A stretch of 45,334 bases of DNA from Helicobacteraceae bacterium (GTDB lineage: Bacteria > Campylobacterota > Campylobacteria > Campylobacterales > Sulfurimonadaceae): NCBI GenBank assembly GCA_026988515.1, contig JALSLA010000060.1:1-45334 (forward strand). The letters are read 5' to 3'. This document shows, piece by piece, positions 1 through 45,334 of the stretch. The notes beneath the pieces are model-generated. The model did no database searches. It worked only from the letters and a program-made list of their open reading frames with translations, and was not told the DNA's origin. The position numbers were made by a program, and so were the translations under genes. Position 1 is the first letter of the stretch; the number at the start of each line of letters is the position of its first letter.

Positions 1-91
1 AATGACCGACACCGTTCCGGTCACCGTCACCGGTCACACCGTTCACGAAATCGCAGTGGAGGTTCGCACCGATCCCACCGAAGCAGACGCC

Positions 92-463
92 CTAGAGATT
101 AGCGCAGAGCTTCTCTCTGACCCTGCTGCAAAACAGCTCAAACGAAGGAAGAATCAAGTTGCTGTTACGCTGTTTTACTCCCCACATCGGCTCGGGAAAA
201 TAGCTGTCTTCTTTAAAACGGGCGGTAATATGCCAGTGAACATGCGGCAGTATATTGCCAAACGATGCTATGTTGATTTTCTCAGGTTGGTAGTATTCGA
301 GCATTGCAAGTTCTATAATGTCCAATGCCTTAAAAAGCATCATCTTCTCTTCTTGTGTACACTCACTAAACTCTTTTTTAACCGCTTGCGTAAAGACTTT
401 AAGCCACGGCACTTCACTCTCGTGTATCTCTACAACAATCAGTGCGTTGCTATACAGTGCCAT
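92..463 (-). CDS. HIT family (histidine triad) protein
   Basis: A 123-residue protein with the histidine triad signature near its C-terminal half: H74, H76 and H78 in the string HVHWHITARF, followed by a conserved PMWG-type tail. HIT proteins are small nucleotide hydrolases or transferases that act on nucleoside phosphoramidates or dinucleoside polyphosphates in the cytoplasm. The substrate cannot be read from the sequence. The gene starts 15 nt after the fabH stop on the same strand, so it is probably the last gene of the ndk-DUF177-rpmF-plsX-fabH transcript. There is no clear Shine-Dalgarno sequence before the ATG, and a TACATGTAAATT motif sits in the short gap. Family assignment is firm; the specific function is not. 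Confidence 0.85.
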   Translation of the reverse strand: MALYSNALIVVEIHESEVPWLKVFTQAVKKEFSECTQEEKMMLFKALDIIELAMLEYYQPEKINIASFGNILPHVHWHITARFKEDSYFPEPMWGVKQRNSNLILPSFELFCSRVREKLCANL

Positions 464-478
464 TGCGCTACATGTAAA

Positions 479-1474
479 TTATGATTGGGGTGCAAAAGGA
501 AGCAGTGCGCTGCCCCACGTCAATCCACCGCCAAAGGCATCAAGAAGCATTAACTCTCCGGAACGAAGTGTTCCGGCTTCGTAAATCTCATTCATAGCCA
601 TCGGAATGGAAGCTCCCGAAGTATTGCCGTATTTTGCAACTGTCAATACCACCTGTTCATCTTGCATATTCAAGGCGTCGCCAACGGCTTTAATAATACG
701 GTAGTTGGCCTGATGCGGAATAAAATGATCGATTGCCGATGCCTCAATCATATTTTCGTTCAGGATCGAAACAACATCACTGGTTAACGTACGTACCGCC
801 ACTTTAAATGTTTCGTTCCCCTTCATCTTCATATAACATCCCGCTGCCTCACGATCAAGCGCATCATGAGCCGATCCGCTGCCGCCGTTGGGAGTCATTA
901 ATAAGTCGGCATACGCGCCGTCAGCTCCGGTATGGACATCAATAATTGCTTCATTTTGATGTGGAGTCGCACTGATGAGGGCAGCACCTGCACCGTCACC
1001 AAACAAAATACATGTACCGCGATCGGTGTAATCCGTAATCGCACTTAGCTTTTCGGCACCGACAATCAGGACATTTTTTTTCATGCCCGACTCAATAAAC
1101 GCTTTGGCAATACTCAAAATATAGACAAATCCCGTACATGCCGCAGAAACATCAAAGGCCGTAATAGCAGAAAGTCCCAACTTGGTGGCAATGACCGTAG
1201 CCGTTGAAGGCATGCAGAAGTAGTCGGGTGAGATGGTAGCGCAGATGATCATATCGATCTCTTTTTTGGAAATACCCGAACGCTCAATCGCCTTTTCGCA
1301 CGCCTTGACACCCATATCGGAAGTCGTTTCGTCTGCAGCGGCAATGCGACGCTCTTTAATGCCGGTTCGTTTTGTAATCCACGCATCCGTCGTATCAACC
1401 ATATGGGAAAGATCCTCGTTGGTCAGAATTTTTTCGGGGACATAAGCACCGATTGAGCGAAATGCTGCATACAT
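479..1474 (-). CDS. fabH: beta-ketoacyl-ACP synthase III (FabH)
   Basis: FabH condenses acetyl-CoA with malonyl-ACP to start type II fatty acid synthesis in the cytoplasm. The 331 residues contain the full catalytic triad: C113 in SAACTGF, H254 in PHQANYRI and N284 in GNTSGAS, close to the E. coli positions C112/H244/N274. Length is normal for the family. It follows plsX by only a few bases and belongs to the rpmF-plsX-fabH arrangement common in bacteria, which links ribosomal protein L32 with membrane lipid synthesis. A TACATGTA site lies inside the gene at 1009-1016. Confidence 0.97.
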
Positions 1475-1477
1475 AAA

Positions 1478-2473
1478 CTACCCTTTGTTGGCAATATCGC
1501 TTAACGTCGCTTCAATATGAGAGTTCACACCGGTATCGACATAACGAATGGCTTGAAATATAGCATTTTTAATGGCTTTGGGGTTACTTTTTCCATGGCT
1601 GACAATGGCACACCCTTTAATACCAATAAGCGGAGCACCACCGATTTCCGCATAGTCAATCTGTTTTTTCAGCAGTTTAAAGACTTTACGCATCAACAAT
1701 GCACCCGTAATGGCAACCGGAGATTTTCGAATATACTCTTTAATAAGCTCCGTAATGGTTTTGGCAACTCCTTCAGAGGCTTTAAGTACCAAATTACCAA
1801 TGAAGCCGTCACAGACAATAACGTCACAACTGCCGTCAAAAATGTTGTTCCCCTCAACATTACCCATGAAACCTTCAAAATGCTCAAGCTTTTTAAAAGA
1901 CTCCTTGGTAATCTCGTTGCCTTTGGACTCTTCTTCACCGTTAGCCAACAGACCCGTACGCGGCTTGGCAACACCCAACATATCCTGTGCATAATGGCGT
2001 CCCATAACGGCAAACTCTACCAAGTTGTCACTTTTGCAGTCAACATTGGCACCGGCATCGAGTAAAATACTTCGCGTTCCTGTTTTCGTCGGCATCAATG
2101 CGGCTAAAGCCGGACGGGTAACATGTTTGAGCCGTCCAAGCCGTAATGTTGCCAATGTCATGGTCGCACCGCTATGCCCTGCCGAAACCAGACCGTCGGC
2201 TTTTCCCTGTTTTACCAGATCCACCGCAACATAAATAGAGCTCGTTTTACGTTTAAGCGCATCGGTTGCCGCATCGCTCATTTCAATAACGTCGCACGCA
2301 TCGACTACAGAAATCTTGTCTTTATAACCCTTGGGTAACAGAGATAAAATCTCATCTTTTCTGCCTACAAGAATCGGTTGAAACTGCTTCTCTTTAAGCG
2401 CTTGAATACATCCTTGCACAATTGGTTCGGGACCAAAGTCCCCTCCCATTGCATCAATTGCAATCTTAATCAT
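1478..2473 (-). CDS. plsX: phosphate acyltransferase PlsX
   Basis: PlsX converts acyl-ACP to acyl-phosphate, the donor used by PlsY in phospholipid synthesis; it is a peripheral membrane enzyme. The protein has the typical N-terminus IAIDAMGGDFGP, the central motif GHSGATMTLATLRLGR and the C-terminal GGAPLIGIKG region. I chose the ATG at 2473 (331 aa); a TTG at 2476, directly abutting the rpmF stop, could add one residue. There is little Shine-Dalgarno signal, so translation is probably coupled to rpmF, whose stop codon is immediately upstream. It sits between rpmF and fabH. Confidence 0.96.
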   Translation of the reverse strand: MIKIAIDAMGGDFGPEPIVQGCIQALKEKQFQPILVGRKDEILSLLPKGYKDKISVVDACDVIEMSDAATDALKRKTSSIYVAVDLVKQGKADGLVSAGHSGATMTLATLRLGRLKHVTRPALAALMPTKTGTRSILLDAGANVDCKSDNLVEFAVMGRHYAQDMLGVAKPRTGLLANGEEESKGNEITKESFKKLEHFEGFMGNVEGNNIFDGSCDVIVCDGFIGNLVLKASEGVAKTITELIKEYIRKSPVAITGALLMRKVFKLLKKQIDYAEIGGAPLIGIKGCAIVSHGKSNPKAIKNAIFQAIRYVDTGVNSHIEATLSDIANKG

Positions 2474-2476
2474 CAA

Positions 2477-2626
2477 TTATTTATACTCACCGGTAGTCGG
2501 GTTAACGTGATGGGGGAGTTTGTAGGTACCGTCCTTGTCTTTTACAGGACGTGCCAGTGAAATTTTATAGTGAGTTCTACGTTTTGCTGAACGGGTGTGA
2601 CTCACGCGTCTCTTAGGTACTGCCAT
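2477..2626 (-). CDS. rpmF: 50S ribosomal protein L32
   Basis: A 49-residue basic protein beginning [17 protein letters not shown], the hallmark start of bacterial L32. It continues with [10 protein letters not shown] and ends GEYK. L32 is a structural protein of the large ribosomal subunit. This variant has no zinc-binding cysteine pairs. The start is well supported by AAAGGAAA about seven bases upstream of the ATG. It lies between the DUF177 gene and plsX, the usual bacterial position. Confidence 0.96.
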
Positions 2627-2658
2627 GATATTTCCTTTCTTCGTAATTTACTGTTTAT

Positions 2659-3009
2659 TCAGGTTTTACAGTGTTGGCAACGTCGATAGTCGCATTTTAT
2701 TAACTCTACTTCCGAGTGAAAGATGGCGTCCATATCGACTACGGAATCCATTACTTCCACTACATCAAGCCTCTCATCCATACCTTCGTACACGCCATCA
2801 GAAACAAGAATTTCTATCTCTTCATCCAATATTGTATCAAAAGGTTCGGCACATATATCACACGGAGCACTAAAGTGACCCTCAATATGTCCCTTTACAT
2901 AAAAAAGCGACCCCTTTTGAAACACTATTGTTCCAAAAAACCGGGCCTCTTTGGTTTCGAGCTGAAACGCAACGGGTGTTTTACCGATGCGTCGACACTC
3001 AATTTTCAT
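2659..3009 (-). CDS. YceD/DUF177 family protein
   Basis: A 116-residue protein directly upstream of rpmF, where DUF177 (YceD) proteins usually sit. It contains the conserved CDICAEPF segment around residues 50-57 and ends with a cysteine pair (CQHC). In other bacteria the family is linked to 23S rRNA accumulation or large-subunit assembly, but the biochemical role is not settled. The gene starts eight bases after the ndk stop, so it is cotranscribed with ndk and rpmF. The assignment rests on both sequence and position. Confidence 0.85.
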   Translation of the reverse strand: MKIECRRIGKTPVAFQLETKEARFFGTIVFQKGSLFYVKGHIEGHFSAPCDICAEPFDTILDEEIEILVSDGVYEGMDERLDVVEVMDSVVDMDAIFHSEVELIKCDYRRCQHCKT

Positions 3010-3017
3010 CCGTTATA

Positions 3018-3431
3018 CTACGAAATTTCTCTGTCTGCAAAGAAAAAACGAATCTCATTGACAGCATTTTCTACAGAATCACTACCGTGAACCGCATTGG
3101 CATCAATATTTTCGGCAAAATCGGCACGAATGGTTCCGGCATCTGCTTCTTTTGGGTTGGTCGCTCCCATAAGCTCACGATTCTTAAGAACAGCACCCTC
3201 ACCTTCAAGCACAGTTACTACTACCGGTCCGCTAATCATAAAATCGACAAGATCGTTGAAAAAAGGGCGCTCGGCATGAATGGCATAGAATGCTTCAGCA
3301 TCGTGACGCGTTAATTGAATTTTTTTAGTTGCAGCAATACGCAATCCCGCGCTTTCAAAACGATCTAAGATTTTACCAATAACACCCTTTGCAACTGCAT
3401 CCGGCTTGATAATAGATAGTGTACGTTCCAT
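3018..3431 (-). CDS. ndk: nucleoside diphosphate kinase
   Basis: Ndk moves the gamma phosphate from ATP to nucleoside diphosphates through a phosphohistidine. The 137-residue protein starts [12 protein letters not shown] and carries the active-site signature NAVHGSDS with H115 as the phosphorylated residue. Length is exactly that of typical bacterial Ndk. An AGGAG Shine-Dalgarno sequence lies seven bases before the ATG. It appears to be the first gene of the ndk-DUF177-rpmF-plsX-fabH-HIT transcript, with a -10 box at 3466-3471. Overexpression of ndk with lipid and ribosomal genes is a typical Campylobacterota grouping. Confidence 0.97.
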
Positions 3432-3465
3432 TAAAACTCCTGTATAATTTCAAAAATAGGGTGCA

Positions 3466-3471
3466 ATTATA
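3466..3471 (-). promoter_or_regulatory. -10 box for the ndk operon
   Basis: TATAAT on the minus strand, preceded by a T-rich tract and followed by a short leader of about 28 nt to the ndk ATG. No TTGACA-like -35 box is visible at 17 bp. That is typical of Campylobacterota sigma-70 promoters, which depend on T-rich upstream DNA. Confidence 0.6.
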
Positions 3472-3537
3472 GCGAAAAAAATATCGTTTTACGATTAAAT
3501 AAAAAAAAGAGGAAAAATTACGTTTGAAGCAGTGACA

Positions 3538-3562
3538 ATAAGTACCGCAGTGCGGTACTTAT
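3538..3562 (-). terminator. hairpin downstream of the ferredoxin gene
   Basis: A perfect inverted repeat with 12-bp arms (ATAAGTACCGCA and its complement) around a single central base, ten bases after the ferredoxin stop. No long T-run follows directly, although a T-rich stretch occurs about 25 bases further on. It separates the ferredoxin transcript from the ndk promoter and is most simply a terminator. Confidence 0.55.
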
Positions 3563-3571
3563 CTGCTGAGA

Positions 3572-3829
3572 TTACTCAACGCAAGGTTCGCCGGGAACGG
3601 CACCTTCGGTATCCGGGTTTTCACCCCAGACAATACATCCTTCGGTAGGACATGCAGTAGCACATGCTGGCTCATCGTGGTGACCGATACACTCTACACA
3701 CTTATCGGCATAGACATAGTAGATCTCCTCACCTGTCGGGTTATCATCCTCATCAACAATTGCTTCTGTTGGACATTCGTCAATACAAGCACCACAGTTG
3801 ATACAAGTGTCATTAATAATTACAGCCAT
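3572..3829 (-). CDS. YfhL-type 2[4Fe-4S] ferredoxin
   Basis: An 85-residue electron carrier. The first cluster is bound by C9, C12, C15 and C19 (CINCGACIDECP). The second uses C44, C47, C56 and C60, with the eight-residue insertion between the second and third cysteines that marks the Allochromatium/YfhL type; C65 and C83 are extra. Such ferredoxins carry low-potential electrons in the cytoplasm. The Shine-Dalgarno sequence TAGGAG lies six bases before the ATG. It lies upstream of ndk on the same strand, as in C. jejuni, and has its own hairpin downstream. Confidence 0.93.
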   Translation of the reverse strand: MAVIINDTCINCGACIDECPTEAIVDEDDNPTGEEIYYVYADKCVECIGHHDEPACATACPTEGCIVWGENPDTEGAVPGEPCVE

Positions 3830-3949
3830 AAAATCTCCTATTGTTTAATACTGAAAACTATACCAATAAGAGTTTTAAACGTAGCTAAAAGAAGAATGTT
3901 ACCCGAGGATATTGCCGTGCAGATGTAACAAAGAGATCTGCACCGCAGG

Positions 3950-5107
3950 TTAGAGTTTTAAAAAGTCGCGAATGGCATCCACTTTATCTGTTTTTTCCCA
4001 TGTAAATTCATCAATTTCACGTCCAAAATGGCCGTACGCTGCCGTTTTTCTATAAATAGGACGCAATAAGTTGAGCGTATCAATAATCCCTTTGGGCGTT
4101 AAGTCAAACAGTGATGTGACACATGCTTCAAGACGCTCTTCGGGAACTTTTGCCGTTCCGTGGGTATCGACCATAATAGAGACCGGTTTTACCACACCGA
4201 TGGCATAGGCTATTTGAATACTCACCCGATCACACGCACCCGAAGCTACAAGATTTTTAGCAACATAGCGTGCGGCATAGGCAGCGGAACGGTCGACTTT
4301 GGTCGGATCCTTGCCACTAAAAGCGCCGCCGCCGTGAGGACAGCTTCCGCCATACGTGTCGACAATAATTTTACGACCGGTTAACCCGGCATCTCCCTGA
4401 GGACCGCCAATCACAAAGTTTCCTGTTGGATTAATGTGATACTTCACCTGAGGACTCAACAGTGCTTCAGGAATCACTGCCTTAATGACCTTTTCAATAA
4501 CATCACGATGTAACACCTCTTGGTCAACGTCGTCATGATGTTGCGTCGAAACAACAACCGTCTCTACGGAGACCGGCTTATGGTCAACATATTTCACACT
4601 GATTTGCGCTTTGCCGTCGGGTCGTAAATAAGGAATTATTCCCTCTTTACGAACGTGTGCCAGACGTTCCGTGAGGCGATGCGCAAGATGGATGGGGAGC
4701 GGCATGAGCTCTTTCGTCTCTTTACAGGCATACCCGAACATCAGCCCCTGATCGCCTGCGCCGATCTCGCCGCCTTGCTGATCGACCCCCTGGTTAATAT
4801 CTGCAGACTGTTCGCCAATACCGTTAAGCACGGCGGCCGAGCGTGAATCAAACCCGTAACGTGCATCTACATAACCGATCTCTTCAATCACCTTACGAGC
4901 AATGTCTTGCATTGGGGCATAGCAGGTGGTTTTGAGCTCACCCGCTATCATGCAAAAGCCGTTAGAGACCATTGTCTCACACGCAACACGTGCATTGGGA
5001 TCATGTTCAATGATATAATCTAAAATAGCATCACTGATCTGATCCGCCATCTTATCGGGGTGTCCTTCGGTCACAGATTCGGAAGTAAAAATATACTCTT
5101 GACTCAA
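3950..5107 (-). CDS. metK: S-adenosylmethionine synthetase
   Basis: MetK makes S-adenosylmethionine from methionine and ATP in the cytoplasm. The 385-residue protein shows [20 protein letters not shown] near the N-terminus (catalytic H in GHPDK), [12 protein letters not shown], and the loop [19 protein letters not shown]. The start is a TTG at 5105-5107: AAAGGA lies at proper spacing before it and there is no in-frame ATG nearby. A TTTACATGTAAA palindrome overlaps the region just before this ribosome binding site (5117-5128). The two small genes upstream are close enough to be in the same operon. Confidence 0.97.
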
Positions 5108-5155
5108 TCGATTTCCTTTACATGTAAAAATTATCTATTGCTTCGATGCATGCTC

Positions 5156-5389
5156 TCACGCCTCATCGAGGCTCTTGCTAATCTTTTGAGAGATTTGTTG
5201 CATACGTTTTTCATTTTCATAAAGTTCATAATTCTTGCGCACATATGCCTGAAGCATGATCTTAATATCGTTGTTGCCTTCAATGTTAAAGTCGTCCTGC
5301 ATCGCTTTTTGCAGATAGCGGGCAAACTCCTCTTCCACATCAATATTGAACGGGGTGGAATTAATACGAAGACTGATCTTTTTTTTCAT
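5156..5389 (-). CDS. conserved small hypothetical protein upstream of metK
   Basis: A 77-residue protein starting MKKKISLRINSTPFNID, with a predicted short beta part then a long charged helix (roughly residues 15-75). I do not recognise a named domain. It lies 17 nt after a small coiled-coil gene and about 50 nt before metK, all on the minus strand, so the three are probably cotranscribed. Codon use and position support a real gene. No function can be assigned. Confidence 0.7.
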   Translation of the reverse strand: MKKKISLRINSTPFNIDVEEEFARYLQKAMQDDFNIEGNNDIKIMLQAYVRKNYELYENEKRMQQISQKISKSLDEA

Positions 5390-5406
5390 ACGCTCAGAGC
5401 TCTTTC

Positions 5407-5634
5407 TTACGAAAGAATACCTTCGATTTTATTGACAATTTCTTCAATTTCAAGATCTTTCATAGCATTCTCTTCTCTTAAACGCTCCAGCTCTTCATCT
5501 TTGCCACCGCTTTGTGAGCGTAATGTCATTAATTCACTTCGCAGTGTTTCATTTTCACTCTTTAACTCATCATATTTTTGCAACACAAGGGTAACTTTAT
5601 CACTTAAATTTTCCAGTATTGATTTTTGTTCCAT
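5407..5634 (-). CDS. small coiled-coil protein
   Basis: A 75-residue, almost wholly helical protein with clear heptads (LRSELMTLRSQ, ELERLREEN). It resembles small coiled-coil cell-division factors such as ZapB in shape, but I see no decisive motif. I chose the ATG at 5634 because TGAGG lies a few bases upstream; an upstream ATG at 5697 would add 21 residues but has no ribosome binding site. It is the first gene of the short run leading to metK and is divergent from uvrB. Confidence 0.6.
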   Translation of the reverse strand: MEQKSILENLSDKVTLVLQKYDELKSENETLRSELMTLRSQSGGKDEELERLREENAMKDLEIEEIVNKIEGILS

Positions 5635-5749
5635 AAATGCCTCATCTATCGTTTTTACTTTAATCAATGCTATTCTACCATTATTAAAACATAACATACG
5701 TTAAACGGATTAATTTTTCCCGACATATGTAACATAATCAAGAAAAAGC

Positions 5750-5755
5750 TATAAT
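5750..5755 (+). promoter_or_regulatory. -10 box of uvrB
   Basis: TATAAT ends eight bases before the uvrB ATG at 5763. Transcription would be expected to start at about 5762, so the message may have almost no leader. No ribosome binding site is visible before the ATG. Confidence 0.5.
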
Positions 5756-5762
5756 CACATCT

Positions 5763-7745
5763 ATGAAAAAAAACAATGCCTTTAAAGCCGTAACGCCCTA
5801 TGCCCCTGCGGGTGATCAGCCTCAAGCCATCAATATACTTGCGCAAAGTATTTTAGAGGGCAACCGTTACCAAACCTTAGAAGGCGTTACGGGCAGCGGT
5901 AAAACTTTTACCATGGCCAATATCATTGAAAAGACACAGCTTCCTACTATTATTATGACCCATAACAAAACGTTGGCGGCACAGCTTTACAGTGAATTCA
6001 AAACCTTTTTTCCGCACAATCACGTCGAATATTTCATTAGTTATTACGACTACTACCAGCCCGAAGCGTACATTCCGCGCCAAGACCTCTTTATTGAAAA
6101 AGACAGCGCCATTAATGATGAACTCGAACGTCTGCGCCTCTCCGCTACTGCCAATCTTTTAAGCTACGACGATGTTATTGTCATCGCCTCCGTATCCGCC
6201 AACTACGGCTTGGGAGATCCTCAAGAGTATGAAAAGATGGTGCAGGTTCTTAGCATCGGAGATGACATTTCACAAAAATCACTACTGCTTCGCCTGATCG
6301 ATATGGGTTACAGCCGCAACGATACCGTCTTTGAAAGCGGGCACATTCGTGTCAGCGGTGATGTCATCGACATTTATCCGCCTTATTTGGAAGATCAGGC
6401 GGTTCGTATTGAGTTTTTCGGTGATGAAGTGGAATCCATTAACACATTTGAAGTCATCAGCAACAAACGGCTTGAGAATTTAGACAAAGTCACCATTTAC
6501 GCTACCAGCCAGTTTAGTGTCACCAAAGAGAAACTCTCGCGTGCGATTAAACGTATTGAAGAGGAGCTTGACGAACGGTTGGACTATTTTTTAAAAGAGG
6601 ATAAAATTGTCGAAGCCCAGCGACTCAAACAACGTACCGAATTTGATCTGGAGATGCTCGAGACCGTCGGCATGTGCAAAGGTATTGAAAACTACTCACG
6701 GCACCTGACCGATAAAAAGCCCGGTGAGGCCCCCTACACGCTACTGGACTACTTCGATATACACCATAAAGAGTATCTTGTCATTGTTGATGAGTCACAT
6801 GTCAGTCTGCCGCAGTTTCGCGGCATGTATGCCGGTGATCGCAGCCGCAAAGAGGTTTTGGTAGAGCATGGGTTCCGACTGCCCAGTGCTCTGGACAACC
6901 GTCCGTTTCGACTCGAAGAGTATATTGTCAAAGCACCGCACTATCTTTTTGTCTCGGCTACACCCAATGCGTACGAACTTGAGCTTTCAAGTGTGAAAGC
7001 AGAGCAGATCATTCGCCCTACCGGACTGCTTGATCCTGAAATCATTGTCAAATCTTCTGACAATCAGGTCGAAGATCTGCACGATGAAATTAAAAAAACC
7101 GTAGCCAAGGGAGATCGTGTTCTTGTCACGGTATTGACGAAAAAAATGGCTGAGGCACTCAGCAAATACCTTGCCGATTTCGGCATTAAAGTGCAGTACA
7201 TGCACTCCGACATTGATGCCATTGAGCGCAATCAGATTATTCGAGCGTTACGCATGGGCGTTTTTGACGTACTCATCGGCATTAACCTCCTACGTGAAGG
7301 ACTCGATCTTCCCGAAGTGAGTCTGGTTGCCATTTTAGATGCCGACAAAGAGGGCTTTTTGCGCAGCGAGACGGCACTGATTCAGACTATTGGACGTGCC
7401 GCTCGTCATATTGACGGACGCGTAATTCTCTATGCCAATACCATGACCGGCTCTATGGAACGGGCCATTGCCAAAACGCAAGCACGTCGTGAGAAACAAG
7501 ATGCCTACAATAAGGCGCACAACATTATCCCGACAGGAGTTAGTCGCACACTGGACGAAAATTTAAAACTCGAAGATTCCGGCGAATTATACAATCGTAG
7601 TCAAAAAGCAGATAGAATGCCCGCATCGGAACGTAAAAAGCTGCTCAAAGATCTTAACGAGAAGATGAAACAAGCAGCCAAACAACTTGAATTTGAAGAG
7701 GCGGCACGCTTGCGTGATGAAATTGCCAAAATCAAACAACTCTAA
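5763..7745 (+). CDS. uvrB: excinuclease ABC subunit B
   Basis: UvrB is the damage-verifying helicase-like subunit of nucleotide excision repair; it receives DNA from UvrA and recruits UvrC. The 660 residues show Walker A GVTGSGKT (41-48), the beta-hairpin region [12 protein letters not shown] near residue 95, the DESH box, helicase motifs V/VI ([22 protein letters not shown]) and the C-terminal UVR motif ([16 protein letters not shown]) that contacts UvrC. Full length and intact. A TATAAT lies just upstream, suggesting a nearly leaderless message. A DedA gene follows after a gap containing TACATGTA. Confidence 0.98.
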
Positions 7746-7771
7746 ATTACATGTAATATAAAGGATCTTCA

Positions 7772-8335
7772 TTGGAAGAAATGCTTAGCAATCTCAGTAC
7801 CTACGGGTACATTATTCTCTTTCTCTACTCGTTTGGCGGCGGTTTTATTGCTCTCGTTGCCGCCGGCGTGCTTTCGTATATGGGGGAGATGAACCTCTAT
7901 ATTTCCATGCTCGTAGCCTTTAGTGCGAACTTCATCGGCGATACCGTTTTGTTCTACCTCTCACGCTACCACAAAAGTGAGGTAATGAAATATCTTCATA
8001 AACACCGAAGAAAACTGGCGCTTTCGCATCTGCTAATGAAAAAACACGGTTCGTGGATCATTATTATGCAAAAGTTTGTTTACGGCATTAAAACCCTCAT
8101 TCCTCTTGCCATTGGCCTGACGAAATATGACTTTATAAAATTTACCCTTTTAAATCTTGTCGGTACGGCGCTGTGGGCATTGGCATTCGGTTTTGGCAGT
8201 TATGCTTCGGGTGAAGCCCTCATGAAGGCATTCGCGGTAATCTCTGAGAAGCCCTATATAGCTCCCATCATCTTAGTCGTTGTCGGGGGTAGTATTTGGC
8301 TTTATATGGTCAAGGCTACGAAAAAGAGCAGCTAA
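7772..8335 (+). CDS. DedA family membrane protein
   Basis: A 187-residue polytopic membrane protein of the DedA/VTT family, members of which act as lipid scramblases or transporters (for example of undecaprenyl phosphate or phosphatidylethanolamine) and support membrane homeostasis. Visible are a re-entrant-like N-terminal GGGFIALVAAG segment, the FIGDTVLFYLSRYHK motif near residues 50-65, FVYGIKTLIPLAIG, and two C-terminal membrane helices. I use the TTG at 7772 because AAGGA lies six bases upstream; an ATG three codons later is possible. It follows uvrB by 26 bases on the same strand. Its substrate is unknown. Confidence 0.85.
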   Translation: MEEMLSNLSTYGYIILFLYSFGGGFIALVAAGVLSYMGEMNLYISMLVAFSANFIGDTVLFYLSRYHKSEVMKYLHKHRRKLALSHLLMKKHGSWIIIMQKFVYGIKTLIPLAIGLTKYDFIKFTLLNLVGTALWALAFGFGSYASGEALMKAFAVISEKPYIAPIILVVVGGSIWLYMVKATKKSS

Positions 8336-8357
8336 GCAGAGGCGATCCTCTGCTTAG
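8332..8357 (-). terminator. bidirectional terminator between dedA-type gene and pckA
   Basis: A perfect 11-bp stem, CTAAGCAGAGG with its complement, around a CGAT tetraloop. It contains the stop codons of both convergent genes. On the minus strand a CTTTTT tract lies a few bases beyond it, so it probably terminates pckA and may work in both directions. Confidence 0.75.
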
Positions 8358-9934
8358 AGTTGCGGTCCGGCGGCAGAAAAATCAAACGCACTGTCTTCAG
8401 TCTGATACTTTTTAAAGTTCTCAATAAACATCTGAGCCAGCTCGTCGCGTTTGTTATCGAATTCTTCTTTATTTTCCCATGCATTCCGCGGATTGAGTAC
8501 ATCGGGATTGATATCGCCCAAGGTTTTTGGAACATGCAGTGCAAACGTACGGGTCACGTCAAATTCACTCTCGTTGATAGAACCGTCTAAAATAGCATTA
8601 ATGCATGCGCGTGTATCTTTAATACTCATCCGTTTTCCCACGCCGTAGGCACCGCCGGTCCATCCGGTATTGACCAAATAGACGTTCACATTGTGCTTAT
8701 CGATTTTTTCACCTAAAAGTTTGGCATATACCGTAGGATGTAACGGTAAAAATGCTTCACCGAAACAGGCACTAAAGGTGGCGACCGGCTCCGTTACACC
8801 ACGCTCGGTTCCAGCTACTTTGGCCGTATAGCCGCTTAAAAAATAGTACATTGCCTGATCGCGCGTCAATTTAGAGACCGGAGGCAAAATACCAAAAGCA
8901 TCGGCCGTCAAGAAAATAATATTGCTTGGGTGCCCTGCCATTAATGAGGCTTCATGGTTCTCGATATGTTCAATCGGGTACGATACTCGAGTGTTTTCAG
9001 TTCGCGAACCGTCTTCATAATCGACTTTGCCGTTATCGTCGGCAACAACATTTTCCAAGAGTGCCGCTTTTTTAATGGCACCGTAGATTTCGGGTTCACT
9101 TTTAGAATCAAGATTGATCACCTTGGCATAACAACCGCCTTCAAAGTTAAAGACACCGTGATCATCCCAACCGTGTTCATCATCACCGATAAGCTTACGC
9201 TTGGGGTCGGTTGAGAGTGTTGTTTTTCCGGTACCGCTGAGCCCAAAAAAGAGAGCTGTATCACCGGCTTCTCCAACATTGGCAGAACAGTGCATGGGCA
9301 TCTTGTTGTCCAGCGGCAACCAGTAATTCATCATGGAGAAAATACCCTTTTTCATCTCACCGCCGTACCAGGTACCGCCAATAATCGCAATATTCTCTTC
9401 GATGTTAAACAGAACGAACACTTCAGAATTCAGACCGTGTTCCTTCCATCGTTCATTCACCACTTTACAGGCGTTGAGTACCGTAAACTGTGGTTGAAAT
9501 ACTTCCAGTTCACTTGAAGTCGGACGAATAAACATGTTTTTGACAAAATGAGACTGCCACGCAATCTCGGAGATAAAACGTACCGAGTGTTTACTCGCGG
9601 CACTCGATCCGCAATAGACATCGGTTACATAAAGATTTTTGTTTGAGAGTTGCTTCAACGCTATCTGATGCAGCTCGTCAAAAGTCTCTTTAGAGATTTT
9701 TCGGTTCACATCACCCCAGGCAATATACTTGTTTGACGGCTCCTGATCGACAAAATACTTATCTTTGGGACTGCGTCCTGTAAAAATGCCGGTATTGACC
9801 ATCATGGCGCCGTTATCGGCCAACTGACACTCCCGATTGTTTAACTCGTGTTTAATCAACTCATTGTAACTTAGGTTATGAAAAAGCTCTTGAGGATTGG
9901 TAATGCCTAAGCTTTCTATTTCAGTCCTATTCAT
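8354..9934 (-). CDS. pckA: phosphoenolpyruvate carboxykinase (ATP)
   Basis: PckA interconverts oxaloacetate + ATP and phosphoenolpyruvate + CO2 + ADP in gluconeogenesis and anaplerosis. The protein has FTGRSPKDK (51-59), the kinase P-loop [11 protein letters not shown] (231-241) and the metal-binding LIGDDEHGW (249-256) of the ATP-dependent class. I start at the ATG at 9934 (526 aa): AAGG precedes it and family members begin near this point. An in-frame ATG 60 nt upstream would add a basic 20-residue tail with no family match. In a carbon-fixing Campylobacterota it would channel C4 acids from the reductive TCA cycle into sugars; that is inference. Confidence 0.96.
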
Positions 9935-10204
9935 CTTATGTAACCTTGTCTTCTTACTAAATTTTTCAGGCTCTCTCTGTTTCAAAATAAACAAAAAGTT
10001 TCGTCCGTGAAATTATAACAATCTTATTTATAAAATTAGTATAAAAGGAAATAATTCTTTTCCACAATAGATTCACAATTACTTTTTATACTACGACTAT
10101 CCCAGATAAAAGGATAAAAGATTTGCTTGAAAGAGTTTAAATCATAGCTTAATACAACGGTGCCCGCGAGGGCTTACATGTATTTTATACACAAAGGATT
10201 GATG

Positions 10205-10489
10205 ATGAAAGTATTATTTGCAATTTTAGGACTTACGGCTCTGTTGGCCGCTTCTGACGGAGCGGCTCTGTATAAAAAATGTGCGGCGTGTCACGGTGCC
10301 AACGGTGAGAAAAAAGCCTTGGGTAAAAGCCATATTATTAAAGATATGAGTCGTGACGATATTGTAGCAGCACTTAAAGGTTACCAAGACGGAACATACG
10401 GCGGTGCCATGAAAGCACTCATGAAAGGTCAAGTCGCCACCTTAAAAGATGCCGACATTGAGGCCATTGCCGACCACGTTGCCAAATAG
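10205..10489 (+). CDS. small periplasmic cytochrome c (c553-like)
   Basis: A 94-residue secreted monohaem cytochrome. It has a signal peptide (about residues 1-16, hydrophobic VLFAILGLTALLA), the haem-binding site C26-A-A-C29-H30, and a downstream methionine (M69 or M73) as likely axial ligand. It would shuttle electrons in the periplasm between respiratory complexes and a terminal oxidase or reductase. The ATG at 10205 is preferred over the one at 10202 because AAAGGA lies six bases upstream. It is monocistronic and has a strong terminator. Confidence 0.92.
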   Translation: MKVLFAILGLTALLAASDGAALYKKCAACHGANGEKKALGKSHIIKDMSRDDIVAALKGYQDGTYGGAMKALMKGQVATLKDADIEAIADHVAK

Positions 10490-10510
10490 TTCCCGTCTCT
10501 TTGTGTCATC

Positions 10511-10536
10511 GCCCCCTTCGTGGGGCTTTTTCTTTT
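10511..10536 (+). terminator. rho-independent terminator of the cytochrome c gene
   Basis: GCCCC, a six-base loop CTTCGT, then GGGGC, followed by TTTTTCTTTT. This is a classic intrinsic terminator 21 bases after the cytochrome stop. Confidence 0.88.
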
Positions 10537-10539
10537 CTC

Positions 10540-10950
10540 TTATATTGTGTCCCTATTCCAGTCGACGTGTTGCAACACCCTTTGAAACACGTCGTCAATA
10601 TCCGCCTCTATACAGATTTCCTTGTGACTTTTCGGATGTATAAAACGTAGTGTCTGTGCATGCAGTAGCAGGCGATGTGAACCAAATCTTTCCCGAAAAA
10701 ACCGATTATGCTCTCCGCGCCCGTGCGTAGTATCACCAACAATAGGATGCAGCAGATGTTTCATATGCCGACGTAACTGATGTTTACGTCCGGTTTTGGG
10801 CATAAGCCGTACCAGTGAATAACGTGCCGTCTTGTAACGACTTACAGCAAAGGGAAGTTCCAGTGTTGCAATACGCGCATACGCCGTTACTGCCTCTTGC
10901 GCTGCTTTAATGGCAACGAGGTGCGTATCCTTATAGAGAATCTCTAACAT
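10540..10950 (-). pseudogene. truC: TruC-type pseudouridine synthase, internally deleted
   Basis: The 136-residue reading frame starts like TruC (MLEILYKDTHLVAI) and then jumps directly to the middle of the enzyme (AVTAYARIATLELPF, then LMPKTGRKHQLRRHMKHL, HPIVGD and LLLHAQTL). TruC makes pseudouridine 65 in some tRNAs and is about 240-260 residues. The missing roughly 110 residues include the HRLDR-type motif with the catalytic aspartate, so the product should be inactive. The deletion is in frame. It follows the histidine kinase gene by 18 bases, with a TACATGTAAATT motif between. It could be a true pseudogene, a repurposed RNA-binding remnant or an assembly error. Confidence 0.75.
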
Positions 10951-10968
10951 CTGTAACCTACATGTAAA

Positions 10969-12144
10969 TTAAAAAATAATCTCAAAACGGCTTCCTTTAC
11001 CGGGTTGTGACTCTACATCGATCGTAAAACCGTATTCGTTGGCAATTTTAAAGACAATATGCAAGCCGATGCCAAAGCCTCCTTCGTACGTATTGGCACG
11101 AGTATAGCGTTGAAAGATCGCATCGATTTTTTCGCTATCGATACCGATACCACTATCTTCAACGACCAGATGCTGCGCAGTCAATTCATAGTGAATGGAG
11201 CCCCCGTTTTTATTGTACTTAATAGCGTTGCTTATGAGGTTGTCAATCAAACGAGCCAGTTTCACTCTGTCGGCAGTTAGCGTAACGGCATCGTCAATAT
11301 GACAATTTACATGTAAATTTTTTTGTGATGCTTTGAGCTTAAAATACTCAATACGCTCCTGAAGCAGCAAGCTGACATTGAGAGGTTCGTCGTGTCGGTT
11401 GCGTCGATTGTTAAGCAGCAGATAGGTTAAATCGTCGTAAATGGTCGAAATGGTACGTGCAGCTATTTCAATGCGTCGCATTTTGTTTTGTGTTGTTGCA
11501 TCCAGATGCTTGGTCTCTATCATCTCCAAGTTGGTCATAATGGCCGACACAGGGGTGTTGAGCTCATGGGTCGTATCTTTAATAAAATCATCAAGCAGCG
11601 CTATCGCTTCTTGAAGCGGTCTGAAAAACAGACGTGAAAGGTACCATCCGACCAGCAAAAGCAGCACCAACAGTGCACCGCCGCCCCACAATACCTGAAA
11701 CCAAAATTTGCGTTTCCACAAACCGTCGTCACGCGTCTCAAATACAACATAACTCTCTCCGAGTTCGTGCGATGCAAGCGGTACGACAAAGTGGATAAAA
11801 TCTCCATCGAGCGCAATCACGCTCTTAAAGTCAATATGCTGATCTTCTAAAAGTGAGTATATGGGGCGTTTGGAAGCATCAAAAAGGGCCGTAGGGTACG
11901 CCAAATCAATAGGGAAAATATCGGTATCGCCCTGCATCCACCGCTTGAGCTGAGGCACATAGCGCTCACTCTGAAGCTGCATGGCAAGACGATGTTCAGA
12001 GAGCATGAGCTCTTTGGAATACCGATAGTAAATGGTGCCGATAAGCAGTAAAATCATCACCGACATCAACGCGTAAAGGATAATAAACGAACGAAACGTC
12101 TTATGCTGTGCGAAGCTGATAACCGAGCCGCTTATGACTGACAA
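10969..12144 (-). CDS. two-component sensor histidine kinase
   Basis: A 391-residue membrane sensor kinase. Two membrane helices (about 19-40 and 151-170) flank a periplasmic sensing region of about 110 residues. The H-box is DTTHELNTPVSAIMTN with phospho-acceptor H193; the ATPase part shows the N-box NLISNAIKYN (N306), the G1 box VEDSGIGID (329-336) and GGFGIGLHI (355-363). It phosphorylates the response regulator encoded upstream, whose 3' end it overlaps by 44 nt, so the two are translationally linked. The signal sensed is unknown. TACATGTA in a 16-bp palindrome occurs inside the gene at 11304-11319. Confidence 0.93.
   Translation of the reverse strand: MSVISGSVISFAQHKTFRSFIILYALMSVMILLLIGTIYYRYSKELMLSEHRLAMQLQSERYVPQLKRWMQGDTDIFPIDLAYPTALFDASKRPIYSLLEDQHIDFKSVIALDGDFIHFVVPLASHELGESYVVFETRDDGLWKRKFWFQVLWGGGALLVLLLLVGWYLSRLFFRPLQEAIALLDDFIKDTTHELNTPVSAIMTNLEMIETKHLDATTQNKMRRIEIAARTISTIYDDLTYLLLNNRRNRHDEPLNVSLLLQERIEYFKLKASQKNLHVNCHIDDAVTLTADRVKLARLIDNLISNAIKYNKNGGSIHYELTAQHLVVEDSGIGIDSEKIDAIFQRYTRANTYEGGFGIGLHIVFKIANEYGFTIDVESQPGKGSRFEIIF
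11304..11319. repeat. 16-bp palindrome AATTTACATGTAAATT (copy inside the histidine kinase gene)
   Basis: A perfect 16-bp palindrome, identical to the copy at 23152-23167, and one of at least 15 TACATGTA sites in the window. Confidence 0.9.
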
Positions 12145-12775
12145 TAGTATCCTTTCCGATGCGTTTTCTTAGATTTTTAATGTAGGTACGTAGCGCCGTA
12201 TCACTCGGTGTCTCGTCATAATCCCACAAATATTCCTGAATCACCTCATGAGACACTACCTCACCGCGGCGTTGCATCAGCAGTTTCAGCAGTTTCGCCT
12301 CTTTGTGATGCAGCATCACCACCTCATCGCCGATGTAAAGCTCGGCATTGGTATCGTCATACGAAATATTCTCATCAATAACAATACGCTCTTTTGTATG
12401 GTGAAAAAAGTTACGCTTTCGCAGACTCTCTATGCGCAACAGCAACTCTTTGAGCGCAAACGGCTTACGAATATAGTCATCTGCCCCGCTTCGATAGCCC
12501 GTTTCGACATCCTCAATAGCGTGTAACGACGTAATCAAAATAGCCGGAGTCTCCAGACCGTTTTTACGGCTCTCTTTGAGCAGTTCAAAGCCGTTAGGGG
12601 CAGGAACATTGACATCGAGCAACAACAGATCAAAGCGCTGTTCGTACAGTACCTCTTGTGCGCTTGCTCCATCATATGCCGCTACAACCTCATACCCCTC
12701 CTCTTCTAAAAACTCACACACGGTTTCACTTAAATTGCTATCGTCTTCTAAAAATAGTATTTTTGCCTTTTTCAT
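12101..12775 (-). CDS. OmpR-family response regulator
   Basis: A 224-residue DNA-binding response regulator. The receiver domain has acidic D11/D12, phospho-acceptor D54 (LLLDVNVPAPNG), S83 and K104 (YIRKPFALKELL). The C-terminal winged helix shows HHKEAKLLKLLMQRRGEVVSHEVI and TYIKNLRKRIGKDTI, typical of OmpR/PhoB proteins. It is the partner of the overlapping downstream kinase. The target genes cannot be deduced from the neighbourhood. Confidence 0.95.
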   Translation of the reverse strand: MKKAKILFLEDDSNLSETVCEFLEEEGYEVVAAYDGASAQEVLYEQRFDLLLLDVNVPAPNGFELLKESRKNGLETPAILITSLHAIEDVETGYRSGADDYIRKPFALKELLLRIESLRKRNFFHHTKERIVIDENISYDDTNAELYIGDEVVMLHHKEAKLLKLLMQRRGEVVSHEVIQEYLWDYDETPSDTALRTYIKNLRKRIGKDTIVSHKRLGYQLRTA

Positions 12776-13011
12776 GGAATATAGTATACTACAAACCCTT
12801 GCTCTAACAGAAATATAGCCGCTACACTCAAGCTAATCTTCCCATTCTCCCCATTCATCCAAAAACTAAGCGGTCTGCAACTCACTTTGTTTTGCGGAAA
12901 TACCTGATAAATTGGCAACCTAATAACCTACACCACTTCTACATTCGTTGCGTATCTCATCGAAATCGAATTCGTATGCTTCGTTCATTGTTAGTCTTTG
13001 ATACTATTTTA

Positions 13012-13755
13012 TCAGACAGACACGGAATTTCTAACACTCTCTCCAAACTTCATATTCTGCTTAATATAATATTCCATCAGATACTCAATACTTGGAATAA
13101 TATCATCACTATCATAGAATTTAACCATCATGCTGTTAAATTCTAATTTGTCCTTAGCTTTAATATTGAGAATAGGATAACCGCCCTCGATGAGAATACC
13201 ATTCATCATAAGTCTTGATGTTCTTTTATTCCCATCATAAAAAAATTGACATTTAGCACCAAAAAGAAACATGGTAATAGCTCTTGTGATTGGGTGGTTA
13301 ATCTCTTTAATTTCCTTTATACCATCATTAAAGAGTGTTTCAAGTGTGTCTGCATGCGGCACTTCATAATCAGTACCTCCTATATTTACCGCACTTTCTC
13401 TAAATGCTCCCCATTTCAACGCTTCCTCTTTAGCTACAAAAGCGTGTAATGAAATAAAGGTATCTATATCAAGTTTAAATGATTTAGACTCTATAAGTTC
13501 AAATAGATAATCAACGCTTTTGTTTTGATTGAGTACTTGTTGTTCATCACTTAGTTTGTGCCCACCTACAGTTACACCCTCTAAAAGAGTTTGTACTTCA
13601 GGGTATGTCATTGCGTTACCCTCCAATGCAGAGGTATTATAAACAAAGTCAATTTTGTCTTTTTTAGCTAAATAAAAAGCCAGCTCTTGATTAGGTTTAA
13701 AAATTGAAAGTTTACTTGTATCAATCTGGTTAATTTCTTGACTATGTAATTTCAT
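13012..13755 (-). CDS. Fic family protein with altered active-site motif
   Basis: A 247-residue Fic-domain protein. Fic enzymes usually AMPylate target proteins using the motif HxFxDGNGR. Here the motif reads QFFYDGNKR (Q170-R178), with glutamine where the catalytic histidine belongs; the metal/phosphate anchor DGN and the arginine remain. The N-terminal autoinhibitory motif TSALEG (T41-G46), matching (S/T)xxxE(G/N), is present, placing it in the class with an internal inhibitory helix. It may be inactive as an AMPylase or catalyse another transfer. Gene is monocistronic, with an inverted repeat touching its -10 box. Base composition is more AT-rich than its neighbours, consistent with transfer. 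Confidence 0.85.
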   Translation of the reverse strand: MKLHSQEINQIDTSKLSIFKPNQELAFYLAKKDKIDFVYNTSALEGNAMTYPEVQTLLEGVTVGGHKLSDEQQVLNQNKSVDYLFELIESKSFKLDIDTFISLHAFVAKEEALKWGAFRESAVNIGGTDYEVPHADTLETLFNDGIKEIKEINHPITRAITMFLFGAKCQFFYDGNKRTSRLMMNGILIEGGYPILNIKAKDKLEFNSMMVKFYDSDDIIPSIEYLMEYYIKQNMKFGESVRNSVSV

Positions 13756-13782
13756 AAATATACCTTTTTATTTGTTAGTATT

Positions 13783-13821
13783 ATTATAGGATAAAATGTG
13801 CCACTTTGACATATTTTATCC
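13783..13821 (-). promoter_or_regulatory. promoter and operator-like inverted repeat of the Fic gene
   Basis: A TATAAT box on the minus strand (13783-13788) is directly abutted by an inverted repeat, GGATAAAAT at 13789-13797 and its complement at 13813-13821, separated by 15 bases. The repeat covers the -35 to -10 spacer. A repressor binding here would block the Fic gene; this suggests autoregulation or control by another factor. Confidence 0.55.
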
Positions 13822-14253
13822 ATTCCATAGTCCGGTTGATCTGGCTACTGTCAACCGCGGAGTTAAATGAGGCAATTTTTCGTAAGACTTTTTTACGAAA
13901 TGTAACCCCAAGCAACACGATTTTTTCTCTATTTTTGAGTATTTTTCGGTTAAAATTCATACAGAATCAAGCCATCATTTGACATTCCAGTAAACATGGG
14001 TTTTTTCTGTAGCTCTACAATAGCCCTTAAAGATGATTTTATCTCTTACAATATCAATAAAAATTGGTTATAATCAAATGTACTGACCCCTTCCTTTCTG
14101 CACACCTCAAGCTGCCAACCGATACACCTGGGCAGGTCATTTTCATGAACTTGTGTTTTCTAAGAACACTACGACATTTTAAACAGTATGTATTCTTTTT
14201 TCTATTTAAAAAAATAGTGTATACTATAAATTATCAAAATAACAAAGAGAATC
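13822..14253. other. gene-free AT-rich stretch
   Basis: Together with the Fic promoter region this makes about 500 bases without a convincing gene. It holds a small inverted repeat TTTCGTAA/TTACGAAA at 13878-13885 and 13893-13900 and a TATAAT at about 14069-14074 on the plus strand. I could not link these to a transcript, RNA gene or mobile element. The 70-codon frame at 14064-14276 has no ribosome binding site and no recognisable content. Confidence 0.5.
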
Positions 14254-14475
14254 ATGACGCTCTACAGACAGAATAAAAAGACGACACACTACTACTCAGT
14301 CTCAATGTATCCGACACTCTTTAATGACTTTTTGCTGGTACACCATTGCGGCAAAAACTGCTCGCAAAAAAGTATTAAAGAGTACTACGCCTCAAAAAAA
14401 GAGGCACTGTTTCGATCACTGCATATTATTGACGAAAAACGCCATCTGGGTTTTTCAATTAAGAAAAAGCAATAA
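14254..14475 (+). CDS. small WGR-like domain protein
   Basis: A 73-residue protein whose pattern (HYYSVSMYPTLFNDFLLVHHCG ... EYYASKKEALFRSLHIIDEKRHLGF, quoted in parts) follows the layout of WGR domains: a beta strand with xYxV, an L/F-xxF-xLV strand, then a helix with EA and a final K-RxxGF. The signature W-G-R itself is replaced by H-C-G. WGR domains occur in PARPs and bacterial DNA-associated proteins, and as stand-alone small proteins. An AAGAGA lies before the ATG. The gene overlaps the convergent nhaC-type gene by 17 bases. The assignment is by pattern only. Confidence 0.55.
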   Translation: MTLYRQNKKTTHYYSVSMYPTLFNDFLLVHHCGKNCSQKSIKEYYASKKEALFRSLHIIDEKRHLGFSIKKKQ

Positions 14476-15820
14476 AAAAGAGCAGCGCAATCAGACCGGA
14501 GAGAAGCGCATACGGCAGTTGGGTCACCACATGTTCAATATGGTCACATCCTGATGCGAGCGATGCAATGATTGTCGTATCGGAGATTGGTGAGCAGTGA
14601 TCACCGAAGACACCGCCGGAAATCACCGCACCGATACAAAGCGCGACATTCGCATCCATTCCCACTGCCATAGGTACGGCAACGGGAATCATAATACTAA
14701 ACGTTCCCCAGCTCGTCCCCGTCGCAAAGGCCATGACGGCTGCAAGCAAAAAGATGACGGCCGCCACATAGGTCACCGACAGAATATCCTGCGAAAATGC
14801 TGCCAAATATGTGCCCGTTCCCAAACCCTGAGTTGATGCACCAATAGCAAAGGCAAACAGTAAAATAAGGGCAATTTCCCGCATTGACTTTAGCCCGTTA
14901 AACGCCTCTTGAAACCACTTTTTCGATCTCATCACCTGTTTGTAACGATAGTACAACCCCATAAACACCAATGTTACTACCTGCGCATAAAAAATGGCCG
15001 ACGAACCGCTCCCGTGAAGCATGTTGCCCCCGCCTGTTATGAACAGTACAAGAAAAACCGTTGCAATCATAACCCCTAAAGGAAGCAGCATCAGCAGTGC
15101 ATCGGCAGAATTAGTGCTGTTTTGTTGCGCGGTGCTTTTTCGGTGCGGCAGTGTCGCTTCACCCATGTTAAGATCGAACCAGATTACTGCAAATGTCACC
15201 GCCAAAGCTGCCATGGCATAAAAATTATACACCAGTGCATCAAGCAGCCATGAAACCCCATCGCCCGTAATCACACCGCTGCTGAGCTGCGTTGCAAGAA
15301 GACCCAGCACCAGTGCGCCCCAGCCGTTTATCATTATCAACGAACAGACCGGTGCCGATGTTGAGTCGCAAACATACGCCAGCTTGGCACGGCTGAATCC
15401 GTAACGCTCACTCAATGGTCGTCCTATTGCTCCGGCAATGAGCGACGTAATAGAGGATTCAATAAAGATGAGCACGCCTACTCCATAGGTCAATAAAAGT
15501 GCCGAACGTTTTGACGTCACCAGCGCATAACGGCGTGTCAACAGATCAATAAGTCCTTCAATACCTCCCGATGCTTTCAACAGTGCCATCACCGAGCCTA
15601 CCAACAGAGCAAAAAGGAGTGTTTTAACAATCCATGCCTCACTCAAAAGTGATACAAAAAGCGCAACGGTATGTTGCAGTGTTGCAAGCAGCTGAAAGTC
15701 GGCAATAATGTATTGGGCGCTAAGAATACCGACAAAAAGAGAGAGTAAAACACGGCGTGTCAACAGCGCCATAACAATAGCAAACAGCGGCGGTATAATG
15801 CTGAGATAGCCGTACTCCAT
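14459..15820 (-). CDS. NhaC-family Na+/H+ antiporter
   Basis: A 453-residue polytopic membrane protein with about ten to twelve hydrophobic segments. Features typical of the NhaC superfamily are IIPPLFAIVMALLTRRV at the N-terminus, FIESSITSLIAGAIGRPL near residue 120, ATGTSWGTFSIMIPVAVP and the C-terminal GGVFGDHCSPISDTTIIAS. These carriers exchange Na+ (or amino acids/organic acids in relatives) for H+ at the inner membrane, relevant to a marine organism. The substrate is not certain. It follows a GNAT gene by 12 bases, so the two may be cotranscribed. Confidence 0.88.
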   Translation of the reverse strand: MEYGYLSIIPPLFAIVMALLTRRVLLSLFVGILSAQYIIADFQLLATLQHTVALFVSLLSEAWIVKTLLFALLVGSVMALLKASGGIEGLIDLLTRRYALVTSKRSALLLTYGVGVLIFIESSITSLIAGAIGRPLSERYGFSRAKLAYVCDSTSAPVCSLIMINGWGALVLGLLATQLSSGVITGDGVSWLLDALVYNFYAMAALAVTFAVIWFDLNMGEATLPHRKSTAQQNSTNSADALLMLLPLGVMIATVFLVLFITGGGNMLHGSGSSAIFYAQVVTLVFMGLYYRYKQVMRSKKWFQEAFNGLKSMREIALILLFAFAIGASTQGLGTGTYLAAFSQDILSVTYVAAVIFLLAAVMAFATGTSWGTFSIMIPVAVPMAVGMDANVALCIGAVISGGVFGDHCSPISDTTIIASLASGCDHIEHVVTQLPYALLSGLIALLFFIAFS

Positions 15821-15832
15821 GAAAATTGATAA

Positions 15833-16459
15833 CTACAGATGCATGGAGAGTCGTAAAATTCCCGGGCGTAAAAAGACCTCGGCAAAGTAGTCGCTTCGCT
15901 TCTCGTCAAGGTACTCAAACCCCAGCTTTTCATAGTCCATGCGTGTCTCAACCGAACCAATATCTAAAAGTGTCTGTACCTGTCGATACCCCTTGAGACG
16001 TGCAGTCAGCAGGTTTTTTTGTACCAGTGTCTTGAGAACCTCTAAACTTTTATATTCCGGATCAATGTAGATAAAATCAAGTACCCATGTTTTTTTGTCG
16101 AAAGTCGGCTCACACAATTTGTAGGCGCTCATGCGCTCTTGGTACGAGGCATCAAGTCCAAACTCGCTTAACGCTTTGGTAAAAATCTCATGCGTGGCAA
16201 TACGTGGCTCGTATCCGCACAGCAATCCGACCACCTTGTCATGAATCTCGGCAATAATAAAGTTGCTGTAGTGGCAGTAGCTTTTTGTATCGGTGCTCAC
16301 CAGTCTCTCTAGGTAATGCTGTAACGTCGCATCATCAGATGTTTCAAAAATAAGATCAAAAATACCGATTTTTTTACCTGAACGTGAACTCATAATCATG
16401 GATTTTGCAATCACTGCGGCGTCACCCTCTTTGGCAGTTCTTATTTTTATGTTCATCAT
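15833..16459 (-). CDS. GNAT family N-acetyltransferase
   Basis: A 208-residue protein with the GNAT fold pattern: N-terminal IKIRTAKEGDAAVIA, central beta strands (FIIAEIHDKVVGLLCGY), WVLDFIYIDPEYKSLEVLKTLV as the acetyl-CoA-binding segment, and a C-terminal YEKLGFEYLDEKRSDYF. It would move an acetyl group from acetyl-CoA to an amine. The substrate is unknown. An AGG lies upstream of the ATG. It precedes the NhaC-type antiporter on the same strand. Confidence 0.8.
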   Translation of the reverse strand: MMNIKIRTAKEGDAAVIAKSMIMSSRSGKKIGIFDLIFETSDDATLQHYLERLVSTDTKSYCHYSNFIIAEIHDKVVGLLCGYEPRIATHEIFTKALSEFGLDASYQERMSAYKLCEPTFDKKTWVLDFIYIDPEYKSLEVLKTLVQKNLLTARLKGYRQVQTLLDIGSVETRMDYEKLGFEYLDEKRSDYFAEVFLRPGILRLSMHL

Positions 16460-16537
16460 ATTACCTAAAGATTTAAGATGTATTGTGTTAGAGTATAATA
16501 CATATCTTTAAAGTAAACTAAGGGAGGTGATTTTTTG

Positions 16538-17236
16538 ATGAAATATGTAGTTTTTGTAATGCTCTTTACTTATCATGCATTGCTTGCATCCGAGCAGCTT
16601 CTTATTGTCATCAGTGAAGAGTTCAATGCGACCACGGCAACACTGCAGCGTTACGAGCTTAACAATCGCCGCTTTCAGCCCGTAGGTGATAAAATCAATG
16701 TTAATTTGGGACGATCCGGTCTGGGATGGAGCCAATCGGAACTTAACATTCCCCACCGTGCCGATGAACCGCTTAAACGTGAGGGTGACGGCAGGGCTCC
16801 GGCAGGCATTTTTTTCATTACGGGAAGTTTCGGCTATACGCAACATCCAAACAAGAACATGCCCTATATTCAAAGCAGCCCGGATTTAATCTGTGTCGAT
16901 GACGTACATTCATCTGCCTACAATCGTATTGTACGACGCTCTCAAGCTCCCGATGCACAAAGCTTTGAACGTATGCGACGCAGTGATGCCCTCTACGCTT
17001 TGGGGTTAACACTCTCACATAACAGCAGACGCATACCCTATGAAGGTTCGTGTGTCTTTTTACATGTAGAAAAAGCTCCTCATCAACCTACTGCCGGATG
17101 CACTTCAATGTCGTACACCGATCTCAATACCGTGGTGCAGTGGCTCGACATTCGTAAAAAACCGCTGCTCATTCAGATACCCAAGCACTATTTTCCCGAA
17201 GTTATGAAGCTCTTAGATCATCTTAAAACGTTATGA
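16538..17236 (+). CDS. secreted L,D-transpeptidase (YkuD-like)
   Basis: A 232-residue exported protein with a signal peptide (residues 1-17) and a YkuD-type catalytic region: H176 in VFLHVEK and C188 in QPTAGCTSMS, matching the His-...-GC core of L,D-transpeptidases. Upstream REGDGRAPAGIFFI also matches the family. Such enzymes cross-link or trim peptidoglycan in the periplasm, in some Campylobacterota affecting cell shape. A strong GGAGG lies ten bases before the ATG at 16538; a TTG at 16535 is also possible. The last seven codons lie within the 33-bp repeat that borders the HipBST island. Confidence 0.85.
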   Translation: MKYVVFVMLFTYHALLASEQLLIVISEEFNATTATLQRYELNNRRFQPVGDKINVNLGRSGLGWSQSELNIPHRADEPLKREGDGRAPAGIFFITGSFGYTQHPNKNMPYIQSSPDLICVDDVHSSAYNRIVRRSQAPDAQSFERMRRSDALYALGLTLSHNSRRIPYEGSCVFLHVEKAPHQPTAGCTSMSYTDLNTVVQWLDIRKKPLLIQIPKHYFPEVMKLLDHLKTL

Positions 17237-17248
17237 GCGTACACTTCC
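17216..17248. repeat. 33-bp direct repeat, left copy
   Basis: Perfectly identical to 19026-19058. This copy holds the end and TGA stop of the L,D-transpeptidase gene and also a now-silent copy of the recD2 3' end. The bases on either side differ between the two copies. Confidence 0.95.
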
Positions 17249-17313
17249 TTTCCCTCAGCCGGTACATTTTCATATCGCTTCAAAGCCCCATACAGTTAGA
17301 CTTTTAAATATTT

Positions 17314-18357
17314 TTATAAAAACCTATCAATCACTTTTTGCATCTTGCCACTAAAACCATACTGCTCTATACTATAACAAAGATGAAGCTTTAAGCGTTC
17401 TTCATAGTTTTTTCTATACGCTTCTTTTCCTTTCTCGCTTAAAAAAGAGTGCTTTATCATTTTTATCACTTCGGGGGTGCTAACAAGGATCCGTTCAAAT
17501 ATCTTTTCAAGTCGTTTCGTTTTAATACCAATTTTCTCTGCAAAAAGTTCAAAATCTTCTAAAGTATAATATCCCATAGCTTCAAAAGCCTTTGTCGGAC
17601 TATCCATTTCATTCTCAAACAAATCCAATCCCATATAGCCCTCTTCATTGAGTATATGGTAACGCGTATAGAGTAAATCATAGTTGGGGGTTAAACTTCT
17701 ATCTTTTCTTTCTTGGGCACGATAGAGTGAAAAATTCTTTAAATGTGCATCTGCATTGCCAATGAGATAATTCACCACTATTCGCTGATAGAAGTCTTCC
17801 AATGCAGGCATCGATGCAGGAATATACATTTGTATTGCTTTGGCGCAAGCTTCATAAGAAGATTCATACTTGTAGTTTTTACCTTGCTTGTCGGAAGTAT
17901 ATGCTAGTACCGCTGCAAAGTCTTCTTGATCAAGCTTTTGTCCATTTTTGTCATAGTCAAAACGTTTGGTGATATATGCCAATTCACCTGAACTAAAAGG
18001 AATCAATGCAGAATCTGCCGTAGGTATCTTAAATATCTGCTTTGATATCTGCATACTTAAGTGCTCATTGGCACATATGTCATGGCTGTTATCGACTTGT
18101 TCTTCGCTGGGGGAAGGCTTGAGAATATAGCGTCCTTCTATATCTGTGGTAACTAATGTATTATGTTCATCAAATGCTAAAGAGAGCTTGTCTTGTATTC
18201 CAGAGATAGAAATACGTTTTGCATATTCTTTACGTTTTTGGTAAAACTCTTGCTTATTAAAAGACAAACCAGAGACCTTCCTTCCACCAAAAAGCTCCTT
18301 CATACATTTAGGACAATAAATCTTTGCACTTTGTGCTAAACAGCTATGACACCTCAT
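17314..18357 (-). CDS. hipT: HipT-like serine/threonine kinase toxin
   Basis: A 347-residue kinase equal to HipA without its N-terminal subdomain. It begins with a zinc-ribbon-like C3-x2-C6 ... C15-x2-C18, then RISISGIQDKLSL, where S50-I51-S52 matches the S-x-S autophosphorylation motif of HipT beside the Gly-rich loop. ILKPSPS supplies the ATP lysine (K80); catalytic residues are in GNADAHLKNF (D203, N208) and the metal aspartate in NYDLL (D227). E. coli HipT phosphorylates tryptophanyl-tRNA synthetase; the target here is unknown. It overlaps hipS by 14 nt. Third gene of a three-gene toxin-antitoxin operon. Confidence 0.88.
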   Translation of the reverse strand: MRCHSCLAQSAKIYCPKCMKELFGGRKVSGLSFNKQEFYQKRKEYAKRISISGIQDKLSLAFDEHNTLVTTDIEGRYILKPSPSEEQVDNSHDICANEHLSMQISKQIFKIPTADSALIPFSSGELAYITKRFDYDKNGQKLDQEDFAAVLAYTSDKQGKNYKYESSYEACAKAIQMYIPASMPALEDFYQRIVVNYLIGNADAHLKNFSLYRAQERKDRSLTPNYDLLYTRYHILNEEGYMGLDLFENEMDSPTKAFEAMGYYTLEDFELFAEKIGIKTKRLEKIFERILVSTPEVIKMIKHSFLSEKGKEAYRKNYEERLKLHLCYSIEQYGFSGKMQKVIDRFL

Positions 18358-18679
18358 GTAATATCTCTTTCAATGTTATAGAACCAATTGTATTAAATTC
18401 TGTTGTTTTTATGAGTCGTGTAAAGTGATCTTCAGGATCAATCTTCAGTTCTCTACACTGCATCTCTTTCACAGCCCCTTCCGCTAAAAGGTTAAAGAAA
18501 AAAGAAAAAAGGGTTTTAGAACGAAACACCTCCTCCTGCAAAGGAAAATGTACCGAGATACTCACTGCATCTTCATTTTCTAAGTAATGCAACATGTATT
18601 GAAAAAGGTATATTCCTGCATCATCTTTCTGAAGCAGGCCTATCTCCTCACCATTTCTATATACTCTGGCTTCTTGCAT
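18344..18679 (-). CDS. hipS: HipS-like antitoxin (HipA N-terminal subdomain as a separate protein)
   Basis: A 111-residue protein corresponding to the HipA N-terminal subdomain 1 (ARVYRNGEEIGLLQKDD, then VSISVHFPLQEEVF, then FFFNLLAEGAVKEMQ). In the HipBST systems this subdomain is encoded separately and acts as the antitoxin that neutralises HipT, while HipB is mainly the DNA-binding partner. The gene lies four bases after hipB and overlaps hipT by 14 nt, so the three are translated together. The assignment rests on sequence pattern and on the gene order B-S-T. Confidence 0.85.
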   Translation of the reverse strand: MQEARVYRNGEEIGLLQKDDAGIYLFQYMLHYLENEDAVSISVHFPLQEEVFRSKTLFSFFFNLLAEGAVKEMQCRELKIDPEDHFTRLIKTTEFNTIGSITLKEILHEVS

Positions 18680-18683
18680 CTAC

Positions 18684-18890
18684 TTATCCTTTAAGCTCTA
18701 AGCTACATTCAAGACCTAGAACATTTATAAGCTTTTCTAATGAATTTAACGTAATATTCCCTCTACCTTGTTCAAGCTTTGAAAGTGTCGTAGAACCGAT
18801 CTCCGCCATCTCACATAAATCTACCTGTTCCAGTCTAAGTTCTTTACGTCTTTGTTTTATTTTGAGACCTATCTTTGATTTTAAGTCCAT
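18684..18890 (-). CDS. hipB: HipB-like XRE-family DNA-binding protein
   Basis: A 68-residue helix-turn-helix protein: KIGLKIKQRRKELRLEQVDL, then MAEIGSTTLSKLEQGRGNIT as the recognition region and LEKLINVLGLE as the final helix. HipB proteins bind operators before the operon and repress it together with the toxin complex. Two matching palindromes lie just upstream. It is the first gene of the hipB-hipS-hipT operon. Unlike E. coli HipB it is short, ending soon after the XRE domain. Confidence 0.9.
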   Translation of the reverse strand: MDLKSKIGLKIKQRRKELRLEQVDLCEMAEIGSTTLSKLEQGRGNITLNSLEKLINVLGLECSLELKG

Positions 18891-18904
18891 ATTTTAGACC
18901 TTTT

Positions 18905-18926
18905 TATTTATACTATAACATAAATA
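18905..18926 (-). promoter_or_regulatory. hip operator 1
   Basis: Inverted repeat TATTTAT-N8-ATAAATA. The spacing equals that of the E. coli HipB operators (TATCC-N8-GGATA). It lies 15 bases upstream of the hipB ATG. Confidence 0.65.
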
Positions 18927-18965
18927 TTTATACAAACATAATGCTTTTGTTTGAAAACTAAGTTT

Positions 18966-18987
18966 TATTTACACTATAGCATAAATA
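18966..18987 (-). promoter_or_regulatory. hip operator 2
   Basis: Second copy, TATTTAC-N8-ATAAATA, one mismatch in the arms. It lies inside a direct repeat of about 27 bp shared with operator 1, with the two copies 61 bp apart (about six helical turns). Confidence 0.62.
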
Positions 18988-19025
18988 TTTTTATTATTTA
19001 AAGAACTTTTAAAAATCTTCAGATT

Positions 19026-19058
19026 GATCATCTTAAAACGTTATGAGCGTACACTTCC
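19026..19058. repeat. 33-bp direct repeat, right copy
   Basis: Identical to 17216-17248. This copy contains the functional recD2 stop codon and last codons, plus a silent copy of the L,D-transpeptidase 3' end. Confidence 0.95.
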
Positions 19059-21293
19059 CAACTCCAACATCACCGTATCGCGATGCGTTGTGTGCGCACG
19101 GCGGCATGCACTCTCAAACGCATCGCTCTCACCGACAATAACGCATGTCTCCTTGGCACGGGTAATCGCCGTATAGAGAAGCTTGGTATTGTGCATCATG
19201 TAGTGTGAAAAACTCATGGGCATCAGTACCGCGTTATACTCCATGCCCTGTACCTTATGAATGGTAAGCGCATACGAAAGCATCAGGTGCGACACTAACT
19301 GTGAAAAATCATACTGCACAACCAAGCCTTCGTTGGGGTAGACCATGTATGCTAACTCCTCATCACTGTCAATTTTAAATAGAAGCCCGCTCATACCGTT
19401 AAAAATACGCCGCTCACTGCCGGCTGCACCCGCTTTGTACTCCTCTTGGGTAAACGACAGCATGTTGTCATTTTTAGTATGTACCACTTTATCCATTACT
19501 CGAAATTCCCGATCACCGCGTTTCACAACCGAAGCGGCATTCGGATTGGAGTACTCTTGCAGCACTTTATTAAGATGATCAACACCCAACAGACCTCCTT
19601 TAACGGGTGAAATCACCTGAAATGCCGTCAAATAACGATGCAGTTCTTTGTTTTTCAGGGCCTTTCGGGCATTGGGAATATAGGTCATCGCTTGACGGAT
19701 AAGCCTGCTTAAAATCGCGTGGGCATTGCTCTGTCGAAGTTCAGCCAACTCCGACGCGTTCATGCTCTGTTTCGAGGCATAATAGTTTGCAATACTGACA
19801 TCTATAAACTCAAAATCATCATAAAAGGCTTGGTACTGCGGTATATTTCCCCGACGAATGTCATTGGCAATCAAAGCAATAGAGTGGGCATCACTTTGAC
19901 GAAAGATCTCGGTGAGCTTTACCGTCGGTGCCAGTTGAAGCGTTAAAACATCGCTCAAGACATTACCCGCACCAATCGGCGGCAGCTGTGCATCATCTCC
20001 GACAATAATGAGCACACACTCACGGGCCACCTTGGCTACCACACGGGCAAACAGCGTGGCATTAATCATAGAGGCTTCATCAATGAGCAATACCTCAAAG
20101 GGAAACGTATCGTGTTCATCATACTTAACCAACAGGCTTTGCAGTGTCGCACTGGCATAGCCGGTACGCTCTCCGATACGCTGCGCGGCAATACCGCTGA
20201 GTGCCGTTGTCATCATTGCTGCAGCATGATAACGCCGACTTAGAAGATCAAGCATCGTTTTTGCCGTTGTACTTTTTCCGGTTCCTGCATAACCGACTAA
20301 AAAGAGGAGCCGTATGCCGCTGTTTATGCGCTTGACCGCCTCCTTTTGTTCGCTACCCAATACCACCGGGTCTTCTGCTAAAAATTCCTCAAGGTCGGTA
20401 ACAACAGGCTCGTCTTGAACGGCTGCACGACGTTGAAACTCTTTAAGCAACAGTCTCTCCGCCTCATAGAGCCGACGGGGAGAGAGACGCTGCTGTTGCA
20501 TCATCATAACCCGCTCATCATGAATCAGTTCAAGCAGTACCGCCTCATAATGTTGATGCTGTTGATGAAAGTGCAGTATCTCATCGAGTTTTACAAACAG
20601 CAGCTCTTTGGCAACCACACTGTTTCCTTGCTGCTCACACAACTCAAAGAGCAGATAGTCCATGGCGCTGCGCAGACGCTTGGGGCTGTAAGGATCGACA
20701 CCCATTTTCAACGCAATGGCATCCGCACGTTTAAAACCGATCCCACTGACCGACGTTAGGATATAGGGATTATTCCTAATGGCCCCGACAGGATCATTCA
20801 CCTCTTTCATGGCGGCGGCAATGGCGGTAAGCAGTGTCGGTGTCACCCCAAACGGCGTCAACAACTCTCCGAGTTCTCGCATAGACCGATACTGCTTCCA
20901 TGAGTTTTGAATGGTTTTAAGACGTTTGGATGTTATGCCCTTAACCGCTAAAAGCCGCTCAATGTCATTATCTAAAATATCAATCAATCCCGCTTCCGTA
21001 AACGTCTCAATCAATTCGGCAGAGAGTTTTTTACTAAACCCCTTAATCACACGGTTCAAAAAGAAAAAGAGCGGGTTTTGGTTGACATGCAAGGACTCAA
21101 CAATAAAAGTCTTACCATATTTTTTATGGGCTTCGTAATACCCTTTCATTCGGACAGCCGCCCCTTTAAGGTGGGTAACGTCACTCTCAAAATAAGTACC
21201 GCGTATTTTGGTGCCGTCACTTAAAAGCGCAACAAAAAAACCATCGTCTCCCTCATAGACAATACTCTTTATCTGACCGATAATTTCTTGCAA
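19041..21293 (-). CDS. recD2: RecD2-type DNA helicase
   Basis: A 750-residue superfamily 1B 5'-3' helicase of the RecD2/TraA type, used in DNA repair in bacteria without a RecBC partner for it. N-terminal OB-like and helix-hairpin-helix segments (VKGITSKR, SVSGIGFKRAD) precede the motor: Walker A GYAGTGKST (334-342), Walker B LLIDEAS (403-408), GDDAQLPP, LTEIFRQ, and C-terminal LTIHKVQGMEY and YTAITRAKE. It ends inside the right 33-bp repeat. It starts two bases after the glyQ stop, so both are likely in one transcript. Confidence 0.93.
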   Translation of the reverse strand: MQEIIGQIKSIVYEGDDGFFVALLSDGTKIRGTYFESDVTHLKGAAVRMKGYYEAHKKYGKTFIVESLHVNQNPLFFFLNRVIKGFSKKLSAELIETFTEAGLIDILDNDIERLLAVKGITSKRLKTIQNSWKQYRSMRELGELLTPFGVTPTLLTAIAAAMKEVNDPVGAIRNNPYILTSVSGIGFKRADAIALKMGVDPYSPKRLRSAMDYLLFELCEQQGNSVVAKELLFVKLDEILHFHQQHQHYEAVLLELIHDERVMMMQQQRLSPRRLYEAERLLLKEFQRRAAVQDEPVVTDLEEFLAEDPVVLGSEQKEAVKRINSGIRLLFLVGYAGTGKSTTAKTMLDLLSRRYHAAAMMTTALSGIAAQRIGERTGYASATLQSLLVKYDEHDTFPFEVLLIDEASMINATLFARVVAKVARECVLIIVGDDAQLPPIGAGNVLSDVLTLQLAPTVKLTEIFRQSDAHSIALIANDIRRGNIPQYQAFYDDFEFIDVSIANYYASKQSMNASELAELRQSNAHAILSRLIRQAMTYIPNARKALKNKELHRYLTAFQVISPVKGGLLGVDHLNKVLQEYSNPNAASVVKRGDREFRVMDKVVHTKNDNMLSFTQEEYKAGAAGSERRIFNGMSGLLFKIDSDEELAYMVYPNEGLVVQYDFSQLVSHLMLSYALTIHKVQGMEYNAVLMPMSFSHYMMHNTKLLYTAITRAKETCVIVGESDAFESACRRAHTTHRDTVMLELGSVRS

Positions 21294-21295
21294 TA

Positions 21296-22177
21296 CTACG
21301 CTTTAACGCGCTCGTTACGCTCTGCTTCTTGCGCTTTGTAGAGCTCGGCGCATCCACGGGAAAGCTCACGAATTTTTAAAATATAATTGGCGCGTTCGGT
21401 TTGTGAAATTGCTTTACGGGCATCGAGAGTATTAAATGTATGTGATGCTGCCATACACAGATCATAGGCCGGCAACGGCAATCCTACCTCCAGTGTTTTG
21501 GCACACTCCTGCGATTTCGCTTCAAAATCAGCAAAAAGCATCGCCGTATCGGCACTATCAAAATGGTACTTGGAAAACTCAATTTCGCTCTCTTTGTGAA
21601 TATCGCGATAATAGGTTTTGCCCAAAGCGCCCTCACCCCAGAGAATATCAAAAATCGAATCAACCCCCTGCAGGTACATCGCCAAACGTTCCGTACCGTA
21701 GGTAATCTCTACGGCAACGGGGTCACAAGCAATACCGCCGACCTGCTGAAAATAGGTAAACTGCGTTATCTCCATACCATTTAACCACACTTCCCAGCCC
21801 AAACCCCATGCTCCAAGTGTCGGAGACTCCCAGTTGTCCTCGACAAAACGGATATCGTGTTCGTGCAGATTGAGTCCGAGATACTCCAGACTTTTAAGAT
21901 ACAGTTCTTGAATACGCTCCGGACTCGGCTTAATCAGTACTTGAAACTGATAATAGCTTCCCAGACGGTTCGGGTTTTCACCGTAACGCCCGTCCGTCGG
22001 ACGACGCGAAGGTGCCACATAAGCCACCGACCACGGTTTGGCATCCAAAGAGCGCAAAAAGGTAGCCGGATGAAACGTACCTGCCCCGGCAGGAATATCG
22101 TAAGGATGTACAATACTGCACCCTTCATTCTTCCAAAACTCCTGAAGCTTTAAAAGCATATCACTAAATGTTATCAT
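21296..22177 (-). CDS. glyQ: glycyl-tRNA synthetase alpha subunit
   Basis: The alpha subunit holds the class II catalytic core of the alpha2-beta2 glycyl-tRNA synthetase. The 293-residue protein shows [17 protein letters not shown], the motif 2 region [18 protein letters not shown], and [16 protein letters not shown]. Length matches the family. GAGG lies five bases before the ATG at 22177; a GTG directly before it is less well placed. glyS, the beta subunit, is not in this window, which is normal in Campylobacterota where the two are unlinked. In C. jejuni glyQ follows the purE region directly; here other genes intervene. Confidence 0.97.
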
Positions 22178-22281
22178 CACTACCTCACTGTAAATATTGA
22201 TGACATTATACCAAACCGTATGACCCCCTGTAAGCTAAGGCATTTATAAGAGGTTAATATAACTTCCCTATACTATGATGC

Positions 22282-23598
22282 ATGATGAACCTTCTACTCC
22301 TTACAATCGTCGTCCTTGTTGCTCTCAACGGATGCGGCGGCACAGGTACCTCCTCGACGCAACCCCTCCTCTCCGTTCCACCGCCGAATCAGGAGCGTCC
22401 GATGCTACTCATTCGTCTCAGTTACGACAATATTGATTTTCACAACGATGCCGCAGCCTGGCACCGCAAAATATTCGGATTTGAAAACCATCAACTGAAC
22501 CACTATTTTCATGAGGTCTCGTACGGCAACTTCTCGTTTTATCCCGCGGCAGAAGACGACGAAGTACCCAACGACGGTATTATTTCCGTTACCTTACCTC
22601 GCAACCATCCCGATTCGGGTATGGGCAACGCCATTGATGTGGATCTTTCGCAAGCCATTGTAACCGCCGATGCCCACATTGACTTTGCACAATATGACAG
22701 CGATCGTAACGGAGCGCTCACCCCCGATGAACTGCAACTCGTATTTATAGTCGCCGGCAACGAAGATGCTTTCACCGGAGACAATGCCAGCTTAGGCGTA
22801 TGGGCGCATGAATCCTGTACGGAACGGCGCAATACCCCGACGGTTGACGGCGTTAGCATTATGGGCTGTCAGTACCAAGGCAATTACGCACTCTTTGGCG
22901 AACGCCACGGTGACCGTGACGCAACCATTGGTATTATCGCCCATGAACTCGGTCATGCCGCTTTCAATCTTCCCGATCTGTACGATACCACCGACCGTTC
23001 AGCCGGCGTGGGCTATTTTGCATTAATGGGAGCAGGCATGTGGGGACGTGACGGGCTGGGCGATCTGCCCGGAAATACCCCGACGCATCTGTGCGCATGG
23101 AGTAAAAGTGCCCTCCAATGGATCATACCGACCACGCTCAATGATGCCAACAATTTACATGTAAATTTTTATGCTGTCGCCTCACCCAAATTTAATGTTT
23201 TAAAACTTCCTGTAAGCAAGAGTGAATATTTTTTGTTGGAAAACCGCCACTACAGCGGTTATGACCGCGGATTAAAAGCAATAGCATTCGCGTTTGAAGG
23301 CGGTTTGGCCGTGTGGCACATCGATGAAAAAGTCATTACCGACCGTTGGGCCGATAACACCGTCAATGTTGACGTACTGCATAAAGGGGTCGATCTGCTG
23401 GAGGCGTCACGCGCAGTTTTAGACGACGATGCCGCGGCATACGGCAACAAAGAGAATCTCTTCTACCAAGGAAACGTCGATACACTGACTCCCGACACTA
23501 TGCCATCGACAGCAGGCTACAATGGCCGCCCGAGCGGCATTAATATCACCGATATCTCCCCGCCATCCGAGGTTATGCATGCGACCATCTCACTGTAA
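22282..23598 (+). CDS. M6-type metalloprotease lipoprotein
   Basis: A 438-residue secreted lipoprotein (lipobox ending LNGC, C18) with an M6/immune-inhibitor-A-like zinc protease domain. The catalytic motif is HELGHAAFNLPDLYD: H221, E222, H225 and probably D232 as third zinc ligand. An EF-hand-like loop (D139, D141, N143, E150) likely binds calcium, as calcium stabilises this family. The usual N-terminal propeptide is missing; the mature domain begins almost at once (RPMLLIRLSYDN). A propeptide-like sequence is instead encoded by the next gene. It should sit on the outer membrane or periplasmic face. No clear ribosome binding site is seen. Confidence 0.85.
   Translation: MMNLLLLTIVVLVALNGCGGTGTSSTQPLLSVPPPNQERPMLLIRLSYDNIDFHNDAAAWHRKIFGFENHQLNHYFHEVSYGNFSFYPAAEDDEVPNDGIISVTLPRNHPDSGMGNAIDVDLSQAIVTADAHIDFAQYDSDRNGALTPDELQLVFIVAGNEDAFTGDNASLGVWAHESCTERRNTPTVDGVSIMGCQYQGNYALFGERHGDRDATIGIIAHELGHAAFNLPDLYDTTDRSAGVGYFALMGAGMWGRDGLGDLPGNTPTHLCAWSKSALQWIIPTTLNDANNLHVNFYAVASPKFNVLKLPVSKSEYFLLENRHYSGYDRGLKAIAFAFEGGLAVWHIDEKVITDRWADNTVNVDVLHKGVDLLEASRAVLDDDAAAYGNKENLFYQGNVDTLTPDTMPSTAGYNGRPSGINITDISPPSEVMHATISL
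23152..23167. repeat. 16-bp palindrome AATTTACATGTAAATT (copy inside the M6 protease gene)
   Basis: Perfect palindrome, identical to 11304-11319, in coding sequence. Part of the iterated TACATGTA family. Confidence 0.9.
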
Positions 23599-23607
23599 GG
23601 AAACATG

Positions 23608-23961
23608 ATGAAATTGCTGTTATTACTACTGTTTTTAGGTTCACTGTTACCGGCTGCACCGGCATTCCACGGTTATTTGGAATTACGTGACACGAACAAC
23701 GAACCGTTTTATGCCCACCTCAAGGGCGATGAATATCTCAACTGGTTTGAAAGCAGCGCAGGCGAGATTCTACTTTTTAACAAAGAACGCCAACGGTACG
23801 AATATGCCGTCGTTAAAGATGACAAGCTCGTCCCCTCCGGTATTGCCAAAAAAGCCCATACAAAAACTCGCGCGCTCCAACCCATAAGCCGCCAGACATT
23901 ACAACGGCTCTGGAGACAGGCACGCTCTCATGAACGTCAGCGCCGCCAAGAGTCACCTTAG
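23608..23961 (+). CDS. small secreted protein resembling an M6 protease propeptide
   Basis: A 117-residue exported protein with a signal peptide (residues 1-18). Its mature part, HGYLELRDTNNEPFYAHLKG, then DEYLNWFESSAGEILLF and YEYAVVKDDKLVPSG, follows the pattern seen at the N-terminus of many M6 proteases (a domain with GDEY..W.E...G and a closing YA...DG.L). That region normally precedes the catalytic domain. Here it is a separate gene nine bases after the protease, which itself lacks it. It may act as a chaperone or inhibitor in trans. AAGGAA lies five bases before the ATG at 23608. The last codons overlap the convergent DUF89 gene by four bases. Confidence 0.7.
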   Translation: MKLLLLLLFLGSLLPAAPAFHGYLELRDTNNEPFYAHLKGDEYLNWFESSAGEILLFNKERQRYEYAVVKDDKLVPSGIAKKAHTKTRALQPISRQTLQRLWRQARSHERQRRQESP

Positions 23962-24815
23962 CACATGCTGCAGATAATATCGCCGATCTCTCGTTTCAAA
24001 GAGTCTGCCACCACGCCGCATTTTACTTTAAGCAGATAACAGAGGTTGTGACGCGGTGCAGGTGAAAGGCACTCGTAATTTCCCATCCCTTTGGCAAGCA
24101 CGACATCGGCACTGTCAAAAAGCCGCTGTGCCTCTTTCGTGGCACGCTCATAGACAAATCCGGGAGTGTTGACCCCGCTGTCAACCACGCTGCATAAAGC
24201 ATCAAACCCTGCCTCTTTTGCTTCTTGCAACGTCACATCATTAATAATCGGCACCCCGCGCACCATATAATATACATGTAAATTTGGGTAGCGTTGCTGC
24301 AGGGTTTCTATTGCCAGATAGTCAAAAATATGCTCACCGGCGTTATCGGCAATATACAACAAGGTAGAAGCTGTTGCGAGCTTTTCGTGAAGCAACGCGA
24401 CATTATCGACGGCAAACGGCGTGTGAAAAATACGTTCAAGCTCCTCGTCAAGATCAAACCGTACTGCCGCCGCCAGGTCAATGACATTGCCGGCAACAGC
24501 AATTTTTACTGCCGTCATTAACGGATCTTGCGAAGCGGCAAGACGCTTTTTCAATACGGGAACCGAGCGACGTGCCTGTTGTGTCGAATGCTTTTTGACC
24601 GTATCGTACAGATCCTCTTTGTGGGCAATACGTGCCATCGCTTCATAAACTTCAGCGGCTACCTCCGGCGGTGACGCATGAAAATCGAAATGCTGCGAGG
24701 CATCACGAACATATGCATACAGCCGACTTCTCAATGCGTCATCGGCACCTATGGCATCGGCAACGCGTAACGACTGGTTAACAATACACTCTACACAAGG
24801 CGTTGCCAGAGTCAT
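23958..24815 (-). CDS. DUF89/ARMT1-like phosphatase
   Basis: A 285-residue DUF89-family protein. Members are metal-dependent phosphatases thought to clear damaged or excess phosphometabolites. Visible family features are the N-terminal CVECIVNQ (cysteine pair of the prokaryotic subgroup), AGNVIDLAA, the metal site YIADNAGEHIFD, the segment VRGVPIINDVTLQEA and KGMGNYECLS near the C-terminus. It overlaps the upstream coiled-coil gene by four bases, so it is cotranscribed with the purE group. Substrate unknown. Confidence 0.85.
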   Translation of the reverse strand: MTLATPCVECIVNQSLRVADAIGADDALRSRLYAYVRDASQHFDFHASPPEVAAEVYEAMARIAHKEDLYDTVKKHSTQQARRSVPVLKKRLAASQDPLMTAVKIAVAGNVIDLAAAVRFDLDEELERIFHTPFAVDNVALLHEKLATASTLLYIADNAGEHIFDYLAIETLQQRYPNLHVYYMVRGVPIINDVTLQEAKEAGFDALCSVVDSGVNTPGFVYERATKEAQRLFDSADVVLAKGMGNYECLSPAPRHNLCYLLKVKCGVVADSLKREIGDIICSMC

Positions 24816-25288
24816 TTGTCGCCGTACTCGTCGACCACTTTATTCCACATCAGCTTGTATTTACGACGCATAAACTCTACCTCTTTTTGCGAGAGCTTTA
24901 ACTGCTGGGTCAAGGTTTCAATGGTATTGCGGTCTTCTTCGTACAGCTCTTGCAAAGAGGAGAGTGCCTCTTTCAAAAAGAGGTTTTCGCTTTTGACCGA
25001 TTCTATGGTCTCATCTTTGGCATCGAGTACTTTTTCATGCAGATTCAAAATCGTACCGATGGTTTTTTCGACAAATTGCGGTCCGACGGTAATGTTACCG
25101 CCGGTCTGTACCAGCTCTTTGACCTCTGCTTTCACCACGCTGTTGGCTCCTTTAAGCGGGTCAATATAGGTTTGATTGTTTTCTACTTTAACACTAAGCT
25201 TACCATGAGATATGAGATCGTCAATAGAACTACTGTCAAGTCCCGTAACACTTGAATACTCTTCTACACTCATCCACGTTTCACTCAT
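24812..25288 (-). CDS. HTH plus coiled-coil protein (DUF3972-like)
   Basis: A 158-residue protein. The first 45 residues (WMSVEEYSSVTGLDSSSIDD then LISHGKL) look like a MerR/excisionase-type helix-turn-helix; residues 75-158 form a long coiled coil. In C. jejuni a conserved hypothetical gene sits between purE and glyQ, and this one occupies the same place; I believe that family is DUF3972, from memory. I chose the ATG at 25288, six bases after AAAGG. It overlaps the DUF89 gene by four bases and follows purE by 22. Function unknown. Confidence 0.7.
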   Translation of the reverse strand: MSETWMSVEEYSSVTGLDSSSIDDLISHGKLSVKVENNQTYIDPLKGANSVVKAEVKELVQTGGNITVGPQFVEKTIGTILNLHEKVLDAKDETIESVKSENLFLKEALSSLQELYEEDRNTIETLTQQLKLSQKEVEFMRRKYKLMWNKVVDEYGDK

Positions 25289-25310
25289 CATAAGCCTTTC
25301 GTTATTTGTA

Positions 25311-25805
25311 TTATAAAATAGTCTCGATCTCTAAAGAGTCCGTCTCTACTTTTTTTGCTTTGGCAATACGGTCTTCTTTAAGCTTGATGCTCAAATCGTC
25401 ATTGTCCAGTGCCAAAATCTGCATGGCCAAATAGGCCGAGTTGATTGCTCCGGCTTTACCGATTGCCACCGTAGCCACCGGCATACCCGCAGGCATCTGT
25501 ACCGTAGAGAGCAACGCGTCAATACCGCTGAGTGCCGAAGCACTCATCGGTACGCCGATAATGGGTTTGACGGTTTTCGATGCCAATACACCGGCCAAAT
25601 GTGCCGCCATACCCGCTGCGGCAATAAAGACCTGCGCCCCTTTTTTTTCAGCACTTTGAATGTACTCTTTCGTACGCTCAGGCGAACGATGCGCCGAAGA
25701 GATGACCAGCTCATGGTGAACACCAAACGCATCAAGCGTATCGGCACAGGCCTTCATAACATCATAGTCACTTTTACTTCCAATAACAATCGAGACGAAT
25801 TTCAT
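25311..25805 (-). CDS. purE: N5-carboxyaminoimidazole ribonucleotide mutase
   Basis: PurE (class I) converts N5-CAIR to CAIR in purine synthesis. The 164-residue protein shows VIGSKSDYDVMK, the active-site ISSAHRSPER and AAAGMAAHLAGVLAS, and MPAGMPVATVAIG. The frame is open for 43 codons further upstream, but the ATG at 25805 has AAGGA before it and gives the normal family start. It follows the U32 gene by 11 bases in the conserved cheZ-trhP-purE order. Confidence 0.96.
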   Translation of the reverse strand: MKFVSIVIGSKSDYDVMKACADTLDAFGVHHELVISSAHRSPERTKEYIQSAEKKGAQVFIAAAGMAAHLAGVLASKTVKPIIGVPMSASALSGIDALLSTVQMPAGMPVATVAIGKAGAINSAYLAMQILALDNDDLSIKLKEDRIAKAKKVETDSLEIETIL

Positions 25806-25816
25806 AAGGTTCCTTT

Positions 25817-27109
25817 TTAATTTTTTGGTGCAGTGCACATATCTTCGGTAGATGGAATTCTGAAAAAAGTATACTGAGGAAGTTTTAACGGAAGTACAAT
25901 CGGATTGATATTCCCGCTGTGCACCTCTTCCCAAATCTTGCCGTTTTGCGCTTTGAGCTGTTTGAAAGAGAGATAATAGACACCGTTTTTACATGTCACG
26001 GATCCAATCTCATTATCGATCTCGCTGAGTGATGCCGAAGCGGGAGCGACAATCTCCATGGGTTCATGCGGCAGGGTCTTGTATTTGCACAAAAAATGGC
26101 TCCCGTCTTCACTGACCATGCCCGTAACCTGATGCGTTCCGAGTCCAATGGTAAAATCCAGGCTCTGCGTATCGTGCTTCTCGAACGGACGATTGACCAA
26201 ATAGGCATCGGTATAACCGCGATTTTGCAAGGTTTGAAGCTCCCGCGCATACGCATCGGGGTGGGAGACACCCCGGTAGTAATCATCAATAGCACGGCGG
26301 TAGGTTTTCGTCGTCACGGCCGCATAGTAAGAGGTTTTGGTGCGCCCTTCGATTTTAAGCGAGTCCACGCATCCGCTCTGTAGAATGTCACCGATATGTG
26401 ATGCCAGATTGAGATCTTTGGCATTCATAATGTATGTTCCGACTCCCGGATCTTCTTCTAAACGAAAGAGGGTTCCCGTCTCGGGGTTGGCAGCATAGAG
26501 TTCATACGGAAAACGGCAGTCATTGGCACAGCTCCCGCGATTGGGAACCCGTCCGCTCTGCAACGTTGAAATCAGACACCGTCCACTGTAAGCAAAACAC
26601 ATAGAGCCGTGTACAAATACCTCCAGCTCCAGATCGGGCAGATGCTGTTTAATAATTTGCAGATCGTTGAGCGAAATTTCACGGGCGGCAATAATACGCC
26701 GCGCTCCCATATTGTAGTAGATTTCCGCATCGAGCAGATTCATCACATTGGCTTGTGTGGAGAGATGCAACGGTATGTGCGGTGCAATACTGTGTGCCAA
26801 CGACAGCACGCCTGCCGTAGCGACAATAAAGGCATCCGGTTGCAGTGCCGCCATGGCGGCAATATGCTTTTTTAGCAAAGAGAGCTGTGAGTTAAACGGA
26901 AATCCGTTAATGGTGACATAAACCTTTTTTCCGCGTTTATGCGCATAGGCGATGCCTTCTGCAAAACTCTCAAGATCGAACTCTTTACCCGAACGGATGC
27001 GCAATGAAAAATGGCTCACACCGCCATAAACGGCATCGGCACCGTAGTCAACGGCAATTTTTAGTTTTTCCAGATTTCCCGCAGGAGCAAGGAGTTCTAC
27101 TCGGCTCAT
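25817..27109 (-). CDS. trhP: U32 family tRNA hydroxylation protein (TrhP-like)
   Basis: A 430-residue peptidase-U32-family protein of the YegQ/TrhP type, which takes part in 5-hydroxyuridine formation at tRNA position 34 using prephenate. The TIM-barrel start VELLAPAGNLEKLKIAVDYG and the family signature EVFVHGSMCFAYSGRC are present. C171, C178, C194 and C198 are suited to hold an iron-sulfur cluster. Older annotation calls these proteins proteases or collagenases, which is probably wrong for this subgroup. It lies between the cheZ-like gene and purE on the minus strand, as in C. jejuni. Confidence 0.85.
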   Translation of the reverse strand: MSRVELLAPAGNLEKLKIAVDYGADAVYGGVSHFSLRIRSGKEFDLESFAEGIAYAHKRGKKVYVTINGFPFNSQLSLLKKHIAAMAALQPDAFIVATAGVLSLAHSIAPHIPLHLSTQANVMNLLDAEIYYNMGARRIIAAREISLNDLQIIKQHLPDLELEVFVHGSMCFAYSGRCLISTLQSGRVPNRGSCANDCRFPYELYAANPETGTLFRLEEDPGVGTYIMNAKDLNLASHIGDILQSGCVDSLKIEGRTKTSYYAAVTTKTYRRAIDDYYRGVSHPDAYARELQTLQNRGYTDAYLVNRPFEKHDTQSLDFTIGLGTHQVTGMVSEDGSHFLCKYKTLPHEPMEIVAPASASLSEIDNEIGSVTCKNGVYYLSFKQLKAQNGKIWEEVHSGNINPIVLPLKLPQYTFFRIPSTEDMCTAPKN

Positions 27110-27138
27110 TTCGTATCTCTTTTTTAGCGTAATGGTAT

Positions 27139-27828
27139 CTAATTTTTCCCTAAAGAGGCGATAAGCGCTTCGATATCATCCGTACTCACAACATCTTCGG
27201 TCGTACTGTCTCCGGGAAGATGCGTTGCCGAACCGACCCGTGCTTTGTCATCAACCTTCCCTTCAAAGAGCTGATTCATATAGTTCGAGAGTGCCCGCAT
27301 GACATTAATTACCCGCTCAATTTTTTGGCGGTGAATGTCTTGATACTGCATAATATCCATCACCTGCATGATGGAGTCACCGCTGCTTTGAAGCACGCCC
27401 ACCGTCCCCTGGGCACACTCAAGCGCTGCTTCATTCTTCTGCATCTGCTCTTTGAACGTCTCAATTTCGGGAAACTTTGCATGCAGCGCGCTAAAGGTTG
27501 CAATATTGGCCTCAAATGTCTCAATACAGCGTTGAGCATTCTCCTCTTCTTCCATCAGATCGTTGCTGATGCCTTCAATAATATCAAAAATTTCACTCGC
27601 TTTCTCTTCACTCTCTTTGGTGACGTCATCGAGTTGATGGACAACCTGGTTGTCACTGCTGGCCGGAGGCGGGTAGCTGTTGGTCGCTTCCGCTTTGTAA
27701 CGCTCTGTCTCATCTGTTTCATGATGCGTCTCGTCATCACGTATCTCTTCTTCAGGTTCAGGCGCTTCTTCGACATCGTCAAGATCAATATCGCCGCTCA
27801 TCAAAGCGTCCAGTTCTTCTTGTGTCAT
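27139..27828 (-). CDS. cheZ: CheZ-type chemotaxis phosphatase
   Basis: A 229-residue protein resembling the divergent CheZ of Campylobacterota. An acidic N-terminal region (to about residue 60) precedes a long helical hairpin. The catalytic pair is in MQYQDIHRQKIERV: D164 and Q168 in the D-x3-Q arrangement of CheZ, where the glutamine positions water to dephosphorylate CheY-P. The C-terminus DDIEALIASLGKN resembles the CheZ CheY-binding tail. It is the first gene of a run with trhP and purE, the place of the CheZ gene in C. jejuni. Other chemotaxis genes are not in this window. Confidence 0.82.
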   Translation of the reverse strand: MTQEELDALMSGDIDLDDVEEAPEPEEEIRDDETHHETDETERYKAEATNSYPPPASSDNQVVHQLDDVTKESEEKASEIFDIIEGISNDLMEEEENAQRCIETFEANIATFSALHAKFPEIETFKEQMQKNEAALECAQGTVGVLQSSGDSIMQVMDIMQYQDIHRQKIERVINVMRALSNYMNQLFEGKVDDKARVGSATHLPGDSTTEDVVSTDDIEALIASLGKN

Positions 27829-27916
27829 CAGACATTCCTCTCTATAATTTATTTTGTACTATAATACATAGATAACTTTAAGAGTGACCTTAAACTATAA
27901 AATGTGAGAAAATATT

Positions 27917-28696
27917 ATGAAAATTGATTTACATAACCATACACCTTTGTGCAATCATGCCACGGGATCTATTGAAACTTACGTACAACATGCCATAAAA
28001 CACAACATTGATGTTTTCGGTTTTAGTGATCATGCCCCCATGGATTTTGACCCCAAATATCGCATGCGTTTTGACGACATGCGCACGTATGAAGAGGAGA
28101 TTTTACATGTAAAACAGAAATATGCCGGTGAGATCGACATTCTTACCGCTTACGAAGTCGATTTTCTGCAAGGACATATGGACAAACGCGTACTCCATGC
28201 CAAGGTCGATTATCTGATCGGATCGGTTCATTTTATTGACGGCTGGGGCTTTGACAATCCTGAATTTATCGGACGTTACGAGCATGAAGACATTGACCAC
28301 ATCTGGCAACGCTATTTCGACCTGATTGAAGCGATGGCGCAGAGCCGTCTCTTCGATATTGTCGGACACCTTGACCTTATTAAAATTTTTAAATTTTTGC
28401 CCAAACGTCCTGTCTGCGATATTGCCCACAAGGCCATCCGCGCAATTAAAGCGGCTGATATGACCATTGAAATCAACATGGCAGGCTATCGCAAACCCAT
28501 TGCCGAAGCCTACCCCTCACGTGCCATTCTTGAACTCGCGTTTGATGCCGGTATTCCCATTACGTTCGGATCCGATGCACACCGGCCCGATCAGATTAAT
28601 CGGTTTCGAAATGAGGCGGTAAGCTTGGCAAAAGATGTCGGCTATAACCGCTGTGCTACTTTTAGAAACCGCAACCGTGAGTTGGTCACTTTTTAA
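27917..28696 (+). CDS. PHP-domain histidinol-phosphatase
   Basis: A 259-residue PHP-superfamily phosphatase of the HisJ/HisK type, which removes phosphate from histidinol phosphate in histidine synthesis. Metal-binding motifs are in order: DLHNHT (H6, H8), FSDHAP (D38, H39), [19 protein letters not shown] and GSDAHRP. Length and the HFIDGWGFD segment favour histidinol-phosphatase over other PHP enzymes. It is divergent from the cheZ group across an 88-bp AT-rich gap. A hairpin overlaps its stop codon. Confidence 0.86.
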
Positions 28697-28703
28697 CCAA
28701 CTC
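28679..28703 (+). terminator. hairpin at the end of the histidinol-phosphatase gene
   Basis: GAGTTGGT and its complement ACCAACTC form an 8-bp stem around a nine-base T-rich loop that includes the TAA stop. A T-rich stretch follows after several bases. Probably a terminator between this gene and glnA. Confidence 0.5.
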
Positions 28704-28730
28704 TGCCTCTTTGTTTATTTAATCTTTCGT

Positions 28731-28736
28731 TATACT
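28731..28736 (+). promoter_or_regulatory. likely -10 box of glnA
   Basis: TATACT preceded by a T-rich stretch, 30 bases before the glnA ATG. No -35 box is clear. No NtrC/sigma-54 GG-GC signature was seen. Confidence 0.45.
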
Positions 28737-28766
28737 TACATCAATACACAAAAAAAAGGTATATCT

Positions 28767-30197
28767 ATGGGAAAATTTGTAAACAGCACCGATGAGTTCT
28801 TCAAATATTGCGAAGAGAATGATGTTCAATTCGTTGATCTTCGTTTTACCGATATTAAAGGATCATGGCACCACCTTACCTATCGTATGAGTGCGGTCAA
28901 TAAAGACAATATTGAAGGCGGATTTCCGTTTGACGGTTCTTCTATTGAAGCATGGCAACCGATTAATCAGTCCGACATGCTGCTCAAGGCCGATCCGACG
29001 ACTGCCTTTTTAGACCCGTTTACCGCGGATCCGACCATTATTGTTTTCTGTGATGTTTTTGACATTTACAAAGGCGAACTGTATGAAAAATGCCCGCGCT
29101 CTATTGCCAAAAAAGCACTCAAACACGCTGAAGAGCTCGGTATTGCCGATGCCGCTTACTTTGGACCTGAAAATGAGTTTTTCATTTTTGACAACGTTCA
29201 GTTCATTGACAATATTAACGAAGCCGGCTATAAAGTCGATACCGAAGAGGGTGAGTGGAATTCCAACACAACCTATGAAGATATGTACAATACGGCACAC
29301 CGCCCCGGCACCAAAGGCGGTTACTTCCCGGTACAGCCGACCGACTCCATGGTCGATCTTCGTGCCGAAATGATGCTTGTTTTAGAGCAGGTCGGCCTTG
29401 AAGTCGTTTTGGGTCACCACGAAGTGGCGCAAGGACAAGGGGAGATCGGGGTTGTCTTCTCCGATATTATTACGGCGGCAGACAATGTACAAAAATACAA
29501 ATATGTCGTTAAGATGATTGCACACCTTAACGGTAAAACGGCAACATTTATGCCAAAACCGCTCTACGGCGACAACGGCAACGGCATGCACGTACACCAG
29601 TCACTCTGGAAAGACGGCAGCAACCTTTTTTACGAAGAGGGCAACTACGGTAACTTGAGTCAAATGGCCATTAACTATGCCGGCGGTATCTTCAAGCATG
29701 CGGCAGCGGTAGCGGCATTCACCAACCCTTCGACCAACTCTTACAAACGTCTGCTTCCGGGATTTGAGGCACCGAGTATTTTAACCTATTCGTCTCAAAA
29801 CCGTTCGGCGGCATGTCGTATTCCTTACGGCGCGGGCGAAAAAGCAACCCGTATTGAAATGCGTTTTCCCGATTCCAGCTCATGTCCGTACCTTGCCTTT
29901 GCGGTTATGATGATGGCGGGACTCGACGGTATTAAAAACAAAACCGTACCGGTCGGCCCGATGGATGAAGATCTTTTTGAGCTCTCTTTAAATGAGATTC
30001 GTGAAAAAAATATTCCTCAAATGCCGCATACGCTGCGTGAAGCTCTTGAAGGATTGATTGCCGACAACGAATTTTTAAAACCGGTCTTTACACAGGAGTT
30101 TATTGACACCTATCAAAACTACCGCTTTGAACGTGATGTATGGCCGGACGAAGGTCGCCCGACTGCTTACGAGTTCAAGACAACGTATCAGTGCTAA
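28767..30197 (+). CDS. glnA: type I glutamine synthetase
   Basis: GlnA joins ammonia to glutamate with ATP; it forms cytoplasmic dodecamers. The 476-residue protein has the family motifs [33 protein letters not shown], the [10 protein letters not shown] region and [10 protein letters not shown]. At the site of the regulatory tyrosine (NLYDLP in E. coli) it has DEDLFELS with F404, so adenylylation control is not possible at this site; H. pylori is known to share this change. I start at the ATG at 28767, which gives the family N-terminus; the frame stays open upstream but that part overlaps the preceding gene. Confidence 0.97.
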
Positions 30198-30207
30198 CAA
30201 AGATTTG

Positions 30208-30220
30208 GGAGCAGTGCTCC
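30208..30220 (+). terminator. short hairpin after glnA
   Basis: GGAGCA-G-TGCTCC, a perfect 13-base palindrome 11 bases after the glnA stop. There is no T-run directly after it, so termination strength is doubtful. Confidence 0.35.
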
Positions 30221-30388
30221 TGAATTCTCCCCTTCTCAAACAATAATTTTTATCCTTTAATAATTCTAAAACTTTATTTTTACATGTAAATTCCCGGTAT
30301 CGTCCTGCGCTCCTTTTTGCTATAATTGCGCCAACAGTATGAACCTGTAGCAAGATACTGTTGTAAAAGTTTACTAGAAGGTTGTTTT

Positions 30389-32056
30389 ATGAAACATATC
30401 CAATCGGGCAAATACCGCCCGTATCAACCCATTGATTTGCCAGACAGAACCTGGCCTTCCAATACCATCACCAAAGCACCGGTATGGTGCAGTGTCGATT
30501 TGCGCGACGGAAACCAAGCATTAATCACACCCATGAACCTTGACCAGAAACTTGAACTTTTCAACCTCTTGCTACAACTCGGATTTAAAGTAATCGAGGT
30601 GGGGTTTCCCTCCGCCTCTAAAGTAGAATTTGATTTTTTGCGTACGTTAGTCGACAACAATATGATTCCCGACGACGTTACCATTCAGGTGTTGGTACAA
30701 GCACGAGAACACCTCATTGAGCGTACGTTTGAAGCCCTTAAGGGAGTGAATCATGCTATTGTGCATCTGTATAACTCTACCTCGGTGGCGCAACGTAAAA
30801 TTGTCTTTAAAAAAGAGCCCGAAGAGATTATTGCCTTGGCCCTGGAAGGGGTCGATTTGGTAAAAAAATATGAAGCGGCACACCGCGGTACCATCGATTT
30901 GGAGTATTCACCGGAGAGTTTTACGGGAACGGAGTTGGAGTTTGCCGCAAGAATCTGTAACGCGGTCACGAAACGCTGGGGCATCAGCGCTAATCGTCCG
31001 GTCGTGATAAACCTGCCCGCTACGGTGGAGATGTCAACGCCCAACGTCTATGCTGACCAAATTGAGTGGATGAGCCGCCATCTGGACAACCGCGAGCATG
31101 TGTTAATCTCAACCCACACCCATAATGACCGCGGCACCTCGGTTGCCGCTACCGAATTGGCGCTGCTTGCCGGTGCTGACAGGGTGGAAGGAACGTTATT
31201 GAGTAACGGAGAACGTACCGGAAATGTCGATATTATCACGTTGGCACTGAACCTCTATACGCAAGGTATTGATCCTAAACTCGATTTTAGCGATGTCAAT
31301 ACCGTGCTTGATGTCGTTGAGCGTTGTACCAATATTGAGACCCATGTACGTCATCCGTATGTCGGTGAATTGGTCTATACCGCTTTTTCGGGATCGCACC
31401 AAGATGCTATCAACAAAGGGTTGGCATACCAGCGTGCAAAACAGAGTGACTTCTGGGAGGTACCGTACCTGCCGATTGACCCTGAAGATGTCGGACGAAC
31501 GTATGAAAGTATTATTCGCATTAATTCCCAATCGGGGAAAGGAGGCGTTGCTTACATTCTTGAAGATAAATTCGGCTACCATATCCCTAAAAAGATGCAG
31601 CCCGAACTCGGACGTCTGGTGCAGTATGTGACCGATAAGGAGGGTCGTGAACTTGACCCTAACGAAATTGAAGCTATTTTTAAAGAGAACTACTGTGATG
31701 TTAAAGGTCATTTGGAATTGATCGACTTTGCCGTTCACTCCAAAACCAGCAAAGACAACACGGTACAATGTACCCTCACGTACACGATAAACGCACAATC
31801 CGTCCGTAGCGAAGGGGTCGGTAACGGTCCCATTGATGCCTGTAAAAATGCTTTAATGAAACACTACCCCAACGCGTTTACCATTGCGTCGTATTCTGAG
31901 CACTCGCGCGGTGAAAAATCATGCGCGCAGGCCATTGCCTACATGCATATTGAAAACAGCGAACTGGAAAGTTTTTTCGGTGTGGGTGCCGATACCGACA
32001 TTACCTATGCGTCGGTTAAAGCACTTTTCAGCGCATTAAACCGTGCCTTTAGCTAA
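30389..32056 (+). CDS. leuA: 2-isopropylmalate synthase
   Basis: LeuA condenses acetyl-CoA with 2-oxoisovalerate, the first step of leucine synthesis. The 555-residue protein starts KHIQSGKYRPYQPIDLPDR, has the HMGL-family active region WCSVDLRDGNQAL, the metal-binding STHTHNDRGTSVA and the C-terminal leucine-sensing domain. The length and N-terminus match the LeuA type 2 group. AGAAGG lies nine bases before the ATG at 30389; an upstream in-frame ATG has no ribosome binding site. The leader (about 190 bases after glnA) contains a TTTACATGTAAA palindrome but no leucine-rich leader peptide. Confidence 0.95.
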   Translation: MKHIQSGKYRPYQPIDLPDRTWPSNTITKAPVWCSVDLRDGNQALITPMNLDQKLELFNLLLQLGFKVIEVGFPSASKVEFDFLRTLVDNNMIPDDVTIQVLVQAREHLIERTFEALKGVNHAIVHLYNSTSVAQRKIVFKKEPEEIIALALEGVDLVKKYEAAHRGTIDLEYSPESFTGTELEFAARICNAVTKRWGISANRPVVINLPATVEMSTPNVYADQIEWMSRHLDNREHVLISTHTHNDRGTSVAATELALLAGADRVEGTLLSNGERTGNVDIITLALNLYTQGIDPKLDFSDVNTVLDVVERCTNIETHVRHPYVGELVYTAFSGSHQDAINKGLAYQRAKQSDFWEVPYLPIDPEDVGRTYESIIRINSQSGKGGVAYILEDKFGYHIPKKMQPELGRLVQYVTDKEGRELDPNEIEAIFKENYCDVKGHLELIDFAVHSKTSKDNTVQCTLTYTINAQSVRSEGVGNGPIDACKNALMKHYPNAFTIASYSEHSRGEKSCAQAIAYMHIENSELESFFGVGADTDITYASVKALFSALNRAFS

Positions 32057-32959
32057 TTATTTTTTGACCTCTTTTTCATAGAGGTCAAACACCGACACGC
32101 CTTCGGGAAGCGTCACTTTGGCATCACGAAACGAACGTACGTGCGCAATGATATAGTCAAACTTTTTACGCAATGCGGTTGCGTGAGGCACGTTGGGACG
32201 GTACCAGTCGCCTTTGGCCGAAAAGAGCCAGTCAATAGCCCGCTTGATATCGTCACTACTGTAACCGTCAAGCTCCATAAGCCGTTTTATCTCCTGTGCC
32301 CAGCTCCAATCTGTCGGCTCTTCAAACTGCGGATTGATCCTTTGCAAATGGCCGATAAAACGCTGTGCCAATTGAAACTGTTCGGGTGTCGGCTTAAAAG
32401 TCTCATCATAGACGGCAACGCTTTGCGAGCTTGAAAGGCGTTTTTGCTCACGCAGTGCCCAACGTTGAAATTCTGCCTGCCAATCATGGCTTTTGGTATT
32501 GTGTGACCGCTGATAGAGCTCAAAGTCGACAAATACATCTTCAGGAAGCTGCATCTTATGCAGCAATCCCAAGGCGTACTCCTGCAAGACTTTGTACTGC
32601 TCATTGGGCATATTTAAAAAATACCACTCCTGTGTAGCACTTTCGGTGCGCAGCGGAATATTTACATGTACCGTTGCATGCTGCTCTTCTATAATGGACG
32701 CGGCAATTGTATAGAACAAGAGCCGTACCCCATCTTCATTAATGCTGACCCGCTCTACAATGCGCTTTTGGCACAATTCATCTAAAACAAGAATGACCTG
32801 TTGCACGTCCATCTGCAACAGTGACGCCAGCGTATCGGCTCCAATTCCCCTGCTCCGTCGGCCCCAATGTACGGTATGGCGTATCACAATGGGAATAATC
32901 GCACGCTCATAGATACTCAGGTGGTTATGATCAATAAGAAATTCAGGAATGAGCACCAT
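32057..32959 (-). CDS. uncharacterised protein with winged-helix start and DnaD-like end
   Basis: A 300-residue protein. Residues 10-70 (YERAIIPIVIRHTVHWG, IGADTLASLLQM, VLDELCQKRIVERV) look like a winged helix. The last third (WSWAQEIKRLMELDGYSSDD then IDWLF, GDWYRPN and ALRKKFDYI) resembles the C-terminal pattern of DnaD and phage replisome-organiser proteins. A role in replication or DNA binding is plausible but unproven. Its ATG overlaps the stop of the upstream gene (TAATG), so the two are translationally coupled. Alternative: a conserved Campylobacterota hypothetical of unrelated function. Confidence 0.6.
   Translation of the reverse strand: MVLIPEFLIDHNHLSIYERAIIPIVIRHTVHWGRRSRGIGADTLASLLQMDVQQVILVLDELCQKRIVERVSINEDGVRLLFYTIAASIIEEQHATVHVNIPLRTESATQEWYFLNMPNEQYKVLQEYALGLLHKMQLPEDVFVDFELYQRSHNTKSHDWQAEFQRWALREQKRLSSSQSVAVYDETFKPTPEQFQLAQRFIGHLQRINPQFEEPTDWSWAQEIKRLMELDGYSSDDIKRAIDWLFSAKGDWYRPNVPHATALRKKFDYIIAHVRSFRDAKVTLPEGVSVFDLYEKEVKK
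32063..32089. terminator. hairpin between convergent leuA and the DnaD-like gene
   Basis: TTTGACCTCT and its exact complement form a 10-bp stem with a seven-base loop, inside the 3' end of the minus-strand gene and seven bases after the leuA stop. No T-run follows on either strand, so it is a candidate bidirectional terminator only. Confidence 0.5.
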
Positions 32960-33558
32960 TACCGTGATCCGTTCATTAACCGGTGTGTCGTACGCGAAGG
33001 TGCAATCTCTTGAGTACTGTTCTCATGATGACGACGGACAATGGCATTTTTATACTCAAGCTCCACACGCTTTAGAAAGAGTGACTTGTCATAAGCAACA
33101 TGATGAAAGATCCACGCTTTACCCAAAGCTTTTACCACCTCAATGTCGAGATCGTCCAGCAACAACTCTTGCGTTTGCGCATTTTTAAGACGCGCAAAAT
33201 GGACCCGACAAAAACGCGCCTCTTCCGAAAGTGACCGGTCATCATCAAGCACAATCATTTTATGCAGTTCGTACAGCGTACCGTAGAGCCGATTCACCCG
33301 TTCCGTGACTTCGGCGAAAAGCTCGTTTTCATACTCTTGTTCAAAACTCCGTACCACCAAAGCAATCTTTTCAAACGCCCCCTTGTATGCATACTCATTG
33401 TGTGAAAGCCGTCGGAAAAACTCCCGGTACTGCACACGCTCTATTGCCTGTGTCAAATCGGCAATATGCGCTCGTAAATTGATATCTTCTTCAATTTTAA
33501 AATAGTTCATCAAGGAGCTGACAAATTGGTCTTTAATAGTGCTGTCAAGTTGGTTCAT
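32959..33558 (-). CDS. uncharacterised helical protein
   Basis: A 199-residue, highly charged and mostly helical protein (for example VQYREFFRRLSHNEY, ELFAEVTERVNRLYGTLYEL). I do not recognise a domain. I chose the ATG at 33558 (MNQLDSTIKDQF); an ATG 17 codons upstream is possible, and neither has a strong ribosome binding site. The stop overlaps the start of the downstream DnaD-like gene by one base, implying that the two proteins are made together. Confidence 0.6.
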   Translation of the reverse strand: MNQLDSTIKDQFVSSLMNYFKIEEDINLRAHIADLTQAIERVQYREFFRRLSHNEYAYKGAFEKIALVVRSFEQEYENELFAEVTERVNRLYGTLYELHKMIVLDDDRSLSEEARFCRVHFARLKNAQTQELLLDDLDIEVVKALGKAWIFHHVAYDKSLFLKRVELEYKNAIVRRHHENSTQEIAPSRTTHRLMNGSR

Positions 33559-33710
33559 AACCGTAATTATACATGAATTGCATTGCAAAACCGTTATTTC
33601 TTCGCTCAATCTGGCTTTAATTTATCTTGTTATTAACAACAATAAGGTATGATATAGAAATTTAGCTGATGAAAACAATCAGTTAGGAAATGTTAAAAAA
33701 AGGAATTTTT

Positions 33711-34577
33711 ATGGCAAAAAAAGAGTTATTGAGCTTGGCTGCGGCATCCCTTATGGCAGCAACACTGGTAGGATGCGGCAGCAGTTGTCGTCCGGGAACG
33801 GATTGTACCCAGCCTTCAGAAACCAATGGTACGATTGATACCAATGAGACCAATATAACACTAGGAAGCATTGACATTACTGCAGCTGCACCGGCATTGG
33901 TGCTTCAGGCAAATCTTCTTAAAGGAGACGAAGCATTCAGTACCTCAGACGGCGGTATCTACACATGGAACAGCACAACACTTGCAGAATTTAGCAGTAC
34001 ACAAGGTGCTGTTGACACCAATGAAAACGGCATGGCAGATGCGCAAGACCCGCTTGCTCCAAACATGAAAGCTGCGGCAGGTTCTAAAAACATTAATCCT
34101 TTTACGACATTAGAAGCCTACGGTATGTCACTTGATGCCATTAACTCCAAATACGGCACTACACTGAGCTCAACCGATATTGATCTAAGCAGTGACGATC
34201 TTTCTCTCTATAAAGCTGCCGCCAAAGCAAGCCTTGAGATTGCTTACGCACAAAGCCAAGGAGGAACCATTCCGGTCTATACCAATACCAATTGTCAGGC
34301 CATCAAAGGGTGTCTTTCCAATCATGAGCAAATTACGCCGTGTCGTCCGACCGATGTTATTGTCTGCGGTAGCGATGCCAACAACAGTTCAAACAATGCC
34401 GATGACAATATCATTAATTTTCCTACAGAGTTGCAAACGGCATTCAATGCTATTGATGCAGCCCAGAACAGAGAAACGGTTAACAGTGCTATTACACCGG
34501 TATTGGGGGGCTACAATGGGTTTTTTACCAACGTAGATGCCAATGAAAGCAACCAAACGGCTCCATCGCGACCCTAA
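33711..34577 (+). CDS. lipoprotein, paralogue of the 39942-41078 lipoprotein
   Basis: A 288-residue lipoprotein with signal AKKELLSLAAASLMAATLVGC (lipobox LVGC). The mature part shares a clear pattern with the lipoprotein encoded 6 kb away: GGIYTWNSTTLAEF, ADAQDPLAPNMKA, NPFTTLEAYGMSLDAINSKYG and LYKAAAKASLEIA. Six extra cysteines suggest disulfides. The C-terminus ends TAPSRP. AAGGA lies about six bases before the ATG at 33711. It lies at one end of the secretion locus, transcribed towards it. Function unknown; likely a surface lipoprotein. Confidence 0.75.
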   Translation: MAKKELLSLAAASLMAATLVGCGSSCRPGTDCTQPSETNGTIDTNETNITLGSIDITAAAPALVLQANLLKGDEAFSTSDGGIYTWNSTTLAEFSSTQGAVDTNENGMADAQDPLAPNMKAAAGSKNINPFTTLEAYGMSLDAINSKYGTTLSSTDIDLSSDDLSLYKAAAKASLEIAYAQSQGGTIPVYTNTNCQAIKGCLSNHEQITPCRPTDVIVCGSDANNSSNNADDNIINFPTELQTAFNAIDAAQNRETVNSAITPVLGGYNGFFTNVDANESNQTAPSRP

Positions 34578-34587
34578 TTAGAATCAA

Positions 34588-35190
34588 TTAGCGTACTGCT
34601 TCTCCCGGTCGGGGCGGTACAATAGCTTCTACCTCTTTTTGTACATAATTTTCAAGATTTTTTGAATCAATATCGATGCGTTGACGTACCGAAGGGTTAC
34701 GCATATCATCAATAAATGCCGCGGAAACGGTTGAAACTCCGTTGGTTTTTAAATTGGTCACACGCAACTCGGTAATGCCCGAACCCTCTTCAATAAGCGC
34801 TTTGGGAACTTTTAAAAAGAACGGTTCACCGTCAATGCTTCCTTGAAGTGTTGTGGAGCCGCTGGGTTTTCGAGCATCTTGCAAGTTTTTATTAATAAGA
34901 GCAATCTCAAAGTTTTTTGAACGGTCGTATGTTTTGGATTCTAAATATTTTTCACGCGGTAGATGTTTTGTTTCAGCAGGTTTGTTTAGAGCCGATTCGC
35001 TCATTTTCTGAGTTTCGTAACGAATAGAGACGTCATCTGTGTCGGGAATATTTTCAGAAGCGACATGCGCTTCTTGCGGCAGCTTTTGCGCTGTAGCAAA
35101 CTCTACAGCGTCATCTTGCATTAACACTACCAAGGCGGCTATTGAGATAATGCCACCAACACCCAAAAGTACGGTTTTATTCAAACTCAA
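34588..35190 (-). CDS. membrane-anchored hypothetical protein
   Basis: A 200-residue protein with an N-terminal membrane helix (residues 6-24, VLLGVGGIISIAALVVLM) and a periplasmic rest. The outer half contains STTLQGSIDGEPFFLKVPK and RVTNLKTNGVSTVSAAF, a probable beta-rich domain, and ends VPPRPGEAVR. No named domain is recognised. Its start overlaps the end of the MopE-repeat gene by 14 bases, so the two proteins are made together and may interact at the cell envelope. Confidence 0.65.
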   Translation of the reverse strand: MSLNKTVLLGVGGIISIAALVVLMQDDAVEFATAQKLPQEAHVASENIPDTDDVSIRYETQKMSESALNKPAETKHLPREKYLESKTYDRSKNFEIALINKNLQDARKPSGSTTLQGSIDGEPFFLKVPKALIEEGSGITELRVTNLKTNGVSTVSAAFIDDMRNPSVRQRIDIDSKNLENYVQKEVEAIVPPRPGEAVR

Positions 35191-37117
35191 TCACTTTGTT
35201 ATTTATCAGTTTGTACTTAACCGGCAACTTTTCAGAGTACATAAACGACCCTTTCGTATTGGCACCGACAAGCTTGTAAGCGCGGTTCTCTTTCGGATCG
35301 GCTGAGACTACGATCCACTCAAAAGCACCCTGCGCTCCGTCACCGTCAATATCTGCAGTAAACATGTACCAGTTTCGCTCCAGACGATTGGCAGCAATAT
35401 CCGTTCGCTTCTCCCAACCGAATACGTCGTCTTGAGTAGGAGAGTTGGCTAGCAACTGATAAATATCTCCCGATTCAAGATCAAGATAGGCCCAGTTTTT
35501 ATACTGCTTCTCTTCTTCGTTAAAAAACTGATATTGCGAGAAGACGCCTTTAAAATGAAATACTTTTCCGGAGACCGCATCGGCGGCATCTTGCGCCTCT
35601 TTTTGTAGGTCATATTCCGGATCGGCCGGTTTCAGCTTGGCATCACCGTCTTTACAGTCATTATCGAGACCGTCGCCGGCAATCTCTTCGGCATCCGGAT
35701 GAATTTTCGGATTGTAGTCATTACAATCGACATCGGCATTGTAGCCGTCACCGTCTTTGTCTTTGTTGACAATAACCGGCGCCGGATTCGGATCAACGTA
35801 ACAGTCTTCCCAAAAGTTACAGACTGTTTTAACGGCATCACTGCCGCTGCAGTCCTCATCAATGCCATTTCCGGCAATGTCAGTTGCACCGGGGTGAATA
35901 TTCTTCTTCGTATCGTCACAGTCTCCCTGTTCCACCGAAATACCGTCACCGTCTTGGTCAAGAAGTTTGCCGTCACAGTTTTCATCAATATTGTTTCCGG
36001 CAATCTCAGTCGCTTTACTGTTAATGGCAGCATTAAAATCATTACAGTCGGTTGCTGCCGTCTCGCCGTCATTATCCGCATCGGCATTGGGGTCTTTTAA
36101 ATCTTTACCGTCACAGTCTTCGTCAATTCCATTATTGGCAATCTCAGTTGCTCCGGGGTAGATGTCTTTGTTGTTATCGTCACAATCTACATCGGCTGCA
36201 AAATTATCATTGTCGTTATTAATTAAACTCAGGTCTTTTAAATCTTCGCCGTTACAGTCTTCGTCAATACCGTTGTTTGGTATCTCAGTTGCTCCGGGAT
36301 GAATGTCAGGATTGAGTATATCGCAATCATCACGGTTAATCGTGCCGTCTTTGTCTTCATCACCGGCAGGGTTAACCGCCGGATCCATAGTAATGGTACG
36401 TGTTGCCGTGGTATTGGGACCGGTTTTGTCAATGACTCTCAAGGTTGCCATTGCGTCACCCGGACTGCCAAGTGCATTGACTACTACACTGTTTTTCCAC
36501 TGATCAAATCGAGCAACATCGCCTATAATACCTGTCACTGATATGCCTACATCCGGATTCACATCACCATAATATGAATTTTGATTCATCGCATCTTCGA
36601 CAATGTCCACATAGATCCATCCGCCGTTGGTTACATCAATAAAAGCCGGATCAATTTCAATGGAGAGCAAACTGTCAGCCTGATACGCATGGGTTCGTGT
36701 ATCGGCAATTTTGACAAATTCGTTTTCATCGACAACACTGCTGGTATGGTCAATCACCCCGCCATCGGCACGATAGGTCACATGAATACGCAATGCGGCA
36801 TTCGGTTTGGTTGAAAAGCTCATAAAAGCATTTTTCAGACCTGCGGGAAGATACATTTTTATACTGTGCCATCCGTTGGGCGTATACCATGTTTGCGGAT
36901 TGAACGTCGAAGGACTGGACGCATAACTTTGCGCATTTGCGGCATCCTTTTTAAAAACATACTGAGAGAGCGTGTAACTGTAGTCTAACCGCGAACCGAC
37001 TTTGGTTACTTTGTTTGTCATGTCTTCAACTAATTTATTGGGCTGTATAGAGACATACTCGCTGGCATAAGCACTCCATGCCAGAAGCGATAGAATTATT
37101 AACGATTTCATTTTCAT
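35177..37117 (-). CDS. exported protein with five MopE-type metal-binding repeats
   Basis: A 646-residue secreted protein with a signal peptide ending at about AYASEY. The first 250 residues form an unassigned domain. Numbering from a GTG three codons upstream, residues 256-495 carry five repeats of the MopE/putative metal-binding motif: acidic DxDxDG, then DCDD, IxPGA-E-I and N-GIDEDC-G. Each repeat has a cysteine pair and many aspartates, suited to Ca2+ or copper. The last 120 residues are a further domain (VFHFKGVFSQYQFF). AAGG lies eight bases before the ATG at 37117. It is downstream of type II secretion genes and coupled to the next membrane protein. Confidence 0.82.
   Translation of the reverse strand: MKMKSLIILSLLAWSAYASEYVSIQPNKLVEDMTNKVTKVGSRLDYSYTLSQYVFKKDAANAQSYASSPSTFNPQTWYTPNGWHSIKMYLPAGLKNAFMSFSTKPNAALRIHVTYRADGGVIDHTSSVVDENEFVKIADTRTHAYQADSLLSIEIDPAFIDVTNGGWIYVDIVEDAMNQNSYYGDVNPDVGISVTGIIGDVARFDQWKNSVVVNALGSPGDAMATLRVIDKTGPNTTATRTITMDPAVNPAGDEDKDGTINRDDCDILNPDIHPGATEIPNNGIDEDCNGEDLKDLSLINNDNDNFAADVDCDDNNKDIYPGATEIANNGIDEDCDGKDLKDPNADADNDGETAATDCNDFNAAINSKATEIAGNNIDENCDGKLLDQDGDGISVEQGDCDDTKKNIHPGATDIAGNGIDEDCSGSDAVKTVCNFWEDCYVDPNPAPVIVNKDKDGDGYNADVDCNDYNPKIHPDAEEIAGDGLDNDCKDGDAKLKPADPEYDLQKEAQDAADAVSGKVFHFKGVFSQYQFFNEEEKQYKNWAYLDLESGDIYQLLANSPTQDDVFGWEKRTDIAANRLERNWYMFTADIDGDGAQGAFEWIVVSADPKENRAYKLVGANTKGSFMYSEKLPVKYKLINNKVIEFE
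35638..36367 (-). repeat. coding region of five MopE-type repeats
   Basis: Five imperfect units of about 36-48 codons with recurring GAY-rich DCDD and GIDEDC segments. The third unit (INSKATEIAGNNIDENC) is the most diverged. The DNA repeats could allow unit gain or loss. Confidence 0.85.
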
Positions 37118-37216
37118 AATGATCACCTTTTTAAATACAATAAAAGCGATTATAACATATTAAGGTTAATATAATGTTAGTGAAACGTTAAGAAGAAGGA
37201 TTGTTGAAAAGAGAGT

Positions 37217-37238
37217 ACCAAGAGGAGAACCTCTTGGT
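37217..37238 (-). terminator. terminator of the 407-aa exported protein gene
   Basis: ACCAAGAGG and its complement form a perfect 9-bp stem with a four-base loop, about 28 bases after the stop. On the minus strand a CTCTCTTTTC tract follows shortly after. Likely an intrinsic terminator. Confidence 0.65.
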
Positions 37239-37265
37239 GGTAAAAAGATGCGTAACTAAAATTAA

Positions 37266-38489
37266 TTACTCAAAAGCACCTTGTAGCATGTTAACCACAC
37301 CTTTACCGTTCACTTTAACACCGGTCATGACCGTGTGTAGTGTCGGGATTTGGCCTGTTACCGCATCACCGGCAGCATTAAGACCTAGGTTGTAGTTTAC
37401 CCAACCTGACGCATAGTTTGCATCATCAGATGTGTAAATGTAGCAGATCTCTGTAGCACATGCATGCGCCGGAGTATCTCGATCAGCACCAGAGTAGATT
37501 GATTCCGGTGGATTTACTGTATTCTCCATATTGTCCCATGGACGTGCATTGTAATAGAACAGTGCTTCAGAACCTGTCGCTGCTTTTTCATCTGCAGACG
37601 TATCAAAATACGGAGCTACATCCCCGGCACCGACAACAACACTTGGATTGGTGTGTTTGAACGGCTGTGTAAGAAGCACTTGAGTCTCACCTACTGCATC
37701 TGTATAGTTAATAGTGTGTACAGCAGTTTTAAGCACGGCATTTCTAATGTCATTTTCTACTGCCGGATACCAGATGATTGATGGACCGGTATTACCCGCA
37801 AAAAGGTTTGCAAAGTTGGCAGCGCTTTTCCATGCCTGAGTATCGTCTGCATCAACAACTTCAATAGCAGTCGCCATTAATGTCATAGATTTTTCAGAAC
37901 CTGTAGTCGTATCGGTTACTACTTGCTGACCAAACAGTGTTTCAGTTGGAGTATTCCAAATAGCAGCATTCGCTAGAGTAAACGCAGCTTTAATATCAGC
38001 TTTTGAAAGTTGCTGGAACTCTGCCCAACCGCTTGTACCTGCAGCAGTTTGAATGGCAGCTGCATTTGCTTGTGCAATAGCATACACTTCAACATAACCG
38101 TGAGTAGTACCTACAAGTGGGTTGTTGTCATTAAGTGCCGGATTCATCGGAACCTCTGGGCTAGAGTCATCAGAAGAGACAACATTTACCGTAGTACCGT
38201 TGTTAACAAGATCTGCAGTCCAAACATCACCCGGTGAAAGATAAATTGGAAAGTCAATTAGTTCTTTAGAAGTTGCATATTCACGAACAACTACTTTGGC
38301 TACTACTGCGTCAGTAGTATTAGTGTTCACAACACGAATGTTCGTTGACCAACCATCAGTTGTTGCATAATATGCAGGGAAATTTAAGTAATCACCCTTG
38401 TTGTTATTCGACACGTTAACAGCAGCAAATGCTGATGTTGCTACAGCCGCAGCTGCGATCGAAGAAATTAAAGTTTTTTTAAAGCTCAT
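37266..38489 (-). CDS. abundant-looking exported protein of unknown function
   Basis: A 407-residue protein with a typical signal peptide (SFKKTLISSIAAAAVATSAFA, cleaved before AVN). The mature part is rich in Thr, Asn and Ala with many beta-type segments (GWSTNIRVVNTNTTDAVVAK, HGYVEVYAIAQ, GWVNYNLGL). No known domain is recognised. A near-consensus sigma-70 promoter, a strong AAGGAG ribosome binding site and a dedicated terminator all suggest high expression, as for a surface-layer or matrix protein. It lies within the locus encoding the type II secretion parts. That it is a surface protein is inference. Confidence 0.75.
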   Translation of the reverse strand: MSFKKTLISSIAAAAVATSAFAAVNVSNNNKGDYLNFPAYYATTDGWSTNIRVVNTNTTDAVVAKVVVREYATSKELIDFPIYLSPGDVWTADLVNNGTTVNVVSSDDSSPEVPMNPALNDNNPLVGTTHGYVEVYAIAQANAAAIQTAAGTSGWAEFQQLSKADIKAAFTLANAAIWNTPTETLFGQQVVTDTTTGSEKSMTLMATAIEVVDADDTQAWKSAANFANLFAGNTGPSIIWYPAVENDIRNAVLKTAVHTINYTDAVGETQVLLTQPFKHTNPSVVVGAGDVAPYFDTSADEKAATGSEALFYYNARPWDNMENTVNPPESIYSGADRDTPAHACATEICYIYTSDDANYASGWVNYNLGLNAAGDAVTGQIPTLHTVMTGVKVNGKGVVNMLQGAFE

Positions 38490-38584
38490 TTAAGCTCCTT
38501 ACATGTAAAGAAATTTTGCATACATCCAACACCAAGTCGGTTTGCTCGAGCATGACTCGATGACAGGTCTGTTGCATTGGCGTG

Positions 38585-38613
38585 ATTGTATCACAAAAAA
38601 ATTTTCATGTCAA
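38585..38613 (-). promoter_or_regulatory. near-consensus sigma-70 promoter
   Basis: On the minus strand TTGACA (38608-38613), a 17-bp T-rich spacer, and TACAAT (38585-38590) preceded by TGA, an extended -10. This is the best promoter in the window and lies about 95 bases before the ATG of the 407-aa exported protein. A TACATGTA site lies in the leader at 38500-38507, next to the AAGGAG ribosome binding site. Confidence 0.85.
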
Positions 38614-38634
38614 TAAAGAACAGTTTAAAATAGG

Positions 38635-39102
38635 CTATTTTATTGGTTTTGGCGGTGGGGGAAGCAGTGATTGCGAGTAATAGTGATACCACTCTCCGTT
38701 GACATAAATCCATTTGTCGGTTAAATTAATATCCATAACATCCGACGTGTAATTTGCACGAACAAAAGCAACTTCACTGTCATTGTTTTCCGAGCTGATG
38801 CGCAACATGGTTGCGGTGTAGTGCCGCTTGTCGTCCGCTTTGAAATCACGATACCATTCGAGTGACTTAAGAAAGTTGAGATAGGGAAGCTCCAAGGCGT
38901 AGCTTGCATTCAAGTCCCCTATTGAAGAGGCTTCCCAGTAATTTCTAAAATTATTTTTTAGTACTTCCAGTTCTTTAATATCATTTTCAACTGTAAGATT
39001 AACATCTATAAACGCATACTGATATTCTTTTTCGGGGTTTTTTTTCTCACAACCAAGAACGAAAAGTATGAGCAAAGGCAGTGTAAAGAGAAGCGGTTTC
39101 AC
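38635..39102 (-). CDS. small lipoprotein
   Basis: A 155-residue lipoprotein with signal KPLLFTLPLLILFVLGC (lipobox VLGC). The mature part has a short helix then a beta domain (HYTATMLRISSENNDSEVAFV, KWIYVNGEWYHYY) similar in layout to NTF2-like or DUF4878-like lipoproteins; the match is weak. It overlaps the PpiC-like gene by four bases, so both are translated together. Probably an envelope accessory of the secretion locus. Confidence 0.68.
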   Translation of the reverse strand: MKPLLFTLPLLILFVLGCEKKNPEKEYQYAFIDVNLTVENDIKELEVLKNNFRNYWEASSIGDLNASYALELPYLNFLKSLEWYRDFKADDKRHYTATMLRISSENNDSEVAFVRANYTSDVMDINLTDKWIYVNGEWYHYYSQSLLPPPPKPIK

Positions 39103-39863
39103 TGCTGCTTACCGCCCTTTTGATATTTTTTCAAGAGCTTGGCTTTCGTGTCCCTGTTGATTTTACTTAACAGTCGTGTCCGCACTTTTTGCTTGGCTTC
39201 TGTAAAAGTCATGAGTTTTGACGGTTCAATACCGACAACATCCAATATAATGTATTTTTTATAAAAGTATTCCGGTGGCACAATATAGCGGCTGCTGTTG
39301 GTATCTTTGACGAGAACCTGCAACTCTTTATGCAGCTTGCGTAACGGCATTTTTTGTGAATCTTTGGAAATGTTGTGTTCACTGACATATCGCTGCATGT
39401 TTTCATAGTTCTCTTTGTTGTCAACATAAAAGGCATGCGCTTCGTCATAATTATCAAAACTGTAGATATTAAAGGTGATGATATCGGGCTTGTAGAATTC
39501 TGATTTATTGTCTTTGTAGTATGACAGTAAAATGTCATCGCTAATATCAATGCTTTGCTTCTCCTTCTCAATAAGAAGGTTGCGTAACTGCTCTTCTAAG
39601 AGAATCTGCATCTCTTTTTTCACGACATCGGGAATGCCGTATGTTTTCAGGTAAGCGTCAGCCAAAATTCGGTTCTCTTCAACAGCCGCTTTGGCACTTT
39701 TGTCACTCATTCCCATATTACGTTTTCGTAAAATACTTTGAAAACGTTCAATATCGTCCCCGTTCGCCTTGACACTGCGGCTTGGAGAAAACGCTATTTC
39801 TATGGCACCAAGATTTACAGCAAAAGCAGATAAAAGAAAAAATAAAACAGTCTTTGAAAACAT
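39099..39863 (-). CDS. PpiC/SurA-like periplasmic folding factor
   Basis: A 254-residue exported protein with a signal peptide (about residues 1-20). The pattern ISDDILLSYYKDNKSEFYKPD then ITFNIYSFDNYDEAHAFY is the linker and start of parvulin (PpiC) domains in SurA- and PrsA-like chaperones. The C-terminal helical part ends in a basic tail (RDTKAKLLKKYQKGGKQQ). It is smaller and more diverged than SurA, and the isomerase active site is not clear. It overlaps the small lipoprotein gene and probably helps fold cargo of this locus. Confidence 0.68.
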   Translation of the reverse strand: MFSKTVLFFLLSAFAVNLGAIEIAFSPSRSVKANGDDIERFQSILRKRNMGMSDKSAKAAVEENRILADAYLKTYGIPDVVKKEMQILLEEQLRNLLIEKEKQSIDISDDILLSYYKDNKSEFYKPDIITFNIYSFDNYDEAHAFYVDNKENYENMQRYVSEHNISKDSQKMPLRKLHKELQVLVKDTNSSRYIVPPEYFYKKYIILDVVGIEPSKLMTFTEAKQKVRTRLLSKINRDTKAKLLKKYQKGGKQQ

Positions 39864-39897
39864 TTAGCATTCCTAAATGGTAATTTTGAAGCGGGGT

Positions 39898-39924
39898 AGA
39901 GCTACGCTCAAAAGCGTAGGCTCT
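39898..39924 (-). terminator. hairpin after the low-complexity lipoprotein gene
   Basis: AGAGC-TACGCT and AGCGTA-GGCTCT form a stem of about 11 bp with one bulge and a CAAA loop, 18 bases after the lipoprotein stop. No T-run follows. A weak terminator or transcript-stabilising hairpin between this gene and the PpiC-like gene. Confidence 0.45.
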
Positions 39925-39941
39925 GTACTAAATCATACTCA

Positions 39942-41078
39942 CTACGGTCTTGCAGGAGCTACACTCGGCGTGTTCCCGGCTGTAGTCGTATTCTCTTCCG
40001 TAGTCGTATTGGTCTCCATAGTAGTGTTAAGTTCGTTACACTCATCACCTGGAAGACACTCTGTTCCGGTTCCGGCGGTCGTGTTGGTCTCGCCGGTTGT
40101 ATTTGTTTCACCGGTTGCGTTGGTTTCATTTTCAGTCTCTGTCGAGGCAGGAGATGTGTATGTCCCCATCAATGTTACCATTTTAGCACGAACTGCAGCA
40201 TTAACACCGTTAACATCTGTTGCCGCTTCAATAGCTGCAATTTCGGCAGTAATGTCTATGTTTCCAGTTCCTCCGCCTGTGCTAGTGTTACCGCCTGTGC
40301 TAGTGTTACCGTCAGTGGTAGTGTTACCGTCAGTGGTATTACCGTCAGTGGTATTACCGTCAGTTGCAGGAATAGAACCGCCAGGTCGTCCCGGAAGTGT
40401 TGCTCTAAAGACAATAGCGCCCGGTCGAGACGGTGCTACGCTTGGTGTACCTGTACTGCTACTATTGGTATCGCCGGTTGTCGTATTACCGTCACCGGTC
40501 GTATTACCGTCACCGGTCGTATTACCGTCACCAGTCGTTGTACCGCCGGTTGTTGTACCGCCGCCGGTTGTCGCAGCGCTGCTTTGCGTAACTGCAAGTT
40601 CCAATGCTGCCCGTGCCGCTGCTTTATAGACTGCAAGATCTGCTGTAACAACGTTAATGTCGGTTGTTTCAAGAGAAAGACCGTATTTTGTATTAATCGC
40701 GTCAAGTGTCATACCGTTAGCTTCTAGAGTACTCAACGGATTCATGTTCTTGAAGCCGTCAGGCGCTTTCATGGTAACTGCTATAGGGTCTTGAGCATCG
40801 GCTCCGTTTCCATTGAGGTCATTGGCACCGCCGACAGAGAGCAGTTCACCTGCCGGTGCATTGTTCCATGTGTATTTTGCACCGTCCATTGTGTCAAATG
40901 CCGTGCCGCCTTTAGTAACTGTTGCACCGTAAACATACGCATCTGATACGGTTACCGTCAGTGGTGTTTCCAGTGGTGTTTCCAGTGGTGTTTTGCTGCT
41001 ACTGCTGCTGCCGCACCCTACAAATGCTGCTGCTACGAGTGATGCAGCGACTAAACTTAAAATTTGTTTCTTTGCCAT
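39942..41078 (-). CDS. lipoprotein with Thr/Asn/Gly repeat tracts
   Basis: A 378-residue lipoprotein (AKKQILSLVAASLVAAAFVGC, lipobox FVGC). The first half matches the paralogue at 33711-34577 (AKYTWNNAPAGEL, DAQDPIAVTMKAPDGFKNMN, NGMTLDAINTKYG, LAVYKAAARAALELA). The second half contains DGNTT, TGDGNT and TGETNT repeats with two 'SVAPSRP/SVAPARP' segments, one internal and one at the C-terminus. The repeats are encoded by 15-18 bp DNA units and may vary in number. AAAGGA precedes the ATG. Likely a flexible surface lipoprotein; function unknown. Confidence 0.75.
   Translation of the reverse strand: MAKKQILSLVAASLVAAAFVGCGSSSSSKTPLETPLETPLTVTVSDAYVYGATVTKGGTAFDTMDGAKYTWNNAPAGELLSVGGANDLNGNGADAQDPIAVTMKAPDGFKNMNPLSTLEANGMTLDAINTKYGLSLETTDINVVTADLAVYKAAARAALELAVTQSSAATTGGGTTTGGTTTGDGNTTGDGNTTGDGNTTTGDTNSSSTGTPSVAPSRPGAIVFRATLPGRPGGSIPATDGNTTDGNTTDGNTTTDGNTSTGGNTSTGGGTGNIDITAEIAAIEAATDVNGVNAAVRAKMVTLMGTYTSPASTETENETNATGETNTTGETNTTAGTGTECLPGDECNELNTTMETNTTTEENTTTAGNTPSVAPARP
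40275..40365 (-). repeat. tandem repeat tract 1 in the lipoprotein gene
   Basis: Two 18-bp units (GTGCTAGTGTTACCGCCT type) followed by several 15-18 bp units ending TTACCGTCAGTG on the plus strand; encodes DGNTT/GGNTST repeats. All unit lengths are multiples of three, so changes in number keep the frame. Confidence 0.8.
40483..40536 (-). repeat. tandem repeat tract 2, 18-bp unit x3
   Basis: Three copies of an 18-bp unit, GTATTACCGTCACCGGTC on the plus strand (one change in the last copy), encoding TGDGNT. Multiples of three keep the frame. Confidence 0.9.
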
Positions 41079-41182
41079 AAAAATCCTTTGATCTGAAATC
41101 TATAGCTGACTGGCCAATCAACTAAACGGGTGTATTATATCTCTTTATTGTTAACATTAGATTAATCTAGTGCAATCTTTTT

Positions 41183-41827
41183 TTAACGGTAGAGTTCAAA
41201 CAAAAACGGCGTTTGCAACTCAGAGCTTTCAAGATACAGAAGATAACTGTTTGAAATATTGTTATTTTTCATTGCATTGCTATGGGGTGACACTGCTCCG
41301 CCTACGGACCCGTTGCTGTCATTATTGTCAGGACTGCTGCCGGTTGTTACGGTCGCACCTTGTAACGTACTGTTGCTTTCATTATTATCAGGACTACTGC
41401 TAGCATAAACATTAAAAGCACTCACGTCAGATAACAGCACATCGGCCATCACAAAATTCTCCGCTTCATAGGCAATCGGCAGTGTGATTTTTCGCGCCGA
41501 TTCCAAGCGCGTCAACCGGTGGGTCTGTGAATGGACAAAGTAGGTGACATACGGCATGGCAATCTCATAGAGTGAATTTGACGTTTGCATCTGCAAGAGT
41601 GTAAATGCTCTCTCTTTTGTCTCTACCGTCTGAATGCTTACCGCTTCCATAATATCTCTATAGAACAGCTCGAAAAGCTCACTGCGCACCTGCTCTTTTT
41701 CGGTATGTTTTAGAAGTGTGTCGTTGGAGAGTTTGCTCGAAGCAATGGCACCAAATAAAAACAGTACAATCAGGGCAATCAGTACAATCGAGACCATCAG
41801 CTCCATCAGTGTAAAGGCACGTCTCAC
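41183..41827 (-). CDS. type II secretion pseudopilin (GspJ-like)
   Basis: A 214-residue pseudopilin with a class III signal, RRAFTLMELMVSIVLIALIV: charged leader, cleavage before F, and E5 of the mature protein present. The hydrophobic N-terminal helix forms the pilus core. The C-terminal part contains an internal duplication, SSPDNNESNS and SSPDNNDSNG. Size and position after a GspI-like gene suggest the minor pseudopilin GspJ, but the type is not certain. Its start overlaps the previous gene by four bases. Confidence 0.82.
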   Translation of the reverse strand: MRRAFTLMELMVSIVLIALIVLFLFGAIASSKLSNDTLLKHTEKEQVRSELFELFYRDIMEAVSIQTVETKERAFTLLQMQTSNSLYEIAMPYVTYFVHSQTHRLTRLESARKITLPIAYEAENFVMADVLLSDVSAFNVYASSSPDNNESNSTLQGATVTTGSSPDNNDSNGSVGGAVSPHSNAMKNNNISNSYLLYLESSELQTPFLFELYR

Positions 41828-42303
41828 TGAAATGACCTCGCCGTTAAAATGGCATTTTTGCCCTCATCATTTTTGACAATAATTTGAACGAGTTCAAATT
41901 GAATGACCGGTGCTACTCCGCTCATCTGTTCGTCTTGCGCCATTGTCGTCTCTTGCTCTGCCATTGAAACATCCGGCGTCTCCTCTTCAGACGCACCGAA
42001 TGTAATAAGTTCAATGACTTTTTCGTTGTAATCAATGCGGGTCTCTTTTAAATATTTTCTTAAATCATCATTAGCGATTGTGTAGGTATTGTCTAAAATA
42101 TCATCAAGCGTTTTGGTCGTTTTGTTATATTTCACATCATTATGCAGGGCAATCAATGAGAGCATTTCGCTATTACTGGAGCGGTACTGTATCTGCTTAA
42201 ACAGATGGGTATTGTTTGCATTCATCTGAAGCAGTGCCATACCGGCAATGGAAGCAATAATGGTTGCCACCAAAACTTCTATAAGCGTAAATGCAGATCT
42301 CAT
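41824..42303 (-). CDS. type II secretion pseudopilin (GspI-like)
   Basis: A 159-residue pseudopilin starting MRSAFTLIEVLVATIIASIA, with the short charged leader, cleavage before F and glutamate at mature position 5. I chose the ATG at 42303, one base after the gspE stop; the frame is open further upstream but that part overlaps gspE. The TLIEVLVA start is typical of GspI/GspV-type minor pseudopilins. It is coupled to the next pseudopilin by a four-base overlap. Confidence 0.84.
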   Translation of the reverse strand: MRSAFTLIEVLVATIIASIAGMALLQMNANNTHLFKQIQYRSSNSEMLSLIALHNDVKYNKTTKTLDDILDNTYTIANDDLRKYLKETRIDYNEKVIELITFGASEEETPDVSMAEQETTMAQDEQMSGVAPVIQFELVQIIVKNDEGKNAILTARSFQ

Positions 42304-42304
42304 A

Positions 42305-43819
42305 CTAGGCGTCTTTAACCCCGACACGAATAATTTCATGCAGCGAAGTCGTCCCGTCAAGCAGTAGTTTTTTGAGTTGAGACGACAGCGGTGTCATGCC
42401 GGCATCTATAGCATGTTGCCGAATGAGATAATCGCTTACATTGTCTTTGAGCATACTTCGGAAGTTATCGTTAAGAACAAAAAACTCACCAATGGCGCGT
42501 CGCCCGACGTAACCGGTATAGTTACATGCGGAACAGCCGCGCGATTTGTAAATTTTGGCATTTTCGGGCAGGTCAAATTCGGTAGCAAACTCTTCGGCCA
42601 GAAAGTCCTCTTCTTTACACTCGTTACAGAGCTTACGCACCAGACGCTGTGCCAATACTCCCAAGAGTGAACTGCCAATGAGAAACTGCTCAATGCCCAT
42701 ATCGACCAGACGGGTAATGGACGCCGTTGCATTATTGGTATGTAATGTGGAAAATACCAAGTGTCCTGTCAATGCGGCCTGAATGGCAATTTCGGCAGTT
42801 TCAGTATCGCGGATCTCACCAATCATGACCACATCGGGGTCTTGACGCAAAATAGAACGCAGACCCGAAGCAAAGGTAAGCCCTGCTTTGGCATTGGTCT
42901 GAATCTGGTTAATATTGTCTGCTTTATACTCCACCGGATCCTCAACGGTAATGACGTTAATGTCCGGTTTGGCCACCTCTTGTAAAAATGCATGCAGTGT
43001 CGTTGATTTACCGCTTCCGGTAGGACCGGTCACTAAAATAATGCCGTGCGAGTGCTTAAGCAACTCGTCGAGTTTGTCGGTCAACTCCTCATCAAAGCCG
43101 AGTTCATGCATATGCGGAATGTCATCAGATTGCATCAACATCCGCATCACGACGCGTTCTCCGTAATACGTCGGCAGAATCGAAACCCGAACATCTAGCG
43201 TATTGCCTGCAATTTTTACCTGAGTACGGCCGTCTTGCGGAATCCGTTTTTCAGAGATGTCAAGATTGGAAATAACTTTAATACGACTAATAATGAGGTT
43301 GGCGACTTTATTGTCAATATCGGTATTTTTAATCAGTGCGCCGTCAATACGAAAGCGCACTTCGCTCCGCTTCTCGTGTACCTCTATATGAATGTCCGAA
43401 GCACGCCGTTTAATAGCCTGATAAAAGAGCGCATTGACAAACTTAATGATGGGAGCGGACTCTTCGCTCGTCAACAGATCGGAGCTGTTACGCAAAAATT
43501 CCGAAAGCGAGATGTCGTCATCGTCCATCTCCTCTTGCCCCTGATCCAAATTGCCCAGTTCGGCATCGGTACGTATCTCTAAAAATTTATTGTACAACCG
43601 GTCGTACGAGTCTTCATCTGCCATAACAATCGGATAGCTAAAGTCGGTCTTTGCCAAATAGTCAAAGGCCTGTGTCAGATGTTTTTGTGACAATACTACA
43701 TGTAATTTTTCGTCAATCGTTGCAAAGAGAACATAGTTGCGTATGGCAATGTTAAGATTAATGTCACTCAGCTGTTCGGGTACGAGATCGACATTTTCAA
43801 CAACCGGTATGTTCACCAT
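42305..43819 (-). CDS. gspE: type II secretion ATPase GspE
   Basis: A 504-residue cytoplasmic assembly ATPase that powers pseudopilus extension. Motifs: ASDIHIEVHEKRSEVRFRID, Walker A TGPTGSGKSTTLHAF, the Asp box NVITVEDPVEYK, Walker B DPDVVMIGEIRDTETAEIA, His box GHLVFSTLHTNNA, and the zinc-binding pair KLCNEC ... GCSACNYTGYVGRR of the GspE/PilB type. The N-terminal part is the GspL-binding region. It directly follows gspD and precedes two pseudopilin genes. A related type IV pilus role (PilB) is possible but the secretin neighbour favours GspE. Confidence 0.92.
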   Translation of the reverse strand: MVNIPVVENVDLVPEQLSDINLNIAIRNYVLFATIDEKLHVVLSQKHLTQAFDYLAKTDFSYPIVMADEDSYDRLYNKFLEIRTDAELGNLDQGQEEMDDDDISLSEFLRNSSDLLTSEESAPIIKFVNALFYQAIKRRASDIHIEVHEKRSEVRFRIDGALIKNTDIDNKVANLIISRIKVISNLDISEKRIPQDGRTQVKIAGNTLDVRVSILPTYYGERVVMRMLMQSDDIPHMHELGFDEELTDKLDELLKHSHGIILVTGPTGSGKSTTLHAFLQEVAKPDINVITVEDPVEYKADNINQIQTNAKAGLTFASGLRSILRQDPDVVMIGEIRDTETAEIAIQAALTGHLVFSTLHTNNATASITRLVDMGIEQFLIGSSLLGVLAQRLVRKLCNECKEEDFLAEEFATEFDLPENAKIYKSRGCSACNYTGYVGRRAIGEFFVLNDNFRSMLKDNVSDYLIRQHAIDAGMTPLSSQLKKLLLDGTTSLHEIIRVGVKDA

Positions 43820-45334
43820 CTACTTGCCTTGCAACAGCAGATTCAACCCGTCGGTAGGCAGTGACGGTCGTCGGCTGTGATCTATTTTCTTGGTTTCGAT
43901 AATATAGGGATGTTCATCGCTGCTTCCCTCTTCGACAATCGTGCTTGGTGTAATTTTTTTAGGTGCTGTCGCTTTGTCTTGCAATTTCAGTTTTCGTTCT
44001 TGCAACTTCTCCTCTAAAAAGAAGCGGTAATCGTTTTGAATCTTGTCAAGTTTAGAGAGTTTTTTACGTAACTCTGCCATATCGCTATTGCTTCGTACGA
44101 TATACGGCGTTAGAATAATCACCAAGTTGATCTCATTATCGGAATTGTTGTTCCAGCGAAACAGCTGACCAAGCCACGGCAATGAGCGCAAGCCCGGAAT
44201 TCCGGACTCTTCTCGTTTTTTTTGATTTTGAATCAGACCACCGATAATAACACTCTCGCCATCATTGACGATGGCGGTAGTCACTACCTCCCGTTTGGTC
44301 GTACTCGGTAATCCCGGAGCCGATCCAGGGGCAAGGTCTTCAAGTTTTGTCGTTGTTATGAGCGCCACTTTATTTCCGGAAGAGAGCCGCGGTTTTATCT
44401 TTAATGTCAGTCCGATATCTTGACGCGTATATGTATTACGAGCAATGTCGGTAGTCTGGTTGCCTTGTGCCGAAGAGGTTAAAATAGATTCGGTACGCCC
44501 GACGTAAATGGACGACTCTTCATTATTGACACACAGCAGAGTCGGCTCTGAAAGTGTTTTAGCAGCCCCTTCGCTCGATAAAAAATCTATGGTTGCGCCA
44601 AAAGCAATGCCCGATGTCAAGTTTCCTGTTTTAATACCAAGTTTTCCAAGGTCCATTGCCAGAGCAGGACCTCCAAGGTTGGCTGCAAACGTAAAAATCC
44701 CCGCTGTATTTACCGTGCCGCCCATAAGTCCGTATTTCATACCGATCTGGTCACTCAAGTTTTTATTGAGCTCTACAATGCGCGCCCGAACAAAAACCTG
44801 CGGTTTCTCGATATCGAGAATTTTAATCATCTCTTTAATGTCATTAATATCCGACTCGGTTGCAGAGACCACAATGGCATTGAGCTCTTCATAAGCACTC
44901 ACCATCGGTTTTTCCGACTCATTGGCATATTTTTTCTTCTCCAAAATGCCCGTTAGACTTTTTACCACGTTTGCTGCCTCGCTGTTTTCTAGCGGCAGCA
45001 CCGTAATACGTTGAATGGAAGCATCGTCTTTAGCGTCAAGACGCTCGACGATTGGACGCAAAATGCGAATATTTTTCTTCGATGCCATCAAGATAATAGA
45101 GTTGGTCGCATCATCGCTTAAGACATCCACCTTGTTAGAAGCCACTTTTTGGTTAATAACACTTTTGGCAATGCTGGAAACGGAGGTTGCAATACGCGAG
45201 GCCTTGGCATTTTTAAGAATTATAAACTCCACTTCCCTTCGGCCATGTGCTTTGGCTTCGACTTTTTGGATCACTTTTTTCAATATGGCGATATTGTCAG
45301 GGTAATCACTCACAATCATGCTGTTGGTCTCTTT
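43820..45334 (-). CDS. gspD: type II secretion secretin GspD, 5' end outside the window
   Basis: The open frame continues through the window edge (KETNSM...), so the true start is beyond 45334. The 504 visible residues contain N-domain repeats (NSIILMASKKNIRILRPIVERLD, LNAIVVSATESDIND) and the secretin core: VFVRARIVELNKNLSDQIG, LSEPTLLCVNNEESSIYVG, IGLTLKIKPRL and the C-terminal VIIGGLIQNQKK ... PWLGQLFRW. Secretins form the outer-membrane channel. The last 90 residues are a charged tail. One base separates its stop region from gspE, so they are cotranscribed. Confidence 0.92.
   Translation of the reverse strand, partial: KETNSMIVSDYPDNIAILKKVIQKVEAKAHGRREVEFIILKNAKASRIATSVSSIAKSVINQKVASNKVDVLSDDATNSIILMASKKNIRILRPIVERLDAKDDASIQRITVLPLENSEAANVVKSLTGILEKKKYANESEKPMVSAYEELNAIVVSATESDINDIKEMIKILDIEKPQVFVRARIVELNKNLSDQIGMKYGLMGGTVNTAGIFTFAANLGGPALAMDLGKLGIKTGNLTSGIAFGATIDFLSSEGAAKTLSEPTLLCVNNEESSIYVGRTESILTSSAQGNQTTDIARNTYTRQDIGLTLKIKPRLSSGNKVALITTTKLEDLAPGSAPGLPSTTKREVVTTAIVNDGESVIIGGLIQNQKKREESGIPGLRSLPWLGQLFRWNNNSDNEINLVIILTPYIVRSNSDMAELRKKLSKLDKIQNDYRFFLEEKLQERKLKLQDKATAPKKITPSTIVEEGSSDEHPYIIETKKIDHSRRPSLPTDGLNLLLQGK

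Follow-up and report, generated by a model that had tools for sequence, protein, structure and literature searches.

A prodomain-less M6 metalloprotease lipoprotein and an M6 prodomain homologue encoded by the next gene in a Helicobacteraceae bacterium

In a Helicobacteraceae bacterium of the Campylobacterota, an M6-type zinc metalloprotease lipoprotein lacks an N-terminal prodomain, and the gene that directly follows encodes a small secreted protein that is, by profile comparison, homologous to the prodomain of single-chain M6 proteases. The two genes probably specify one M6 zymogen divided over two polypeptides, in which the small protein would be the latency partner in trans. Prodomains normally lie within the protease chain. 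All coordinates of the gene pair refer to the window, that is, the whole stretch of DNA analysed (45,334 nucleotides; assembly GCA_026988515.1, contig JALSLA010000060.1).

Results

The protease gene occupies positions 22282 to 23598 of the forward strand and encodes 438 amino acids. Its product scored 147.7 bits against M6dom_TIGR03296 and 45.8 bits against Pfam Peptidase_M6 (PF05547), passing the respective curated cut-offs of 110.8 and 22. By these profiles the protein is a member of the M6 family, with predicted proteolytic activity. In the translation, the zinc-binding motif HELGHAAFNLPDLYD (22942 to 22986, forward strand) carries HELGH at residues 221–225, and the zinc site as a whole reads HELGH...LPDLYD. 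The HExxH signature takes the form HELGH in nearly all relatives as well, and HELSH in one locus (L028). Positions 22282 to 22335 of the same strand encode a lipoprotein signal peptide (LVALNGC, lipobox ALNGC), whose lipobox cysteine is residue 18. The catalytic domain starts at about residue 51, after only a short linker behind the lipidated cysteine, and therefore the chain has no room for a prodomain. This bears out the first-pass annotation, which had described a protease without the usual N-terminal prodomain and had placed both reading frames correctly. A GlyQ gene adjoins the locus; the best PDB match of GlyQ is 3rf1, a Campylobacter protein, which points to a host within the Campylobacterota that is probably Sulfurovum-like. 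On the minus strand of the window, the translations of two adjacent genes look like the N-terminal part (18344 to 18679) and the main part (17314 to 18357) of a HipA-type kinase.

The protease stop is followed by a 6-base gap (GGAAAC, 23599 to 23604, forward strand) and then by the small gene, which lies on the same strand (23605 to 23961). From its first ATG at 23605, 6 bases past the stop, it encodes 118 amino acids, beginning with a Sec signal peptide that ends in ...AAPA. The second ATG, at 23608, lies 9 bases past the stop and gives 117 amino acids; counted from there, the earlier description of a secreted 117-residue protein encoded nine bases on is true. The sequence AAGGAA directly 5' of the ATG resembles a ribosome-binding site, and in the window both genes use the same reading frame, with the protease stop between them. 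Scans for consensus promoters and terminators were uninformative. When the small protein alone was compared with Pfam, NCBIfam and PDB sequences, no useful match was obtained.

A blind first hint came from tblastn of one small protein of the family against plasmids, which returned a single match, in the N-terminal part of a protein from Monoglobus that is itself an M6 protease. An HMM of the small family was searched against 4,379 frames from around 80 M6 genes of many bacterial and archaeal phyla and from four plasmid loci. Every match at E ≤ 1e-3 was the N-terminus of an M6 protease, the best at 3.3e-12, and this forward search is independent. The reverse HMM, built from 17 cis prodomains only, picked up all of the family's small genes, at E values from 3e-19 to 3e-9 (2.8e-12 for the small protein of the window), a result that is not fully independent because most of the 17 sequences had been picked for matching the small family. 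Aligned by hhalign with the 17 cis prodomains, the small family gave a probability of 99.55% and an E value of 1.7e-23 over 72 columns, which span the beta region only and leave the helix outside. A profile search against M6 prodomains had been named beforehand as the test of the claim that the small protein is prodomain-like; the similarity was found, and both HMM directions agree with it.

Judged in this way, the small protein and the N-terminal prodomain found in single-chain M6 proteases of many phyla are homologues. A prodomain by position would precede the protease within one polypeptide, at the N-terminus; here it comes from a separate gene 3' of the protease. The small protein is thus an M6 prodomain by homology of sequence, not by position. 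With propeptide-like inhibitors acting in trans it shares the homology to the propeptide of the protease family and the location of its gene beside the protease.

Among 100 relatives, both genes were found in 31 and neither in 69, with no mixed case; as the relatives share kinship, a simple probability calculated from these counts would mislead. In 30 of the 31 genomes with the pair, the protease gene is followed immediately on its 3' side by the small gene, on the same strand, and two more genomes found by profile have the same order. In G047 the two genes are on different contigs and are not adjacent. The gap between them mostly measures −4 to +18 bases, the exceptions being a broken protease frame (L004), a stretch of Ns (L005) and an uncertain start (L010). 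This constancy of order, taken together with the highly significant prodomain likeness in both search directions, argues that the pair is not due to chance. Its presence is patchy within several genera, so that both genes have been acquired or lost together on more than one occasion. Two weak small-gene matches (G039 and G074) were rejected as spurious; the G039 match, like weak matches in G005, G022 and G042, lies in a long frame, and all five were discarded as chance matches to unrelated proteins.

Extra prodomain-less proteases without a small gene of their own occur in four genomes (G011, G017, G034 and G042), and G034 also has an orphan extra small gene. In G006 (L125), two tandem prodomain-less M6 genes are followed by a single prodomain gene. 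The extra proteases and the G006 tandem fit a diffusible partner, and such gene counts hint at a single prodomain being enough for more than one protease. Two loci carry orphan prodomain genes (L029, 1240 to 1734; L037, 2228 to 2725) that have no adjacent protease and a longer C-terminal tail. The motif NTKSS-WKEVLKE is common to both tails, and neighbouring genes are also common to the two loci.

In a tree of 96 M6 domains, the 38 prodomain-less proteases of the family formed one group with a support of 93. The group nests in a clade supported at 100 together with L092 (Bacillus sp. RAR_GA_16) and L085 (a metagenome-assembled Alteromonadaceae genome). Both of these closest outside proteases are single chains that keep an N-terminal cis prodomain, and the tree thereby supports the earlier description of the prodomain as split and reordered. 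The sequences probably record one gene fission in the ancestor of the family, in which the prodomain was relocated from the 5' to the 3' side of the protease. The GD motif of the small family reads GN in L092 and L085, the two closest cis enzymes, and for this reason an aspartate-switch reading of the motif was dropped.

The arrangement had also been described as not usual in this family. This holds in the Gammaproteobacteria and Bacteroidota sampled, where the prodomain matches lay mostly in long frames: all 13 of those in 321 gammaproteobacterial genomes (514–1781 amino acids) and most of those in 346 Bacteroidota genomes, with one Bacteroidota genome (G980) as the exception. The prodomain frames of G980 are short or degenerate. 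Two near-identical short genes of this genome (L139, 3091 to 3561 and 5186 to 5668) encode a signal peptide and an M6 prodomain without a protease domain, with a tail resembling those used for type IX secretion sorting. They are possibly independent stand-alone prodomains or deletion products. In G027, L131 and L132 are pieces of a single-chain cis-prodomain M6 protease that resembles a cyanobacterial plasmid protein, and they may be assembly contamination. Many M6 enzymes of other phyla gave no match to the profile of this prodomain, so not every M6 fold requires it. Archaeal (Thermoplasmatota) M6 proteases at L059, L062, L063 and L073 had no prodomain match and little room for one.

Wherever the N-terminus of a split protease could be read, a lipobox or a closely similar motif is present, in 34 by the strict pattern and in four more by eye (L015, whose N-terminus is cut off by the end of the locus, was left out of the count). 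Among the cis or Bacteroidota prodomain frames, 23 of 25 had no lipobox, and the other two pattern matches resemble ordinary signal peptides. In a lipoprotein, a cis prodomain would lie between the anchor and the enzyme, so that activation would free the enzyme. In the lipid-anchored C10 zymogens of Bacteroides, the anchor is lost on maturation, as was pointed out previously (PMC2873492). From the sequences we infer that a separate soluble prodomain would avoid this loss of the lipid anchor on activation. Statistically the argument is weak, because the correlation between lipoprotein and split may have arisen only once.

For structure prediction with AlphaFold we used a read-through chain, in which the TAA was read as Q and both proteins were joined. 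The model had a mean pLDDT of 92.2 and a pTM of 0.77. In this model the small protein forms six strands (E448-505) and a C-terminal helix (H520-540), and the natural cis enzyme L092, predicted with a pTM of 0.81, has the same strand–helix order. In the prediction, which takes up the complex modelling proposed in the first-pass annotation, both components folded well, and the prodomain was placed without confidence in the read-through chain and in L092, so that the models speak neither for nor against an interface. We estimate that the pTM of the read-through model is about the value to be expected for a correct protease with uncertain prodomain placement. In a Foldseek search of the predicted model against the PDB, the top match was the immune inhibitor A2 zymogen (4yu6/4yu5; E 8.9e-14).

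Discussion

The interpretation of the two genes as one M6 zymogen in two polypeptides draws on the homology, linkage, co-occurrence, single-clade distribution and lipoprotein/cis contrast described above. The ancestor would have been a single secreted chain consisting of a signal peptide, the prodomain and the M6 catalytic domain. In the ancestor of the family, the prodomain would have moved to a gene of its own just 3' of the protease and acquired a signal peptide, and the protease would have turned into a lipoprotein. Both products would be exported, and the prodomain protein would act in trans by binding the catalytic domain, most likely so as to cover its active site. The bound prodomain would hold the protease latent in the periplasm and may aid its folding. 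When the prodomain is degraded or dissociated, the anchored protease would become active, and the split would leave the N-terminal lipid anchor on it after activation. Less in keeping with this interpretation are the uncertain placement of the prodomain in the models, the many M6 enzymes of other phyla that lack a match to it, the separated genes of G047 and the orphan small gene of G034. As to why the zymogen was split, we propose only tentatively, and with some doubt, that a lipid-anchored protease could in this way shed its prodomain and yet stay on the membrane, one diffusible prodomain serving several proteases per cell.

A protease that folds unaided, with a small protein that only guards the periplasm, as proposed for Spi and SpeB, is a serious possibility, though it falls somewhat short of an even chance. 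It overlaps with the divided zymogen, the sole difference being that the small protein would have no folding role. Its closest analogue by design is SpeB–Spi, where a propeptide analogue, the propeptide-like inhibitor Spi, is likewise encoded beside the protease gene (PMC2873492); SpeB, however, belongs to another protease class (a C10 cysteine protease, unrelated to M6). The M6 enzymes without a detectable prodomain of this type also agree with unaided folding. Against it stands the difference in what the two proteases retain. SpeB has its own cis propeptide in addition to Spi; the window protease has none left, which leaves the small protein as its sole prodomain.

The converse, in which the small protein aids folding of the protease without holding it latent, is unlikely. 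The tight coupling of the gene pair would suit such a helper, and the prodomains of many secreted proteases do help folding, but an anchored periplasmic protease left uncontrolled could be expected to damage the cell. It is quite improbable that the small protein is a relic or a repurposed domain with another role and no action on the protease; the orphan copies at L029 and L037, with their longer tails, point in that direction, and its strict co-occurrence with the protease and almost constant position next to it point against it. That a frameshift in one gene or an assembly error produced the pair, as the in-register frames of the window could suggest, has practically no chance: a broken single chain would have the prodomain at its other end, the small gene carries its own signal peptide, and an artefact is refuted by the recurrence of the arrangement in 32 genomes that differ in frame and gap.

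Several known systems resemble the divided M6 zymogen proposed here. Single-chain M6 zymogens (M6dom_TIGR03296, for example L092 and L085) have a catalytic domain and a prodomain homologous to the window pair, but their prodomain is in cis and N-terminal, and they have an ordinary signal peptide without a lipid anchor. Immune inhibitor A2, the best solved-structure match of the model, is also an M6 zymogen; it is a larger, single chain, and the small protein had no sequence match to any PDB chain. In the AprA–AprI and Mep72–BamI systems, a secreted zinc protease of the metzincin type has a partner thought to curb premature activity, and bamI adjoins mep72; the passages on AprI and BamI do not describe them as protease prodomains (PMC4334185). 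In staphopain–staphostatin and Bacteroides Bfp–Bfi, a small inhibitor gene lies beside the protease gene, and some members are lipoproteins; the staphostatin and Bfi inhibitors, however, are not prodomains, and for Bfi no known propeptide showed significant identity (PMC2873492).

Zinc proteases served by an inhibitor gene of their own have been described, AprA–AprI and Mep72–BamI being examples (PMC4334185). What seems new is an M6 enzyme that has no prodomain in its chain and is paired with a homologous one encoded by the following gene, in reversed order and within one lipoprotein clade. In the open-access literature, to which our search was mostly confined, we found no M6 case in which the sole prodomain comes from another gene, and natural proteases whose only prodomain is encoded by another gene seem to be rare. 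The profiles built here describe an M6 prodomain for which neither Pfam nor NCBIfam gave a matching model. With this natural pair, it may become possible to study separately how a prodomain contributes to folding, inhibition and targeting, and anchoring of the protease provides a testable reason for the split.
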